Of a stretch of DNA of 64,000 nucleotides, positions 1-64,000 are shown in pieces. The stretch lies in contig NZ_JACBZP010000001.1 of assembly GCF_013409065.1 (NCBI RefSeq), positions 2,800,518-2,864,517 on the forward strand, in the 5' to 3' direction. Below the pieces are notes generated by a model. It saw only the letters and a program-made list of their open reading frames with translations, ran no database searches and was not told the DNA's origin. The position numbers and the translations under genes are program-made. The DNA comes from Spelaeicoccus albus. GTDB taxonomy: Bacteria > Actinomycetota > Actinomycetes > Actinomycetales > Brevibacteriaceae. The stretch's first letter is position 1. The number at the start of each line of letters is the position of its first letter.

Positions 1-221
1 GCGGCGTCGTCACTCCCGGGTTCGAAGAACGGTTCGGCGACGCGTACGAAGCCGAAGTGCAAAGCTGGGTCGACGCCGCGGCGCGCGGTGAGATCGGCGG
101 TCCGAGCGCCTGGGACGGGTACGCGACCGCGGCATGCTGCGCCGCCGGCGTCCGAGCCCAACAATCGGACGCAGCCGTCACCGTCGAACTGAACACCAAG
201 CCGGAGATATATCACTCATGA
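1..221 (+). CDS. iolG: Inositol 2-dehydrogenase, C-terminal fragment
   Basis: Seventy-two residues of the C-terminus of a Gfo/Idh/MocA-family oxidoreductase are visible in the frame starting at base 3; the N-terminal NAD-binding domain lies left of the window. The stretch GPSAWDGYATAACCAA and the preceding F-x-x-RF-x-x-AY-x-x-E pattern match the end of inositol 2-dehydrogenase, which oxidises myo-inositol to scyllo-inosose as the first catabolic step. The TGA at 219-221 overlaps the ATG of the next gene in an ATGA arrangement, so the two are probably translationally coupled. The assignment to IolG rather than another sugar dehydrogenase is helped by the iolH and iolB neighbours. Confidence 0.72.
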   Translation, partial: GVVTPGFEERFGDAYEAEVQSWVDAAARGEIGGPSAWDGYATAACCAAGVRAQQSDAAVTVELNTKPEIYHS

Positions 222-1075
222 AGATCGCACTTGACCCGACACCGTTCCACCGCAGCCACAGCCTGCTCGAACTGCCCGGTGTCGTTGCCGAAATGGGGTA
301 CGAATACCTCGAGATGAGTCCGCACGCCGATTTCATCCCGTTCTATGGCCACCCCAAGGCCGATGACGCCACGGTGCGCGCGTTCCGCAAGGCGTGCGAC
401 GATGCCGGAGTCGGCATTTGCTCGGTGCTTCCCGTGCTTCGCTGGTCGGGCCCGGACGAGGACGCCCGCGAAGCCGCCGTCCGGTATTGGAAGCGCGCCA
501 TCCAGATCACCGTGGACCTGGGCGTGCCGGTGATGAATTCGGAGTTCTCCGGCAGGCCCGAACGCGCCGAGGAATCCGAGCGGGCGTTCTTCCGGTCGAT
601 GGAAGAGCTGCTGCCGATCATTGAACGCGAAGGCATCGACTTGCGGATCGAACCGCATCCGGACGATTTCGTCGAAGAGGGACACGCCGCGCTGCGCCTC
701 ATTCGCGCGCTGAACTCGGATCATGTCGGATTCCTGTATTGCACGCCGCACACGTTCCACATGCAGTCCGACCCGCTTGGCATCATGCGCGACGCCGGCC
801 CGCTGCTGCGTCAGGTGCATCTTGCAGACAGCTTTGACCACCGTCGCTCGTCGGGGCTGCGGTACATCGTCAATCCGCCCGGATCGACGGCCCGCGTCCA
901 CCAGCACCTGAACATCGGCGACGGCGACGTGAATTGGGACGAAGCGTTCTCCGGGCTGCGTGAGATCGGGTTCGACGGCACTCTCGTGTCCAGCGTGTTC
1001 GCCGAGGAGGAGAACGCCGCCGAATCGTCGCGATATCAGCTCCGGCAGATCCGCGAACGCACCGCCGCCCGGTAG
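218..1075 (+). CDS. iolH: IolH-like sugar phosphate isomerase/epimerase
   Basis: A 285-residue protein of the xylose isomerase-like TIM-barrel superfamily. The N-terminus MKIALDPTPFHRSHSLLEL and the segment VLRWSGPDEDAREAAVRYW are typical of actinobacterial IolH-type proteins found in inositol clusters. Metal-binding acidic and histidine residues are plausible at EPHPDD (about residue 147) and HLADSFDH (about 203). The exact reaction of IolH is not firmly established; it probably acts on an inositol-derived sugar or its phosphate. The start at 218 was chosen over an upstream ATG at 134 because it overlaps the iolG stop and opens with the conserved MKI-A-LDPTPF sequence. Confidence 0.8.
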   Translation: MKIALDPTPFHRSHSLLELPGVVAEMGYEYLEMSPHADFIPFYGHPKADDATVRAFRKACDDAGVGICSVLPVLRWSGPDEDAREAAVRYWKRAIQITVDLGVPVMNSEFSGRPERAEESERAFFRSMEELLPIIEREGIDLRIEPHPDDFVEEGHAALRLIRALNSDHVGFLYCTPHTFHMQSDPLGIMRDAGPLLRQVHLADSFDHRRSSGLRYIVNPPGSTARVHQHLNIGDGDVNWDEAFSGLREIGFDGTLVSSVFAEEENAAESSRYQLRQIRERTAAR

Positions 1076-1126
1076 CCGGTTCGCATCGACCGCGCGCGGG
1101 CGTCGAAAAGCCGGCCCGCCGAGCCG

Positions 1127-2014
1127 CTACCCGAACGGCAGCCGCGGGTCGATCTGCTGATCGTCCCAGGTCCGGCGGATCCAGCCGTGCGCAGGATCGT
1201 CGCTGATCAGCCATTGGCGAACCGGCCCGGGGCCGGCCATCACGTTCAGGTAATAGAGATCGTAGCCCGGGGGCGCCATGGCGGGGCCGTGCCAACCGAA
1301 CGGCACCAGGACGACGTCGCCGGTGCGCACCTCGGCGGTCACGTCGATTTCCCGGTCATCGGAGGCATAGACCCGCTGATAGCCGAGCGGGTCGGCGTCC
1401 GACGGGGCCGGCATTCCGGTGGCCAGCCGGGTTTCAAAGTAGTAGATCTCTTCGAGTTGTGTCTCGCCGTCCGTTTCCTCGTCGTGCTTGTGCGGCGGAT
1501 ACGACGACCAGTTGCCGGCGGGCGTCAACACCTCGCACACAATGAAGCGATCGGCTTCGAGAGCAGCCGGGGTGCCGAAGTTGTGCACTTGGCGCGAGCA
1601 GTTGCCGGCGCCGCGCAATTCGACCGGGATCTCGGACGCACGGATATGCCGGACCGGATACGAGTTCTTGGCCGGCGCCGACGCCACCGCGACGCGTCCG
1701 CCGTCGATCGGTTCGATCCGGACGTCGGCGTTGGTGCCGGTATAGAGCACGTCCGCCGGGCCGGTGAACACGGAATCGCGGCCGGCCAGCTCGTACGACT
1801 CGTCTCCGGTGGTGACGCGGAACGAGCCGCGCAGCGGGATGACGATGCGCTCTTCGGCCGCCGCCGGCAACGACACCGACGCGCCGAGTTCGAGGTCGGC
1901 GACGCGGATTCCGGTGTACTGCCAGCCGTTGACGGGGGTCGACTCCGGGGTGCCCAGGGAGACGTGCCATCTGCCCGCGGAAGCTGTGCCTTTGGGAAAG
2001 AACCATTCGGTCAT
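1127..2014 (-). CDS. iolB: 5-deoxy-glucuronate isomerase
   Basis: A 295-residue cupin-fold protein that isomerises 5-deoxy-D-glucuronate to 5-dehydro-2-deoxy-D-gluconate in inositol catabolism, in the cytoplasm. The metal-binding signature PPHKHDEE, followed by LEEIYYFE and a later VPFGWHGP, supplies the His and Glu ligands expected of IolB, and the length is normal for the family. An AAAGGAG ribosome-binding site just upstream overlaps the stop codon of the GntR gene, so the two form an operon. It converges on iolH with only about 50 bp between the stop codons and no clear terminator there. Confidence 0.93.
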   Translation of the reverse strand: MTEWFFPKGTASAGRWHVSLGTPESTPVNGWQYTGIRVADLELGASVSLPAAAEERIVIPLRGSFRVTTGDESYELAGRDSVFTGPADVLYTGTNADVRIEPIDGGRVAVASAPAKNSYPVRHIRASEIPVELRGAGNCSRQVHNFGTPAALEADRFIVCEVLTPAGNWSSYPPHKHDEETDGETQLEEIYYFETRLATGMPAPSDADPLGYQRVYASDDREIDVTAEVRTGDVVLVPFGWHGPAMAPPGYDLYYLNVMAGPGPVRQWLISDDPAHGWIRRTWDDQQIDPRLPFG

Positions 2015-2025
2015 GAGGGACTCCT

Positions 2026-2763
2026 TTAGCGGTGGACGAGAGTCATTTCAAACGTGTAGGTGTCGGCGCGGTACACATGGCTGCCCGTCTCCACGCACTT
2101 GCCGACGTCGTCGACGGCCGTGCGTTCCATTGTCACGAGCGGCGCGCCGGGGTCGACGCCGAGCCGTTCGGCCTGCTCGACGTCGGCCACGACTGCCCCA
2201 ATACGTTGATGGGCGAGCCGGAAATTCGTACCGGCGTCGCGAAGCGTTTCGTATAAGCCGTGCTCGGTCAGTACCCGTTCGTCGAGTTCGGTGATGTCGT
2301 CGCGAACCCAGTTGCGCATCAACGCCAGGGGCTTGCCGTCAACACTGCGAAGCCGGGTGAAGTCGTACACGGCCGAGCCGGCCGGGAGCTGCAACTTCTC
2401 ACGCGTCGCATCATCGGCCGGGCAATGGTCGAACCGCAGCACGTCGGTGGACGGCGTCCCACCCGAACGCTGCAGGTCGTCAAAGAGACTGGAAAGCTCG
2501 AGTTGGCGGCGCACGTGGGCAGAGACCACTTGCGTGCCGACGCCCCGCTTGCGGACCAGCAGGCCGGAATCGACAAGGTGCGCTAACGCTTTGCGCATGG
2601 TGGGCCGGGAAACCCGCAGCTGGGCGGCCAGCTCGATTTCGTTGTCGAGCCGAGTGCCGGATTCGAGCGTGCCGTCACGGATGGCCGAGCCGATTCCTTC
2701 GGCAAGTTGGTGGTACAACGGCACGGGCGAGGAACGATCGATCGACAAGTTCAGTCGGCTCAT
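2026..2763 (-). CDS. GntR/HutC-family regulator, probable inositol regulator
   Basis: A 245-residue regulator with an N-terminal winged helix-turn-helix (residues about 10-75: PLYHQLAEGIGSAIRDG, then LRVSRPTMRKALAHL) and a C-terminal UTRA ligand-binding domain of the HutC type. It is the first gene of an operon with iolB, 11 bp apart, so it probably controls inositol catabolic genes in response to an inositol-derived sugar; that effector is an inference. The ATG lies 27 bp from an inverted TGTC/GACA element that could be its own operator. Confidence 0.85.
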   Translation of the reverse strand: MSRLNLSIDRSSPVPLYHQLAEGIGSAIRDGTLESGTRLDNEIELAAQLRVSRPTMRKALAHLVDSGLLVRKRGVGTQVVSAHVRRQLELSSLFDDLQRSGGTPSTDVLRFDHCPADDATREKLQLPAGSAVYDFTRLRSVDGKPLALMRNWVRDDITELDERVLTEHGLYETLRDAGTNFRLAHQRIGAVVADVEQAERLGVDPGAPLVTMERTAVDDVGKCVETGSHVYRADTYTFEMTLVHR

Positions 2764-2790
2764 GCTGATGGACTCCTGCCGGCATGGTCA

Positions 2791-2808
2791 TGTCAGTTTG
2801 TCAGGACA
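2791..2808. promoter_or_regulatory. Candidate GntR operator upstream of gntR-iolB
   Basis: The sequence reads TGTCAGTTTGTCAGGACA. It contains an inverted repeat TGTC-AG-GACA (2799-2808) and a second direct TGTCAG half at 2791-2796. It sits 27-45 bp upstream of the GntR start codon, where a promoter or operator would be. GntR/HutC proteins bind short inverted repeats, so autoregulation is a reasonable reading; binding is inferred only from position and symmetry. Confidence 0.45.
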
Positions 2809-2845
2809 TACTGAGCCTACCAGGTGCGCCCGGCAATGGGGACCC

Positions 2846-4351
2846 TCACCGAGTGCGAAGCTCGCGCTTGAGGATCTTGCCGGACGCATTTCGCGGCAGC
2901 TCGGCGACAAACTCGATCCGCTTGGGCACCTTGTACGCGGCGAGCCGGCTCCGCGCGTGCTCGATCACCTCGTCTGCGGTCAGGTCGCCCTTGCGCACGA
3001 TGAACGCCGTGACGGCCTCGATCCATTTGTCGTCCGGGACGCCGACCACCGCAACTTCGCCGACGGCGCCCAGTTCGTATACGACGTCCTCGATCTCGCG
3101 GGAAGCCACGACGATGCCTCCGGTGTTGATGACATCCCGCAGCCTGTCGACGATGGTGATATATCCCTGATCGTCCTGCGTGGCGAGGTCTCCGGAGTGG
3201 AACCAGCCCCCGGAGAACGCCGCTGCCGTCTCATCCGGCTTGTCCCAATAGCCCTCGCAGAGCTGCGGCGAGCGATACAACACCTCGCCGGGCTCGCCCG
3301 GCGCGACGTCGGCGCCGTCCGGCCCCACCAATCGCAGCGACACGAAAAGTATTGGCTTACCGGCCGATCCCGGCCGGTCGGCATGATCCTCGGGGCGCAG
3401 CACGGTGCACAGCGGTCCCATCTCGGATTGCCCAAAGCAGTTGTAGAAGCCGATGTCCGGAAACTGCTCCTGCAGCCGGCGCAAGACGGTCACGGGCATG
3501 ATGGATGCGCCGTAGTAGGCCTTGCGCAGCGAGGCAAGCCGTTCGAGGCCGGACGAATTGGCCAGCGCCACCCATACGGTGGGCGCCGCGAAGAACGAGT
3601 CGATGTGATGCTCGGCGATCGCCCCGAGGATGGCGTCCGGGGTGGGCGCGGGAATGATGTGGTTGGTCGCGCCCATGGCCAGGTTCGGCATCAAGAACAC
3701 ATGCATTTGTGCCGAGTGGTACAGCGGTAGCGCGTGCAGCACTTCGTCGTGCTCGGTGAAGTCGAGCGCCACGATGGACGACACGTAGTGGTGCACCAGG
3801 GCCCGGTGCGTCATCACCGCCCCCTTCGGCGCGGCAGTGGTACCGGACGTGTAGAGCAGCTGTGCGACGTCCGTGTCGCTGACGTCGAAGATGGCCGGAT
3901 CGACGCCGTCGTCCGCGGAGCCCTCGAGCGCCCAGTCAAGCAGCTCGCCGTCGAACCGCAGCACCGTGGAGGGACGCTCGCCCGGCATCCGATCGAAATT
4001 CGCGGCCAGCGCGGAATCGAGCAGGACGGCGCGCGCCCCGGATTGCGTCACGATATAGGACAGCGCGTCGCCGGTGAGCTGGAAATTGACCGGCACGTGC
4101 ACGAGCCCGGCGCGCACGCAGGCCAGAAACCCAATGAGGAACGTGTCCGAGTTCTTGCCGTACGCGGCGACGCGGTCGCCCTTCGACAAACCGGATTCGA
4201 GCAGCCGGGCAGCGACCGATGTGACGGCCAGGTCGAGTTGCCGGTACGTCCACGACCGGTCGGTGAACCGCACCGCGATCGTGTCCGGGTACTGCTCGCC
4301 GCTGCGCGTCAGGATGTCGCCGATGAGACTTGATCGAATGTCCATGTCCAT
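2846..4351 (-). CDS. Acyl-CoA synthetase (AMP-forming ligase)
   Basis: A 501-residue member of the ANL adenylating superfamily, which activates a carboxylic acid to an acyl-adenylate and transfers it to coenzyme A. The P-loop-like motif LLYTSGTTAAPKGA is at residues about 165-178, followed by YNCFGQSEMG, GWFHSGD, the hinge RLRDVINTGG and the C-terminal PRNASGKILKREL with the catalytic lysine. The length suits a medium- or long-chain acyl-CoA or FadD13-like ligase. The substrate cannot be read from the sequence. Several in-frame ATG codons cluster at the start (MDMDI), so the N-terminus is uncertain by a few residues. Confidence 0.85.
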   Translation of the reverse strand: MDMDIRSSLIGDILTRSGEQYPDTIAVRFTDRSWTYRQLDLAVTSVAARLLESGLSKGDRVAAYGKNSDTFLIGFLACVRAGLVHVPVNFQLTGDALSYIVTQSGARAVLLDSALAANFDRMPGERPSTVLRFDGELLDWALEGSADDGVDPAIFDVSDTDVAQLLYTSGTTAAPKGAVMTHRALVHHYVSSIVALDFTEHDEVLHALPLYHSAQMHVFLMPNLAMGATNHIIPAPTPDAILGAIAEHHIDSFFAAPTVWVALANSSGLERLASLRKAYYGASIMPVTVLRRLQEQFPDIGFYNCFGQSEMGPLCTVLRPEDHADRPGSAGKPILFVSLRLVGPDGADVAPGEPGEVLYRSPQLCEGYWDKPDETAAAFSGGWFHSGDLATQDDQGYITIVDRLRDVINTGGIVVASREIEDVVYELGAVGEVAVVGVPDDKWIEAVTAFIVRKGDLTADEVIEHARSRLAAYKVPKRIEFVAELPRNASGKILKRELRTR

Positions 4352-4458
4352 ACGCTAGCGGCTCGCCCGTCGTTCCGGACGGCTGCCGCCGACTTTTTCG
4401 GCAGACGCCGTGACCGGCCGGCGTGGCCGGTGCGCCGGCGCCGGTTAGCCTTGTCGGT

Positions 4459-5322
4459 ATGGATTCACCGAGCCGGCCCGCCCGCATCGACGACATTGTC
4501 GGCGTCATGGAAAACGCGTGGCCGCAGGATTCGGCCGAAGAGTGGGACGTCGTCGGGCTGACCGTCGGCGACCCGCGGTTGGAGATCACCCGCGTGCTGT
4601 TCGCCGTCGACCCGACCATGGCCGTCGCCCGGGAGGCGGAACGGGCCGGCGCGCAGCTGATAGTCACGCATCACCCGCTGCTGATGCGCGGTGTGCACGC
4701 GGTTGACGCCGGCGACGCCAAGGGGGCGGTCATCCACCGGCTGATCCAGGGCGGCATCGCGTTGATCAACGCACACACCAATGCGGACATTGCGCCGGAC
4801 GGCGTGTCGCAGACTTTGATCGAGGCGCTCGGCGTCAAGGAGTCCCGCCCGCTGAACGCACCGGAACCGCGGCCATGCGCGTCGTCGGGCCCGGGTCGTG
4901 TGGGCGACCTTGCACGGGAAGAATCCCTGAACCAGTTCGCGCAGCGCGTGGCGGCGGCGTTGCCGGCCACGGCCGGAGGGGTCCGCGTCGCCGGTCCGCC
5001 GGATGGGCGGGTTCGGCGGGTAGCCGTGTGCGGGGGAGCGGGCGACGGGTATTTCGATCTTGTTCGCGCATCCGGCGCCGATGTGTACGTGACGTCGGAT
5101 CTGCGTCATCACCCGGCGTCCGAAGCACGCGAGACCGCACTGGCCGGCCGGGGCACTCCGTACCTCGTGGACGTCTCGCACTGGGCAGGCGAATCGTTGT
5201 GGACGGCGCAGGCTGCGCGCACCGTCGTGGACGGCCTGCGGGCCCGCGGTATTACGGTTGAGGCAACGGTCAGTGTCACAAACACCGATCCATGGACTTT
5301 TCAACTTCCCAGCGGAGAGTGA
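4459..5322 (+). CDS. Nif3-like dinuclear metal centre protein
   Basis: A 287-residue Nif3/YqfO-family protein (DUF34). VTHHPLL near residue 73, the following AHTNAD and the C-terminal VDVSHWAGES provide the metal-ligand residues of the family, and YVTSDLRHH is the usual late motif. It has been linked to GTP cyclohydrolase I type 2 by annotation only; the true role is unsettled. The ATG at 4459 is preferred to an upstream ATG at 4423 because the family begins near the conserved EEWDNVGL-like segment, here EEWDVVGL. It is followed after 6 bp by the zinc-ribbon gene, the usual actinobacterial pair. Confidence 0.88.
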   Translation: MDSPSRPARIDDIVGVMENAWPQDSAEEWDVVGLTVGDPRLEITRVLFAVDPTMAVAREAERAGAQLIVTHHPLLMRGVHAVDAGDAKGAVIHRLIQGGIALINAHTNADIAPDGVSQTLIEALGVKESRPLNAPEPRPCASSGPGRVGDLAREESLNQFAQRVAAALPATAGGVRVAGPPDGRVRRVAVCGGAGDGYFDLVRASGADVYVTSDLRHHPASEARETALAGRGTPYLVDVSHWAGESLWTAQAARTVVDGLRARGITVEATVSVTNTDPWTFQLPSGE

Positions 5323-5328
5323 GCAGCA

Positions 5329-6057
5329 ATGGCGACAGCACCAGCGGCCGATCAGGCGGCGCTTTTGAAACTGCAGGCCATCGACTCGAAACTGCTGGGC
5401 GTGGCGCATCGCGAGCGCACACTTGCCGAGCACGCCAAGCTTGAGGAGAACGCCAAACGTCTGGCCGACGCCGAAAGCCGGCTTGCCGAAGCCGAGGCCG
5501 GGCAGCGGGAGGCGAATTCGCATTTACGCGAGTCCGAGATGGCTGTCGAGCAGGTGCAGAACAAGATCGACAAGGATCAGTCGCGGCTGGATTCGGGCAG
5601 TGGGTCGTCAAAGGACCTCACCGCGCTGCAGACCGATATCGCGCACTTGACCGATCGGCGCGGCGAACTCGAGATGGATGAGCTGGAGAAGATGGAGGCC
5701 GTCGAGGCCGCCGATGAAGCAGTGAACCGCGTGCAGGCCGAGCTGGACGGGTTGAACGCGGAAAGTGCCGAGATCAGCCGGCAACGCGACGACGGGCTGG
5801 AGAAGTTGGCGGCCGAACGCGATGGGCTGACGGCGGAGCGGGCCGGCGCTGCCGACGGCATCGATGCGGCGCTGCTCCAGCTCTACGACTCGCTTCGCGA
5901 GCGGCTTGGCGGTGTGGCGGCGGCCGCCGTGCGCAGCGGAGCGTGCGACGCGTGCGGGCAAATGTTTTCGCCCAGCGAGCTGCAACAGTTCTCCCGCGCC
6001 GAAGAAGACTTCGTACTGCGTTGTCCCGAGTGCGACAGGATTTTGATCCGCGCGTGA
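5329..6057 (+). CDS. Coiled-coil C4-type zinc-ribbon protein
   Basis: A 242-residue protein. Residues about 10-180 form a long, charged Ala/Glu/Arg-rich coiled coil of the CT398/Rv2229c hairpin type. The C-terminus has a four-cysteine zinc ribbon, CDACGQMF and CPECDRIL. The family is widespread in actinobacteria next to nif3-like genes and is suspected to bind nucleic acid or to chaperone protein assembly, but its function is unknown. Co-transcription with the upstream Nif3-like gene is likely, given the 6-bp gap and a shared direction. Confidence 0.88.
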   Translation: MATAPAADQAALLKLQAIDSKLLGVAHRERTLAEHAKLEENAKRLADAESRLAEAEAGQREANSHLRESEMAVEQVQNKIDKDQSRLDSGSGSSKDLTALQTDIAHLTDRRGELEMDELEKMEAVEAADEAVNRVQAELDGLNAESAEISRQRDDGLEKLAAERDGLTAERAGAADGIDAALLQLYDSLRERLGGVAAAAVRSGACDACGQMFSPSELQQFSRAEEDFVLRCPECDRILIRA

Positions 6058-6106
6058 CGCCCCGCGCGTGATACAGGGCCGGGCGACGCCGGCCGGGCAA
6101 ACCGAA

Positions 6107-6868
6107 TCAGCCCGGCAAAATGAGATCCAACGAGCCCGGACGCGATCCGGCGGGCGGCTGCAATTCGGCCGTCCAACGGGTCGAGGCGATCTTCAGCAAA
6201 TCGCGCGGGGTTTGCGGCGCGCGGCCGCGGCGAGTGAGCAGATGCCTGGCCAGCTCTCCTCGCGTCTGCTTGGCCATATGTGACACGACGGTGCGCTTGC
6301 CGCCCGATTCGCGGAACACGCGCACCGCAACCGAGCCTGCCGGCGCCTTCCACGCCGTCGCATAGTCGGAGGACCGGCAATCGATCACCAGCTGGTCGTG
6401 CGCATAGGCGGTCAACGGCACAGCAAGTCTTGACTTCCACCACGATGAGAGGCGCCCGAGCCCCGGCAGATTCGTCCCCATCGAGAGCCGGTACGCAGGG
6501 ATCCGGTCCGGCGGGGCCACGGCGCCAAAGAGTGCCGACACGATCAGGATGCTCGCATCGGCCCGCTTTTTGGCGGTCGCCGTCATCGACCGATACCCGA
6601 GGGCCTCGTACAGGACGCCCGAATACACGCTGTGCGCGGGCGCGACCGGCTCGGTGTCCAGCCGGACATTGCGCTGCACTTGGTCGGTGAGCGTATCGCC
6701 GACGCCGAGGACGCGGAGCGCATCCTCGTGCGCCGAGACCTTGACGAGCGCTTCCAGCACTATGCGCCGGTCATCGGTCAGCTCGGGAAAGGTCAAAGCG
6801 GCGAGGTCGAGTCGATCCTTGCCGGTCGCCGGCGTCTTTCCTTCCGAGGGCGGTAGCAGGATGAGCAT
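6107..6868 (-). CDS. yaaA: YaaA-family peroxide-stress protein
   Basis: A 253-residue protein of the YaaA/DUF328 (UPF0246) family. The diagnostic opening LILLPPSEGK is at residues 2-11, and YSGVLYEALGY, ALFGAVAPPDRIPAYRLSMG and a late region around RVFRESGGKRTVVSH follow. E. coli YaaA limits hydrogen-peroxide damage by controlling free iron and binds DNA. The start at 6868 gives the canonical N-terminus; the longer open frame upstream of it only reads through the complement of the RNase P RNA gene. It is transcribed divergently from rnpB. Confidence 0.88.
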   Translation of the reverse strand: MLILLPPSEGKTPATGKDRLDLAALTFPELTDDRRIVLEALVKVSAHEDALRVLGVGDTLTDQVQRNVRLDTEPVAPAHSVYSGVLYEALGYRSMTATAKKRADASILIVSALFGAVAPPDRIPAYRLSMGTNLPGLGRLSSWWKSRLAVPLTAYAHDQLVIDCRSSDYATAWKAPAGSVAVRVFRESGGKRTVVSHMAKQTRGELARHLLTRRGRAPQTPRDLLKIASTRWTAELQPPAGSRPGSLDLILPG

Positions 6869-6937
6869 GTCTCCAACAATAGTCGCGGCCGCTGTCCTCA
6901 GCGGCGCCCGGCTGCCGGATCGCGCGGACTTGTCGGC

Positions 6938-6943
6938 TATCAT
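6938..6943 (+). promoter_or_regulatory. Likely -10 element of the RNase P RNA promoter
   Basis: TATCAT lies 7 bp before the start of the P1 helix of the RNase P RNA, where a -10 hexamer would sit. No clear TTGACA-like -35 was found at the expected spacing, so this is a tentative call. Confidence 0.35.
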
Positions 6944-6950
6944 CGAAGCA

Positions 6951-7334
6951 CGGATGGGTCGTTCAGACGGTCGCGTCGGTCTTCGTGTCGAAGGCCGCCG
7001 AGGAACGTCCGGGCTCCACAGGGCAAGACGGTGGGTAACGCCCACCCGGGGTGACCCGCGGGAAAAGTGCCACAGAAAACAAACCGCCGGCCCGTACGGG
7101 CCGGTAAGGGTGAAACGGTGGTGTAAGAGACCACCAGCGGGCCAGGCGACTGGTCCGGCTCGGTAAACCCCGTCTGGAGCAAGGTCGGACAGGCGACGAT
7201 TGAGGGCTGCCCGCCCGAGTCGCCGGGTGGACTGCTGGAACGTGCGGGCAACCGTACGTCGAGATAGATGACCGTCGCCCGAGTCGGGTAACCGCACTTG
7301 GGAACAGGACCCGGCGTACGAGCGGCCCATCCGC
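6951..7334 (+). ncRNA. rnpB: RNase P RNA, class A
   Basis: The catalytic RNA of ribonuclease P, which matures the 5' ends of tRNAs. Hallmarks in order are GAGGAACGTCCGGGCTCCAC near 7000, GGTGGGTAACGCCCACC (7030-7046), GGTGAAACGGTGG-like and GTAAGAGACCACCAGC segments, GGTAAACCCC-x-x-TGGAGCAAG, and AGATAGATGACCGTCGCC near the 3' end. The termini are set by the P1 helix: CGGATGGG at 6951-6958 pairs perfectly with CCCATCCG at 7326-7333. The RNA is about 384 nt, typical for actinobacteria. Its 3' end almost touches the stop codon of the convergent ppgK gene at 7336. Confidence 0.95.
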
Positions 7335-7335
7335 C

Positions 7336-8166
7336 TCAGCCGTGGCCGGCCGAGTTCTTCCGGCGCTTCTTGGCCGCGTGCCCGGCCATTGCGGCCGCGC
7401 CGATGATGCCGGCCTCATTGAGCAGGCCGGCCGGCACGATCGGCGTGTCCAAGTTGAGTAACGGCAAGAACTCCTCGGAGCGTTTTGACACGCCGCCGCC
7501 GACGATGAACAGGTCCGGCGAGAAGAGAAACTCCAACGTCGAGTAGTACCGCTGCAGCCTGTCGGCCCATTGCCGCCAATCCAGTCCCTCACGGTCGCGA
7601 GCCGATTCCGCCGCCCGGGTCTCGGCGTCATGACCGTCGATCTCGATGTGCCCGAGCTCGACGTTCGGCACCAGCTTGCCGTTCAAGAACAGCGCGCATC
7701 CGATTCCGGTGCCGAGAGTCGTCATCAACACGACGCCTTTCGTATCCTTTCCGGCGCCGAAGTCGATTTCGGCCTGTCCTGCCGCATCGGCGTCGTTCAG
7801 CACGGTGGCGGTGCGCCCCGTCGCCTGCGAGATCATGCCGGCGACGTCCAGACCGACCCAATGATCACCCAAATTGGCGGCCGAATGCGCGACACCGGAT
7901 TTCATGATCCCCGGAAAAGTCACGCCCAGCGGGAGATCGGTAATCTCGTCCGGCGACTCGATCACGTCGTGATCGGCCGCATGTTCGGCCACGCTCCGGA
8001 CGACGTCCGCCACGACATCGACGACGGCTTCGGGATCGGCGGGCCGCGGGGTGGGAATGCGGGTGCGCTTTTTGACCAGCTTGCCCTTGTGAAGGTTGAC
8101 GAGCGCACCCTTGATTCCGGATCCGCCAATGTCGACGCCGACGGCGAGATGGTGCTTTTTGCTCAC
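7336..8166 (-). CDS. ppgK: Polyphosphate glucokinase
   Basis: A 276-residue ROK-type kinase that phosphorylates glucose using inorganic polyphosphate and usually also ATP. Visible motifs are VGVDIGGSGIKGALV (phosphate 1), the catalytic region LNDADAAG, TTLGTGIGCALF (phosphate 2) and ELGHIEIDG. The ATP-type ROK zinc motif CxCGxxGC is absent, as expected for PpgK. A GTG at 8166 with an AAAGGG ribosome-binding site gives the usual length; the open frame continues 50 codons further upstream into the map coding region. It lies 35 bp after the map stop codon, so a map-ppgK operon is likely. Confidence 0.93.
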   Translation of the reverse strand: MSKKHHLAVGVDIGGSGIKGALVNLHKGKLVKKRTRIPTPRPADPEAVVDVVADVVRSVAEHAADHDVIESPDEITDLPLGVTFPGIMKSGVAHSAANLGDHWVGLDVAGMISQATGRTATVLNDADAAGQAEIDFGAGKDTKGVVLMTTLGTGIGCALFLNGKLVPNVELGHIEIDGHDAETRAAESARDREGLDWRQWADRLQRYYSTLEFLFSPDLFIVGGGVSKRSEEFLPLLNLDTPIVPAGLLNEAGIIGAAAMAGHAAKKRRKNSAGHG

Positions 8167-8201
8167 AAGTGCCCTTTCGTCGCTGATCGATCCATCGCCA
8201 G

Positions 8202-9074
8202 TCACAGTGTCAGAATTTCGGCCCCGGTCTCGGTCACCACCAGGGTGTGCTCGAACTGGGCGGTCCGGCGCTTGTCCTTCGTGACAACCGTCCACCCGTC
8301 GTCCCACATCTCCCAATCGGCGCTGCCCAGGGTGAGCATGGGCTCGATAGTGAACGTCATGCCCGGCAGTATCTCGTCCGCGCCGCCCGGAGCCGAGTCG
8401 TAGTGCGGAATCACCAGACCGGAATGGAACGCCTCGCCCACGCCGTGGCCGGTGAAATCACGCACCACGCCGTAGCCGAAGCGCTTTGCGTACGACTCGA
8501 TGACCCGGCCGATCACGTTCACCTGCCGGCCCGGCCGTACCGCCTTGATTCCGCGCATCATTGCCTCGTGCGTGCGGCTGACCAGCTGTTTGGACTCTTC
8601 GTCGACGTCGCCGACCAAGAACGTGAAATTCGTGTCGCCGTGGACGCCGTGGATGTACGCCGTGATGTCAATGTTCACGATGTCGCCATCGCCCAGCACT
8701 GTCGAATCGGGGATGCCGTGGCAGATGACTTCGTTGACCGAGGCGCACAGCGACTTGGGGAAGCCGCGGTAGTCGAGCGTTGACGGGTAGGCGTGATGGT
8801 CGATGAGGAATTCGTGGCCGACCCTGTCGAGTTCGTCGGTGGTGACTCCGGGGCGGATGGCCTCCCCGACCGCGGCAATGGCGTCGGCGGCGATCCGGCC
8901 GGCAATGCGGATCTTTTCGATTGTCTCTGCGGACTTGACCTCGCTGCCGGTGAACGGCGCCGGCTCGGGCTTTCCGACATAGCCCGGCCGGACGATGTCG
9001 GCCGGGACCTCTCGGTGCCGGGACACGGTGCCCGGCCGGGCCGTGCCACGCGGTGCCGACTGCGATGGAGACAT
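8202..9074 (-). CDS. map: Type I methionine aminopeptidase
   Basis: A 290-residue cytosolic metalloprotease that removes the initiator methionine. The five metal ligands are identifiable in [19 protein letters not shown] (two Asp), GHGVGEAFH (His), TIEPM (Glu) and AQFEHTLVV (Glu). An N-terminal extension of about 40 residues, rich in Ser, Pro and Arg before [14 protein letters not shown], is the class Ic form seen in actinobacteria. The ATG at 9074 was chosen because residues upstream of it have no family character. The gene is divergent from the neighbouring FCD regulator. Confidence 0.93.
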
Positions 9075-9146
9075 GTCAGAAAGTGTAACCACTCGCGGCC
9101 GACCGGAGCAGGGCCCACGGGGTGCTGACGTAAACTTGACCCAGTC

Positions 9147-9911
9147 ATGACCAATGAATTTCCCACTGCTCCTGGTCTCGAGGCGCTGGACGGCGTCGTC
9201 GTGCACAAGAGCGCGCCCGAGCAGATCCGCGATCATATTTTGGCCGCCATTACGGTGGGAGCGCTGCCGCCCGGGACGAAGCTGCCGGCCGAACGGGATC
9301 TTGCCGACGCTTTGCGCGTGAGCCGATCAAGCGTGCGGGCCGCCCTCGACAGATTGGCCGGGATCGGCGCATTGCGGCGTCGGCGCGGCAAGAGCGGCGG
9401 CACGTTCGTGTGCGGTGTCCCGGCCGGATCGGAAGCCGCCGACAAGGCGCTGGCCGGCTTGTCCCCGTTCTGGGCCGAGCGGCAGGACCTGCTGGACGCC
9501 CGCACGCTCATTCAACAGCAGATCGCCCGGACGGCCGCGGCGCGCCGCGACGGCGACGACCTCGAACAGATCGGCAGTGCCCGGCTGGCGTATGAATCGG
9601 CCGGTGACGCGGCGGGCGCGCGCACTGCCGACAGCGCATTCCATTCGGCCATTGCCGCGGCGGCGCACAACGACCACGTGGTGCGGATGGCCATTGAACT
9701 CGACGGAGCCATCAACGCGGGCTTCCGCCACGATCCCTATTCGCCGGAATTGCACAAACAAGCGGTCCGTCAGCACGCCGCGATCGCCGCAGCCATCGAA
9801 TCGGGCAAGGCCGAGGACGCCGGGCGGCTGACGGAGGAGCACTTCCGCGCCACGACCATGACGCCGCTACCGTCCGGGACGCCGTCGACCGGCCCCGCGA
9901 GCGGCGAATAG
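9147..9911 (+). CDS. FadR-type GntR regulator with FCD domain
   Basis: A 254-residue transcription factor. Residues about 20-90 form the GntR winged helix-turn-helix ([26 protein letters not shown]). The C-terminal half is an all-helical FCD ligand-binding domain whose metal ligands may be the Asp/His of ADSAFHSAI, the His of RQHAAI and the His of EEHF. The effector is unknown; FCD regulators usually sense small carboxylates. It converges on alanine dehydrogenase, but control of that gene is not implied because it is not divergent from it. It ends in an unstructured Pro/Thr/Ser tail. Confidence 0.82.
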
Positions 9912-9941
9912 GTGCCCGGTTACCGGCCGGTAACCGGGCAC
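9912..9941. terminator. Perfect 30-nt palindrome between convergent genes
   Basis: A perfect inverted repeat with 15-bp arms (left arm GTGCCCGGTTACCGG) and no unpaired loop lies between the stop of the FCD regulator and the stop of ald. No long T run follows on either strand. The most likely role is a bidirectional transcription terminator. Confidence 0.65.
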
Positions 9942-9964
9942 GCATCCACCACTCGCCGGAGACT

Positions 9965-11083
9965 TTAGGCGGCCAGCGCCGTCTTCCAGTCCACGTACTC
10001 GGCGCCGAATGCATCGGCCACGCCCTTGAACGTGATGTGTCCGCCGTGCGTGTTGAGGCCCTTGGCCAGCGACTCATTGCTCTCCAGTGCGGCGCTCAGC
10101 CCCTTATCGGCAAGCGCCGTGACGTACGGCAATGTCACATTGGTCAACCCGTAAGTCGACGTGTTCGGCACGGCGCCGGGCATATTGGCCACGCAGTAGA
10201 ACGTGGAGCCATGCACTTGGAACGTCGGGTCCTGGTGGGTCGTCGGGTGCGAGTCCTCGAAGCAGCCGCCCTGGTCGATGGCGATATCGACCAAAACACT
10301 TCCCGGCTTCATTTGGGCGACAAGTTCGTTGGTGACGAGCTTGGGCGCCTTCGCCCCCGGAATCAGCACGGAACCGATCACGAGATCGGCCTCGGTGACC
10401 GCTTCACGGACCGTCAGGCTGTTCGACACGATGGTCTGCAGCTCGCCGCGGTAGAGCTCGTCGAGGTAGCGGAGCCGGTCGACGTTGATGTCGAGAATCT
10501 TCACGTTGGCGCGCAGGCCGAGTGCGATCTGTGCCGCATTGAACCCGGCGACGCCGGCGCCCAACACCGTGACGTTGCCGCGCCCGGTTCCCGGCACGCC
10601 GCCCAGCAGGAGCCCGCGGCCGCCGGCGGGTGCCAGCAGCGATGCGGCGCCGACCTGGGTCGACAATCTTCCGGCCACTTCGCTCATGGGCGCGAGCAAC
10701 GGAAGCCGGCGGTCGGGCGTCTGCACGGTCTCGTACGCCAGCGCCGTGCATTTCTTGGCGACGAGCTGATCGGTGAGCGCTTTGTCGTTGGCCAGATGCA
10801 AATACGTGAAGAGGATTTGATCGCCGCGGAGCCTGTGATATTCCTCGGCGATCGGCTCCTTGACCTTGAGCAGCATGTCGGCCGTGGACCAGACGTCGTC
10901 CGCGTCCGGCAGAATCGTTGCGCCCGCGGCCGTGTAAGCGTCGTCGGTGATATGCGATCCGGCGCCGGCCCCGCTTTCAATGTAGACGTTGTGCCCGCGA
11001 CCGCTGAGCTCGTGCACGCCGGCCGGGGTGATGGCTACGCGAAATTCATTGTTCTTGACTTCGCGAGGGACGCCGATCTTCAC
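9965..11083 (-). CDS. ald: Alanine dehydrogenase
   Basis: A 372-residue NAD-dependent enzyme that interconverts L-alanine with pyruvate and ammonium. The family start MKIGVPREVKNNEFRVA, the catalytic lysine in LLKVKEP (about residue 75), the catalytic histidine in YLHLAND (about 96) and the Rossmann motif VLGAGVAGFNAA are all present. ANMPGAVPNTSTYGL is the usual C-terminal family signature. It is cytoplasmic and links alanine metabolism to nitrogen supply, which fits the adjacent glutamine synthetase genes. No Lrp-type AldR gene lies next to it. Confidence 0.96.
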   Translation of the reverse strand: MKIGVPREVKNNEFRVAITPAGVHELSGRGHNVYIESGAGAGSHITDDAYTAAGATILPDADDVWSTADMLLKVKEPIAEEYHRLRGDQILFTYLHLANDKALTDQLVAKKCTALAYETVQTPDRRLPLLAPMSEVAGRLSTQVGAASLLAPAGGRGLLLGGVPGTGRGNVTVLGAGVAGFNAAQIALGLRANVKILDINVDRLRYLDELYRGELQTIVSNSLTVREAVTEADLVIGSVLIPGAKAPKLVTNELVAQMKPGSVLVDIAIDQGGCFEDSHPTTHQDPTFQVHGSTFYCVANMPGAVPNTSTYGLTNVTLPYVTALADKGLSAALESNESLAKGLNTHGGHITFKGVADAFGAEYVDWKTALAA

Positions 11084-11319
11084 GGGTGACTCCTAGTTTC
11101 TTCGTGACGACAAATATGACGCGGCGACGGAGTCCGCTGCGACGTTCACGCCGTCGCGTGAGCCCGTGGTCACCGCTGACCGCTCCGCTATAAGGTTTGC
11201 GCGGAATACCTTTTGGAATCGTAGCATCCGTGCGCCCGCCGCGTTTGAGGAACTAGTGTGTAATCGACACGACATGCACGTTCCCGACGACACCGCACGC
11301 GGCGGTCAAAGGAGTAGTA

Positions 11320-11508
11320 ATGACTGACGAATCCGGCACGGCTCCGACCGGCGGCGAATACTGGTACAACACGAAGACGGGTGCCGTCGAAGAAGGCCAT
11401 CAAAGCAGCTGGCCGCATTTGATGGGTCCGTATCCGACCCGGGAAGAAGCGCAGAACGCTTTGGCGAATGCCGAGCGCCGCAACGAAGAGTGGGACGCCG
11501 AGGACTGA
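11320..11508 (+). CDS. Small SPOR-like protein upstream of glnA2
   Basis: A 62-residue protein with a strong AAAGGAG ribosome-binding site. Its sequence EYWYNTKTGAVEEGHQSS, then GPYPTREEAQNALANAE, resembles the single-repeat actinobacterial proteins often annotated as SPOR domain-containing, and the GPYxTxxEAxxAL pattern is typical. The stop codon is directly followed by the glnA2 ATG with no spacer, so translation of the two is probably coupled. The function is unknown. Confidence 0.75.
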   Translation: MTDESGTAPTGGEYWYNTKTGAVEEGHQSSWPHLMGPYPTREEAQNALANAERRNEEWDAED

Positions 11509-12846
11509 ATGGACAGGCAACAAGAGTTCGTACTGCGCGCCGTCGAAGAGCGCGACGTCCGCTTCATCCGGCTGTGGTTCTCCGACGTCCTCGGCCAGCT
11601 GAAATCCGTGGCCATCGCACCGGCCGAATTGGAGGGCGCGTTTTCCGAAGGAATCGGATTCGACGGGTCGTCCATTGAGGGCCTGACCCGCGTGTTCGAG
11701 TCCGACATGGTGCTGGTGCCCGATCCGTCCACGTTCCAACTGCTGCCGTGGCGCGGCGAGGTCGAGGCGACGGCCCGCATGTTCTGCGATGTCTGGGGCA
11801 CCGACGGGCAACCGGCAGCCGCGGACCCGCGCAATGTGCTCAAACGTGCCATGGACAAGGCGGCCGCGCTCGGGTTCTCGTATTACATTCACCCCGAGAT
11901 CGAGTTCTATTTGTTCAAATCGGCAACGCTGAAGAACGGGACGCCCGAGCCCACCGATTCGGCGGGCTACTTCGATCACGTGCCCGGCGGCACCGCGCAC
12001 GACTTTCGCCGGGCCGCCGTGACCATGCTCGAATCAATGGGGATCTCGGTCGAGTTCTCGCACCACGAAGGCGGACCGGGCCAGAACGAGATCGACTTGC
12101 GCTATGCTGACGCTCTGACCATGGCCGATAACGTGATGACGTTCCGCGCGGTCGTCAAGGAAGTGGCCCTGCAGCAAGGAGTGCATGCGTCCTTCATGCC
12201 CAAGCCGTTGTTCGGCCAGGCCGGATCGGGCATGCACACCCACCTGTCGCTTTTCGAAGGCGAGAACAATGCGTTTTACGAATCCGGCTCGCAGTACCGG
12301 CTGTCCAAGACCGCCAGGCAGTTCATTGCCGGGCTCTTGCACCATTCCACCGAGATCGCTGCGGTGACCAACCAATACGTGAATTCGTATAAGCGGATCT
12401 GGTCGGGCGACGAGGCGCCCAGTTATGTCTGCTGGGGCCACAACAACCGTTCGGCGTTGATCCGCGTGCCGCAGTACAACTCGGGGAAGAGCAGCTCGGC
12501 GCGCATCGAATACCGAATCGTCGACAGCGCCGCCAATCCGTACCTGGCTTTCGCAGCCATCCTGATGGCCGGCCTGCACGGCATCGAGGAAGACATGGAC
12601 CTGCCGCCCGGGGCCGACGACGACGTGTGGGCCCTTTCCCGCGCCGAACGCCGTGCGCTCGGGATCGAGCCGATGCCGTCGAGCCTTGAACACGCACTCG
12701 ACATCATGGAATCGTCCGATCTGGTCGCCGAAACCCTGGGCGAGCAAGTGTTCGACTTTTTCCTCCGCAATAAACAGCAGGAGTGGGACGCATACCGCGC
12801 ACAGGTCACGCCGTTCGAACTGACCCGGCACTTTGGCACGCTCTGA
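11509..12846 (+). CDS. glnA2: Type I glutamine synthetase, GlnA2-like
   Basis: A 445-residue GS-I alpha-type enzyme, ATP-dependent and making glutamine from glutamate and ammonium. Metal and substrate motifs are visible in EIEFYLF, HHEGGPGQNEIDL, KPLFGQAGSGMHTHLS and NRSALIRVP. The adenylylation loop of the second glutamine synthetase in this window has Tyr (DLYELPPEE); here the matching site is DVWALSRAE with Trp374. This protein is therefore not expected to be modified by GlnE, although glnE is the next gene and overlaps it by 14 bp. The arrangement matches glnA2-glnE of mycobacteria. Confidence 0.9.
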   Translation: MDRQQEFVLRAVEERDVRFIRLWFSDVLGQLKSVAIAPAELEGAFSEGIGFDGSSIEGLTRVFESDMVLVPDPSTFQLLPWRGEVEATARMFCDVWGTDGQPAAADPRNVLKRAMDKAAALGFSYYIHPEIEFYLFKSATLKNGTPEPTDSAGYFDHVPGGTAHDFRRAAVTMLESMGISVEFSHHEGGPGQNEIDLRYADALTMADNVMTFRAVVKEVALQQGVHASFMPKPLFGQAGSGMHTHLSLFEGENNAFYESGSQYRLSKTARQFIAGLLHHSTEIAAVTNQYVNSYKRIWSGDEAPSYVCWGHNNRSALIRVPQYNSGKSSSARIEYRIVDSAANPYLAFAAILMAGLHGIEEDMDLPPGADDDVWALSRAERRALGIEPMPSSLEHALDIMESSDLVAETLGEQVFDFFLRNKQQEWDAYRAQVTPFELTRHFGTL

Positions 12847-15800
12847 CCCGTCGACCCGGTCCCGGCTGACGCGGGCCGGATTCTACGACGTCGAAAAGTC
12901 CGAGCGGTTCTACTCGGCGCTGCTGAGCGAACCGGCGATCGGCGACGTCGACGTGAACGAATTCGCGCGCGCGGCATCGCCGGACGACGCACTGCTCGGC
13001 TTGCTCCGCCTGGCCGAGGCTGTCCGGACGGACGGGCGCGACGACGGCGTCGGCGAACTTGCCGCCGCCTGGACGGACGACCCGGAGTTGGTGCGGCGGC
13101 TGATCACCACGCTCGGCGCCTCGACCGGCTTGGTGGACCACGTCGTCCGGCACCCGGCCGATTGGCGCCTGCTGGCCGGCGATGAGGGCACGCTGCTGCT
13201 GGGGAGGCCGGGCTGCACGCCCGCCCAGCTGCGCACTGCGCTGCTGGACGCCGTCGGCGCCGATCCCGCTGCGGACGTCCCGGTCGCAGCAGGCGGCGGC
13301 GAGGAACAGTGGACGGCACTGCGCGGACGCTATCGCCAACTGTTGTTGCAGCTCGTGGCCGACGATTCGGCGTCGCTGCAGCCCACCGCAATAGTCCCGG
13401 AGGTCGCGCGCATCCTTGCCGATATGGCCGCAGCCGCGTTGGAGGCCTCACTGGCGGTGGCGCGCGCCGCCATCGGGCCGGAGCACGCGAAAGTGCGGTT
13501 GGCCGTCATCGGCATGGGAAAGACCGGCGGACGGGAACTCAATTACGTCTCGGACGTCGATGTGATCTACGTGGTCGAGCCGGCCGGCCCGCCCGGATCG
13601 GCCGACGACGACGAAGTCCGCGAGATCGGCACGCACTTGGCCACTCAGCTGGCGGCGGCCTGCGCGGCGCCGTCCACCGAGCCGGCCCTGTGGGCGGTGG
13701 ACGCCGCGCTTCGGCCCGAGGGCAAGAACGGACAGCTGGTGCGCACCCTGGACGAGCACCGACATTACTACGATCACTGGGCCAAATCCTGGGAATTCCA
13801 GGCATTGCTCAAAGCACGGCCCGTGGCCGGCGACGCCGAGCTGGGGCAGGCGTACTACGAGGCGCTGAACCCGCTTGTGTGGGAAGCCAGCCGCCGCGAC
13901 GGCTTCGTTGACTCGGTGCGGGCCATGCGGACCCGGGTCACCGACAACATTCCGGACCGTGACGTGCCCCAGCAGCTCAAACTCGGGCCCGGCGGCCTGC
14001 GGGACGTCGAATTTTCGGCTCAGCTGCTGCAAATGGTGCACGGCAGCGCCGACGAGTCACTGCGCGCGCCCAATACGTGGGATGCCCTCGAGGCGTTGAA
14101 AGCCGGCGGTTACATCGGCCGCGACGACGGAGCCGAACTCGACGCCGGTTACCGGTTTCTGCGGGTGATCGAACACCGTCTCCAAATGTCCAGGCTGCGG
14201 CGCACCCACCTGGTGCCGACCGACCCGCACGCCTTGCGGTCCTTGGCGCGCGGCGTCTATCCGATCGGTTCGGAATCGCGCACGGGCGACCGTCTCGAGG
14301 CCTCCCGGAAGGAACTTGCCCGGCGGATCCGAGTGCTGCACCAGCGGATCTTCTACCGCCCGGTCCTTGCCGCGTCGGCGCACCTCACGGGCGACGAGGC
14401 AACGCTGACGACGTCCGAGGCCGCAGGCCGACTCGCCGCTGTCGGCTATGCGGACCCGAAGGGGGCGCTGCGTCATATCCAGGCGCTGTCGAGCGGTGTG
14501 AGCCGTCGTGCCGCCATACAGCGTCAACTGCTGCCGGTACTGCTCGAATGGCTCTCCAACGGCGTCGATCCGGACGCGGCATTGCTCGGGTTCCGCAAGG
14601 TCAGCGAGAGCCTCGGCACCAGTCACTGGTATTTGCGGTTGCTGCGCGACTCCGGTGTGGCGGCCGAACGTCTGACGACCTTGCTGGGCGTATCGCGCAA
14701 AATCACCGAACTGCTGTTGGACCGACCTGCCGCCGTGGCATGGCTCGACGATCCCAAAGCTCTTCGCGCCGCCGATCGGCACAGTATCGCGGCGGAAGGC
14801 GACCGGACGGCCGCCCGACACGCCACAGTGGATGACGCGATTGGCGCCGTCCGGAGCATTTACACGCGCGAGCTGCTTCGTGTGGCCATCCGCGACGCAC
14901 TGGCGCTCGGGGAACCGAACGACGTGACCGTCGAGCTGTCGATGATTGCCGAAGCGTCCATTGCAACTGCGTTGACGACGGTACGCCGGTTCGCCGGCGA
15001 CCCGCCGTCCGCGGGATTTCGCTTTACTGTCGTGGCGATGGGCAGGCTCGGCGGCGCCGAAGTCGGCTACGACTCGGACGCGGACGTCATTTTCGTCTAC
15101 GACCCGGGCGGTGCGGACGCCGCGGCCGCAGCCGAGTACGCCAACCGCTTGGCCGGCGACCTGATCGCGGCCCTTCGCGCGCCGACAGGAAATGCCGCGA
15201 TCGCGCTGGACGCCGCCCTGCGCCCGGAAGGCAAGAACGGGCCGTTGACCCGGTCGCTCGAATCGTATGCGAACTATTACCGGGAATGGTCACAGCCGTG
15301 GGAGGCGCAGGCACTACTGCGCGCACGAACCATCGCCGGTGACTTCGACCTGGGCGCCGAATACGAAATGTTGATCGAACCGCTGCGGTATCCGGCCGAG
15401 ATACCCGAGGACGCCGTGCGACAGGTGCGCCGGCTGAAGGCCCGGATGGAGTCCGAGCGACTGCCCAAGGGAGCCGAGCCGGCCCGGCACCTGAAACTCG
15501 GCAGGGGAGGGCTCTCTGACGTCGAATGGGTCGCTCAGCTGCTGCAGCTCGAATACGCGCACGTGGTGCCGGGACTGCGCACCACCTCGACCATCCGTGC
15601 GCTGGAAGCGGCCCGCGACGCCCAGCTGATCGGCACCGACGACGTCCACGAGCTCGTCGCGGCCTGGACGTTCGCCGGCAGGGTCCGCGGGGCCATGGTG
15701 CTGTGGCGCGGACGGCCGGCTGCGTCGTTGCCGACCGAGGGCCGCGATCTCGAGGCGGTGGCCCGGCTGCTGGGATATCCGCCGGGCTCGGGCCGGATCG

Positions 15801-15868
15801 TCGAAGACGATTACCTGCGCTGTGCCAGGCACGCCCGCCGGGTCATGGAGCGCGTGTTTTACGGCTGA
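12833..15868 (+). CDS. glnE: Glutamine synthetase adenylyltransferase/phosphorylase
   Basis: A 1011-residue bifunctional enzyme that adenylylates and de-adenylylates glutamine synthetase. It has two nucleotidyltransferase domains, each followed by a helical domain. The first has GMGKTGGRELNYVSDVDVIY near residue 230 and the second has AMGRLGGAEVGYDSDADVIF near 740. The paired Asp residues (DVD and DAD) are the metal ligands. The start is a TTG at 12833 inside the glnA2 end; a start a few codons later cannot be excluded. Its expected substrate is the tyrosine-bearing glnA at 19461-20885. Confidence 0.93.
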   Translation: MARSDPSTRSRLTRAGFYDVEKSERFYSALLSEPAIGDVDVNEFARAASPDDALLGLLRLAEAVRTDGRDDGVGELAAAWTDDPELVRRLITTLGASTGLVDHVVRHPADWRLLAGDEGTLLLGRPGCTPAQLRTALLDAVGADPAADVPVAAGGGEEQWTALRGRYRQLLLQLVADDSASLQPTAIVPEVARILADMAAAALEASLAVARAAIGPEHAKVRLAVIGMGKTGGRELNYVSDVDVIYVVEPAGPPGSADDDEVREIGTHLATQLAAACAAPSTEPALWAVDAALRPEGKNGQLVRTLDEHRHYYDHWAKSWEFQALLKARPVAGDAELGQAYYEALNPLVWEASRRDGFVDSVRAMRTRVTDNIPDRDVPQQLKLGPGGLRDVEFSAQLLQMVHGSADESLRAPNTWDALEALKAGGYIGRDDGAELDAGYRFLRVIEHRLQMSRLRRTHLVPTDPHALRSLARGVYPIGSESRTGDRLEASRKELARRIRVLHQRIFYRPVLAASAHLTGDEATLTTSEAAGRLAAVGYADPKGALRHIQALSSGVSRRAAIQRQLLPVLLEWLSNGVDPDAALLGFRKVSESLGTSHWYLRLLRDSGVAAERLTTLLGVSRKITELLLDRPAAVAWLDDPKALRAADRHSIAAEGDRTAARHATVDDAIGAVRSIYTRELLRVAIRDALALGEPNDVTVELSMIAEASIATALTTVRRFAGDPPSAGFRFTVVAMGRLGGAEVGYDSDADVIFVYDPGGADAAAAAEYANRLAGDLIAALRAPTGNAAIALDAALRPEGKNGPLTRSLESYANYYREWSQPWEAQALLRARTIAGDFDLGAEYEMLIEPLRYPAEIPEDAVRQVRRLKARMESERLPKGAEPARHLKLGRGGLSDVEWVAQLLQLEYAHVVPGLRTTSTIRALEAARDAQLIGTDDVHELVAAWTFAGRVRGAMVLWRGRPAASLPTEGRDLEAVARLLGYPPGSGRIVEDDYLRCARHARRVMERVFYG

Positions 15869-15891
15869 CGCGGCTTCGATAGCGTTAAGGC

Positions 15892-16758
15892 ATGCGAAGC
15901 GGAATCACCATCCTCCCCGAACATCCCTGGTCGGTCGCGGCTACTTTGTGGAAGCGGGCCGAGGAGTACGGGTTCGACCACGCATGGACCTACGATCACC
16001 TGTCGTGGCGGTCGCTTGCGGACGGGCCCTGGCACGCCACGATTCCGACGCTGACCGCCGCCGCCATGGCGACGGCGCGGATCAGGCTGGGCACGTTCGT
16101 GGCCTCGCCGAACTTCCGACATCCGGTGCCGTTCGCCAAGGAACTCGCGACGGTCGATGAGATCTCCGGCGGTCGTTTCACGCTTGGCGTGGGCTCCGGC
16201 GGTACCGGATTCGATGCCACGGTCTTCGGCGACGACGTCCTGCCGGCGCGTGCACGGCATGCGCGATTCGAATCGTTCGTCACGGCACTCGATCAACTAC
16301 TGCGACACGAGACGGACGGACCGATCAGCTTTTCCGACGACTGGTACACGGCGCACGAGGCCCGGATGGTCGGTACGCCGGCGCAAGAACCGCGGATGCC
16401 GTTCGTGATCGCGGCCAATGGTCCGAAGGGTCAACGGCTGGCCGCGCGCTACGGCTCGGGCTGGCTGACCACGGGCGCCGGCGGAGACGACGAACGAACA
16501 TGGTGGCGACGCACCGGGGACCTGATGAAGCGTTTCCAGGACGCAGCCGGTGCGGCAGGCAGGCGCGACTACGACGCGTACGTGAGTATCGACGCCGGGC
16601 CGGTGTATTCGCTATCCAGCGCCGAAGCGTACCGTGACGCCGTCGGCCGGGCCGCGGAACTCGGCTTCACCGACACCGTGTGCCACTGGCCGCGCCCGGA
16701 CGGCGTCTATAGCGGTAGCGAGGCGGTGCTTGACGAGATCGCTCCGGCGCGCGAGTGA
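15892..16758 (+). CDS. LLM-class flavin/F420-dependent oxidoreductase
   Basis: A 288-residue luciferase-like monooxygenase family TIM barrel. The segment FDHAWTYDHLSWR, the loop TFVASPNFRHPVPFAKELAT and VDEISGGRFTLGVGSGG are characteristic. The cofactor may be F420 or FMN and cannot be settled here. It starts 23 bp after glnE and may be co-transcribed with it, but a role in nitrogen control is not implied. It converges on the Gfo/Idh/MocA gene. Confidence 0.85.
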   Translation: MRSGITILPEHPWSVAATLWKRAEEYGFDHAWTYDHLSWRSLADGPWHATIPTLTAAAMATARIRLGTFVASPNFRHPVPFAKELATVDEISGGRFTLGVGSGGTGFDATVFGDDVLPARARHARFESFVTALDQLLRHETDGPISFSDDWYTAHEARMVGTPAQEPRMPFVIAANGPKGQRLAARYGSGWLTTGAGGDDERTWWRRTGDLMKRFQDAAGAAGRRDYDAYVSIDAGPVYSLSSAEAYRDAVGRAAELGFTDTVCHWPRPDGVYSGSEAVLDEIAPARE

Positions 16759-16773
16759 CTGTCGAACCCGGCG

Positions 16774-17862
16774 TCATTCGGCACGTTCGGCGGTAGTCGG
16801 GTAATGCACTCCGAGCTGACGACGGACCTCGTCGAAGATACTCATGACGGCTTGGGTCTCGGCCAACGGCATCAAATCGCTTTCCAACTTGCCGGCCCGG
16901 ACACAGTCCATGACCTCCCGCAACTCGTACGTGTAGCCGCGTCCGGCCGGTTGGAAACGTTCGGCCCGGACATCGCCGTTCGAATCGGTGAGCACCAGCG
17001 TCCGCGGGTGGTTGCCGCCTTCGAACACGTCGAGCCGACCGTCCTCGGCCGCGATAGTCGCGGTGGCGCCGCACCGGGCGACGAGTGAACAGGTGGCGTG
17101 CGCGAAAGCGTCTTTGTAGCTGAGTTGCAGATCGCACTGCTGGTCGACACCTTCGGCGCTGAGCTGCCCGACGGCCGTGACGGTCTCGGGCAGCCCGAAG
17201 ACCGAGACCGGCCAGGTGAGTGTGTAAACGCCGAGGTCAAGAAGGGCACCGCCGCCGGCGTGCGGATCCCAGATCCGGCCGAGCGGCGTCGTCCGCGGCG
17301 CCGGAAAGCCGAGGTCGGCCCTTGCCCAGTGGGGCGTGCCCAGATCGCCCGAGTGAACGATTTGCAGAGCGCGTTGGAAGCTCGGCAGGAATCGCGTCCA
17401 CAGCGCTTCCATCAAGAACACGCGGTTCATCCCGGCCAGTCGCACGAGCTCCGCGGCTTCGAGCGCATCGATGGTGAACGCCTTTTCGCACAGCACGTGC
17501 TTGCCGGCGGTCAGCGCATCGTGGACTATCGAGTAATGCTGCCCGTGCGGCGCGGCGACATACACGATGTCGACGTCGTCATCGGCCAGCAGTTGCCGAT
17601 GGCCGACGTAGGACTTGGTGAACCCGAATTCGCTCGCGAAGGCCTGCGCCGATTCGGCCGACCGGGAGCTGACCGCGTGCAGTCCGGCGTCCGGCAGCAA
17701 CGCGAGCTCTTTCGTGACGGTTCGGGCGATATTGCCGGTCGAGACCACGCCCCAGTTGAGCGGATCGCCGGTCGGCACGAGCGGGTCGGCTGTCAATTGG
17801 GAGTCCCGGAACGTCGAGCGGCCGCCCACGCCGAGCGACGAAGCAGGGTAAGTCATGCGCAT
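16774..17862 (-). CDS. Gfo/Idh/MocA-family oxidoreductase
   Basis: A 362-residue NAD(P)-dependent dehydrogenase. The Rossmann segment WGVVSTGNIARTVTKEL starts near residue 37, with AAPHGQHYSIVHDALTAGK and the catalytic-lysine motif CEKAF (variant of EKP) after it. The C-terminal domain carries GGGALLDLGVYTL, which is usual for the trans-dihydrodiol/glucose-fructose-like subgroup. The substrate is unknown. There is a choice of start between 17862 (MRM) and 17856 (MTY). Confidence 0.85.
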   Translation of the reverse strand: MRMTYPASSLGVGGRSTFRDSQLTADPLVPTGDPLNWGVVSTGNIARTVTKELALLPDAGLHAVSSRSAESAQAFASEFGFTKSYVGHRQLLADDDVDIVYVAAPHGQHYSIVHDALTAGKHVLCEKAFTIDALEAAELVRLAGMNRVFLMEALWTRFLPSFQRALQIVHSGDLGTPHWARADLGFPAPRTTPLGRIWDPHAGGGALLDLGVYTLTWPVSVFGLPETVTAVGQLSAEGVDQQCDLQLSYKDAFAHATCSLVARCGATATIAAEDGRLDVFEGGNHPRTLVLTDSNGDVRAERFQPAGRGYTYELREVMDCVRAGKLESDLMPLAETQAVMSIFDEVRRQLGVHYPTTAERAE

Positions 17863-17925
17863 ACCGTTCAGCCTACGTGGTTTGCCCGGTCGGGGGTTGC
17901 TGCCCTACCGACGGGGAATCGCGGG

Positions 17926-19341
17926 TCAGCCGGGCAGGTCGAGTTTCAGCAGTGCGTTCTCGATCACTTCGGGCAGCGCCGGGTGGATCCAGTACTGGCC
18001 GTGCGCCATCGCCTTCGCGTCCAGGCCGAAGGACATCGCCTGAATGAGCGGCTGAATGATCATGGACGCTTCCGGGCCGAGGATGTGCGCGCCAATGAGT
18101 TGTCCGCTGTCGCGGTCGGCCAGTAGTTTCACGAATCCCGTCGTGTCCTCGAGAGCCCAGCCGTACGCGACGGCACCGTAGTCGTGTGTTGCGACAACAT
18201 AGCTGCGCCCGTCGTCGTGGGCTTCCTGCTCGGTCAAGCCGACCGAGGCGATCTGAGGATGCGTGAATACGGCCGACGGCACGTACCGGTGGTCCGAAGC
18301 GGTGAGATGATCGGGATCGATCAAATTGGCTTGGACGACCCGCGCCTCGTGATTTGCCACGTGTTTGAGCTGATACGGGCTGCAGACGTCCCCGAGCGCG
18401 AACACGTCGTCCTGCGCAGTGCCGCCGCTGAGAACCCGCTGGAACTCGTCGACGGCGATCCTGCCGTCCGCGTGCATGTCGATTCCGGCGTTGTCCGCGC
18501 GGAGCAGATCGCCGGATGGACGGCGTCCGCTGGCCAGCAGGAGGGTGTCGGCGGCAAGCGTCGTGACGGCGCCGTCAGCGGACCGGTAGTCGACTTCGAC
18601 GCCGTCCGAACCAGTGCGCACGGCAGTGACCTGCGCGTTCAGGTGGACGTCCCAGGATTCGCGCGCGCATTCGGTGAACCGTTCGGCTATTGCGGCGTCC
18701 TGATGGCGCAGCAGGGGAGCGGAACGGGCCACGACGGTCATCGACGTGCCGAGCGCCGAAAAGACGTGCGCCATTTCGGCGGCGATGTACCCGCCCCCGA
18801 GCACGATCATCGACCCGGGCAGCTCAGCCAACCGCATGACGGTGTCGGACGAGTGGATGCGTGAGCCGGGCGCGCCGACTGCGGCTGCATCCAGTCCATC
18901 GATGTCGGGGACGATGACGCGGGAGCCCGCCGCTATGACGAATCGGTCAGCCGTGAGGACGCGGCCGCCGGCAGTCGTGAGCTCGCGGCGTCCGGTGAAC
19001 TCGGCGTGCTCCGGATACACCGTCACATTGGGCAGCCGCTCGCTTCGGTAGGAACGGCCGTCGCTTTCGATCGGGTCGATTCGACCGAAGACGCGTTCAC
19101 GGATGTCCGGCCATCGCACCCCGTCGACGTGTGCGTCGACACCGTAACGGGAGCTATCGCGTGCCGTACGCGCCACCTCGGCGGCATACACGAACATTTT
19201 CGTCGGAATGCAGCCGGTGTTCAGGCAAGTACCGCCGAAGAGTCCTTGTTCGATGATCGCCACCGAGAGGTCGTCGAATCGGTCGTCGACGATCGAATTG
19301 CCCGAGCCGGTTCCGATGACTATGAGGTCGTAATGGGTCAT
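17926..19341 (-). CDS. mtr: Mycothione reductase
   Basis: A 471-residue FAD-dependent pyridine nucleotide-disulphide oxidoreductase that reduces mycothiol disulphide with NADPH, keeping the cytoplasmic thiol pool reduced. The redox pair is in GGTCLNTGCIPTKM, the NAD(P)H Rossmann motif is VLGGGYIAAEMAH, and the C-terminal interface motif HPALPEVIENALL holds the catalytic His/Glu. IGTGSGNSIVDDRF near the N-terminus separates it from dihydrolipoyl dehydrogenase, which is present elsewhere in this window. The enzyme is diagnostic of mycothiol-making actinobacteria. Confidence 0.93.
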   Translation of the reverse strand: MTHYDLIVIGTGSGNSIVDDRFDDLSVAIIEQGLFGGTCLNTGCIPTKMFVYAAEVARTARDSSRYGVDAHVDGVRWPDIRERVFGRIDPIESDGRSYRSERLPNVTVYPEHAEFTGRRELTTAGGRVLTADRFVIAAGSRVIVPDIDGLDAAAVGAPGSRIHSSDTVMRLAELPGSMIVLGGGYIAAEMAHVFSALGTSMTVVARSAPLLRHQDAAIAERFTECARESWDVHLNAQVTAVRTGSDGVEVDYRSADGAVTTLAADTLLLASGRRPSGDLLRADNAGIDMHADGRIAVDEFQRVLSGGTAQDDVFALGDVCSPYQLKHVANHEARVVQANLIDPDHLTASDHRYVPSAVFTHPQIASVGLTEQEAHDDGRSYVVATHDYGAVAYGWALEDTTGFVKLLADRDSGQLIGAHILGPEASMIIQPLIQAMSFGLDAKAMAHGQYWIHPALPEVIENALLKLDLPG

Positions 19342-19370
19342 GCGGCAAGTCTACGAAAGACCGTCCGACC

Positions 19371-19438
19371 CAAAACGCGCGGTGGCGTCGGGAACGCCCC
19401 GTCAGAACGGGGCGTTCCCGACGCCACCGCGCGTTTTA
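19371..19438. terminator. 68-bp palindromic element, copy 1 (after glnA)
   Basis: An inverted repeat with a perfect 30-bp stem at 19372-19401 and 19408-19437 and a 6-nt loop TCAGAA. The arms include AAAACGCGCGGTGGCGTCGG and end in a T-rich tail on the + strand and an A-rich one opposite. It is 23 bp beyond the glnA stop codon and also ends upstream of the mtr start, so it is probably the glnA terminator. It belongs to the six-copy family described in the findings. Confidence 0.85.
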
Positions 19439-19460
19439 TGGCGCGCCGAGCACGGCGGGC

Positions 19461-20885
19461 CTACAGGTCGTAGTACAGCTCGAATTCGTGCGGAGTCGGG
19501 CGAAGCCGGAAGGATTCGATTTCGTGGTCGCGCTTGTAATCGAGCCACGCTTCGATCAGATCGGGCGTGAACACATCGCCTTCGGTGAGATATTCGTGAT
19601 CGGCTTCAAGCGCGGCCAGCGATTGCTCGAGGCTGGCCGGGACGACCTTGATGCCCTTGTGCTCTTCCGGCGGCAACTCGTAGAGATCCTTGTCGATCGG
19701 TTCCGGCGGATCGATGCGGTTACGGATCCCGTCGAGACCTGCCATGAGTTGAGCCGCGAACGACAAATACGGGTTCGATGCGGGGTCGGGAACGCGGAAC
19801 TCGAGTCGCTTGGCTTTCGGGGAATTACCGGTGACGGGGATCCGAATGGCGGCCGAGCGGTTCCGCTGGGAGTAGACAAGGTTGACCGGTGCTTCATACC
19901 CGGGGACCAGTCGCCGGTAGGAGTTGATAGTCGGGTTCGTGAACGCCAGGAGGCTGTCGGCGTGCTCGACGAGTCCGCCGATGTACCAGCGTGCGAGATC
20001 CGAGAGGCCGGCGTAGCCGTTCTCGTCGTAGAAAAGCGGTTTGCCGTCTTTCCACAAGGACTGGTGGCAGTGCATGCCCGAGCCGTTGTCGCCAAACAAG
20101 GGTTTCGGCATGAAAGTGGCGGACTTGCCGTTTTGCCAGCTGATGTTCTTGACGATGTACTTGAACAGCAAGAGGTCGTCGGCTGCGTGCTGGAGCGTTG
20201 TGAATTTGTAGTTGATCTCTTGCTGACCGGCCGTGCCGACCTCGTGGTGCGCGCGCTCGACCTCGAGACCGAGGTCGGACATCGTGGTGGAGATCTCGTC
20301 GCGCAGATCGGCGAAGTGGTCGACCGGCGGGACGGGGAAGTACCCGCCCTTGTAACGGGTCTTGTAGCCGAGGTTTCCGCCCGGCTCGTCACGTCCGGTG
20401 TTCCATGCCGCTTCGACCGAATCGAGCGCGTAGAAGCTTTCGTTCGGAGCCGTGTTGAAGCGGATGTCGTCAAAGACGTAAAACTCCGCTTCGGAACCGA
20501 AAAAGACCGTGTCGGCGATGCCGGTGCTGCGCAAATGGGCTTCGGCCTTGGCCGCCACTTGCCGCGGATCGCGCGAATACGGCTCGTCGGTGAAGGGGTC
20601 CACAATCGAATGGTTGAGGACGAGGGTCTTTTCCACACGGAACGGGTCGATGAATGCCGTCGCCGGATCCGGGATGAGTTTCATGTCGGATTCGTGAATT
20701 GCTTGGAAGCCGCGAATGGATGAGCCGTCGAAAAGCAGACCGTTCTCGAACGCCTCGGCTCCGAATGCAGTGGCTGGCATGTTGAAGTGCTGGACGACGC
20801 CGGGCAGGTCGCAGAACCTGATGTCGACGTACCTGACTTCTTCATCGGTCATGAATTTCAGTAGTTCGTCAGCGGACTTGAACAC
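19461..20885 (-). CDS. glnA: Glutamine synthetase type I, adenylylatable
   Basis: A 474-residue GS-I beta-type enzyme, the main glutamine synthetase expected in an actinobacterium. Motifs are [45 protein letters not shown] and [11 protein letters not shown]. The adenylylation site is DLYELPPEE, with Tyr402 as the likely target of GlnE. The gene lies about 3.6 kb from glnE on the opposite strand. It is a dodecamer in the family and is regulated post-translationally by the adenylylation cycle. Its transcript is probably ended by the adjacent 68-bp palindrome. Confidence 0.97.
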
Positions 20886-21087
20886 GTTGCTCCTAGCAAA
20901 TCAGATGATCCGGGTGCAGGTCCCCGGCAACGACTCAAAATTACCAGGTGCGCGTATCGAGTCGGTGTCTTCATTGTTTCGTCGAAGTTTCGCGGGGTGC
21001 CGATGTGCGCGTGGCGGAAGCCGGTTTACCGGCGCATTCCGGCCGAGTGGTTCGTTGCGGCGGGTCGGTCGGCGATAACCTGGGGGT

Positions 21088-21525
21088 GTGGTGGACAGAC
21101 GTGACATCGGAAGCTGGCTCGAGGGCCCGCCGAAGTCGAATAAGCAGAATTGGCCGGGCGAGCGGCTCGGGCGTCCGGAGTCCGGGAAGGGCTCCGTCGC
21201 GCGCGTCGGACGACGGCTCATTGGGCTCGTCATTGACTGGGCGATCGCCATCCTGATCTCCCGCCTGGCTTTCGGGGACGCTCAGTGGGCGACGTTGACG
21301 GTTTTTGCCGTCGAGCAATTCCTGTTGGTCGGCACTTTGGGGTACGGGATCGGTCACCGCATCGTCGGCATCCGGATCGTGCGCTTGGACGGTTCGTGGG
21401 CAGGGCCGCTGCGCGCCATCGTCCGCACAGTCCTATTGTGCCTCGTCATTCCGGCGGTCGTGTGGGACGCCGATCAGCGCGGTGTTCACGACAAGGCGGC
21501 CGGCACCATCGCGGTTCGCATCTAG
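21088..21525 (+). CDS. RDD-family membrane protein
   Basis: A 145-residue protein with an RDD domain; the first helix is GRRLIGLVIDWAIAILISRLAF (about residues 40-62), followed by a second hydrophobic region and LLCLVIPAVVWDADQRGVHDKAAG near the end. The family is of unknown function, usually two or three membrane helices, and in some bacteria is tied to cation transport or surface lipid. Two adjacent GTG codons (21088 and 21091) are possible starts. It diverges from glnA across 200 bp of non-coding DNA. Confidence 0.82.
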   Translation: MVDRRDIGSWLEGPPKSNKQNWPGERLGRPESGKGSVARVGRRLIGLVIDWAIAILISRLAFGDAQWATLTVFAVEQFLLVGTLGYGIGHRIVGIRIVRLDGSWAGPLRAIVRTVLLCLVIPAVVWDADQRGVHDKAAGTIAVRI

Positions 21526-21546
21526 CACCGCCCAGCCAAAAAAAGA

Positions 21547-21614
21547 CAAAACGCGCCGCGGCGTCAAGAACGCGCAGTCATGACTGCGCGTTCTTGACGC
21601 CGCGGCGCGTTTTG
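21547..21614. terminator. 68-bp palindromic element, copy 2 (perfect)
   Basis: A perfect palindrome of two 34-bp arms meeting at GTCATGAC with no loop. The left arm begins CAAAACGCGCCGCGGCGTCA. It starts 22 bp after the RDD stop and ends 37 bp before the convergent DUF4191 stop. It could act as a bidirectional terminator or be a mobile palindromic repeat; see findings. Confidence 0.85.
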
Positions 21615-21650
21615 CGGACGGCTGCAGTGCGAAAGGCGGGGGAGCCGGGG

Positions 21651-22397
21651 TCAGCGGCCGCGCAGGCCCTTGCGGTCCGGCCGTGCACGCGCCGGGTCGA
21701 CGCCCTTTGGGATGGGCATGGCCGATGACGGCAGCGCCGTCAAACGCTTGCGCACGGCAAGCACCTCGGCCTTCGTCAGTTCGGGCTTGAGCTTGGTCAC
21801 TGTACGGTTCAGCTTCCGCAGCGGAACCTGGTTGTCACCGTTGCCGGCTTGAATCAAGTGCACCGGAACGTTCGGAAGTACCCGCGACGTGCGCTTCTTC
21901 TCCTTGCCGAGAATTCGCGCGGCGCGCTGCGCCGGGCCTTCGCTGACCAGTACGACACCGGCCTTGCCTGTCGCCCGGAACACCAGGTCCTGGGTCCGCG
22001 GCTCAATGACGACGGGCTGCTCCTCCACGGACCAGCCGCGCTTGAGAGTGCCGAGAGCCGAGCCAACAGCACCCGGCTGTCCATCGATCTGCTTGAAAGC
22101 GGCACGCTCTGCCATTCGGGCCAGCACGAACATCGCGGCCAGAATGCCGAAAGCGACGCCCAACACTGTGGCGTAGATCGCGTGACCGACGATGAAGCCG
22201 GCGACCGCGCCAATGAAAACCAGGCCGAAAAAGGCCAGCAGCATCCACCAGACAACGGCGGGGTTTTGCCGCCGCGTCATCTTGAAGACGTTCCAGATCT
22301 GCTTTAGCCGGCCATCTTCTTTTTTGGGCTTATCCGGTTTGGGCTTCCGGGAAAAAAGTCCCCGGACAGACTTCCCCCGCTCATTACTTTCAGGCAT
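21651..22397 (-). CDS. DUF4191 membrane protein
   Basis: A 248-residue actinobacterial membrane protein. A basic, Lys-rich N-terminus (residues 1-45, RKPKPDKPKKEDGRLKQIW) precedes two hydrophobic helices at about residues 47-70 and 74-95. The remaining C-terminal domain is basic and carries ATGKAGVVLVSEGP, and ends in a basic tail. The family is found next to lipA in many actinobacteria; the function is unknown. The ATG at 22397 gives the conserved start MPES; the longer open frame upstream is spurious. Confidence 0.85.
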   Translation of the reverse strand: MPESNERGKSVRGLFSRKPKPDKPKKEDGRLKQIWNVFKMTRRQNPAVVWWMLLAFFGLVFIGAVAGFIVGHAIYATVLGVAFGILAAMFVLARMAERAAFKQIDGQPGAVGSALGTLKRGWSVEEQPVVIEPRTQDLVFRATGKAGVVLVSEGPAQRAARILGKEKKRTSRVLPNVPVHLIQAGNGDNQVPLRKLNRTVTKLKPELTKAEVLAVRKRLTALPSSAMPIPKGVDPARARPDRKGLRGR

Positions 22398-22443
22398 GAC
22401 ATCAATTCTAGGGGGTGGACGGAACGAGAACGAGTCGCGACCG

Positions 22444-23451
22444 TCAGCGACGCGCGCTGAGCAGAGCGGACGCTTCCTGCCGGGCCGGCATATCGCGGTC
22501 CAAATGCGACAAATGCTCCGGGATGTCCCACCCGCGGCGGCGCATGGCACCCGCCCACAATTTTCCCGCGCGGTACGACGAGCGCACCAGCGGGCCCGAC
22601 ATGACGCCGAGGAATCCGATCTCTTCGGCTTCTTTTGACAGCGCGACGAATTCCTCCGGCTTCACCCAACGATCGACGGGATGGTGACGCGGAGACGGGC
22701 GCAGGTATTGCGTAATGGTGATGATGTCGGTGCCGGCGTCGTGCAGCGCCTGCAGGGCTTCAACGACTTCTTCGTACGTCTCGCCCATACCGAGAATCAG
22801 ATTCGACTTGGTGACGAGTCCGTTGTCCCGGGCCTTGGTCAGCACCGAGAGCGAACGGTCGTACCGGAACCCCGGGCGGATGCTCTTGAAAATCCGCGGC
22901 ACTGTCTCGACATTGTGCGCGAGCACCTCGGGCCGCGAGGAAAACACTTCGGCCAGCTGGTCGTCGTTCGAATTGAAGTCCGGAATCAGCAATTCGACGC
23001 CGGTGCCCTGATTCAGGCCATGGATGCGTCGTACCGTTTCGGCATACAGCCACGCGCCGCCGTCGTCCAGGTCATCACGGGCAACACCGGTGATCGTGGA
23101 ATAGCGCAGACCCATATCGGCCACCGATTCGGCCACGCGCCTCGGCTCGTCGGTATCCAACGGCGACGGCTTGCCGGTGTCGATCTGACAGAAGTCGCAT
23201 CGACGCGTGCACTGCGAACCGCCGATGAGGAACGTCGCCTCGCGGTCTTCCCAACATTCGAAGATGTTCGGGCAACCGGCCTCTTCGCAGACTGTGTGCA
23301 GCCCTCCGGATTTGACAAGGTTTTTCAGGTCTTTGTACTCCGGACCCATTTTGGCGGTGGTCTTGATCCACTCTGGCTTCTGCTCGATGGGAGTTTCGGC
23401 GTTGCGCGCTTCAATGCGAAGCAGTCGCCGTCCCTCTGGCGCAATAGTCAC
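22444..23451 (-). CDS. lipA: Lipoyl synthase
   Basis: A 335-residue radical-SAM enzyme that inserts two sulphurs into octanoyl groups on lipoyl domains. The N-terminal auxiliary cluster cysteines are in [14 protein letters not shown], and the radical-SAM cluster is in CTRRCDFCQ. The C-terminal SSYRAG carries the serine ligand of the auxiliary cluster. The start is GTG with an AAGGAG ribosome-binding site about 9 bp away. It follows lipB by 72 bp and its products SucB and GcvH are clients; sucB is at 30191. Confidence 0.97.
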
Positions 23452-23523
23452 CCGTCATGCTCCTTAGCGTGTCGAGGTTGTCGATCAGCCGTGCTCCCAC
23501 AGACTAATACAGATCCGCCGGCG

Positions 23524-24216
23524 TCAAGAGACGACGTTAGCCAGGTCACCATCGGGGGCTGGACTGCTGCTCGGAAAATACCGCGGCATGACCTCGCGCA
23601 CGGCAGCCGCCGCATCGTGCGGTGTGACGTCGCGACCGGTCTCTTCACTGAGCGATGCCACGCCGGCATCGGTGATACCGCACGGCACGAACGTCGAGTA
23701 CGCCTCCAGCGAGTTGTCGCAGTTCAACGCAAATCCGTGCATCGTCACATTTGCTGCTACCCGGATCCCGATGGCGGCGATCTTCCGCGCCGGCCGAGCG
23801 CCCGAACCGGCCGCGTCCGCCGGGAGCCACACACCCGATCGCCCTTCGACCCGTTCGCCGGGGACGCCGAACCGCTCGCACACATCGATGAGCATGGCCT
23901 CGAGCGTGCGTACGTACTCGACGACGTCGACGGGGTCGGGCAGCCGCAGGATCGGGTAGCCGACCAGCTGTCCGGGGCCGTGCCACGTGATCTTACCGCC
24001 GCGGTCGGCGTCGATGACGGGGATGTCGCCGGAGGGGCGTTCCCAGTCCTCGGTACGCTTGCCCGCCGTGTACACCTCGCGGTGTTCGAGCAAAAGCACC
24101 ACGTCATCGGCCGTACCGGCCGCCACGTCGGCGTGAACGGATCTTTGCAGGGCGAGTGCTTCGGTGTAGTCGACGTAGTCGGGCGCCAGCCCGACGGTGC
24201 GAAAGCCAAGTGCCAT
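23524..24216 (-). CDS. lipB: Lipoate-protein ligase / octanoyltransferase
   Basis: A 230-residue enzyme that moves the octanoyl group from acyl carrier protein to the lipoyl-domain lysine. The motif [18 protein letters not shown] holds the conserved lysine and histidine region, and KIAAIGIRV and MHGFALNCD with the catalytic cysteine-lysine dyad follow. [11 protein letters not shown] is the C-terminal signature. The ATG at 24216 was chosen over an upstream ATG, since the codons above it show no family similarity. It is upstream of lipA and probably co-transcribed. Confidence 0.93.
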
Positions 24217-24308
24217 AGCCGATACTGTACGCCCACCGGTCGCCGAGATTACGGATACGTAAATCATCAACGCTTGTCAAACGATAACAAACAACATCAT
24301 AATGAAGC

Positions 24309-25832
24309 ATGGAAAAGGGAGGAAGGTCACATTCACCCGAGCTGCCGGGTTACGAGATCCTCCGCCGGATCAACAGGGGCGACGCGATTGCCGGATATCT
24401 GGCGACGGATGCGGACGGGCATCGGGTCGAGTGCCTCGTTGCTCAGTCATCCGAAGCAAAGTCGCCGGTCGTCGATGCGCCCGGCGAGCCGGACGTCGCG
24501 CACCCCCATCTCGCCGAATTGCTCGACGTCGTCCAGAGCGCCGGCGGAGAGTCCGCAGTCGTCATCGACTATCTGCAAGGGGGCACTCTCTCGGCGCTGG
24601 TGCGCGCCGTTGGAGCGTTGAGCCTCGGACAGGTGATCACCGTCATGGAGCCGATCGCCTCCGCCGTCGGGTTCGTGCACGAGCAAGGATTCTGCCACTC
24701 GGCAGTCAGCGCCGAGTACATTTTCGTGGCGGCCTCGGGGCTGCCGAAGATCTTGGGGCCGGCCGCCGTACGGGCGTTGGGCGTCGGTTCCGGCGAAACA
24801 GCGGACGCCGGCCGGCGCGCCGACGTCCGCGCACTGGGAGCACTGGCCTGGACACTGCTGACGGGGCACGAGCCGCCGGTCGGCCGGATCAGGCCGCCGA
24901 TCCGCGTGTACCACCCGGAGCTTCCCGAACGTCTTGTCGAGGCCATTGAAGACCCGGCGCAATTCACCGCTGCCGGATTCGCCGAGACCGTGCATACCCT
25001 TGCCGTGTCGGAGGCGGACGCCGCGCCGGCCCCGTTGCGGCTCGTCCGTACCGACGCGCGCGAACCGAGCAGTGATGCCCTCACGGCTCAACTACGCCTG
25101 TCCGCCGGCGCCGGGCGAGCGGGGGCGGGCCCGCCGACCGGTGCCGAAAAGACAGGGGAGGAGCGATCGGGCCCCCGGCCGGCGGCCGGCCGGCTTGCGG
25201 GTATCGGCGCCCGACAACGACGCCGGGGACGGCACAGACGACGCGGCCGCCGCGCACTTGTCTGGCCGGCCGTCGCCGCCGTGCTGGCCTGCGCCGTCGC
25301 AGTGACGGCGTTCATGGTCGGCGCGGGTGAATCGTCCGGCCCGGAACCGACCGGCCCGGAACAGATCGGCAACGACAAGACCCTCGCCGCGGAGCCCGCC
25401 GGCGCGCGGGATCACACGCCATCCGCGGAAATTCCGGCACACATCGGCGCGGCCGCCGCCTCGGCCAAACCACTACGCGCCGTCACCGGATTGGTCTGGA
25501 TCCGCGCGGACATGTTCGGGAACGCCGATCGGTCACGGCTGGAGCTACTTGACGCACCGCATTCGACGGCCTGGCGGGAGGACGCCGGCAAGCTTCGAAC
25601 GCTGAGACGCGCCGGGTCGAAGCTGGAGGGATTGCACATGAGTCTGTTGTCGGCCGAACGGATCGCACAAAGCAGCGCGCGCGCCGTCGTTGCCGTGACC
25701 GTCAAAACCAGCGCCTATCGGCAGGTTGACGACGCCGGTCACACCATCGCTCGCAAAGCCGCCGCTATCGCATCGCACCGGCTGACCTTGGTGCGCCGCG
25801 ACGGCCGATGGCTCATCTCGGCGGTTCGATAG
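24309..25832 (+). CDS. Membrane-anchored pseudokinase
   Basis: A 507-residue protein. Residues about 12-235 have the layout of a Ser/Thr protein kinase (GYEILRRINRGDAIAGYLAT, VIDYLQGGTLSALV, then GFCHSAVSAEYIF). The key catalytic positions are lost: no glycine-rich loop GxGxxG, no lysine in VECLVAQ, the HRD aspartate is Ala132 (HSA), Tyr137 stands where N is expected, and LGP replaces DFG. A basic stop-transfer RRRGRHRRRGRRA precedes one transmembrane helix (317-338). Residues 340-507 would be outside the cell and end RLTLVRRDGRWLISAVR, like an NTF2-type fold. No close functional match is known to me. Confidence 0.75.
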   Translation: MEKGGRSHSPELPGYEILRRINRGDAIAGYLATDADGHRVECLVAQSSEAKSPVVDAPGEPDVAHPHLAELLDVVQSAGGESAVVIDYLQGGTLSALVRAVGALSLGQVITVMEPIASAVGFVHEQGFCHSAVSAEYIFVAASGLPKILGPAAVRALGVGSGETADAGRRADVRALGALAWTLLTGHEPPVGRIRPPIRVYHPELPERLVEAIEDPAQFTAAGFAETVHTLAVSEADAAPAPLRLVRTDAREPSSDALTAQLRLSAGAGRAGAGPPTGAEKTGEERSGPRPAAGRLAGIGARQRRRGRHRRRGRRALVWPAVAAVLACAVAVTAFMVGAGESSGPEPTGPEQIGNDKTLAAEPAGARDHTPSAEIPAHIGAAAASAKPLRAVTGLVWIRADMFGNADRSRLELLDAPHSTAWREDAGKLRTLRRAGSKLEGLHMSLLSAERIAQSSARAVVAVTVKTSAYRQVDDAGHTIARKAAAIASHRLTLVRRDGRWLISAVR

Positions 25833-25837
25833 TCCGG

Positions 25838-26725
25838 CTAGCCGGCCAGCCAGCGGGCAGCGGACCCGATGTCCGGATGGGCGAATTCAAATCCGGACGC
25901 CGTCAGCGCGGTCGGCACGGCGCGCGTGCTGGCCAAGATGTCGGCCGCGAAGCCGTCGACCGCCGCGTGCAGCGCCCAGCCGGGGACGGGCAGCGCGGCG
26001 GGCCGTCCGAAGGCGCCGGCCAAGGCCCGGATGACTCGCTTGTTGCGCTGCGGCTCCGGTCCGACGAAGTTCACCGGCCCCGAAATCGTCTCGTCGGCGA
26101 CCACGTGCGCGTATGCCCGGGCAACATCAGCGAGCGTGATCCACGGCCACCACTGCCGTCCCGTCCCGAGCGGTCCGCCGAGCCCGGCACGTAAGAGCGG
26201 CAGCATTTTCCCCGCGGCGCCGCCGCCCGTTCCCAACACGATTCCGGTTCGGGCCCGGACGGCACGCACGCCGGCCGGGAGCTGCGAGGCCGCGGCTTCC
26301 CACTCGCGGCACACATCCGCCAGGAACCCCGTCCCGATCGGTGCGGCCTCGGTCAGAACCTCGTCGCCCCGGTCGCCGTAGAACCCGACGGCGGACGCGT
26401 TGACGAACACCCGCGGCGGCGAGGCGACCCGTCGAACGGCGTCCGCGAGCGTTTGGGTGGTATCAACGCGGGACGACACGATGAGATGCCGATAACGCGA
26501 CGTCCACCTGCGGTCGGCCACCCCCGCGCCGGCCAAGTTGATCACGGCGTCCGCGCCGTCGATGATGGCCTCATCCAGGCTGTGCCGGGCCGGATCCCAC
26601 TGTTTCTCGAGCCGACTGGCCGGCGGACGCCGCACCAGACGCACGGTGGAGTGCCCGGCCTCGGCAAGACACCGCTGAAGCTCCGACCCGACGAAGCCGC
26701 CGACTCCCGACAGAACTATCTTCAT
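25838..26725 (-). CDS. TIGR01777-type NAD-dependent epimerase (YfcH-like)
   Basis: A 295-residue extended SDR protein. The Rossmann motif is VLSGVGGFVGSELQRCL at the N-terminus, with NLAGAGVADRRWT and NASAVGFYGDRGDE (the family YG) next, then WPWITLADVARA and a C-terminal SDR tail. The reaction is unknown; it is annotated as an NAD(P)-sugar or cell-division-inhibitor homologue by family. It ends 5 bp from the pseudokinase stop codon in convergent orientation with no room for a terminator. Confidence 0.85.
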   Translation of the reverse strand: MKIVLSGVGGFVGSELQRCLAEAGHSTVRLVRRPPASRLEKQWDPARHSLDEAIIDGADAVINLAGAGVADRRWTSRYRHLIVSSRVDTTQTLADAVRRVASPPRVFVNASAVGFYGDRGDEVLTEAAPIGTGFLADVCREWEAAASQLPAGVRAVRARTGIVLGTGGGAAGKMLPLLRAGLGGPLGTGRQWWPWITLADVARAYAHVVADETISGPVNFVGPEPQRNKRVIRALAGAFGRPAALPVPGWALHAAVDGFAADILASTRAVPTALTASGFEFAHPDIGSAARWLAG

Positions 26726-26788
26726 GAATTCATGCTAATCGCGGTTAGGGGCTAAAAATCGTCCCGCCTCGAAGCATAGGGTCGAAAT

Positions 26789-29700
26789 ATGAATATCTCC
26801 GGAACCGATGGATACCTGCGATTTCCGCACGTGCGCGCCGGCCTGCTCACGTTCGTCGCCGAAGACGACCTGTGGCTGGCCGACACTGACGGGTCCGGCG
26901 CGGCCCGCATCCTCAGCCTCGACGCGCCGATCAAGAACCCCCGCATCACCCCGGACGGCCGGTCGATAGTCTTTGGCTGCGTTCAGGGTGCAGCCCCCGA
27001 GATTATGAGACTCGACCTGGCCGGAGGGCCCGTCACGCGCCTGACGTACTGGGGCAACGCCAAGACGGCGATGCGGGGCTTTACCCCCGGCGGTGACGCG
27101 ACGGTCATCAGCGCGTGGGCCGAACCCAACGCGCGCGAGCCGGTGGCCTGGGCCGTGCCCCTGGACGGAGCGGCGGCGCGTCGCCGCGGGTTCGGCCCCA
27201 TGGAAGGCATTGCCGAAGAGGACGGACTGATCGTCTTGTCGACGGCGCTCTCGCGCGAGCCCGGCTGGTGGAAACGATATCGCGGCGGCACAGCCGGCCG
27301 GTTATGGCGCGGCACCAGCGAGGACGGCGAATTCACGCGCCTGGTGCCCGAGGTTGACGGAAACCTCACCGATGCCATGATCGTGGGTGACCGAATCGCT
27401 TTCTTATCCGATCACGAGGGGTACGGAAACCTGTACTCGGTCGATGCGGACGGCACCGGACTGCGCCGACATACTGATTTCGACGGGTTCTATGCCCGTC
27501 ACGCCTCGACGGACGGCACCCGGGTGACGTTCGAAAACGCCGGCAGACTGTACATGCTGGAATCACTGGACGCCGAAGCGGAGCCGCTGTCCGTCCGGCT
27601 GCCAAGCGGCGGAGGCATGATCCGACGTCGCCGAATCGACGCGGCAGCGCACCTGGGCGATGTTCGGCCGGATGCGAGCGGGCGGGCCAGCGCGGTCGAG
27701 GTGCACGGCACCGTGCACTGGCTGACCCACCGTGACGGTCCGTCGCAGGTCCTCGAGGCGGAAGACGGCGTCCGGTCCCGAATGGCACGACCGGTCGGGT
27801 CTGACGCCGTGATCTGGGTGTCCGACGAGGGCGGCGAGGAATCTCTTCGCCTGGCCCGGCGATTGCAGCCGGCGGAGCACACGGTTGCCGAGGTTCCGGG
27901 CGGGCCGGTGCGCTATTGCGCCATCGAGGTCTCGGCCGGGGTGCCGGAGGCCGGACAGCCGGTGACGCTGGCCGTCACGACCGAGCAAGGCTCCACGTAC
28001 CTGGCGGACGTCGACGACGACCTCCGCGTCGGGAGCTGGCGGGAGATCGTAGCGAGCGCGTCACCGGTCGAGCAGCTCGCCTTCAGCCCGGACGGCGCTT
28101 GGCTGGCGTTCGTCGATCCGGTCGACAACGAGGGCCGCGGATTTCTGTCGCTGGCCGATGTGAGGACCGGCGCCGTCACCCGGATCACCGATGGGGCGTA
28201 CCGCGAGCATTCGCCGGTGTTCACGCGGGATGGGAAATACCTGGCGTTCTTGTCCGATCGGAGCCTTGACCCGACGTACGACGCCCAGCGGTTCGACCTG
28301 GGCTTCCCGGCATCAACGAAGCCGTATCTTGTGGCATTGGCCGCCGGTACGCCGTCCCCGTTCGGAGCGGCTGTTGAGGGGCGCGCTCCCGCCGGCGGCC
28401 CGGATTCCACGGCCGGGAGCTCTTCGGCGAACCCGGCCGCCGAGAAGACGCCGGCAACCGACTCTCCTCGGCCGCGCACGATCGTCGACGTGGACGGACT
28501 CGGCGACCGCATGTTCCCGGCACCGGTCGACCAGGGAGTGCTGGGGGACTTGCTGGCGGCGCCCGGCGCGTTGCTGTGGATCCGGCGCACTGTGGCAGGC
28601 ACGACCGGCGACGGACAATCGGCGCCGGGCGAACCGACGGCGACCGGCCCGGTGCTCCGGTTGGATCTCGGCAGCGGCAAATGCGACACGGTGCACGACG
28701 ACGCGGACAGTATCCGTGCGAGCGGGGACGGCACGCGCATGGTCGTGCGCGGCGCCGAGAAGGTCCGGGTGATGCCGACGTCGGGCAAGGTTGACGATGA
28801 TTCACCCGACAAGGTCACGCTTGACGTCGAAAGGATCCGACTCGACATCGACCCGCGTTCGGCGTGGCGGCAGGCATTCGACGAGGATTGGCGATTGATT
28901 CGCGACTTCTTCTGGATCGACGATCATGGCGGTGTCGATTGGCCGGCCGTTCACGGCGCGTACCGCCCGCTGATCGAACGCATCGGCAGCGACGACGACC
29001 TTGTCGACGTGCTGTGGGAGATTCACGGCGAGCTCGGCAGCTCGCACGCGTACGTGATGCCGCAGCCGGCCACGAGCGACCGCGAAGGCGTACAAGGCCT
29101 GTTGGGGGCCGACTACGAGCAGACCGTTGACGGCTGGGTGGTCGCGACGATCTTGTCGAGCGAGTCGTCCGATCCGCTGGCGATGTCCCCGTTGCGAGCT
29201 GCCGGCACGGACGTTCGCGAGGGCGACGTACTGGTGAGCATCGATGGTCGGCCGGTGGACCATCGAGGGCCGAACGCCCTGTTGACCGGTGCGGCCGGAA
29301 AACCCGTGCTGCTCGGCGTCCGGCGCCCGGCCGATCATGCCGGCGAGGGCGCCGAGAAGGCCCCGACCCGCAGCACGGTTGCCGTGCCGATCGGCAGCGA
29401 GGCGCGCCTGCGCTATCAGCAATGGGTGAAGCGCAACCGGGCGCGCGTCGTCGAAAGCTCGCACGGCGCGTTCGGCTACCTGCACGTGCCGGACATGGTT
29501 GCCACCGGATGGGCGCAGCTGCATCGTGGTCTGCATACGGAAATGGCGAAGGCCGGCGTGATCGTCGACGTACGCGGCAACAGCGGCGGCCACACCTCGC
29601 AGCTCGTCGCCGACCTGATAGGCCACCGGATCGATGCGTGGACGACGATCCGGCACGGCGATCCCAACCCGTATCCGGCCGATTCTCCGCGCGGCCCCGT

Positions 29701-30103
29701 CGTGATAGTCACCGATGAATTCGCCGGGTCGGACGGCGACATCATCACCGCCGTCTGCAAGATCCGCGGAATCGGACCCGTCGTCGGTACCCGCACGTGG
29801 GGTGGCGTGATAGGGATCGACGGCCGGTTCACGCTTGCCGACGGGACGGGGGTGACTCAACCGCGCTATTCGTTCTGGTTCGCCGGCGGACTCGGGTGGG
29901 GCGTCGAAAATTACGGCGTCGACCCGGACATCGAAGTCGTATTCGCGCCGCACGATCACAAAGCCGGGCGCGACCCGCAACTCGACCGGGCGCTCAGCGA
30001 ACTCGGGTCACGGGTCGCCGACAATCCCGGAGTGCCGGCGCCGGATCCCCGCTCCCGTCCGAATCGTGCGCCGGGACCGCTGCCGCCGCGCCCGGGCAGC
30101 TGA
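26789..30103 (+). CDS. tri: Tricorn protease homologue
   Basis: A 1104-residue S41-family peptidase that cleaves oligopeptides downstream of the proteasome or Lon. Beta-propeller repeats, e.g. PRITPDGRSIVFG and SPDGAWLAFVDP, fill residues 1-650. A PDZ domain lies near 790-855 and the catalytic part is at about 670-1060. Catalytic residues align as His753 (GSSHAYV), Ser981-Asp982 (GSDGD) and Glu1040 (GVENYGVDPD). A loop of about 90 residues around 520-590 is a Pro/Ala/Gly-rich insertion, and the C-terminus is a Pro/Arg-rich tail. No signal peptide; it acts in the cytoplasm. Confidence 0.92.
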   Translation: MNISGTDGYLRFPHVRAGLLTFVAEDDLWLADTDGSGAARILSLDAPIKNPRITPDGRSIVFGCVQGAAPEIMRLDLAGGPVTRLTYWGNAKTAMRGFTPGGDATVISAWAEPNAREPVAWAVPLDGAAARRRGFGPMEGIAEEDGLIVLSTALSREPGWWKRYRGGTAGRLWRGTSEDGEFTRLVPEVDGNLTDAMIVGDRIAFLSDHEGYGNLYSVDADGTGLRRHTDFDGFYARHASTDGTRVTFENAGRLYMLESLDAEAEPLSVRLPSGGGMIRRRRIDAAAHLGDVRPDASGRASAVEVHGTVHWLTHRDGPSQVLEAEDGVRSRMARPVGSDAVIWVSDEGGEESLRLARRLQPAEHTVAEVPGGPVRYCAIEVSAGVPEAGQPVTLAVTTEQGSTYLADVDDDLRVGSWREIVASASPVEQLAFSPDGAWLAFVDPVDNEGRGFLSLADVRTGAVTRITDGAYREHSPVFTRDGKYLAFLSDRSLDPTYDAQRFDLGFPASTKPYLVALAAGTPSPFGAAVEGRAPAGGPDSTAGSSSANPAAEKTPATDSPRPRTIVDVDGLGDRMFPAPVDQGVLGDLLAAPGALLWIRRTVAGTTGDGQSAPGEPTATGPVLRLDLGSGKCDTVHDDADSIRASGDGTRMVVRGAEKVRVMPTSGKVDDDSPDKVTLDVERIRLDIDPRSAWRQAFDEDWRLIRDFFWIDDHGGVDWPAVHGAYRPLIERIGSDDDLVDVLWEIHGELGSSHAYVMPQPATSDREGVQGLLGADYEQTVDGWVVATILSSESSDPLAMSPLRAAGTDVREGDVLVSIDGRPVDHRGPNALLTGAAGKPVLLGVRRPADHAGEGAEKAPTRSTVAVPIGSEARLRYQQWVKRNRARVVESSHGAFGYLHVPDMVATGWAQLHRGLHTEMAKAGVIVDVRGNSGGHTSQLVADLIGHRIDAWTTIRHGDPNPYPADSPRGPVVIVTDEFAGSDGDIITAVCKIRGIGPVVGTRTWGGVIGIDGRFTLADGTGVTQPRYSFWFAGGLGWGVENYGVDPDIEVVFAPHDHKAGRDPQLDRALSELGSRVADNPGVPAPDPRSRPNRAPGPLPPRPGS

Positions 30104-30142
30104 CCGGCCGGGACAGCACCCGGCCATGCGGCCGGACACGGA

Positions 30143-30176
30143 AAATGGGGCGGTGGCAAATTGCCACCGCCCCATT
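30143..30176. terminator. Perfect 34-nt palindrome between tri and sucB
   Basis: Two perfect 17-bp arms, AAATGGGGCGGTGGCAA and its complement, join without a loop. It lies 39 bp after the tri stop and 15 bp before the sucB stop, in the gap between convergent genes, with AAA/TTT ends. It is probably a bidirectional terminator. It shares the GGTGGC core with the 68-bp family but not its length. Confidence 0.75.
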
Positions 30177-30190
30177 TGCGTGCCGGATTC

Positions 30191-31978
30191 TTAGAGGCCG
30201 AGTTCCGACTCGAACGCGCCTTCTTCCAACCGTGCCTTGATGGTCTGCAGGAATCGGCCGGCGTCCGCACCGTCAACCAGACGGTGATCGTACGTCAGCG
30301 GAAGGTACATCATCGATCGGATAGCGATCGAGTCGTTACCGTCCTGATCCGTCACCACGACCGGGCGCTTGACGATGGCGCCGGTGCCGATGATGCCGAC
30401 CTGAGGCTGGTTGATGATCGGAGTGTCGAACAGAGCGCCGACGCTACCGATGTTCGTGATGGTGAACGTGCCGCCGGACAACTCGTCCGGGCCGATCTTG
30501 CCCGTCCGCGTGCGCTCGGCCAGATCCGTGATCTTGCCGGCGATACCGGCCAGGCTCAGATCCCCGGCATCCCGAATGACCGGGACGAGCAAGCCGCGCT
30601 CGGTGTCGACGGCGACCGCCAAATGCTCCGCATCGAAATACGTGATCTCGTGAGAATCCCCGTCGTAGGCCGCGTTCACCTTCGGGTGGTTCTTCAACGC
30701 TTCGACGACGGCCTTGGCGATGAACGGCAGGAACGAGAGCTTGACGCCCTCGTTTTCCAAGAACTTCGCCTTCGCCTTGGCCCGGAGAGCGGCGACACGG
30801 GTCATGTCGACCTCGACCGTCGACGTCAGCTGGGCCGACACCTCGAGCGATTCCTTCATCCGCTTGGCGATCGTCTGCCGGATGCGCGGCGCCTTTTGGA
30901 CGGTGCCGCGCAACTTGGCGGCTTCGTCGCTGATCGCGGCCGGCGCGGCGGGAGCCTTGGCGCCGGACTTCTGCGCAGCATCGAGCACATCCTGTTTACG
31001 GATTCGGCCGCCGACGCCGGTGCCGGTCAGCGACGACAGATCGACGTTCTTTTCGGCAGCGAGCTTGCGCACGAGCGGCGTGACGTAGCCGCCGCTGTCG
31101 ACCGCGGCACGCGGTGCGGACGACGCGGACTTGGACGAGCCGGCCGCGGACGACGCAGGCTTGGAGGACGGTTCCGGTGCGGGCGCTTGCGGCGCCGGTG
31201 GGGCCGTCTCCTGTTCGACTGCGGCGCTCGGAGCGGCCGGAGCGCTTTCCTGCGGCGCAGCGGGAGCCGGCTCCGGTTCCGGCTCGGGCTCCGGCTCCGG
31301 TTCGGGCTCGGGACTGTCTGCGGCCGGTTCGGAAGCCGAGTCCGCCGGGGCGCCTGAGCCGACGACGGCCAGCGCGGCGCCGACCTCGACAGTCTCGTCT
31401 TCGCTGACCAGAATCTTTTGCACGGTACCGGCCAGCGGCGACGGAATTTCGGTGTCCACCTTGTCGGTCGAGACCTCGAGCAGCGGCTCGTCGACATCGA
31501 CCTGATCGCCGACCTCCTTGAGCCATCGCGTCACGGTGCCTTCCGTGACGCTTTCGCCCAGGGCCGGCATCGTCACTTCGGACCCGTCGTCCGATCCGCC
31601 CTGCTCGGATGAGGCGGACGGCGCTGCGGCTTCGGCTGCGGGCTCTTCGGCTTCCTGTTCCGGCTCGGCGGCCGTGTCGGGCTCTTCGGCTTCCTGCGCC
31701 GGTTCGGCAGCATCGGCCGACCCGCCGTCGTCCGCACCGGAGCCGTCGCCGATCACGGCGAGATCGGCGCCGACCTCGACCGTCTCGTCCTCGTCGGCGA
31801 GGATCTTCTCGACGGTGCCGGCGTACGGCGAGGGGATCTCGGTGTCGACCTTGTCGGTCGACACCTCCAGTAACGGTTCGTCTACCTCGACCTGCTCACC
31901 CACCTGCTTGAGCCATCGTGTCACTGTGCCTTCTGTGACACTTTCGCCAAGTGCAGGCATCTGCACGGAGTTCGACAT
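30191..31978 (-). CDS. sucB: 2-oxoglutarate dehydrogenase E2 (dihydrolipoamide succinyltransferase)
   Basis: A 595-residue E2 subunit with two lipoyl domains (Lys43 and Lys173 in [12 protein letters not shown]), an E3-binding domain ([16 protein letters not shown], about residue 300) and the CoA-acyltransferase domain ending in [14 protein letters not shown] with the catalytic His. The linkers are very acidic and Pro/Glu/Ala-rich, including an [12 protein letters not shown] run. The two lipoyl domains are nearly identical and exactly 130 residues apart, a sign of recent duplication. lpdA lies directly upstream and lipB/lipA within 8 kb. In actinobacteria this protein may serve both pyruvate and 2-oxoglutarate dehydrogenases. 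Confidence 0.92.
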
Positions 31979-32009
31979 CTTTTTACCGTCTCTCCTTTAT
32001 CGGGTGAAT

Positions 32010-33407
32010 TTACGCGTGGAAGTGGAGTGGTTTGCCCGCCAATGCGAGGTTAGCCTCACCCATGGCTTCCGTCTGCGTGGGGTGTGCATGGATCAGCTGG
32101 GCGACCTCCTCGGGGAACGCCTCCCAGTTGACGATGAGCTGGCTTTCGCCTGCTTGTTCGCTCATGCGCGCGCCGATCGCGTGCACGCCGACGACGGGGC
32201 CGTCCTTTTCGCGAACGAGCTTGACGAACCCGTTGGTTTTCAAAATGACGCTCTTGCCGTTGCCGCCCAAACCGTATTCGAGCGATTCGACACTGTCGTC
32301 GCCGAACTTCTCCTTGGCCTGCTTTTCGCTGAGACCGACCGAGGTGATCTCCGGCTCGCAGTACGTCACGCGCGGGATGCCTGTCTCGTCGATCGGTGCC
32401 GGCTTCAGCCCGGCAATCTCCTCGGCGACGAAAATGCCCTGGCCAAAGCCACGGTGGGCAAGCTGCAGGCCCGGGACGATGTCGCCAACGGCGTAGATGT
32501 TGCCGACGCCGGTGTGCAATCGCTCGTCGGTGATGACGAATCCGCGATCCATGGTGATGCCGGCTTCTTCGTATCCGAGATCCCCGGTGACCGGGCCGCG
32601 CCCGACCGCGACCAGCAGCAGATCGGCTTCGACGGTCTTGCCGTCTTCAAGCGAGACCTTCACGCCGTTGTCGTCTTGTTCGACGGACTTGAAGCGGACG
32701 CCGACGTGCGAGTTGATCTTGCGCTTGCGGAACGCGCGCTCCAGCGTCTTCGACACCGCCTCGTCCTCGAGCGGAGCCAAATGCGGCAGAGCTTCGATGA
32801 TTGTGACGTCGGCGCCGAAGGACTTCCAGACACTTGCGAATTCGACGCCGATGACGCCGCCGCCCAGGACCGCTACGCGTTCGGGCACGTAATCCAGCTG
32901 GAGGGCCTGCTCGGACGTGATGACGCGTCCGCCGATCTCCAGGCCCGGCAGCGACTTCGAGTAGGAGCCGGTCGCCAGCACGATGTTCTTGCCCGTGTAG
33001 GTGGCCGTGCCGTCGTCACCCGTCACTTCAATGGTGTCGGTACCGGTCAACTTGCCGGCGCCCGCGATGAACGTGACTCCGCGCGATTTCACCAGCCCCT
33101 GCAAGCCCTTGTAATTGCGGGTGATGACGTCTGTCTTGAATTTGTTCACACCGGCCATGTCGATGCCGTCAAAGGAGGCCTTGACGCCGAACGATTCGGC
33201 ATCCTTGGCCGCGTCCGCGACTTCGGCTGCGTGCAGGAGGGTCTTGGTGGGGATGCAGCCGCGGTGCAGACACGTTCCGCCCAGTTCGGCCTTTTCGATG
33301 AGCCCGACATTCAGCCCCAGCTCGGCGCCCCGGAGCGCGGCTGCGTAACCGCCGCTTCCGCTACCGAGAATGAGTAGATCGAATTCCTGGCTTCCGTTGT
33401 CGCTCAC
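32010..33407 (-). CDS. lpdA: Dihydrolipoyl dehydrogenase (E3)
   Basis: A 465-residue FAD enzyme that reoxidises dihydrolipoyl groups and reduces NAD. It has the FAD motif ILGSGSGGYAAAL, the redox cysteines in GGTCLHRGCIPTKT, the NAD motif VLGGGVIGVEFAS and the C-terminal HAHPTQTE with the catalytic His and Glu. It starts at GTG and lies 31 bp upstream of sucB, so lpdA-sucB form an operon. It also supports glycine cleavage and pyruvate dehydrogenase. Confidence 0.94.
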   Translation of the reverse strand: MSDNGSQEFDLLILGSGSGGYAAALRGAELGLNVGLIEKAELGGTCLHRGCIPTKTLLHAAEVADAAKDAESFGVKASFDGIDMAGVNKFKTDVITRNYKGLQGLVKSRGVTFIAGAGKLTGTDTIEVTGDDGTATYTGKNIVLATGSYSKSLPGLEIGGRVITSEQALQLDYVPERVAVLGGGVIGVEFASVWKSFGADVTIIEALPHLAPLEDEAVSKTLERAFRKRKINSHVGVRFKSVEQDDNGVKVSLEDGKTVEADLLLVAVGRGPVTGDLGYEEAGITMDRGFVITDERLHTGVGNIYAVGDIVPGLQLAHRGFGQGIFVAEEIAGLKPAPIDETGIPRVTYCEPEITSVGLSEKQAKEKFGDDSVESLEYGLGGNGKSVILKTNGFVKLVREKDGPVVGVHAIGARMSEQAGESQLIVNWEAFPEEVAQLIHAHPTQTEAMGEANLALAGKPLHFHA

Positions 33408-33644
33408 GCAGTCGCTCCCTAGTATTGAGACTGATTACTGAGCCTATCTTTTCACTATCCGATTCAACTTGTGCAAGTCTCGGGTTGTTCGACTGGTCAC
33501 AACTTCGCAAAGAACTCCTACCGTCTCGGCGTGCGTTTCGAAAGGCCGCGGCGGGAAATGCGCGGCTCCGGCTTTTCGCCGAATAGCCGAAATGCGCCCC
33601 GTACCGGATAATCGAGGCAAAGCAATAAACATGGTGGGAGACAT

Positions 33645-34037
33645 ATGAGCCGACTTGCCAGACGCCTCCGCGGACTGATGCGCCGCAAGAAGGCGCCGGA
33701 CCTGTCGACCGGCAACGCGGCGCCGAATCCTCGGCAAGCGGCAAAGGAGCGACGCGAGGCAACGGTTTCGTACGTTCGCGACTTCATTCGTACCCGGGTG
33801 GGCGTTGAAGCCTACATTGAACCGGCGACTGCCGCGACGTCGGCGACCCTCTTGCTGATCGCGACGACGGGGGAGTGGACGAGGCGCGCCGTGCCGAGCG
33901 AAGAGGCCGGATGGATGCTGGCGCGCGATATGGAGATCCCGGTGTACGACGTGTTGAAGACGGGATATCCGCCGCGGATGCGGGCCTGGACCCGGCGGCG
34001 CCGCGGCGAGGCGCGGCGCCGGCCGGGCGGCCGATAG
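33645..34037 (+). CDS. Uncharacterised basic actinobacterial protein
   Basis: A 130-residue protein with a GGGAG ribosome-binding site. The N-terminus (MSRLARRLRGLMRRKK) and C-terminus (RAWTRRRRGEARRRPGGR) are strongly basic; the middle, EAYIEPATAATSATLLLIATTGEWTRR, is hydrophobic with a likely beta-sheet core. It is a conserved but unnamed protein between lpdA and pepA in related genomes, from memory. No motif suggests a function. Nucleic-acid binding is possible from the charge. It ends 8 bp from the convergent pepA stop. Confidence 0.7.
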   Translation: MSRLARRLRGLMRRKKAPDLSTGNAAPNPRQAAKERREATVSYVRDFIRTRVGVEAYIEPATAATSATLLLIATTGEWTRRAVPSEEAGWMLARDMEIPVYDVLKTGYPPRMRAWTRRRRGEARRRPGGR

Positions 34038-34044
34038 CGGGCGG

Positions 34045-35607
34045 TCAGCCCGCCGCGATGTCTTCGGCCAAGCTGACAAGGGTACGCACCGGCACCCCGG
34101 TGCCTTCCTTACCCGTGTAGCCGAACGGCGCGCCGGCGTTGAACGCCGGCCCGGCGATATCGAGGTGTGCCCACGGGATCCTCGGGGCATCGGTGCCCTT
34201 TTCCCGCACCTTCTTTCCGCCCACGGGGCCGATGAACTCCTTCAGGAACAAGCCGGCGACGAGCATGCCGCCGAACTTGGTGCCGACATTGGCAATATCG
34301 GCGGTCTGCGAATCCAATCCTTCCCGCAATTCGACGGGCAACGGCATTGGCCAGAATTGCTCGCCGGCGCGCTGAGCGGCGGCAACAACCTGGGAGCGCA
34401 GCGCGTCGTCGCCCATCACGCCCGACACCTTGTCGCCCAAGGCGACCATTTGGGCGCCCGTTAGCGTCGCGACATCCAGCACGACGTCCGGATTTTCATC
34501 GGTCGCCGCCACAAGCGCGTCGGCCATGACGAGCCGGCCCTCGGCGTCCGTATTGAGCACTTCGACGGTCTTGCCGCCGTGCATGCGCAGCACGTCCGAG
34601 GGTCGCTGCGCTGCGCCGCCCGGCATGTTCTCGGCAATTGCCAGCCAGGCGGTGACCCGCACGGGCAGGCCGAGATCGGCAACGGCAAGCACCGACTCGA
34701 ACGCGGCGGCCGCGCCGCCCATATCGTCTTTCATGGCTTCCATGCCGGCGGCCGGCTTCAGTGAGATTCCGCCCGAATCGAAGGTGATTCCCTTCCCGAC
34801 CACGGCGATGTGCTTCGAGGCCTTGGCCGGCGCGTAGTCGACCTTGACGAGGCGAGGAGGACGGACCGAACCCTGACCGACGCCGAGGATGCCGCCGAAG
34901 CCTTCCTTGGCCAGTTGATTCTCGTCCATGACCGTCACCGTGACGTTCCGCCCCTTGGCGGCGGAACGGACCGAGTCGGCAAACGACGCGGGGTAGAGGT
35001 CGGACGGCGGCCGGTTCACGAGGTCGCGGGCGCCATGCACTGCGCGCGCCACCACCAGTGCCCGGTCGACGGCGGCCCGGGCGGTCTTGTGCCGACCCGC
35101 CGGGCTGACCACTGTCACGGAAGAGACCGGAGCGGAGGAATCGCTTCCGGTCTTGAACTGCCGGAACGCGTAGGCACCGATCAAGGCGCCTTCGGCGATC
35201 GCGCCGACCGCGCCGGCATCCGGGGCCGGCAGGGCGAACGCCACGGACGTCGTCCCGCCCAGTGCGCGCGCGGCGGCACCGGCAGCTCGGCGGAGTTTTT
35301 CCCGAGCCTCGTCGCGACCGTCGTCGGTCTCGAGCGCGGAGGCGTCGAAGTCGCCAAGACCGATGCCGAGCACCGATCCGGCCGACACGGCGTCCGGCGC
35401 CGGAATCCGATGCGTCTTCTCGGCGGCCGCTGTGGCGCCCACGGCTTTCAGCCCGGCCGTGACGGCCTCGCAGGCCTTCTTCGGAAGTCCTGCGTCAACG
35501 AGTTCGACGACGCCGTCGCGGCCGGCCGTCAGGCCGACCACCAACGTGTCGGCCGATACCGATTTGGGGTCTTTGGCGGATACTGCGGCTTGCATGTCAA
35601 CACTCAC
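34045..35607 (-). CDS. pepA: Leucyl aminopeptidase (M17)
   Basis: A 520-residue zinc/manganese aminopeptidase. The active-site motifs are [26 protein letters not shown] and [14 protein letters not shown]. The start at GTG 35607 is preferred because a GAGGA ribosome-binding site lies 13 bp upstream of it and about 25 bp from the alternative ATG at 35595. The Ala-rich N-terminal domain (about 170 residues) is usual for the family. It overlaps no gene and is divergent from pyrD. Confidence 0.92.
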
Positions 35608-35737
35608 GGGTAATTCGATGTCCTCTCGCGGTTGGGGTGTCAAAACGATGCTAGCGTGTCGGCGAATTCGCCGGGAAAAGAAGCAAAGCGATAACGGCCT
35701 CGGGCGGCGGTGGAGAAGTTCAGTAAGGTGGGTTGTT

Positions 35738-36868
35738 GTGTACGAATACGTTTTTCGCTTCGGATTTTCCTGGATGGACGCCGAACTGGCCCATCGAATA
35801 GGCTTTGGCGCCATCCGGCTCGCCGACGGGGTTCCCACGGCCCGTCGGCAATTGCGCCGACACTCGATCCGGCGTTCGCATGCGCGGGTTCGGGCTCTCG
35901 GATTGGACTTCCCGTCGGTATTCGGCTTGGCGGCCGGTTTCGATAAGAACGGGGTCGGCGTGCGTGCTCTCGCGTCGCTGGGTTTCGGCCACATCGAGGT
36001 GGGCACCGTCACGGCACGTCCTCAGCCCGGTAATCCCAAGCCCCGGCTGTTCCGGTTGCCGGACGACCGTGCGGTCGTCAACCGGATGGGGTTCAACAAT
36101 GTCGGTGCCGCCGAAGTCGCGCGCAATCTGGCGCGTGCGCGCACTGCACTGGCCGAGTATCCGCGCGCTTCGCGTCCCATCATCGGCGTGAACATCGGCA
36201 AGTCGAAGGTCGTACCGCTGTCCGAAGCCGTCGACGATTACGTCGAAAGCACTACTATCCTGGCGCCGCTGGCGGACTATCTGGTGATCAACGTGTCGTC
36301 GCCCAATACCCCGGGCCTACGCGATCTGCAGTCGGTGGAATCGCTGCGTCCGCTCATTTCCGCAGTGCGCGCAACCGCGGACGCCGTGGCGCCCAGCCCG
36401 CGCAGTTCGCTGGGCCACGTGCCGTTGCTCGTGAAGATCGCGCCCGATCTCGCCGACGACGATGTGAAGGCGATCGCCGACCTGGCTGTTGAGCTCGGCG
36501 TGGACGGGCTCATCGCCGCCAACACGACTGTCAGCCGTGCCGGACTGAGATCCGGCGGCGACGAGATATCCGACGCAGGCGACGGCGGATTGTCCGGCGA
36601 ACCGCTGCGTGCCCGCGCCGTGGAAATCCTGAAAATGCTGCGCGAGCACACCGGCGACAAACTCACCCTTGTCTCGGTCGGCGGCGTGACCGACGCCGAC
36701 GACGTCGACGAACGGATCGTCGCCGGCGCCACGCTCGTGCAGGGATATACCGGTTTTTTGTACGAAGGGCCGTTCTGGGCCTCGCGCATCGTCAAGGGCG
36801 TATCGGCCAATCCGACGAGCCGGCCGGGCCGGCGCCGCGACGGCGGCGTGCACGAGGAGGAATCGTGA
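35738..36868 (+). CDS. pyrD: Quinone-dependent dihydroorotate dehydrogenase
   Basis: A 376-residue class 2 dihydroorotate dehydrogenase, which oxidises dihydroorotate to orotate and passes electrons to quinone at the membrane. It has [18 protein letters not shown], the catalytic-base region [21 protein letters not shown] and ANTTVSR motifs. The start is GTG 35738 with an AAGGTGG sequence 6 bp before it; a longer open frame upstream is not supported. The stop overlaps the start of the next small gene (GTGA). This class fits the aerobic respiratory chain in the window. Confidence 0.92.
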
Positions 36869-37113
36869 GCGACGCATTCGAGTGGGACGTCGTCGAACTC
36901 GACGACGGAATTACCCGCGAGGAGGCGCTCCGCGCGCTCGGCAACGAACGCCCGGGCGAGTCCGGCGAGTGGACGCGGTTTGCCGGGCGGGCCGAGGCCG
37001 AGGAATTTCTCGGCGAGAATTGGCGACGCCTGGCGTCGGCCGGCGTCCGGTCGGTGCGGCTGCTTCGCGCCGGCGCCCCGGTTGCGCTCGTGACGCTTGC
37101 GGCAGGAGAGTAA
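36865..37113 (+). CDS. Small hypothetical protein coupled to pyrD
   Basis: An 82-residue protein whose GTG start overlaps the pyrD stop by four bases. It is acidic, with [21 protein letters not shown] and a C-terminal [18 protein letters not shown] that reads as an alpha/beta fold. I do not recognise the family. Coding is supported by the overlap, the length and the codon use, which is like that of its neighbours. Translation coupled to pyrD suggests a linked role, but this is only context. Confidence 0.65.
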
Positions 37114-37143
37114 CCGCCGGTCGATAACCCCGGTGCCGGCCCG

Positions 37144-37710
37144 CTATTCGGGCTTTTCGCCGCGCTTGACCATGGGCTTTGGCAGCCGCAGCCGGCGGAT
37201 CTGCATATTGCGCATGATCGCGTAGAAGTTCAAACCCCGCTCACGCTTGTCGAATTTCTTCTTCAGCCGCCGGTTCAGCCCGGCTACGACGATTATCGAA
37301 TCGCCCACCAAAATCAAGACGACCACGTACAGCGCGATCTGAGCGATGTTGCCGATCGGGGTCTGCTGGAAAAAGCCGAAAAAGACGACAACCAGCGCCA
37401 AGATCATGAAGTATTCGCCGACCGAATGGCGTGAATCGACGTAGTCCCGCGTGAATCGGCGCTGCGGGCCCTTATCGCGCGGCTGCAGGTAACGCTCGTC
37501 GCCGGCCATCATGCCCTCGCGGGCACGCTGGCGCTGCTCCCGTTCAACGTCGCGGGAGCGCTTTGCCGCCTGTTTGCGGTCGGCGGGCACGAGCGGCCGC
37601 TTCCGTGCGGCCTCCTGATCCTTGCGCTTCGGGGTCGGCCGGCCCTTGCCGCCGGGCTTTGGTTCTGGGGCGGGCTGCGGCGCCTCGGTAGTCGCTTTAC
37701 GTCCAAACAC
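37144..37710 (-). CDS. DUF3043 membrane protein
   Basis: A 188-residue protein with a long, Lys/Arg-rich hydrophilic N-terminus (about residues 1-95: GGKGRPTPKRKDQEAARKRP and DRKQAAKRSRDVERE), two transmembrane helices at about 100-118 and 122-146, then a basic tail. This is the DUF3043 layout of actinobacteria. The start codon is GTG. The function is unknown. It diverges from the M20 peptidase gene with only 22 bp between start codons, which must contain or overlap both promoters. Confidence 0.85.
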   Translation of the reverse strand: MFGRKATTEAPQPAPEPKPGGKGRPTPKRKDQEAARKRPLVPADRKQAAKRSRDVEREQRQRAREGMMAGDERYLQPRDKGPQRRFTRDYVDSRHSVGEYFMILALVVVFFGFFQQTPIGNIAQIALYVVVLILVGDSIIVVAGLNRRLKKKFDKRERGLNFYAIMRNMQIRRLRLPKPMVKRGEKPE

Positions 37711-37732
37711 ACTTCCAGACTACCGTGATCGT

Positions 37733-39088
37733 ATGACAGATGATTCCTTGCTCCGTTCCATCGATGCCGATTTCACCCGTACCCTCGACGAATTGGGCTC
37801 GCTCGTTGCCATCCCCGGCATCGCGTGGGACTCGTTCGACCCCGCCGAGTTGGACGCGTGCGCGCGCCGCGTCGAGTCGTTGATCCGCGACACCGGATTC
37901 GACGACGTCGAAATTCTCCGCGCAACGCGCCCGGACGGCCGTCCCGGTGCCCCCGGGATCATCGCCCGACGCCCGGCGCCGGAGGGGAGGCCCACAGTGT
38001 TGTTGTACGCGCACATGGACGTGCAGCCTCCCGGTGAACGTGACCTGTGGAACACGGAACCGTTCGAAGCCACGCGTGTGGGCGATCGCATTTTCGGGCG
38101 CGGGGCGGCCGACGACAAGGCCGGCATCATGGCTCACCTGGCGGCCGTTCGTGCACTGCGCGACGAGCTTGACGTCGGCGTGACGTTGTTCTTCGAAGGA
38201 GAAGAAGAGGCGGGGAGCCCGAGCTTCCGGAACTTCCTGGAGACGTACCGCGACCGGTTGGCCGCCGACGTCATAGTCGTTGCCGATTCGGGTAACTGGA
38301 CGACCGAAGTGCCGGCGCTGACAACGACGCTGCGGGGTCTGGCATCGCTCGAATTCGAAGTCGCCACGCTCGACCACGCAGTCCACTCGGGGATGTACGG
38401 CGGCCCGGTGCCGGACGCCGCCACGGCCATGATCAGGCTGCTGTCGACTTTGCACACTGATGACGGATCGGTCGCCGTTCCCGGACTGGTATCGGCGCCG
38501 GCGCCGGAGATCGACTACCCCGAGGACACGCTGCGTGCCGACGCCGGGATGCTGGACGGCGTCCGGATGCTCGGTACCGGCGGGCTTGCCGAGAGGCTGT
38601 GGACCAAACCGTCGTTGACGGTCATCGGCGTGGACCTGCCGAAGGTGGACGTGGCATCGAATACTCTGCAAGGCAGCGTCAAGGCGAAATTGTCGATGCG
38701 GTTGGCCGCCGGGCAGGACCCGGAGGAGGCGTTGCAGTCGCTCAAGACGCATCTGACCGAGTCCGCGCCGTTCGGGGCCCGGGTGACTTTCATCGATGAG
38801 GAGACCGGCAAACCGTGGTCTGCTCCGGCCGATGCGCCGGCCATGCGGTTGGCACACGACGCCATGACCGAGGCGTGGGGAACGCCTGCCGTCGACATCG
38901 GCATCGGCGGATCGATCCCGTTCATCGCGGATCTGATCGAATTGTTCGACGATGCCGAGATTCTTGTCACGGGCGTGGAGGATCCGGATTCGCGGGCGCA
39001 CAGCGCCAATGAATCTCTGCATGTGCCTGGATTCAAGAAGGCGATCCTGTCCGAAGCGCTGCTGCTGCGCAAGCTCGGATCGAAATAG
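37733..39088 (+). CDS. M20-family dipeptidase
   Basis: A 451-residue metallopeptidase of the M20 family. The metal ligand segments are YAHMDVQP, GRGAADDKAG and the acidic FEGEEEAGSP; the last His ligand region is SRAHSANESLHV. Dimerisation (Ig-like) domain residues are around 200-310. The ATG at 37733 gives the canonical start; 37 upstream codons are in the same frame but overlap the DUF3043 gene. Probable role: cytoplasmic dipeptide or acyl-amino-acid hydrolysis; the exact substrate is not clear. Confidence 0.85.
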   Translation: MTDDSLLRSIDADFTRTLDELGSLVAIPGIAWDSFDPAELDACARRVESLIRDTGFDDVEILRATRPDGRPGAPGIIARRPAPEGRPTVLLYAHMDVQPPGERDLWNTEPFEATRVGDRIFGRGAADDKAGIMAHLAAVRALRDELDVGVTLFFEGEEEAGSPSFRNFLETYRDRLAADVIVVADSGNWTTEVPALTTTLRGLASLEFEVATLDHAVHSGMYGGPVPDAATAMIRLLSTLHTDDGSVAVPGLVSAPAPEIDYPEDTLRADAGMLDGVRMLGTGGLAERLWTKPSLTVIGVDLPKVDVASNTLQGSVKAKLSMRLAAGQDPEEALQSLKTHLTESAPFGARVTFIDEETGKPWSAPADAPAMRLAHDAMTEAWGTPAVDIGIGGSIPFIADLIELFDDAEILVTGVEDPDSRAHSANESLHVPGFKKAILSEALLLRKLGSK

Positions 39089-39245
39089 TATGCGCGGCAG
39101 GGGCGGGACCGTCGCCCGGATCGCGTATCGTGGGAAAAGAAGTAGGACGGCGCCGCGCGGGAACAACCGGAATATGCACGGCGTTGAACGAGTGTGAACC
39201 GGGCGCGCAGAGTGCGCCGAACGATACGAGTTGGAGGTCATCACG

Positions 39246-39605
39246 GTGACGGCAACGCAGACTGAAACCGACGTCAAAGAACACGGGGTGACCCTTTCCG
39301 AGGTCGCGGCCGGCAAGGTGAAGAGCCTGCTGGACCAAGAGGGCCGCGACGACCTCCGGCTCCGGGTCGCCGTGCAGCCCGGCGGATGCTCGGGCTTGAT
39401 CTACCAGCTGTACTTCGATGAGAGATTCCTTGACGGCGACGCCGTCCGGGACTTCAACGGCGTCGAGGTCGTCGTCGACCGGATGAGTGTGCCGTATCTT
39501 GACGGCGCCACCATCGACTTCTCGGACACCATCGAAAAGCAAGGCTTCACCATCGACAACCCGAACGCGGGCGGCTCGTGCGCGTGCGGAGACTCCTTCT
39601 CCTGA
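39246..39605 (+). CDS. HesB/IscA-family iron-sulphur carrier
   Basis: A 119-residue A-type iron-sulphur carrier of the ErpA/IscA family. The three conserved cysteines are in GGCSGL and GSCACGDSF, with the expected spacing. GTG at 39246 is chosen because GGAGG lies 8 bp upstream; a TTG further upstream would place the ribosome-binding site inside the frame. It stands just before ctaC-type respiratory genes and near lipA, both users of Fe-S clusters, but this may be chance. Confidence 0.88.
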   Translation: MTATQTETDVKEHGVTLSEVAAGKVKSLLDQEGRDDLRLRVAVQPGGCSGLIYQLYFDERFLDGDAVRDFNGVEVVVDRMSVPYLDGATIDFSDTIEKQGFTIDNPNAGGSCACGDSFS

Positions 39606-39622
39606 CGGGGTTCAACTAGGTC

Positions 39623-40255
39623 ATGGACGTCGAGGACCTGCGAGCAGTCGGTACCGAACTGGACTCCTCGCAGGTCCTTTCCGCGTATCGTGCCGGTTTG
39701 TTCCCGATGGGCCTCGGCGACGGGGGCGGCCCGCCCATGGGCTGGTGGTTCCCGGTGTCTCGCGGGATCATCGATCTCGAAGCCGGACGCCGTCCGCGGT
39801 CTCTTCGACGGGCTCGTGCCAAATTCGATATCCGCGTCGACACCGCTTTCCCCGATGTGCTGGCCGCGTGCGCCGATCCCGCGCGCCCTGGCCGCTGGAT
39901 TTCGGACCGGATGATCGATGTGTACACCGGCTTGCACGAGGCCGGCTGGGCGCATTCCGTGGAGGCCTGGGACGACAGTGGGCTCGCAGGCGGCCTCTAC
40001 GGCATCGGGATCGGCGGATTCTTTGCCGGCGAATCGATGTTCCATTGGCGCACCGATGCGTCCAAGGCGGCGGTGGCAGGCCTTGTCGACATCATGTGCG
40101 AGGAGCCCGGCGGCCCCGACTCGCGCCTCGTCGATGTCCAATGGACGACGCCGCATTTGAAGACCATCGGAGCGGTCGACGTCACGCGTCAGGACTATCT
40201 GGCGCGGCTGCGCCGCGCGTTGAGGGCCGAACCGCCGACACGACTTTGCAGATAG
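39623..40255 (+). CDS. aat: Leucyl/phenylalanyl-tRNA-protein transferase
   Basis: A 210-residue enzyme that adds Leu or Phe to N-terminal Arg or Lys, marking proteins for the N-end rule. The family signature is VLSAYRAGLFPMG, with GWWFPVSRGIID and GGFFAGESMFHW after it. The aminoacyl-tRNA transfer motif region DVQWTTPHLKTIGA is near the C-terminus. The length is standard. Its 17-bp distance from the HesB gene suggests shared transcription. Confidence 0.9.
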   Translation: MDVEDLRAVGTELDSSQVLSAYRAGLFPMGLGDGGGPPMGWWFPVSRGIIDLEAGRRPRSLRRARAKFDIRVDTAFPDVLAACADPARPGRWISDRMIDVYTGLHEAGWAHSVEAWDDSGLAGGLYGIGIGGFFAGESMFHWRTDASKAAVAGLVDIMCEEPGGPDSRLVDVQWTTPHLKTIGAVDVTRQDYLARLRRALRAEPPTRLCR

Positions 40256-40394
40256 GGGACCCTCACCGGGATTTCTACCTGATGTAGCGATATGGTGGGT
40301 AACGAACAAATAGCCTGTTTCGTTCCAAGCGATTTTCCGGCGGATTCACGGCGGATGTTGCGGCAGGGCGAATAAGACCTCGGAAGGGCTGCAA

Positions 40395-41285
40395 GTGCGC
40401 TCTCAGCAAAGCTCTTTGGGCCAGACCCCACGAAAGTGGCCCAAACGCGCCATCGTTGCCGGAGCAGGGGCGTTGACGCTCCTGACCTCCGGCTGTTCGA
40501 TGGCCGAAGTCAAGCGTGGTTTCCTGCCGGCATCATCGGAAGGCGCGACGAACCATACGGCCGACATCACGCACCTGTGGAACGGCGGATGGGCAGCTGC
40601 CATGATGATCGGCCTCGTCGTGTGGGGCCTCATCATCTGGTGTCTCGTCGTTTATCGTCGGCGCAAGCATGAGACAGGTCTGCCGGCACAGCTGCGCTAC
40701 AGCATGCCGATCGAGGCGTTCTACATCGCCGTACCGCTGATCATGGTCATCGTGTTCTACTTCTTCACGGTAAAAACCGAGAACTCGGTCGACAAGCCGT
40801 ATAAGCATCCCGACCAGGTCATTCAGGTCTACGGCAAGCAGTGGAGCTGGGATTTCAACTACCTCACGGAGAACGTGTACTACTCGGGTGTCCAAGTGGC
40901 GTTGAACGGCACGACGGCGCCGGGCAAGAAGGTTCCGACGCTGTACCTGCCGGCGAACAAGAAGATCCAGATCAAGCTGGATTCGCGCGACGTCGTCCAC
41001 TCGTTCTGGGTGCCCGCGTTCTTACAGAAGCGCGATATTTTCCCGGGTCGAGAGAGCAGCATTTACTTGGAGCCGCTCAAGGTCGGAACCTACGCCGGCA
41101 AATGTGCCGAGTTGTGCGGTGAATACCACTCGGAGATGTTGTTCAACGTGAAGGTCGTCCCCGAAGCGCAGTACCAGCAATACATTCAATCGTTGAAGAA
41201 GCAGGGGAATACGGGCAAGCTCGGCCCGCAGTACAACCGCAACCCTGATCTCCGCACGCCGAAACAAGAAGAGGCCGGATCATGA
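40395..41285 (+). CDS. ctaC: Cytochrome c oxidase subunit II
   Basis: A 296-residue membrane-anchored subunit with a probable lipoprotein signal (lipobox LTSGC around residues 31-35), then two transmembrane helices (about 60-80 and 100-125). The copper A site is in [12 protein letters not shown] with an upstream His in [10 protein letters not shown] 140-bp gap precedes it and no ribosome-binding site stands out before the GTG. It overlaps ctaD at ATGA, so the two are translated together. Electron entry from QcrC-type cytochrome c is direct in actinobacteria. Confidence 0.94.
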
Positions 41286-43012
41286 CGTATGCAACTGAAG
41301 CGTCGACGTTTCAAGGCGTCCAGGTAACCCCGCGAAGCAAAGGCAAGATAGTTGTCTCGTGGATCACGACGACCGATCACAAAACTATCGGGTATCTCTA
41401 CCTGATCACGTCGTTCGTGTTCTTCCTTCTCGGCGGCCTGATGGCCCTGTTGATGCGTGCCGAGCTCTGGGAGCCGGGCATGCAGGTGCTGTCGACCAAA
41501 GAGCAGTACAACCAGATGTTCACCATGCACGGCACGATCATGCTGCTGATGTTCGCCACTCCGTTGTTTGCGGGCTTTGCGAACGTGGTCATGCCGTTGC
41601 AGATCGGTGCGCCGGACGTCGCGTTCCCCCGGCTGAACGCGATTGCCTACTGGCTGTACCTTTTTGGCTCGGTCATGGTCGTTGGCGGGTTCCTCACCCC
41701 GCAAGGCGCCGCATCGTTCGGCTGGTTCGCCTACGCTCCGCTTTCCTCAACGACGTATTCACCGGGCTTCGGTGGAGATTTATGGGTGTTCGGCCTCGCC
41801 CTGTCCGGGTTCGGCACCATTCTCGGGTCGGTCAACTTCATCACGACAATCATCTGCATGCGCGCACCCGGCATGACGATGTTCCGGATGCCGATCTTCA
41901 CCTGGAACATCCTCGTCACAGGCATCCTGGTGATGATGGCATTCCCGCCGCTGGCCGCAGCCCTGTTGGCGCTCGGCGCGGACCGGAAGTTCGGCGCCCA
42001 CGTCTTTGACGCCTCGAACGGGGGGCCACTGCTCTGGCAGCACTTGTTCTGGTTCTTCGGCCACCCCGAGGTTTACATCATTGCCATCCCGTTCTTCGGG
42101 ATCGTGTCCGAGATCTTCCCGGTGTTCAGCCGCAAACCCGTCTTCGGGTACAAGGGTCTCGTCTTCGCGACCATCTCGATTGCCGCGCTGTCGGTGTCGG
42201 TGTGGGCGCACCATATGTACGTCACCGGCGCCGTCCTGCTGCCGTTCTTCGCCTTCATGACGATGCTGATCGCCATCCCGACCGGCCTGAAGATCTTCAA
42301 CTGGGTCGGCACTATGTTCAAGGGGTCTCTCACCTTCGAGACCCCGATGCTCTGGTCGCTCGGATTCCTCGTGACCTTCACGTTCGGCGGCCTGACGGGT
42401 GTGATCTTGTCCAGCCCGCCGTTGGATCTGCAGCTTTCCGACTCGTACTTCGTGGTGGCGCACTTCCACTACGTCGTCTTCGGCACCGTCGTGTTCGCCA
42501 TGTTCGCCGGTTTCTACTTCTGGTGGCCCAAGTGGACGGGCAAGATGCTCAACGAAACCCTGGGTAAGATCCACTTCTGGATGCTGTTCATCGGCTTCCA
42601 TGCCACGTTCTTGATCCAGCACTGGCTGGGTGTGAAGGGCATGCCGCGCCGGTACGCTGACTATCTGCCGCAAGATCATTTCCAGTGGATGAACGATGTG
42701 TCGACAATCGGGTCGTTCCTGCTGGGCGCGTCCATGATCCCGTTCTTCTGGAACGTGTTCCGCACCGCTCGGAAGGCCAAGCAGGTCACGGTCGACGACC
42801 CGTGGGGGTATGGCGGTTCGCTCGAATGGGCAACGTCCTGCCCGCCGCCGCGGCACAACTTCAACTCGTTGCCGCGCATCCGTTCCGAGCGCCCGGCGTT
42901 CGACCTGCACCATCCGGAGATGATTCCGTTCGCACAGCGACCGTCGTTCGCATCGGTCGGTGCGGGCTCCTCGGGTAGTTCCGCAGATTCCGAGAGGGGA
43001 GAAAACAATTGA
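41282..43012 (+). CDS. ctaD: Cytochrome c oxidase subunit I
   Basis: A 576-residue multi-pass subunit with haem a and haem a3-CuB. Conserved residues are in [21 protein letters not shown] (two CuB His) and [11 protein letters not shown] (haem ligands). Twelve or so hydrophobic segments are visible. The C-terminus [16 protein letters not shown] is hydrophilic and Ser-rich. It overlaps ctaC and ctaF, which start by ATGA and TTGA junctions. The gene matches the aa3-type oxidase of actinobacteria. Confidence 0.95.
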
Positions 43013-43413
43013 AGGTTGAAACCTGGGTATTCCTCCTGATCGGTATCGTGTTCTTCACGCCTGTCGCAATCATCTACGGCACGGCGACGAACTGGAACGA
43101 ACCCGTGGGAGCGGCGGGTCTGTTCCTGTGCGCCGGACTCGGCGTGCTCGTCGGCGGCTATCTGTTCCAGACATCGCGCCGTATCGATGAACGCCCCGAA
43201 GACGACCCGAACGCCCGGATCGAAGACGGCGATTCGGAGATCGGATTCTTCGCCCCGTGGAGCTGGTGGCCGATCCTGCTGGCAGCTGCCGCCGCGATCA
43301 TCTTCCTGGGAGTGGCAATCGGCATCTGGATCAGCTTCATCGGCGCCGGTTTCGGTATCGTTGCCTTGCTCGGCTGGGTCTTTGAGTTCTACCGCGGAGA
43401 CCACGCCCACTAG
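43009..43413 (+). CDS. ctaF: Cytochrome c oxidase subunit IV (actinobacterial)
   Basis: A 134-residue protein with a TTG start overlapping the ctaD stop by four bases. It has four hydrophobic segments (about residues 5-25, 30-50, 85-105 and 110-130), with the polar [17 protein letters not shown] loop between them. The family is the small subunit IV of the actinobacterial aa3 oxidase. It is followed after 24 bp by a 68-bp palindromic terminator. Confidence 0.85.
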
Positions 43414-43436
43414 GTCCGCCTCCGTCGCCCTATCCG

Positions 43437-43504
43437 CAAAACGCCCTGTGGCGTCGGGAACGCGCTGTCATGACAGCGCGTTCCCGACGCCACAGGGCGT
43501 TCTG
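43437..43504. terminator. 68-bp palindromic element, copy 3 (after ctaF)
   Basis: Two 34-bp arms with one mismatch (43439 against 43502), meeting at GTCATGAC. The left arm begins CAAAACGCCCTGTGGCGTCG. It lies 24 bp after the ctaF stop codon and probably terminates the ctaCDF transcript. It is a member of the six-copy family. Confidence 0.85.
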
Positions 43505-43576
43505 CCGTGATGATCGCAAATGCCCGAGCAAGTACTTAAGGTTGCCGCGGCGCGCCCACGTGGGCCGTTGCATTCG

Positions 43577-43644
43577 CAGAACGCGTCGTGACGTATAGAG
43601 CGCGCTGTCATGACGGCGCGTTCCTGATGCCGTGGCGCGTTTTG
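43577..43644. repeat. 68-bp palindromic element, decayed copy 4
   Basis: Same 68-bp length and central GTCATGAC as the intact copies, but the two arms mismatch at many positions (left arm CAGAACGCGTCGTGACGTAT; right arm ends GCCGTGGCGCGTTTTG). The right arm stays close to the family consensus while the left has drifted, so it folds poorly. Confidence 0.75.
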
Positions 43645-43845
43645 CGTTGGGGGAGCGTGTGGGGGTCCGCCGGGCGGGCGTGCTGTGGCGCTTGTGGGTT
43701 CGTGGTGGGCTGTGCGGCGCAGGCGTTGGAGGCTGCGTGGGCTGCGTGCGGGCGTTGGAGGCTGCGTGGGCTGTATGCGGAGGATTGAGGCGGAGTGAGC
43801 GCGCAGGGCCGTTGAGCGCGTGTATTGCAGGCGGCGTCGCATTCG

Positions 43846-43913
43846 CAGAACGCGTCGTGACGTATAGAGCGCGCTGTCATGACGGCGCGTTCCGGATGCC
43901 GTGGCGCGTTTTG
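43846..43913. repeat. 68-bp palindromic element, decayed copy 5
   Basis: Nearly identical to copy 4 along its full length (it has CCGG where copy 4 has CCTG). It belongs to the tandem block starting at 43839. Identity between copies 4-6 is far higher than between their own two arms. Confidence 0.75.
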
Positions 43914-44060
43914 CACTGGGGGAGCGTGTAGGGGTCCGCCGGGCGGGGCAGGCTGTGTACGCGGGCGTTGGAGGCTTGCGTGGGCTGTACGCGGAGGGAT
44001 TGAGGCGGAGTGAGTGCGCGGGGCCGTTGAGCGCGGGCGTTGGAGGCGGCGTCGCATTCG

Positions 44061-44128
44061 CAGAACGCGTCGTGACGTATAGAGCGCGCTGTCATGACGG
44101 CGCGTTCCTGATGCCGTGGCGCGTTTTG
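44061..44128. repeat. 68-bp palindromic element, decayed copy 6
   Basis: Matches copy 4 over the whole 68 bp as far as I can see by eye. It is the third member of the tandem array and is followed by unrelated sequence. Confidence 0.75.
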
Positions 44129-44198
44129 CGCTGGGGGAGCCGTGTAGGCGGTGCCGGCCGGGCGCGGCAATCAGACGAAGGCAGTAATGATCATGCAA

Positions 44199-44235
44199 AA
44201 ACTCGGTGTGGCGTACCTGACGCCACACCGAGTTT
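44199..44235. terminator. Terminator hairpin after qcrB
   Basis: A perfect 16-bp stem with a 5-nt loop; the left arm is AAACTCGGTGTGGCGT. It lies 18 bp beyond the qcrB stop codon on the minus strand with A/T-rich ends. It shares TGTGGCGT with the 68-bp family. Confidence 0.8.
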
Positions 44236-44253
44236 CGTACGGAAGAGGGGAGA

Positions 44254-45957
44254 TCAGTTCTCCGTGAAGCTGGTGTTCTCGCGGTGGATGACGCCGCCGG
44301 AGAACTCCTCCTCATTGTCGTACTGGCCCTCGATCGAGAGCGCCTCATCGTTGACCTGGCCCTCGTGGCCGTGATGACCGGCCTCGAGCTCGGCCGGCGA
44401 TACGGGCGCAACGCGGTCTTCAAAGAAGAACCGGGAGAGCCTGCCGCGAACCTTCTCGGCAAATGGAACCTTGCCCTCATTATCGGGCTGTGCCGGAATG
44501 ACCTCGGGCGATTCGAAACCGACGAGCTCCCACCGACGGTGGGGATCGAACTGCTCGTGCACCTCGGTGTATTCCCCGTGGGGAAGGCGGATGATGCGGC
44601 CCGATTCGAGCCCGTGGAGCGCCGTCTCGCGATCCTTGCGCTGCAGCGCGAGGCACATGCGCTTCGTCACCCAGAAGGCGATAACGGGACCGAAGAAGAA
44701 CAGGAACCGCAATGCGTAGGTGACCTGTTCCAACGACAGCTTGAATTGAACCGCGATCACGTCGGATCCAGCCGCCGTCCACATCACGCAGTACCAAACG
44801 ACGCCTGCTACGCCGATACCCGTCCGGACCGGGGCGTTACGGGGACGGTCGAGAATGTGGTGCTCGCGGTCGTCCTTTGTGACCCAGGCTTCGAGCATCG
44901 GGTAAAGGAACAAGAGTCCGAAGATGACGATGACGGGCCCGAGTGCCGGAAGCAGAATATTCAGCGAAATGGGGTAGCCGCCAATGTGGATCTCGCCCCA
45001 ACCGGGCATGAGACGCAGCGCGCCGTCCATGAACCCGATATACCAGTCCGGCTGAGTACCTGCCGAGATAGGCGAAGGGTCGTAGGGCCCGTAATTCCAA
45101 ATCGGGTTGATGGTGAACGCGGCGCCCATGAAGCCGATGACGCCGAAGATGATGAAGAAGAAGCCGCCGGCCTTGGCCATGAACACCGGAAGCACCGGCT
45201 CGCCCACGACGTTCTTCTCCGTTTTGCCGGGCCCGGGATATTGCGTGTGCTTGTGCAAGACCACCAGGAAGAGGTGGATCACGATCATCAACAGAATCGC
45301 TGCCGGTACCAGCAGAATGTGCAGCGTGTACAGACGTGAAACGATGTCGCTTCCGGGGAACTGTCCACCGAACAGGAAGAACGAAAGGTAGGTGCCGATC
45401 AGCGGGATCGCTTCAATGATGCCGTCGATGATGCGCAGGCCGTTGCCCGACAGCAGATCGTCGGGGAGCGAGTAACCGGTGAATCCGTCGGCCATGCCCA
45501 ACAGGATCAGCGTGCCGCCGATCATCCAGTTCATTTCGCGGGGCTTGCGGAACGCGCCGGTGAAGAACACACGAAGCATGTGCACGCTCATGGCTGCCAT
45601 GAACAGCAACGCAGCCCAGTGGTGCATTTGGCGCATCAAGAGTCCGCCGCGCACGTCGAACGAGATGTTCAACGTCGAGTTGAACGCTTCGGAGACCTCA
45701 ATGCCGCGCAGGGGCTGGTAGGGGCCGGAATACACGGTTTCACCCATGGCCGGGTGAAAGAAGAACGTCAGAAACGTTCCGGTGAGCAGCAAGATGATGA
45801 AGCTGTACAGAGCGATTTCGCCGAGCATGAAGGACCAATGCTGCGGAAAGATCTTGCGACCGAATTCGCGGACTGCCTTGGAGGCGCCGTACCGGCTTTC
45901 GATGTTGAAAGCGGCCTTGCCGATCTGCGTCTTGGGTTCTGTTGTCGAGGTACTCAT
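44254..45957 (-). CDS. qcrB: Cytochrome bc1 complex cytochrome b subunit
   Basis: A 567-residue membrane protein carrying haems bL and bH and both quinone sites. Hydrophobic helices run through about residues 45-420. Haem-ligand histidines are expected around MRQMHHWAALLFM and VPAAILLMIVIHLFLV. The C-terminal extension of about 140 residues, including HEQFDPHRRWELVGFE, is typical of actinobacterial QcrB. It overlaps the start of qcrA's stop by one base (45957). Last gene of ctaE-qcrC-qcrA-qcrB. Confidence 0.93.
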   Translation of the reverse strand: MSTSTTEPKTQIGKAAFNIESRYGASKAVREFGRKIFPQHWSFMLGEIALYSFIILLLTGTFLTFFFHPAMGETVYSGPYQPLRGIEVSEAFNSTLNISFDVRGGLLMRQMHHWAALLFMAAMSVHMLRVFFTGAFRKPREMNWMIGGTLILLGMADGFTGYSLPDDLLSGNGLRIIDGIIEAIPLIGTYLSFFLFGGQFPGSDIVSRLYTLHILLVPAAILLMIVIHLFLVVLHKHTQYPGPGKTEKNVVGEPVLPVFMAKAGGFFFIIFGVIGFMGAAFTINPIWNYGPYDPSPISAGTQPDWYIGFMDGALRLMPGWGEIHIGGYPISLNILLPALGPVIVIFGLLFLYPMLEAWVTKDDREHHILDRPRNAPVRTGIGVAGVVWYCVMWTAAGSDVIAVQFKLSLEQVTYALRFLFFFGPVIAFWVTKRMCLALQRKDRETALHGLESGRIIRLPHGEYTEVHEQFDPHRRWELVGFESPEVIPAQPDNEGKVPFAEKVRGRLSRFFFEDRVAPVSPAELEAGHHGHEGQVNDEALSIEGQYDNEEEFSGGVIHRENTSFTEN

Positions 45958-47000
45958 CAGTGGTTCATCTCCCAGAAGCTCGGTCCGACCGGAGCTTGGA
46001 AGTCAGATCGCGCGACCAGATATCCTTCGGAATCAACGGTGATCGGAAGTTGCGGAAGCGGCCGTTTTGCCGGACCGAAGATCACCTTGCATTCGTGCGT
46101 GACATCAAATGTCGACTGGTGGCACGGGCACAGCAAATGGTGAGTGCGGTGCTCGTACAGCGCCACCGGGCATCCGACGTGGGTGCAAATCTTCGAATAG
46201 GCGACGATGCCGTTGTAGTTCCAATTCTCGCGGCCCTTGCTCACGTGTAGCTGGTCGGGTTCGAGACGCATCACCAGGACGGCGGCCTTGGCCTTGTCGT
46301 CGAGCGGCTCGTCCGATTTGTGCAGGTCTTCCGGGATGACGTGGAAGACCGATCCCTCGGTGACGTCGGAAGCCCTGATGAGTGCCGGATGCTCAGGCAC
46401 GCCACCGGAGTCCTTGGCCAGTCGAACACCCTTGCGCCACATCGTGTGGTGCATGACCCTGCCGGGCAGCGGACCGAGGTCGCGGAACACGAGGATGGCG
46501 GGCAGCGGCACGAGCGCCAGGGCGGCGATCATGCTGTTGCGAATGAGTGAACGACGGGCGATGCCGGATTCTTCTTTGCCCTGGCGAATGATCTCCAGCG
46601 CAACCGCTTGATCCTCGTCACTGCCGGCGAGCTGGTGCCTGTCTTCGGACAGCTCGCGGTCGGGCATGAGCGTCTTGCCCCAGTGCACAGCGGCGATGCC
46701 TATCGCAAAGAAGGCGATACCGGTGCCGAGCCCCAGCATCAACGTGGACATCCGGATGCTGGCCATTGTCGCGCCCGGCGTGAAGACGAAGTACGAAACA
46801 ATGAACAGCAGCGTGCCGATTATTGAAACCGAGAACAGGATCGCAACTTGGCGTTCGGAACGCTTGGCGGCCTCCGGCTCGGTATCGGTAATACGGTACG
46901 AGTGTTCTTCCGGACCGGGGTTGGTGAAAGCGTCTTCGGTAGCGGATGAGCCGACGACTGCATTCGAAGTCTCAGAGGTGGGGTGCTCGGATGAGCTCAT
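45957..47000 (-). CDS. qcrA: Rieske iron-sulphur subunit of bc1 complex
   Basis: A 347-residue subunit. Three hydrophobic helices (about residues 55-75, 85-105 and 165-180) precede the soluble Rieske domain, whose [2Fe-2S] ligands are in CTHVGCPVALYEHRTHH and CPCHQSTFD. The long N-terminal region with three helices is the actinobacterial form. It takes electrons from menaquinol and passes them to QcrC. The gene lies 52 bp after qcrC. Confidence 0.94.
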   Translation of the reverse strand: MSSSEHPTSETSNAVVGSSATEDAFTNPGPEEHSYRITDTEPEAAKRSERQVAILFSVSIIGTLLFIVSYFVFTPGATMASIRMSTLMLGLGTGIAFFAIGIAAVHWGKTLMPDRELSEDRHQLAGSDEDQAVALEIIRQGKEESGIARRSLIRNSMIAALALVPLPAILVFRDLGPLPGRVMHHTMWRKGVRLAKDSGGVPEHPALIRASDVTEGSVFHVIPEDLHKSDEPLDDKAKAAVLVMRLEPDQLHVSKGRENWNYNGIVAYSKICTHVGCPVALYEHRTHHLLCPCHQSTFDVTHECKVIFGPAKRPLPQLPITVDSEGYLVARSDFQAPVGPSFWEMNH

Positions 47001-47052
47001 CGTCTCCCTCGCCTTGTCGTTGGGATGGTGTGCATGAAAACTGTGTCGTTCC

Positions 47053-47838
47053 TTACTTATGCCGCGCGGCTAACCAGACCGTCGTCGCGATGATGAAGCC
47101 GAGACCGAAGACCCAGGCGAAGAGCCCTTCCGAGATCGGCCCGATCGAGCCGAGCTTGAATCCGCCGGGCGACGGGTTGCTGGTCACGGCCTTCAAATAG
47201 GTGACGATGTTCTGCTTGTCTTTCGGCGTCAGGTTCGCGTCGTTGAACACGGGCATGTTCTGCGGACCGGTCTCCATTGCCTCGTAGATGTGCGCCGACG
47301 AGACATCGGAAAGGTTCGGCGCGTACTTGCCCTGTGTCAGTGCGCCGCCGGCGCCGACGACGTTATGGCACATGGCGCAGTTCGTACGGAACAGCGCACC
47401 ACCTGCAGCGGCGTCGCCTTCGTTGGTGTTGAGTTCTTCTTTGGTGGGAATGGCAGGTCCGGGACCGAACGAAGCGACGTACGCAGCAAGCTGCTTGACC
47501 TGCTTATCGGTGAACATCGGATCGCGCTGCGCACCCTGTGGGCCCTGCATGGCCAAGGGCATGCGCCCCGTGCCTACCTGGAAGTCGACGGCCGCGGCGC
47601 CGACACCGACGAGCGACGGGCCGCTCGCGGTGCCCTGGCCGCTCTTTCCGTGGCAGGTCGCGCAGTTGGCGATGAAGAGCTTCTTGCCGTGCCCCAAGTT
47701 CTCGCTGCTGGCCGTTTGCGCGTTCGCCGTGCTGTTCGACTGAAAAACGGCGTAGATGCCGCCGGTGAACAAAAGTCCCAACAACAGCAGCACAACGACT
47801 GCCATGGGGTGTCTGCGTCGGGCCGCTAGTGCCTTCAC
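47053..47838 (-). CDS. qcrC: Dihaem cytochrome c subunit of bc1 complex
   Basis: A 261-residue protein with an N-terminal membrane anchor (about residues 12-35), two haem-c motifs CATCHG and CAMCHN, and a C-terminal helix LFAWVFGLGFIIATTVWLAA. Two haems and membrane anchoring remove the need for a soluble cytochrome c. GTG at 47838 with a GAGG site 8 bp upstream is the likely start; upstream codons lie in the ctaE end region and lack signal features. The soluble haem domains face outside the membrane. Confidence 0.92.
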   Translation of the reverse strand: MKALAARRRHPMAVVVLLLLGLLFTGGIYAVFQSNSTANAQTASSENLGHGKKLFIANCATCHGKSGQGTASGPSLVGVGAAAVDFQVGTGRMPLAMQGPQGAQRDPMFTDKQVKQLAAYVASFGPGPAIPTKEELNTNEGDAAAGGALFRTNCAMCHNVVGAGGALTQGKYAPNLSDVSSAHIYEAMETGPQNMPVFNDANLTPKDKQNIVTYLKAVTSNPSPGGFKLGSIGPISEGLFAWVFGLGFIIATTVWLAARHK

Positions 47839-47887
47839 TGCCAAACCTCGTCTCGTCTTATTTCGTGGTGCAAATCGTGTGTGTCGG

Positions 47888-48526
47888 TCACTTGAACAGG
47901 TAGATGACGATGAACAGACCGATCCAGACCACATCGACGAAATGCCAGTAGTACGACACGACGATTGCGGATGTGGCCTCCGGGTGGCCGAACTTCTTGG
48001 CGGCGAAGCCTCGACCGATGATCATCAAGAATGCAATCAAGCCGCCCGTGACGTGCAATGCGTGGAAGCCGGTCGTCAAGTAGAACACCGAGCCGTAGCC
48101 GTTCGACGCCAACGTGATGCCGTCGGAGACCATGTTCGCGTATTCCGTCACCTGGCCGCTGACGAAGATGGCACCGAGCACGAAAGTCAGCGCAAACCAT
48201 TCGATCATGCCCCATTTGGCGACATTGAATCGTCCACCGGTGCGGAAGACCTGGAAGCGCTCGGCGGCGAAAACGCCGAACTGACACGTGAACGAGCTTG
48301 ATACCAGGATCAGTGTGTTGACCGTCGCGTACGGCACTTCCAGCTTCGGTGTCTCGCTTGCCCACATGTCGGGCACGACAGAGCGAAGTGTGAAGTACAT
48401 GGCGAACAAACCAGCAAAGAACATGAGCTCGCTGGAGAGCCAGACGACGGTACCCACGGATACGGTATTCGGCCGATTCACCGTTGGGTGTGCGGGCGCG
48501 TTTGCGGAAGCTGTGGCAGTTGACAC
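47888..48526 (-). CDS. ctaE: Cytochrome c oxidase subunit III
   Basis: A 212-residue subunit with about five hydrophobic helices ([68 protein letters not shown] and [17 protein letters not shown]). The family motif [10 protein letters not shown] is complete. I chose GTG 48526 to give the usual length; an AAAGG site is only 2 bp away, so a nearby start is possible. The open frame runs upstream to 48664 through probable promoter DNA. First gene of the ctaE-qcrCAB operon; divergent from trpD. Confidence 0.88.
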
Positions 48527-48640
48527 GCCTTTATTATTACGGGTCTTCGGGTCGGAAGCATCACCGACCCCACCACTTTTGCCGGTTTTTTCTACGACGT
48601 GTAGCGAAAACCGCGAAAACACGCGGTTCTCAGCATCTGA

Positions 48641-48680
48641 CTTAGGTAATCCTAAGTGATGCAACTTAGGTAACCCTTAG
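48641..48680. promoter_or_regulatory. Tandem CTTAGGTAA boxes, possible iron-regulator sites
   Basis: Two related elements stand 24 bp apart: CTTAGGTAATCCTAAG (48641-48656, a perfect 6-bp inverted repeat) and CTTAGGTAACCCTTAG (48665-48680). They resemble DtxR/IdeR boxes, which carry TTAGGT and CTAA-like halves, but neither is a full match. They lie in the divergent gap between ctaE and trpD. Which gene they control is not known. Confidence 0.4.
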
Positions 48681-48792
48681 TGAATAATGCGGTTTCCATG
48701 TGAGTCCGCTGCGTGAACGGACCCGCCGCTTGCCGCACGCTGTCGATAGCATGAATGATCGGATCTCACGCACCATCACTACAGGAGTCAAC

Positions 48793-49860
48793 GTGGCCAA
48801 GAGTCGAAAAGTTCCCGACGCCTCGGACGACGGCAGGACCTGGCCGGGGATTCTCTCCGCATTGCTGGCCGCCGAGGATCTCAGTGCCGAGGACGCTGCA
48901 TGGGCCATGAACAGTTCGATGTCGGGAGAGGCCACCGACGCGCAGATTGCGGGATTCCTGATGGCGCTGCGGGCCAAGGGCGAAACCGTCGAGGAACTTT
49001 ACGGCCTGTCCACGGCGATGATGAACCACGCCGTGGCCCTGGACGGCTTGTCCGACAGTGTCGACATCGTGGGCACCGGCGGGGACCGCGCACGGACCGT
49101 GAACATCTCCACGACAGCCGCGATAGTTATTGCGGCTTGCGGCGAGCGCGTGGTCAAGCACGGCAATCGAGCCTCATCGTCGAAGTCGGGTGCCGCCGAC
49201 GTCCTCGAGGTGCTCGGGGTGAATTTGGATTTGACGCCGGACGACGTGGCCCGGGTCGCCCGCGACGTGGGCATCACTTTTTGTTTCGCGCAGGTGTTTC
49301 ACCCGGCGTTCCGGTTTGCCGGTCCGGCTCGGCGAGATCTTGGAGTGCCGACGGCATTCAACTTGCTTGGTCCACTGACGAACCCGGCCCGGGCGTCCAG
49401 CACCGCGGTGGGCGTGGCCGACCTGCAGATGGCTCCGCTCATTGCCGGCGTGCTGGGACGGCGTGGTATCGACGGATTGGTGTTCCGTGGGGACAACGGC
49501 CTCGACGAACTCACGACGACGTCCACCAGCGATATCTGGGAAGTGCGTTCGGGTGCTGTCGAGCACAGCCGTTTCGACCCTGCCGATCTGGGGTTGGCAA
49601 CTGCCACGATCGAGGATCTGCGCGGCGCTGACGCTGCTTTCAACGCTCGGGTGACTCGGGGAGTCCTGGCCGGCGAACATTCCCCGGTACGCGAAACCGT
49701 GTTGCTCAATGCGGCAGCCGGGCTTGTGGCAGCCGAACGCGGCACGGGGAGCGAGCCGTTGATGGAACGTCTCGGGCGGGCGTATGACCGTGCGGCCGGC
49801 GCAATCGACGACGGTGCCGCTACATCGGTGTTGGATAGGTGGATCACTAGCACTCGCTGA
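48793..49860 (+). CDS. trpD: Anthranilate phosphoribosyltransferase
   Basis: A 355-residue enzyme that transfers phosphoribose to anthranilate, second step of tryptophan synthesis. [14 protein letters not shown] (phosphoribosyl-pyrophosphate site), [18 protein letters not shown] and GPLTNPARA are all present. The GTG at 48793 was chosen since AGGAG lies about 6 bp upstream; the open frame continues to 48700, so an ATG at 48751 is possible. It is not next to other trp genes here, and its place opposite ctaE is common in actinobacteria. Confidence 0.93.
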
Positions 49861-49904
49861 CGACTTGTTCCTCGGCCGGCCCCGGAGAACGGGGGAGTGA
49901 CGGC

Positions 49905-50186
49905 CTAGTCGGAGAGGCCGATGTCGAAGGCCGCCGCCAGGTCGTGCTGCGAGTACGCCTTGTAGGCGATGTGCGTGGTGGTTGACGTGACTCCGTCGAC
50001 CTTGGACATGTGGTCGGCAATGACATCGGCCAAGGCATCGTGCCGGCGAACCCGCACGATGGCGATCAGGTCGTAATCGCCTGTGACCGAGTAAACCTCA
50101 CTGACCCCGTCGACTTCGGCGAGTTCGGTCGCCGTTTCCGGGATGTGGTCGACGGACGTGGTGATGAGCACGATGGCGGTGATCAT
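49905..50186 (-). CDS. Lrp/AsnC ligand-binding domain protein (no HTH)
   Basis: A 93-residue protein that is only the RAM/AsnC-type effector-binding domain. SVTGDYDLIAIVRVRRHDAL is characteristic, and the N-terminal DNA-binding helix-turn-helix is absent. Such stand-alone domains form octameric or decameric rings that bind small molecules. It overlaps the stop of the upstream exonuclease gene by four bases (ATGA). It could modulate a partner regulator; nothing in the context fixes the ligand. Confidence 0.85.
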   Translation of the reverse strand: MITAIVLITTSVDHIPETATELAEVDGVSEVYSVTGDYDLIAIVRVRRHDALADVIADHMSKVDGVTSTTTHIAYKAYSQHDLAAAFDIGLSD

Positions 50187-51964
50187 GGGGTTCCTTCCGG
50201 ACTGGTTGCTGTCGGGGTGGTTGCTGTCGGGGTGGTTGCTGTCGGGCTGGTGTCGCCGGCTGAACCGACGGTGTGTGACCCCAGCGTAGCGAGGACGGAC
50301 GGCGCCGACGTCCGCGCGCAGGCAAGCTCGCCCTCGACCTCGATCAAACGGACGCCGGGCTCGCCCAGCCATCGAGCCACCAGCGCCGACTCGCCGGGCA
50401 GGGCAGCGGTACGCGGCTGGATGGGCCGCTCCGCATGCTCGGCTGTGGCGTTAAGCCCGGCCAACACGTCATAAGGATTCTCGTGGCGGGCGCAGACGGC
50501 AGTGCCGGCCAACCGCCCGTAGCGGACCACTGCGATCTCCCACCCGCCGTCCGGCGTCCGCCGAGCCGCAGCGAGATGCGGACACGTGGCAAGCATGCGT
50601 GCTTCGTCGGTCTTGACGACGGCATGCAGGTATGACAACAGTCGATCGCGCGCCGTTGCCGCCTCTTCATATCGCCACGACGCCGATAGCGACTTGATGC
50701 GTGATCGGGCGGCAGCCACAACCTGTTCGACGTCGCCGCACATTGCCCGTCGTACCTGGTCGGCAGTCAGCGCGTATTCGGCCGGATCCGTCACTCCGGC
50801 GCACGGGCCGCCGCATTTGCCGAGTTGCGCAGCCGCGCACGGGGGCCCGCCGACCGGCGTACGGCAGCGGCGCAAGGCGAACGCATCGTGCAACGCGTCG
50901 ACGCACGCGACGGCCGCGGCATGTGACGAGAACGGGCCGAGATACCGGGCGCCGGCAGCAGAATCGTCGCGCACGTCGCGCACTATCGACAGTCTCGGGA
51001 ACGTCTCGGTAGTCAACTTGACCCACGGGGCGCGCTCGGGCATCTTGTCGCGACGGTTGTATGGCGGTTTGTGCTCGGCGATCAGACGGAGCTCGCGCAC
51101 GCCGGCTTCGAGAATCGTGGGACAGACCAGGGGCGTGACCTTGTTGGCGATGCGCACCATCTCACCCATCCGGGAACGGGTCTCCGAACCGGTGAAGTAG
51201 TTCTTCACGCGCATCCGGATATTGCCCGACGTGCCGACATAGAGCACCCGTGACGACGCGTCCGTGAACAGGTACACGCCGGGCGAGTCCGGAAGGTCGG
51301 CCGCCAAGTAGCTCTTGCTGCGAGTGGCAGCCGTGACCGTCGAAGTCACACCGGCGAGCTCTTCAAGGGTGTCGACGCCCTGGCTGCCGAGCCTGCCGAT
51401 CAATCCGTGCAGCACATCGACTGTTGCGCGCGCATCTGCGAGAGCCCGATGATCCGGCGTCGTTGCAGCGCCGAAATGGGCAGCCAGCGTGGCGAGTTTA
51501 TGATTGCGGACCTCGTCGCGGGGGACGACCGCGCGAGCGACTTTGACGGTGTCGACGGTCTTGAAACCGGGCCAAGGAATTTGGAGCTTGCCGGCGGCCG
51601 ATTTGAGGAAGCCGATGTCGAACGGGGCGTTGTGGGCGACGAGCACGCAGCCGTGCGCGAATTCGAAGAACATCGGCAGGACGGCGCCGATCGCGGGCGC
51701 ATCGGACACCATCGCGTTCGTGATACCCGTCAAGGTCGTGACAAACGGCGAGATCCTGTCGCCGCCCGGGTTGACCAGCGTTTGGAATTCTCCCAAAGGC
51801 TCGCCGCCGCGTACTTTGACGGCACCGATCTCCGTGATGGCGCTCGTAGCTGCCCGCGTGCCGGTCGTCTCGAGATCGACAACGACGAACGTGGTACCGA
51901 ACAACGGAGTACCCAGGTCGTCGATTCGCAGTTGCTCGTGCAGCAGATCGGTCCGGCTGTGCAT
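50183..51964 (-). CDS. DEDDh exonuclease fused to UvrC-like GIY-YIG
   Basis: A 593-residue DNA-processing protein. Residues 25-190 are a DnaQ-type 3'-5' exonuclease with VVVDLETTGT (DxE), VAHNAPFDIGFL and DHRALADAR (final Asp and His). Residues 220-300 are a GIY-YIG endonuclease domain with DSPGVYLFTDASSRVLYVGT. A UvrC-like Cys patch PPCAAAQLGKCGGPC follows. The helix-hairpin-helix end of true UvrC is missing. The C-terminus carries PTATT repeats encoded by three tandem 15-bp units. The fusion is recurrent in actinobacteria; its substrate is unknown. Confidence 0.85.
   Translation of the reverse strand: MHSRTDLLHEQLRIDDLGTPLFGTTFVVVDLETTGTRAATSAITEIGAVKVRGGEPLGEFQTLVNPGGDRISPFVTTLTGITNAMVSDAPAIGAVLPMFFEFAHGCVLVAHNAPFDIGFLKSAAGKLQIPWPGFKTVDTVKVARAVVPRDEVRNHKLATLAAHFGAATTPDHRALADARATVDVLHGLIGRLGSQGVDTLEELAGVTSTVTAATRSKSYLAADLPDSPGVYLFTDASSRVLYVGTSGNIRMRVKNYFTGSETRSRMGEMVRIANKVTPLVCPTILEAGVRELRLIAEHKPPYNRRDKMPERAPWVKLTTETFPRLSIVRDVRDDSAAGARYLGPFSSHAAAVACVDALHDAFALRRCRTPVGGPPCAAAQLGKCGGPCAGVTDPAEYALTADQVRRAMCGDVEQVVAAARSRIKSLSASWRYEEAATARDRLLSYLHAVVKTDEARMLATCPHLAAARRTPDGGWEIAVVRYGRLAGTAVCARHENPYDVLAGLNATAEHAERPIQPRTAALPGESALVARWLGEPGVRLIEVEGELACARTSAPSVLATLGSHTVGSAGDTSPTATTPTATTPTATSPEGTP
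50203..50247. repeat. Three 15-bp tandem units in exonuclease gene
   Basis: Three adjacent copies of TGGTTGCTGTCGGGG (the third ends in C). They lie inside the 3' end of the exonuclease-UvrC-like gene and translate to PTATT repeats. They are in frame, so unit gain or loss would only change the tail length. Confidence 0.85.
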
Positions 51965-52157
51965 GGCACAAGCTTGTCACTTCTCACCGACAACCGTCAG
52001 ATTGCGGGCGTTGTCGGTGCCGGCGCCTAGTGTCTTCTCACGTGAGGGAACCGCATCGCCGACCGTCGGCGATACCGGCTCCGCACGGATGACGACAGCA
52101 ACCGGTAAACAACCGGTCGGTGACAACCGGCCGATCGGGTGAGTGGGAGGCACAGTG

Positions 52158-52466
52158 ATGATTGTCGAATGCCGGCAGTGCGCCGACGGCACGTGCGCCG
52201 CGGACGGCGGCTGCCTTGTCGCCGCGTTCGCCGCACTCGAACCGAATCGGCTCGAGCAGCCGGAGCGGCCCGAGTGGATCCTCGAAGCCCCCGAGGCGTT
52301 CGACGCGCGCGAAATTGAGGCGTTGGCAGTGCTTTCGGATGCCGGGCTGGTGCCGGCCCTGGTCCCGCCCCTGGCACCGGTCATGCCGGCGTCCGGCGCG
52401 ACGACCGGGCCGGAGCCGGACGACGTGTTCTGGCCGGCCGACACCGCGTATCGAGACGTCGGCTGA
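52158..52466 (+). CDS. Small protein with four N-terminal cysteines
   Basis: A 102-residue protein. ATG 52158 has GGGAGG 7 bp upstream; a GTG at 52155 is also possible. The first 20 residues, MIVECRQCADGTCAADGGCL, hold four cysteines in CxxC-x4-C-x5-C spacing that could bind zinc or iron-sulphur. The rest is acidic and Ala/Pro-rich with a WILEAPEAFDAREIEALAVL stretch. I do not recognise the family. It sits 91 bp upstream of the ROK gene, in the same direction. Confidence 0.6.
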   Translation: MIVECRQCADGTCAADGGCLVAAFAALEPNRLEQPERPEWILEAPEAFDAREIEALAVLSDAGLVPALVPPLAPVMPASGATTGPEPDDVFWPADTAYRDVG

Positions 52467-52557
52467 CCATCGGAGCGGCCGCCGACGGGGCGAGGCCGAC
52501 GACACGGACGGCGGAGTCCGTGCGCGCCCCGGCCCAACCGCCGATACGGTAGAGCGT

Positions 52558-53520
52558 ATGACTCGTCTTAGCTCATATGCGCTGACCATCGGTGTGGATA
52601 TCGGCGGCACCAAGATCGCGATGGCGGTCGTTGACGGCGATGGCCGCATCATCGATAAGCATCGCGTCGATACTCCTGCTTCCGATGCGTCGGAAATACG
52701 GCAGGCCATCGCCGAGGGCGTGCGCAAGCTGCGCGAAAAGCACCGAGTCATGGCGGTAGGGGTAGCGGCGGCCGGTTTCGTCGACTCGGCACGGTCGACG
52801 GTGTTGTTCGCGCCGAACATCAATTGGCGTAACGAGGATCTGAAAACCGAGTTGGAAAAGGAGCTGTCCTTGCCGATCGTTGTCGAAAACGATGCGAACG
52901 CGGCAGGGTGGGCCGAATTCCAGTTCGGCGGCGGCCGGCATGTCGACAATATGGCGCTGTTGACGATCGGGACCGGGCTCGGCGGCGCCCTCGTGGTCGA
53001 CGGCCACTTGATCCGCGGTGCTTACGGTGTCGCTGCCGAGTTGGGCCACCTACGACTCGTGCCCGACGGCCTTCATTGCGGTTGCGGCAACAGGGGATGC
53101 TGGGAGCAGTATGCGTCGGGGAACGCCCTGACGCGCGAAGCACGGCTGCTGGCCAAGCACAGCCCCGCGTTGGCCGGTGCCCTGCTGGAAGCGGCCGGCG
53201 GGGACGCCGACGACATCACCGGCGAGATCGTGTCGGCGGCGGCACGGGACGGCGACGGGCCGGCAAGCGAGCTCTTGGCCGATTTGGGCGGCTGGCTCGG
53301 CCTGGGCGTTGCACAGTTGGCGACAATTATGGATCCGGCCGTCGTCGTGATCGGCGGCGGTGCGTCGGCCGCTTCGGATTTCATGATTCCGGCCGCCATG
53401 GACGCGTATCGTCGAAATTTGCCGGCGCGCGGCCAGCACCCCGAGCTGACGATCAACGTGGCCGAACTCGCTAATGACGCCGGTGTCATCGGCGCCGCCG
53501 ACCTGGCTCGGACTCACTGA
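52558..53520 (+). CDS. ROK-family glucokinase, first copy
   Basis: A 320-residue sugar kinase. Motifs: DIGGTKIAMAVV (phosphate), catalytic Asp in ENDANAA (Asp112), GTGLGGALV, the ROK ELGH (161-164) and the zinc site CGCGNRGCWE (174-183). It very likely phosphorylates glucose with ATP. The start at ATG 52558 gives the family start; the frame upstream overlaps the small Cys protein. It is adjacent to a second ROK kinase (2 bp between), so the pair may be one operon. Confidence 0.88.
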   Translation: MTRLSSYALTIGVDIGGTKIAMAVVDGDGRIIDKHRVDTPASDASEIRQAIAEGVRKLREKHRVMAVGVAAAGFVDSARSTVLFAPNINWRNEDLKTELEKELSLPIVVENDANAAGWAEFQFGGGRHVDNMALLTIGTGLGGALVVDGHLIRGAYGVAAELGHLRLVPDGLHCGCGNRGCWEQYASGNALTREARLLAKHSPALAGALLEAAGGDADDITGEIVSAAARDGDGPASELLADLGGWLGLGVAQLATIMDPAVVVIGGGASAASDFMIPAAMDAYRRNLPARGQHPELTINVAELANDAGVIGAADLARTH

Positions 53521-53522
53521 CC

Positions 53523-54527
53523 GTGGCCGACCAGCAAAGCGATTTGCGTCCATCCAGGAAGGTGCTCGAACGCGGCCTGGCCGTCGGCATCGACATTGGG
53601 GGTACAAAAGTGCTCGGCGGCATCGTCGACGTCGACGGCACGATCCTGGCAACCTGCCGGAAGTCGACCCCCGGACGTGATGTAGCGGCCGTCGAGAACA
53701 CGCTGGCCGCCGTCGTCGCCGAACTCGTGGACTCACGCGACATCGTGGCGCTCGGTATCGGCGCGGCCGGATGGATAGACGGGACCGGATCGACGGTGAT
53801 GTTCTCGCCGCACCTGGCATGGCGCAACGAGCCGCTGCGTGAATCGCTGCAAGCACGGCTCGGCAGGCCGGTACTTGTCGAGAACGACGCCAATGCCGCC
53901 GCGTGGGCCGAAAGCCGCTTTGGTGCCGGCACGGGCGAGTCCCGCATGCTGTGCCTGACGCTTGGCACCGGAATCGGCGGCGGCATCGTGATGGATGGGC
54001 GGATCGAACGCGGCAGATTCGGCGCGGCCGGCGAGTTCGGCCACATGGTCATAGTTCCGGACGGACACCGGTGCGAATGCGGTAACCGCGGATGTCTCGA
54101 ACAGTACGCGTCCGGAAACGCGCTGGGCCGCGAGGCCCGCGAGTTGGCGCGAGCCGGATCGCCGATGGTGCACGAGATCGTGCGCCGGGTGGACGGCGAT
54201 GTCGACGCCATCACGGGACAAGTCGTGGCAGAAGCGGCGTTGGACGACGATCCGGGAGCGAGGAACTTGTTTGCGGACGTCGGCGCGTGGCTCGGCCTGG
54301 GGCTTGCCAATCTTGCAGCGGCGTACGATCCGGGACGATTTGTCATCGGCGGCGGAGTCAGCGCTACCGGCGAGCTATTACTCGAACCCACACGACAGAG
54401 TTTTGCCCGCAATCTCACGGGCCGCGGTTATCGCCCGGCTGCCGGCGTCGTGCACGCACAGCTGGGTCCGGAGGCCGGCTTGGTCGGCGCGGCCGACTTG
54501 GCGCGCCGAGCGGTCACCGACGCGTAA
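53523..54527 (+). CDS. ROK-family glucokinase, second copy
   Basis: A 334-residue kinase that shares the motifs of the preceding gene: DIGGTKVLGGIV, ENDANAAAWAESRFG, GTGIGGGIV, EFGHMVIVPDG (Glu-Phe-Gly-His for the usual Glu-Leu-Gly-His) and CECGNRGCLEQYASGNAL. An N-terminal extension of about 15 residues is not in the other copy. It starts 2 bp after its neighbour with GTG, a common sign of a tandem duplication under one transcript. Divergence between the pair suggests split substrate or regulation, which is inference. Confidence 0.88.
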   Translation: MADQQSDLRPSRKVLERGLAVGIDIGGTKVLGGIVDVDGTILATCRKSTPGRDVAAVENTLAAVVAELVDSRDIVALGIGAAGWIDGTGSTVMFSPHLAWRNEPLRESLQARLGRPVLVENDANAAAWAESRFGAGTGESRMLCLTLGTGIGGGIVMDGRIERGRFGAAGEFGHMVIVPDGHRCECGNRGCLEQYASGNALGREARELARAGSPMVHEIVRRVDGDVDAITGQVVAEAALDDDPGARNLFADVGAWLGLGLANLAAAYDPGRFVIGGGVSATGELLLEPTRQSFARNLTGRGYRPAAGVVHAQLGPEAGLVGAADLARRAVTDA

Positions 54528-54535
54528 GCCACGAC

Positions 54536-55123
54536 TCACACGACCGCGCCGTCATCGTCGTCATCGCGGTGATCCGGCATCGACATGATCAACCCGGCCA
54601 CTCCGCCGATGAATGCGCCAATGGCGATAAGGATCGTGTATCCCGGCGCATTGTGCCAAAACAACACGACGAACAATACGTAGAGCGGCGCACAAACGGC
54701 GCCGATCCAACACAGCACCAACGCCGGCGGCGACTCGCGCCAGCCGAGAGGCGGCGGCTCGGGCGGCTCGTACGATCCCTCATCGTCCTCATCGAGTTCC
54801 TCGGGCTCGACCCGGGGGTTCGGCAGCCACAACAAGTCGCCATCGGACGGATGGGCGTCATCCGACGCCGGATCGTCGTCAGCCGGCTGATCGGGACCGG
54901 GGGCGTCGGTCAGCCAGAGTCTGTCGAGCTCCTCATCGGAGATCCGGCCGAGTTCTTCATCGGCGTCCGGGCCGAGTCCCTCGTCACCACCGGCCGTGCG
55001 GCCGTCGTCCGCGGCCGGCAAATCGTGCCCGGCGGCCGGTTCCTCGTCCTCCAGACGCGCAACCAGCGAGCGCCACTCCTTGTCGAAGTCCGGCTCTTCG
55101 TAGTCCCGTCCCGCCATGCTCAT
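54536..55123 (-). CDS. Acidic membrane protein of unknown function
   Basis: A 195-residue protein. The first 125 residues are very acidic and disordered (PEELDEDDEGSYEPPEPPP, DEGLGPDADEELGR). Two transmembrane helices at about 133-153 and 160-180 follow, and a short Asp-rich tail ends it. Its ATG overlaps the preceding esterase stop by three bases, suggesting coupled translation. I do not recognise a family; the same layout is common in actinobacteria. Confidence 0.65.
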   Translation of the reverse strand: MSMAGRDYEEPDFDKEWRSLVARLEDEEPAAGHDLPAADDGRTAGGDEGLGPDADEELGRISDEELDRLWLTDAPGPDQPADDDPASDDAHPSDGDLLWLPNPRVEPEELDEDDEGSYEPPEPPPLGWRESPPALVLCWIGAVCAPLYVLFVVLFWHNAPGYTILIAIGAFIGGVAGLIMSMPDHRDDDDDGAVV

Positions 55124-55875
55124 CGGCTCAGCCTGTCGATGAAGGCGAGCGACCGGTCGATGATGAGGGGCGCGTCATTGTCGAGGGTGGCCACGTGCAG
55201 ACTGTTCTGCAGCACGACCTCCTCGGTATCTGCCGAAGCGGTCCGGTCGAGGATCAGCGCGGACGACCGGGCCGGCACGACGTGGTCGACGCGGGAACGG
55301 AACACCAGGAGCGGCGCCGTCACGAGATCCAATTTGGCAACGGTGCGTCGAAACAGTTTTGTCATGCTGCGGGTGGCTCGCAACGGGGTGCGCTCGTAAG
55401 CGTGCTCGGTCTGCCCGGGCTTTTTGATGTCGTCGCCGATTGCCGGGATCGATGCCTTCACCCATTGCAGTGCCGGCAGCAACGGTAGCAATGGATCGGA
55501 CAGCGCGATGGCGGGATTGACAAGGACGACGCCCGCGACGGTCGGCGTGTCGGCAGCAAGGTCCAAAGCAAGGCAGCCGCCCATGGACAAGCCGCACACG
55601 AAGACGTGATCGCACCGGGCGGCCAACTGGTCGTACGCGGAACGGGTAGCGGCCTGCCAGGCCCGAAATGGGGTTCGCGCCAGATCGCGCCAGTTCGTCC
55701 CGTGCCCGGGAAGCAGCGGAAGCCGGACGGCGAACCCGCGGGCCGCATACGCGTCGGCGAGCGGGCGCATCGCGTATGGCACGCCGGTGAACCCGTGGAG
55801 GACGAGTACGCCGATCCGCGCGCCGTCGCCGGTTCCGTCGAACGCGAACGGTTCGCGGAACTCGGAAAGTTGCAT
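55120..55875 (-). CDS. Alpha/beta hydrolase, carboxylesterase type
   Basis: A 251-residue serine hydrolase. HGFTGVPYAM gives the oxyanion region, GLSMGGCLAL the nucleophile elbow, FRSRVDHVV the Asp and NSLHVATLDND the His. This pattern matches the Est30-like carboxylesterases and monoacylglycerol lipases. The ATG at 55875 is preferred; the ten codons upstream add no family sequence. It overlaps an acidic membrane protein gene and is divergent from plsC. Confidence 0.85.
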   Translation of the reverse strand: MQLSEFREPFAFDGTGDGARIGVLVLHGFTGVPYAMRPLADAYAARGFAVRLPLLPGHGTNWRDLARTPFRAWQAATRSAYDQLAARCDHVFVCGLSMGGCLALDLAADTPTVAGVVLVNPAIALSDPLLPLLPALQWVKASIPAIGDDIKKPGQTEHAYERTPLRATRSMTKLFRRTVAKLDLVTAPLLVFRSRVDHVVPARSSALILDRTASADTEEVVLQNSLHVATLDNDAPLIIDRSLAFIDRLSR

Positions 55876-55985
55876 AGGTTTAGTCTGCCATGGTGCCGTG
55901 CTCAAGTACTCTGCCCGATTTCGAACGTGTCAGACTTGCACGGTAGACAAACGCGCCTCGGCGTAGCGCAAGTCGAAGGAGACAG

Positions 55986-56750
55986 GTGTTTTATTGGCTT
56001 TTGAAGCGGATCTTCCTCGGTCCGCTGTTGCGCGTGACGTTTCGGCCATGGGTGCGCGGTTTGGACAATATTCCGGATACCGGCGGAGCAATGATCGCCG
56101 GCAATCACCTGTCGTTTTCCGATTCGATATTTCTGCCGTTGGTCGTTGCGCGTCCCGTCGTCTATTTGGCGAAGAAGGACTATTTCACCGGCAGGGGAGT
56201 CAAGGGCGGTTTCACGCGCTGGTTTTTCAAAGTGACCAATCAGCTGCCCATGGATCGTTCCGGCGGCAAGGCGTCGGCCGACTCGCTCGGCGGGGGTCTG
56301 GGCGTATTGACGGAGGGCAATCTGCTCGGAATATATCCGGAAGGGACCAGGAGCCCGGACGGGCGACTTTACCGCGGCCGCACCGGCGTTGCGCGGCTCG
56401 CGCTCGAAGCCCGCGTACCGGTCATCCCGGTCGCCTTGATCGGTACTGACAAAGTGCAACCGGAGGGCAGGAACATTCCGCACGTGCGCCGGGTCGGCGT
56501 GGTGATCGGTCGTCCGCTCGACTTTTCCCGGTATCACGGGATGGAGGGCGACCGGTTCGTGCTGCGCGCCATCACCGACGAGATCATGTACGAGATCATG
56601 CGGTTGTCCGGGCAGGAGTACGTCGACATGTACGCCTCTACCGCAAAAAAGCGGCTCGCCCCCGAAAAAGGCCGCGGACGCCGTCCGAAGGACGCTCCCG
56701 GCGAGGGCCCCGACGCGCCCGGTGTGGAGCCCGAGCGGGACGACAAATAA
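55986..56750 (+). CDS. plsC: 1-acylglycerol-3-phosphate acyltransferase
   Basis: A 254-residue membrane-associated acyltransferase that makes phosphatidic acid. The catalytic NHLSFSD (HX4D) and substrate motif EGTRSPDG are present, and the first 20 residues are hydrophobic and basic (VFYWLLKRIFLGPLLRVTF). The GTG start has an AAGGAGA ribosome-binding site about 5 bp before it. The C-terminal 40 residues are polar and Arg/Pro-rich. A substrate other than lysophosphatidic acid cannot be excluded. Confidence 0.88.
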   Translation: MFYWLLKRIFLGPLLRVTFRPWVRGLDNIPDTGGAMIAGNHLSFSDSIFLPLVVARPVVYLAKKDYFTGRGVKGGFTRWFFKVTNQLPMDRSGGKASADSLGGGLGVLTEGNLLGIYPEGTRSPDGRLYRGRTGVARLALEARVPVIPVALIGTDKVQPEGRNIPHVRRVGVVIGRPLDFSRYHGMEGDRFVLRAITDEIMYEIMRLSGQEYVDMYASTAKKRLAPEKGRGRRPKDAPGEGPDAPGVEPERDDK

Positions 56751-56880
56751 CGTCCGAACCGCGACACGCCGGAGGGGTCGGACGGACCGGTCGTTGATTC
56801 CACGGCGTAATAACCGTAGGTTCTAATCAGTAACGCCCTTGGTTTCTCTCGCATCCGCGTTCGACTTTCAGCTAGTCTGG

Positions 56881-56892
56881 GTACTGTAGTAC
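56881..56892. promoter_or_regulatory. GTACTGTAGTAC inverted repeat upstream of ftsR-like gene
   Basis: The 12-bp element has perfect GTACT/AGTAC halves with a two-base centre. It lies 51-62 bp upstream of the GTG start of the MerR-family gene. It is short, but position and symmetry suit an operator. Which protein binds it is unknown. Confidence 0.35.
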
Positions 56893-56942
56893 GCGAGTGC
56901 GAAGGCACTTCCCTATGGGGGCGAGGAGAAGGAGGAGTCGGT

Positions 56943-57518
56943 GTGAACCGCTCAGGCGAAGAGACAGCCAGCCCCCGGCACGTGCCGACGCAGGCGCAGG
57001 GGCTGCTCTTTGACGAAGATTTGCCCGTCCTCGACGACGAGGTGGGCTACCGTGGCCCGACGGCCTGCGGGGCCGCCGGCATCACATACCGCCAGCTCGA
57101 CTACTGGGCCCGAACCGGGCTGGTCGTCCCGGCCGTCCGCGGCGCCGCCGGGTCCGGAAGTCAGCGACTCTACAGCTTCCGAGACATCTTGGTGCTCAAG
57201 GTCGTCAAAAGACTTCTCGACACCGGCGTCTCATTGCAGCAGATCCGCTCGGCCGTGTCGCATCTGCGCGAACGCGGCGTCGACGATTTGGCACAGATCA
57301 CGCTGATGTCGGACGGCGCGAGCGTGTACGAATGCACGTCCGCCGACGAAGTCATCGACTTGCTGCAAGGCGGCCAAGGGGTCTTTGGAATCGCCGTCGG
57401 GCGGGTTTGGCGCGAGGTTGAAGGCAGCCTGTCCGATCTGCCCAGCGAGCGCGCGGAGGAAATTCCCGCAGAAATGGACGAACTCGCCAAGCGGCGCGAA
57501 GCCCGCAAGATCGGCTGA
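56943..57518 (+). CDS. FtsR-type MerR-family regulator
   Basis: A 191-residue protein with a MerR helix-turn-helix in YRGPTACGAAGITYRQLDYW, ARTGLVVPAVRGAAGSGSQR and the SFRDILVLKVVKRLLDTGVS stretch. The C-terminal region is not metal-binding. It resembles Rv1828/FtsR of mycobacteria and corynebacteria, which controls ftsZ in the latter. The GTG start has AGGAGG-like sequence about 7 bp upstream. It is monocistronic and has a terminator right after it. Confidence 0.85.
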   Translation: MNRSGEETASPRHVPTQAQGLLFDEDLPVLDDEVGYRGPTACGAAGITYRQLDYWARTGLVVPAVRGAAGSGSQRLYSFRDILVLKVVKRLLDTGVSLQQIRSAVSHLRERGVDDLAQITLMSDGASVYECTSADEVIDLLQGGQGVFGIAVGRVWREVEGSLSDLPSERAEEIPAEMDELAKRREARKIG

Positions 57519-57534
57519 ACGAAGCCGGCACAGG

Positions 57535-57573
57535 ATGCCGCGTGCTCCCATTGCGGGGCGACGCGGCATTTTT
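57535..57573. terminator. Rho-independent terminator after ftsR-like gene
   Basis: The stem ATGCCGCGT (57535-57543) pairs with ACGCGGCAT (57561-57569), with a 17-nt loop and a TTTTT tail on the + strand. It stands 17 bp after the ftsR-like stop and suits forward termination. Confidence 0.8.
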
Positions 57574-57636
57574 GCGACCGGAACGTCCGGCAGGCGCACT
57601 CGTCCGGTGTCGACCGCGGGCTAACGACGGCGCAGG

Positions 57637-58455
57637 CTAACGGCGACCGCGCAGGCGCCCGGTTCGTAGCGCACGGTCGAGCATTGAGTCGAAGATGCCC
57701 GACAGATCGGCCGACGTCTTGCCCGGCCATTGGTGAATAGGCCGCCCCGACCCTTGAGCTTGTTGCAGCACGCTTCGCTCGGGCACCTGCGGATTCAACA
57801 CCAGCGGGCCGAACATGTCTTTGAGCTCCTTCACGCGGTACTGATGTTCCGTCGAACGCGGCCTGACGCGGTTGACGACGATGCCCAGCGGCTGCAGATT
57901 GGGGGCTACTCGCTGTCGGAGTTCGTCGGCGGCCCGGAGCGCACGATCGGTTGCTGCGACCGAAAAGAGCCCGGGCTCGGTGACGACGGCGACACGCTGG
58001 CTGGCGGTCAGTGCCGTCCGGGTGAGCCCGCCCAACGACGGAGGGCAATCGATGAGCACGAGCTGGTACAGATGTTCGACCTTCTTCAACGCCTCATCGA
58101 GACGGCGCAATCCGCGGTCGGAAAGGGTCGGGCGGTCGAATTCGGCCGATCGCGGCGATCCGGGCAGCACGTCGAGGGCGTGCGGCTTATCGGCAGACCA
58201 TCCGCTCGGGATGATTGCGGCGTCCAGAAATTTCTGCCGCGGAGACGCTAAAACGTCGGACACGTCATGGTCGCGTCCGGCCTCGATATCAAGACCTGTT
58301 GTCGCGTCCGCTTGCGGATCCATGTCGACGACGAGCGTGGGAATGCCGCGCGCAAAAGCCGCCGACGCCAGACCCGAGGTGACGGACGTCTTGCCGACGC
58401 CGCCCTTCAAACTGCTCACACTTAAAACCAGCACAGCAATTACGGTACCGAACAT
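57637..58455 (-). CDS. Orphan ParA-family ATPase
   Basis: A 272-residue ParA/MinD ATPase. The deviant Walker A motif is SLKGGVGKTSV, the Walker A' DMDPQADATT and the Walker B VLIDCPPSLGG. Residues past 200 form the usual ParA C-terminal fold. There is no parB or DNA-binding partner beside it, so it is probably not the chromosomal parA and may position another cargo. It is divergent from gcvP, sharing about 190 bp with the glycine riboswitch. Confidence 0.85.
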   Translation of the reverse strand: MFGTVIAVLVLSVSSLKGGVGKTSVTSGLASAAFARGIPTLVVDMDPQADATTGLDIEAGRDHDVSDVLASPRQKFLDAAIIPSGWSADKPHALDVLPGSPRSAEFDRPTLSDRGLRRLDEALKKVEHLYQLVLIDCPPSLGGLTRTALTASQRVAVVTEPGLFSVAATDRALRAADELRQRVAPNLQPLGIVVNRVRPRSTEHQYRVKELKDMFGPLVLNPQVPERSVLQQAQGSGRPIHQWPGKTSADLSGIFDSMLDRALRTGRLRGRR

Positions 58456-58480
58456 GTAGGCTTGAGGTTGCTGTTGACCC

Positions 58481-58570
58481 CGCGCGGGAGAGTCCCGGGG
58501 CAGGAAACAGTCTCGGGCGCCGAAGGGGCAACACTCCCCGTCAAGCTCTCAGGCATCCAAGACCGCACGG
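58481..58570 (+). ncRNA. Glycine riboswitch (single aptamer)
   Basis: The leader holds the hallmark GCGGGAGAG, then CGCCGAAGGGGCAAC (58519-58533), and CTCTCAGGCA (58546-58555). These elements appear in the expected order of the glycine aptamer; I see one aptamer. It is upstream of gcvP and would adjust expression to glycine. Boundaries are estimated from the conserved blocks. Confidence 0.85.
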
Positions 58571-58604
58571 GTCAGGCGACGCTGAAATGAAGCATGACAG
58601 CGGG

Positions 58605-58642
58605 GGAGGCCTCATTGACCGTACTGAATTAAGGTTGCCTCC
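58605..58642 (+). promoter_or_regulatory. Possible expression platform before gcvP
   Basis: GGAGGC at 58605-58610 is complementary to GCCTCC at 58637-58642, only 2 bp before the gcvP ATG. A hairpin between them would hide the start region, while glycine binding could free it. The ribosome-binding site of gcvP is weak (AAGG at 58631-58634) and would sit in the loop. This pairing is seen by eye; its thermodynamic weight is untested. Confidence 0.35.
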
Positions 58643-58644
58643 AC

Positions 58645-61500
58645 ATGACGCACGACACCGAGACTTTCGCACAATTCGCCGACCGTCACATCGGCCTGGA
58701 TGACATAACGACGGCGCGTGTCACCGAGCAAATCGGCTTCTCGGATCTGGACTCGTTCACGGACGCCGTGGTCCCGACGCGCATTCGCGGAGACGAGGGG
58801 CTGGACCTCCCGCCTGCCGCATCCGAAGCCGAAGCGTTGGCGGAGCTGCGCACCATCGCCGGCCGCAACACCGTGAACACGTCGTTCATCGGCCAGGGCT
58901 ACTACGGTACGTACACGCCGGCTGTCATCCGCCGGAACGTCTTTGAAAACCCCGCCTGGTACACCGCGTACACGCCGTACCAGCCCGAGATCTCGCAAGG
59001 CCGCCTCGAAGCGCTGCTCAACTTTCAGACGGCTGTCGCCGACTTGTCCGGCCTGGACATCGCGAACGCGTCAATGCTGGACGAGGCGACAGCGGCAGCC
59101 GAAGCCATGACACTGCTCCGGCGTGCCAACCGGAAAGCACCGGCCGACTCGGTCTTCGTCGTCGACAGCGATATCTTCGCGTCGACGCTCGCCGTGATCC
59201 GTACCCGTGCCGAAGCGCTCGGCATCGGTTTGGCCGTCGAGGACCTCAGCGCCGGAACGATCGCGCACGAGAACTACTTTGGCGTACTGCTGCAGTACCC
59301 GGCGGCGTCCGGCACGGTTACCGATCCGACGCCCGTCATCGAATCGGCGCATGAGCACGGGGCCGGCGTAGCCGTCGCGGCCGACCTGCTGGCGTTGACA
59401 CTGCTGACGTCGCCGGGCGAGATGGGCGCCGACGTCTGCATCGGAAATTCGCAACGGTTCGGCGTACCGATGGGGTACGGCGGCCCGCACGCGGGCTACA
59501 TGGCCGTGCGAGAGGGCCTGCAGCGGTCATTGCCGGGTCGCCTGGTCGGGGTCTCCGAGGACAACGTCGGCAGGCCCGCCTACCGACTCGCCCTGCAGAC
59601 CCGCGAACAGCACATCCGCCGCGAAAAGGCCACATCCAATATCTGCACTGCGCAGGTACTCCTGGCCGTCATGGCCGGCTTGTACGCCGCCTACCACGGG
59701 CCCGCCGGCCTGCGCCGCATCGCCGGCCTGGTGCACGCCCGCGCCGTCCGGCTTGCCGCCGGTATTGCCGAACTCGGCCTGACCGTGACGACTCCGCGTT
59801 TCTTCGACACCATCCAGCTCTCCGCACCGGGCAAGGCGACCGAACTCGCCGACGCCGCCCACGATGCAGGCTGTCTGGTCTTCCGCGCCGACGACGACAC
59901 GGTGCGCGTCTCCACCGATGAGACGACGTCCGGCGCCGATATCGACAGGCTGCTCGGAGCCTTCGCCACCGTGACGAAGGGGAAGGCACACGCTGCCGAC
60001 GCAGGCAACGACCTCGAACCGGACTTCGATTTCGGTGGTTTGTCGCGCACCAGCGAGTACCTCTCGCATCCCGTGTTCCACGTGCACAGGTCGGAAACCC
60101 AGATGCTGCGGTATCTCCGGACGCTGGCGGACAAGGATTACGCATTGGACCGGGGCATGATCCCGCTCGGCTCGTGCACCATGAAGCTCAACGCCGCCGC
60201 CGAGATGGAACCGGTGAGCTGGCCGGAATTCGCCAACCTGCACCCGCTGGCGCCGGCGGCCGACACGGCCGGCATGGTGGCCCTGATCGAACAACTCGAA
60301 GGCTGGCTGGCCGAGATCACCGGGTACGACACCGTCACGGTTCAGCCGAACGCCGGCAGCCAGGGCGAACTGGCCGGATTGCTGGCCATCCGCGCTTACC
60401 ATGAATCGCGCGGCGATACCGACCGCACCGTTTGCCTGATCCCGGCGTCCGCGCACGGTACGAACGCGGCCAGCGCCGTCATGGCCGGGCTCAAGGTGTC
60501 AGTGGTGGCGACTGACGAATTCGGCAACGTCGACATGGACGATCTGAAATCCAAGATCGACGAACATCACGATCGCTTGGCCGCCATCATGATCACGTAT
60601 CCCTCGACCCACGGCGTGTTCGAGGAAACGATCTCGGACATCTGCGATCAAGTGCACGGCGCCGGGGGACAGGTGTACCTCGACGGTGCGAACCTGAACG
60701 CGCTGATGGGGCTGGCGAAGCCGGGCCGCTTCGGCGGCGACGTTTCGCATTTGAACCTGCACAAGACGTTCTGCATCCCGCACGGCGGTGGCGGCCCCGG
60801 AGTGGGCCCGATCGGCGTCCGCGAGCATCTTGCGCCGTTCCTGCCGGGGGCCGGCACCGTCGGTCCGGTGTCGGGGGCGAGATACGGTTCGGCTTCGATC
60901 CTGCCGATCTCCTGGGCATATATCCGCATGATGGGCCCCGACGGCCTGAAACGCAGCAGCCAATCGGCAATCGCCGCGGCAAACTATGTTGCGGGACGTC
61001 TCGGCAGCCATTATCCGCTGCTGTACACGGGATCGGACGGGCACGTCGCGCACGAATGCATTTTGGACCTTCGCCAGATCACCAAGGAAACCGGTATCAC
61101 CGTCGACGATGTGGCCAAACGGCTCATCGACTACGGTTTTCACGCGCCGACCATGTCGTTCCCGGTGGCCGGCACGCTGATGGTCGAGCCGACCGAGAGC
61201 GAGGATCTGGGCGAGCTGGACAGGTTCGTGGACGCGATGATCTCGATCCGCGCCGAAATCAGCGACGTCGCAAAGGGAGCGTGGCGCGCCGACGACAACC
61301 CGCTCACGAATGCTCCGCACACTGCCGAGGCCGCGATTGGGCAGTGGACGCACCCATACGAGCGGACGCTGGGCGTGTTCCCGGCCGGCGTGAACCCGTC
61401 GACGAAATACTGGGCGCCGGTCGGACGGATCGACGGCGCCTACGGCGACCGCAATCTGGTCTGCTCGTGCCCGCCCGTTGAGGACCTCGCCGAAGTCTGA
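58645..61500 (+). CDS. gcvP: Glycine dehydrogenase (decarboxylating), P protein
   Basis: A 951-residue pyridoxal-phosphate enzyme, the P protein of glycine cleavage. It decarboxylates glycine and moves the aminomethyl group to the lipoyl arm of GcvH. The single-chain form has a catalytically inactive-type N-terminal half and an active C-terminal half with Lys707 in [31 protein letters not shown] is also conserved. It is preceded by a glycine riboswitch, so it is likely induced by glycine. gcvT and gcvH do not follow it in the window. Confidence 0.96.
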
Positions 61501-61531
61501 GCGCAGAGTCTGAAAGCAGGCGGACGGCCGG

Positions 61532-64000
61532 CTACCCGACCCGCACGGCTCCTACCCGGGAGCCGTGCGGCGTCTTTTCGATCTCGATGCTCGACACGAT
61601 CCTGTCCTTCATTTCACGCACGTGCGAGATCACGCCGACCGCGCGGCCGCCGGCGCGTAGACCGTCCAGCGTATCGAGGACAAGCTCGAGGCTCTGCTCG
61701 TCGAGACTGCCGAACCCTTCGTCGATGAACAAGGTCTCCAGGTCGACGCCGCCCGATTCGGCCTGGACCACGTCGGCCAGGCCCAATGCGAGCGCCAACG
61801 AAGCTTGGAACGATTCGCCGCCCGACAAGGTACGCGGATCACGGGACATGCCCGTGTGCGCGTCGAGTACCTCAAGTCCAAGGCCGGACAATCGTCCGTG
61901 ACCGGCGCGCGTATCGGTATGGCGAATGCTGTACCGGCCTTCGCTCATAACCAGCAATCGGCTTGACGCCGCATCGGCGACAGCTTCGAGCCTGGCCGCC
62001 AACACGTACGTGGACAGGCTCATCCGCAAATCGTTCCCGGTGCGGCCGCGAGCGAGCTCGGACAGCCGGTACGTCAAGTTGTAATGGTCCAGCACGGAGT
62101 CTGCCGACACTGTCGCGTCGTCGAATTCGGCTTTGATCGACGTGACGGCGTTCAACGCCTTGTCGACAACTGCGCGACGTTCGATGGCCGCCCGGTGTGA
62201 TGCATCGGCCACAGCCAAGCGTTTTTCGGCCGCCTCGCGTTCGACGTCGGTGGGTGCCGTCGTCCCGTCCAAACGTTCCCGTGCCGCGGCCACCAGGTCC
62301 GGTTCGCCTGCGCGCGTGCGAAGTTCGGCTGCTCGCTCGCGCGCATCGTCCTGGCGCGTGCGAGCGTCATCTTCGTCCCGCTCGTTCAGAAGGGCGGCGC
62401 GGACGGCGTCCAGTCCGGCGAACTGCGCTGCGTCGGCGGCTTCCTCGGCCTTCCTGCGCGCGCTCTCGGCTCGCTCCCTGTCGGCACGCACCGCGGCCGC
62501 GGCGGATTGGAGCGCTTCCAGCGCCTCAACGCGCGTCGTCGCGGTTTGGATGGCTTCATCGACCGGTGTCTCGCCGACGATGGAGTTCCGCTTGTCTTCG
62601 AAGCGCTGGTTTTGACGATCCAGGTCGTGTCGCTCCCGGCCGGTCTCGGCAATCGCGTCGTTCCGGGTGCGGATCGCCTCGGCAAGCCGCTCGAGTTCGG
62701 TATCGGCGGCAGTGATCTCATCGGTCAGCTGTCGCAGACGAGCCTGCGCGTCCGTGCTTGCTTGCTGTCGCTGCACCGCCTCGTCGCGATGGTGCAGTGC
62801 GGCGTCCGTATCGGCGTCGCCGGCGCGGGCCATGGCTTCGCTCAGGCGCTCACGAGTGTTGCTCACCGCATCGGAGGCCCGTCGGCGCGCTTCGTCGGCG
62901 GCGGCCGCGACCGCTTCGGCCTCCTTCTCGGCCGAGGAGTCGATCGCATCGGCCGAACGGACGGCCGGCGCCGGATGACTTGTCGACCCGCAGACCGGAC
63001 AGGGACGGTCGTCCTCGAGATCGGCGGACAGCTCGCTGGCCATACTGGAAAGCCGCCGCTCCCGGACGTCCAGATATTCGTCACGGCGACGCTGGGCGTC
63101 GTCCGTGGCGGACCGCAATGCTTGTTCCGCTTCTTGAAGGTCCGCGCGCAACGTGTCGGCCGTGCGCGCGGCCGCGAGGGCGGATTCTGCTCGCCGGGCC
63201 TCAGCGTCAAGCGCTGCGGCTCCCGCCGCGAGATCGCGTAACCCGTCGCGGGACGCCGTCAGTTCGGAGCGCCGCGTCGACAGCTCGTCGTGCGAGGCGC
63301 TGTCGTCGTCCCGGAGCTTCGTCTGATCGGCCATTCGCTTGGCGGAGGCGTCGGCCAGGGAGCGCCGTTCGGTGTAGTTCTTTTCCTCGGCGCGCAGATC
63401 GGCAAGACGGACCAGTTCGGCGCGAACGGCGTCGATATCGGACGAAAGCGTCTCATCGGCCGTGCGTCCGGCGGCGTCTTCGGCGGCCTTGAGAGCGCGA
63501 CGGCTCTCATCGAGACCGGCCTTGGCAGTATCGAATAAATCCAGGCGGGAGCGCGCTCCGACGGCGCGCCGATGCTTTGCCAGGGCATCCCGATCGGCGT
63601 CGCGCTCGGCCCGCGCGTCGTCGAATTGCTGCTGATCGCGTTCGAGTTCGTCGAGGCGGGCGTGCCGGGCGACGCGCGCTTCCAAATCGTCCCGCGCGCG
63701 CCGGGCCGCGGCGAGGCCGGACGCCGTCTCGTCGGCGGCCGGCCGTGCGCGAGAAAGGATACCGGCGAGTTGCTCGCGCACCGTGCCGATATAAGTCCGT
63801 GCGGCGCCCAGGTCGCCGCGCTTCGGGAGCTCGGTCGGGTCGCCGGGCCCCGGGTCCGCAGCTTCATCGGCGTGCACGACGCCGTCTGCCGCATTGCCGG
63901 CACCCGGAGCGGTTTCGCCGGCGCCCTCGGCGGCCTGCCTGGTCCGGGCGACGAGTTCGTCGACTGCGTCCCGCAGTCCGGTCACGGCGTCCTCGGCGTC
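61532..64000 (-). CDS. sbcC: SbcC-type exonuclease subunit, C-terminal part
   Basis: 822 C-terminal residues of an SMC-like ATPase that acts with SbcD on DNA ends and hairpins. Long coiled coils, rich in Ala, Arg and Glu, surround a zinc hook RPCPVCGSTSHPAP near residue 330 of the visible part. The C-terminal ATPase lobe holds LSGGESFQASLALAL (signature) and LETLFIDEGFGSLDEQS (Walker B). The N-terminal Walker A lies right of the window and the frame is still open at 64000. The last codons overlap a hairpin that could terminate gcvP. Confidence 0.92.
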   Translation of the reverse strand, partial: DAEDAVTGLRDAVDELVARTRQAAEGAGETAPGAGNAADGVVHADEAADPGPGDPTELPKRGDLGAARTYIGTVREQLAGILSRARPAADETASGLAAARRARDDLEARVARHARLDELERDQQQFDDARAERDADRDALAKHRRAVGARSRLDLFDTAKAGLDESRRALKAAEDAAGRTADETLSSDIDAVRAELVRLADLRAEEKNYTERRSLADASAKRMADQTKLRDDDSASHDELSTRRSELTASRDGLRDLAAGAAALDAEARRAESALAAARTADTLRADLQEAEQALRSATDDAQRRRDEYLDVRERRLSSMASELSADLEDDRPCPVCGSTSHPAPAVRSADAIDSSAEKEAEAVAAAADEARRRASDAVSNTRERLSEAMARAGDADTDAALHHRDEAVQRQQASTDAQARLRQLTDEITAADTELERLAEAIRTRNDAIAETGRERHDLDRQNQRFEDKRNSIVGETPVDEAIQTATTRVEALEALQSAAAAVRADRERAESARRKAEEAADAAQFAGLDAVRAALLNERDEDDARTRQDDARERAAELRTRAGEPDLVAAARERLDGTTAPTDVEREAAEKRLAVADASHRAAIERRAVVDKALNAVTSIKAEFDDATVSADSVLDHYNLTYRLSELARGRTGNDLRMSLSTYVLAARLEAVADAASSRLLVMSEGRYSIRHTDTRAGHGRLSGLGLEVLDAHTGMSRDPRTLSGGESFQASLALALGLADVVQAESGGVDLETLFIDEGFGSLDEQSLELVLDTLDGLRAGGRAVGVISHVREMKDRIVSSIEIEKTPHGSRVGAVRVG
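61541..61578. terminator. Hairpin terminator inside the sbcC end
   Basis: The 12-bp stem CCGCACGGCTCC (61541-61552) pairs with GGAGCCGTGCGG (61559-61570), with a 6-nt loop and CGTCTTTT after it on the + strand. It follows the gcvP stop by about 40 bp and lies within the last codons of the convergent sbcC gene, so it probably stops gcvP transcription. Confidence 0.65.

Follow-up and report, generated by a model that had tools for sequence, protein, structure and literature searches.

To our knowledge, bacterial pseudokinases have been little studied and their families are mostly known in dead form. Among the described ones, MviN (ActPs3) combines a dead kinase domain, in which bulky aromatic residues fill the ATP pocket, with a deleted activation loop, a C-terminal transmembrane helix and a back-to-back dimer, and the M. 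tuberculosis protein has an outer domain as well; EssB/YukC of type VII secretion is a single-pass pseudokinase with a shortened activation loop, and scaffold roles are described for both MviN and EssB (PMC12599244, in excerpt). In another group of receptors, an inner kinase is joined across the membrane to an outer NTF2-like domain (DUF4878, DUF3828 or DUF3887), which is proposed to bind ligands and act as the sensor (PMC3924330, in excerpt). The PASTA kinases PknA and PknB likewise place a kinase inside and a sensor outside, and the plastid division proteins ARC6 and PARC6 carry an intermembrane domain that also lies beyond a membrane.

The protein described here is encoded in a stretch of 64,000 nucleotides from Spelaeicoccus albus (positions 2800518-2864517), which we call the window. 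In architecture and pseudokinase status it belongs to known kinds. Like MviN, it has a dead kinase domain with all three motifs degraded, an activation-loop deletion and a C-terminal transmembrane helix; unlike MviN, it has no linkage to MurJ, its outer domain is NTF2-like and not of the carbohydrate-binding type, and many members at its locus keep catalytic residues. With the NTF2-like receptors it shares the layout of inner kinase and outer putative ligand sensor, but in its family the kinase is repeatedly dead or deleted and the locus is fixed, and the window domain reaches no Pfam NTF2-like cut-off. PknA and PknB are among its best structural and sequence neighbours, with the same fold and the same inside-outside arrangement, yet the window protein has no catalytic residues, and those of its relatives that keep the aspartate have HGD, HAD or HSD, not HRD. 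Pfam gave no match to PASTA repeats in the window protein, where the outer domain is NTF2-like instead. EssB/YukC, for all its likeness, is a Firmicutes secretion component, whereas none of nine neighbours scanned in the window is a secretion gene by NCBIfam. ARC6 and PARC6 provide the closest fold to the outer domain, at 12-15% identity.

Other families differ in their signatures. ActPs2 proteins have the lysine changed to arginine, the HRD aspartate changed to asparagine and long insertions, where the window protein has Leu43, HSA and no long insertion; the DYD and GLW families carry these motifs in place of DFG and HRD, where it reads LGP and HSA; and ActPs1 has its own family profile, three catalytic substitutions and often a C-terminal PQQ-type domain, a domain that Pfam does not find in the window protein. 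An active Ser/Thr kinase would have the β3 lysine, the HRD aspartate and the DFG aspartate, and these positions hold Leu43, HSA and LGP. In the open-licence literature searched, we found no description of the fixed locus, the repeated switching-off or the three deletions reported below.

The protein and its parts

The reading frame is open throughout, from its ATG to its stop codon (Table 1), and its GC content by codon position (0.74/0.57/0.78) follows the same pattern as in three neighbours measured; the ORF is real and coding-like. Judging from the spacing of a promoter-like site, transcription would start at about the ATG, possibly giving a leaderless transcript. The starts of lipB and of this gene, as listed, are 38 bases apart (24270-24309), and the two may share a divergent promoter.

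Table 1. Features of the gene and its surroundings (window coordinates)
Feature	Position	Strand	Basis
CDS, 507 aa: kinase fold, linker, probable transmembrane helix, NTF2-like outer domain	24309..25832	+	ORF; orthologues at the same locus
Promoter-like site TTGTCA-18-CATAAT	24274..24303	+	1 found vs 0.1 expected in shuffles
Degenerate protein-kinase domain, residues 10-245	24336..25043	+	Pfam profile, AlphaFold2 model, structure match
β3 lysine position, Leu43	24435..24437	+	family alignment
HRD position, HSA, residues 130-132	24696..24704	+	sequence
Catalytic-loop asparagine position, Tyr137	24717..24719	+	alignment, sequence
DFG position, LGP, residues 149-151	24753..24761	+	alignment, sequence
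Linker motif LTAQLR, residues 258-263, common to part of the family	25080..25097	+	sequence comparison
Probable transmembrane helix, residues 321-339; basic residues precede	25269..25325	+	hydropathy and charge
NTF2-like outer domain, residues 378-507	25440..25829	+	profile, predicted fold, structure matches
lipB, divergent neighbour	23524..24270	-	NCBIfam
lipA, lipoyl synthase	22444..23451	-	NCBIfam
TIGR01777 family oxidoreductase, other flank	25838..26725	-	NCBIfam
sucB, 2-oxoglutarate dehydrogenase E2, actinobacterial type	30191..31978	-	NCBIfam
Mycothione reductase	17926-19341		two NCBIfam equivalogs above cut-off

The N-terminal part of the protein scores above the Pfam cut-off for PF07714 (28.1 bits against 23.1) and below that for PF00069 (28.3 against 31.7). 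An AlphaFold2 model, built on a 14-row alignment, has a mean pLDDT of 75.9 and a pTM of 0.55, the kinase part lying mostly at 80-97, and this part resembles PknB (1mru_B) with a VIA-align Z of 20.2 and an rmsd of 3.2 over 222 residues. Taken together, profile and predicted structure make the protein-kinase-like fold (Pkinase clan) more than chance, as the initial annotation had expected. The annotation had also reported the loss of the glycine loop, the ATP lysine, the HRD aspartate, the loop asparagine and the DFG motif, and all of them are indeed missing. Two further losses had escaped it: the activation segment after LGP is deleted, at a place where aligned relatives have GTxGYxDP, and the model has no helix between β3 and β4, in the place of αC, where residues 55-59 fall below a pLDDT of 50. 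Loss of catalytic residues does not prove that ATP binding is lost.

Beyond the kinase domain, the linker carries LTAQLR, whose threonine and the hydrophobic residue three places on are common to part of the family. The strongest hydrophobic stretch follows at residues 321-339 (Kyte-Doolittle mean 2.38) and leaves 168 residues after it, which agrees with the single transmembrane helix and some 165 external residues first proposed. We base this probable helix on hydropathy and charge because the model drops below a pLDDT of 50 across the membrane stretch. A second, weaker stretch (1.62 at residue 94) was taken as soluble because it falls within the kinase domain, in a part modelled as helical. 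Across 126 loci, arginine and lysine together average 4.3 in the 15 residues before the hydrophobic stretch and 1.2 after it, a charge pattern that fits a topology with the kinase inside and the NTF2-like domain outside; the stretch itself reaches at least 1.3 in 108 of these loci and is unclear in the other 18.

The outer domain was modelled alone from a 72-sequence alignment and reached a pLDDT of 96.3. The intermembrane domains of ARC6 and PARC6 come closest in fold, at Z 12.1 to 13.6 (best match 5d9r with Z 13.6 and 15% identity, rmsd 2.4 over 117 residues), and other top matches include the CaMKII hub, Tim44 and NTF2-like proteins; such PDB matches show fold only, and unlisted families may also match. 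On the strength of the model we are confident that the domain has an NTF2-like alpha+beta fold. The initial annotation was right that an extracellular domain is present but overlooked this identity, that of a conserved NTF2-like domain. The ARC6-like_IMS family (PF13355) gives the window domain 18.2 bits, below its cut-off of 22.8, and matches 7 of the 72 outer-domain members at E 0.1, the best at 7e-6; none of the Pfam NTF2-like models reaches its cut-off on the window domain. PARC6 itself is present in the PDB in complex with its partner PDV1 (5u9o, 6jzn).

The same outer-domain profile also finds DUF6318 (PF19843) proteins (L211:2241-2951, L212:7499-8101, L213:3646-4218, L214:2449-3204, L215:2607-3353), all five of which scored above the DUF6318 cut-off when scanned. 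Unlike the window protein, they are without a kinase part and sit at other loci. By eye, four of the five (not L215) show a lipobox-like stretch, which suggests lipid-anchored paralogues of the outer domain.

A fixed position between lipB and sucB

An initial search with the window protein gave matches covering most of it in a few relatives; their surroundings placed the gene between lipB and TIGR01777/sucB, and whole-protein and outer-domain profiles then widened the search. Loci were picked by profile and not by place; five other kinases and two off-locus outer-domain proteins were then set aside. Within the stretches taken, at least one of lipB, TIGR01777 and sucB occurs in 125 of the 126 classified loci besides the window. 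The gene lies between lipB and TIGR01777 or sucB in every one of the 92 loci that have lipB and one of the other two, and its strand is opposite to that of lipB (94/95), TIGR01777 (78/79) and sucB (116/116). By outer domain, position and opposite strand, the window protein is itself a member of this lipB-sucB locus family of membrane kinases and pseudokinases. In relatives, lipA and glnA are often near the locus as well.

How widely is the gene found? In a scan of named genomes, 74 of the best 80 of 412 relatives have an in-frame outer domain together with a locus marker; in the other six, three frames reach the end of the stretch and three are without an outer domain shown. Among these best 80 of 412 are Arthrobacter, Pseudarthrobacter, Knoellia, Phycicoccus, Terrabacter, Ornithinimicrobium, Geodermatophilus and Kineosporia. 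The outer-domain profile matches in 51 of 51 genomes of the window's own family (f1), and this tally, like those of 113/149 and 76/148, is an upper bound for the locus gene that may include paralogues. The whole-protein profile, at 149/149, is uninformative because general kinases match it. The idea that genus g2 of f1 lacks the gene proved wrong: 20 loci of f1 were read, with sucB in 20/20 and lipB in 18/20.

Neighbours were named from NCBIfam; those that we call RDD, DUF4191 and tricorn presumably belong to these families. Between the TIGR01777 gene and sucB, positions 26789-30103 encode a 1104-residue protein with sub-threshold TolB-propeller and S41-peptidase matches, which we take to be tricorn-like. 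Its kin occur near the locus in several loci of family f6 (L035, L079, L085, L094, L108).

Repeated loss of the catalytic site

In a kinase-domain tree of 87 rows, 73 family rows fall on one side of a branch (100/99), and PASTA kinases, other kinases and one MurJ-linked pseudokinase lie outside it. The window domain pairs with that of G003, from its own family (98/90), on a long branch (1.18). Of the 73 rows in this first set, 62 keep the HRD aspartate, 62 the loop asparagine, 55 the DFG aspartate and 40 the lysine; 40 have all four. The members that keep the aspartate have HGD, HAD or HSD, and often DLG in place of DFG, and are therefore only putatively active kinases.

Over 127 classified loci, the HRD aspartate is kept in 67 and lost in 51, and the kinase domain is absent from 9; "kept" refers to this aspartate alone, other residues being gone in some (L226, L231, L232; rows of f3, f9 and f13), and the state was read by eye at 54 loci and from the alignment at 73. 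Dropped before the count were L044 and L193, both at a contig end (the former a C-terminal half, the latter with an N run), L201 and L202 (without a matching ORF), L243 (kinase part unreadable), L230 and L233 (outer domain present, off locus) and, as other kinases, L038, L042, L043, L122 and L138, of which L122 lies near an acyltransferase match and was taken as a paralogue. The nine kinase-less proteins are short, consist of a hydrophobic stretch and the outer domain, and form three groups (G012 and G020 in f1; G038 and G151 in f3; five loci in f45).

The initial annotation had named close relatives that keep the catalytic residues as evidence against it, and the answer differs between two families. 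In f1 none of the 22 classified loci keeps the HRD aspartate (lost in 20, domain absent from 2); in f6 it is kept in 8 of 9 and lost in 1. We placed these families on a tree of SucB and LipB, for which the gene itself was not used (116 rows, quick search without bootstrap; 11 of the 127 loci were left out, having no usable SucB). There, SH-aLRT gives full support to a group made up of 22 f1 rows and 5 f6 rows (4 keepers and 1 loss), although its inner branch order is without resolution and f1 is not recovered as one clade. Since keepers from f6 group with f1, the catalytic site was probably lost on the window lineage and not always dead.

On the same tree, the distribution of kept and not-kept states takes at least 13 changes and the absence of the kinase domain takes three, counts that cannot tell loss from regain; loss is the simpler account because other orders have intact-looking members at this locus (L238, L244). 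A single clade of all 57 not-kept rows was rejected, with a log-likelihood 392 lower and a p-AU of 4e-39. Thus, the catalytic site has been disabled repeatedly and independently in this locus family. The initial annotation had overlooked two things, a locus fixed across many families and the deletion of the kinase domain in three lineages that keep the outer domain.

The dead domains compared are not free to drift. Their dN/dS in lineages other than the window's is 0.13-0.44 (8 pairs), against 0.11-0.26 for domains that keep the aspartate (6 pairs); linkers range over 0.18-0.61 in all 14 pairs and outer domains over 0.10-0.51, values from pairs that share members and that in some cases show high synonymous change. 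The kinase domain lies below its own linker (0.25-0.51) in all dead pairs but one of the 8, the exception being L183/L185 (0.32 vs 0.28). Over all pairs the domain is more constrained than the linker in 12 of 14, with L127/L129 joining L183/L185 in the reverse order. Even the worn copies of genus g2 give 0.13-0.32 for the kinase domain (five pairs). Dead kinase domains are under purifying selection in these other lineages.

Possible function and competing readings

We think it probable that the window protein works as a non-enzymatic, single-pass membrane receptor or scaffold. The outer NTF2-like domain would bind either a small ligand or some other protein of the envelope. Passage of the signal through the membrane helix would probably involve a change in oligomer state, and a cytoplasmic partner would dock on a surface of the dead kinase domain, with no phosphate being transferred by the protein of the window lineage. 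The architecture, the missing site, the family, the repeated loss and the purifying selection elsewhere were computed, and from them we infer the binding, the coupling, the docking and the identity of the partners. A non-catalytic role is favoured because dead kinase domains of other lineages show purifying selection. In this respect the membrane pseudokinase with an outer domain of the initial annotation stands, its proposed role resting on selection in other lineages and not in the window's own; the cell-wall or lipid partner that it suggested finds no support in our analysis. Three lineages do without the kinase domain, and the core function therefore cannot depend everywhere on the domain's scaffold role.

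More tentatively, we envision that the core function may lie in the membrane-anchored NTF2-like domain and that phosphotransfer was never needed for it. The kinase fold would then serve as an inner docking module that can be exchanged; at one locus it would have been switched off some ten or more times and removed three times, and across actinobacteria the protein would connect an envelope sensor with the lipoate/2-oxoglutarate dehydrogenase region. At one chromosomal position the kinase is found intact-looking, dead, worn or deleted, a natural experiment in which related bacteria can be compared directly for what a kinase fold does without catalysis. The identity of the NTF2-like domain, in turn, opens a testable ligand or partner hypothesis for a widespread actinobacterial membrane protein.

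It is unlikely that the kinase domain is a decaying relic, with only the helix and the outer domain mattering and a deletion still to come, as in three lineages. The nine kinase-less loci of 127, with three changes on the tree and with outer domain and locus kept, are what such decay would leave behind, and genus g2 carries a domain too worn for the search with the window protein to find the gene. But frames remain open, and the dN/dS of the eight (overlapping) dead-kinase pairs speaks against decay.

We give slightly less credit to a direct metabolic role, in which the protein would report an outside cue to 2-oxoglutarate/lipoate metabolism, either by binding a GarA/OdhI-like FHA protein at Thr259 of LTAQLR or by acting on the adjoining E2/lipoylation machinery. 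FHA binding follows a pT+3 rule, which the linker pattern T-x-x-(L/I/V/M)-R resembles. This pattern occurs in 36 of 111 linkers against a shuffled mean of 7.8, an enrichment that is biased because the pattern was written after seeing the sequences, and 75 of the 111 are without the motif as written. A tie to lipoylation or 2-oxoglutarate dehydrogenase is hinted at, though not shown, by the fixed locus, whose neighbours are lipB, TIGR01777 and sucB and often lipA and glnA; yet fixed gene order may have other causes, and the gene is not in an operon with lipB, TIGR01777 or sucB because it lies on the opposite strand.

A place among the MviN-type (ActPs3) pseudokinases, as a regulator of the lipid II flippase, is very improbable, in spite of the degraded motifs, deleted loop and C-terminal helix shared with the protein of PMC12599244 (in excerpt). 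Pairing the window protein with a relative's MurJ-linked pseudokinase lowers the log-likelihood by 22 and is not rejected by the AU test (p-AU 0.137), in a comparison with one MurJ-linked row and two long branches; but in the tree it groups with the locus family (100/99) and is not sister to that row. MviN is fused to or beside MurJ, whereas the MurJ of this genome (G000:C1:930185-931564; another match at 3662198-3663574) lies about 1.9 Mb away, with a large ORF of its own after it. BLASTP of the window protein to such post-MurJ ORFs was not significant (E 12 in its own genome and E 1.4 in the relative, the latter along the kinase region). The ORF directly after MurJ (L155:2175-4730, or G000:C1:931674-934229) has a sub-threshold F5/8-type C match near its end (27.0/28.2 bits), and a Pfam scan of it found no kinase domain; from its position and the sub-threshold match, it is probably a separate MviN-type regulator of the host genome.

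Hardest of all to credit is a cryptic enzyme that would use ATP in an unusual way, as SelO and SidJ do. SidJ is named among pseudokinases with other functions (PMC12599244, in excerpt), but here the lysine, aspartates, asparagine, glycine loop and activation segment are gone, and no confident αC is left. A defence-system kinase was set aside, as the PADLOC matches (PD-T4-6 and others) fall largely on the region of general kinase motifs.

Elsewhere, L230:3771-5666 joins a canonical HRDLKPSN kinase to the same outer domain, with no lipB, TIGR01777 or sucB in the 7.5 kb taken. The host genome also encodes three PASTA kinases with strong Pkinase matches (L156:1397-3358, L156:3352-5241, L157:798-2801), which are possible active partners.
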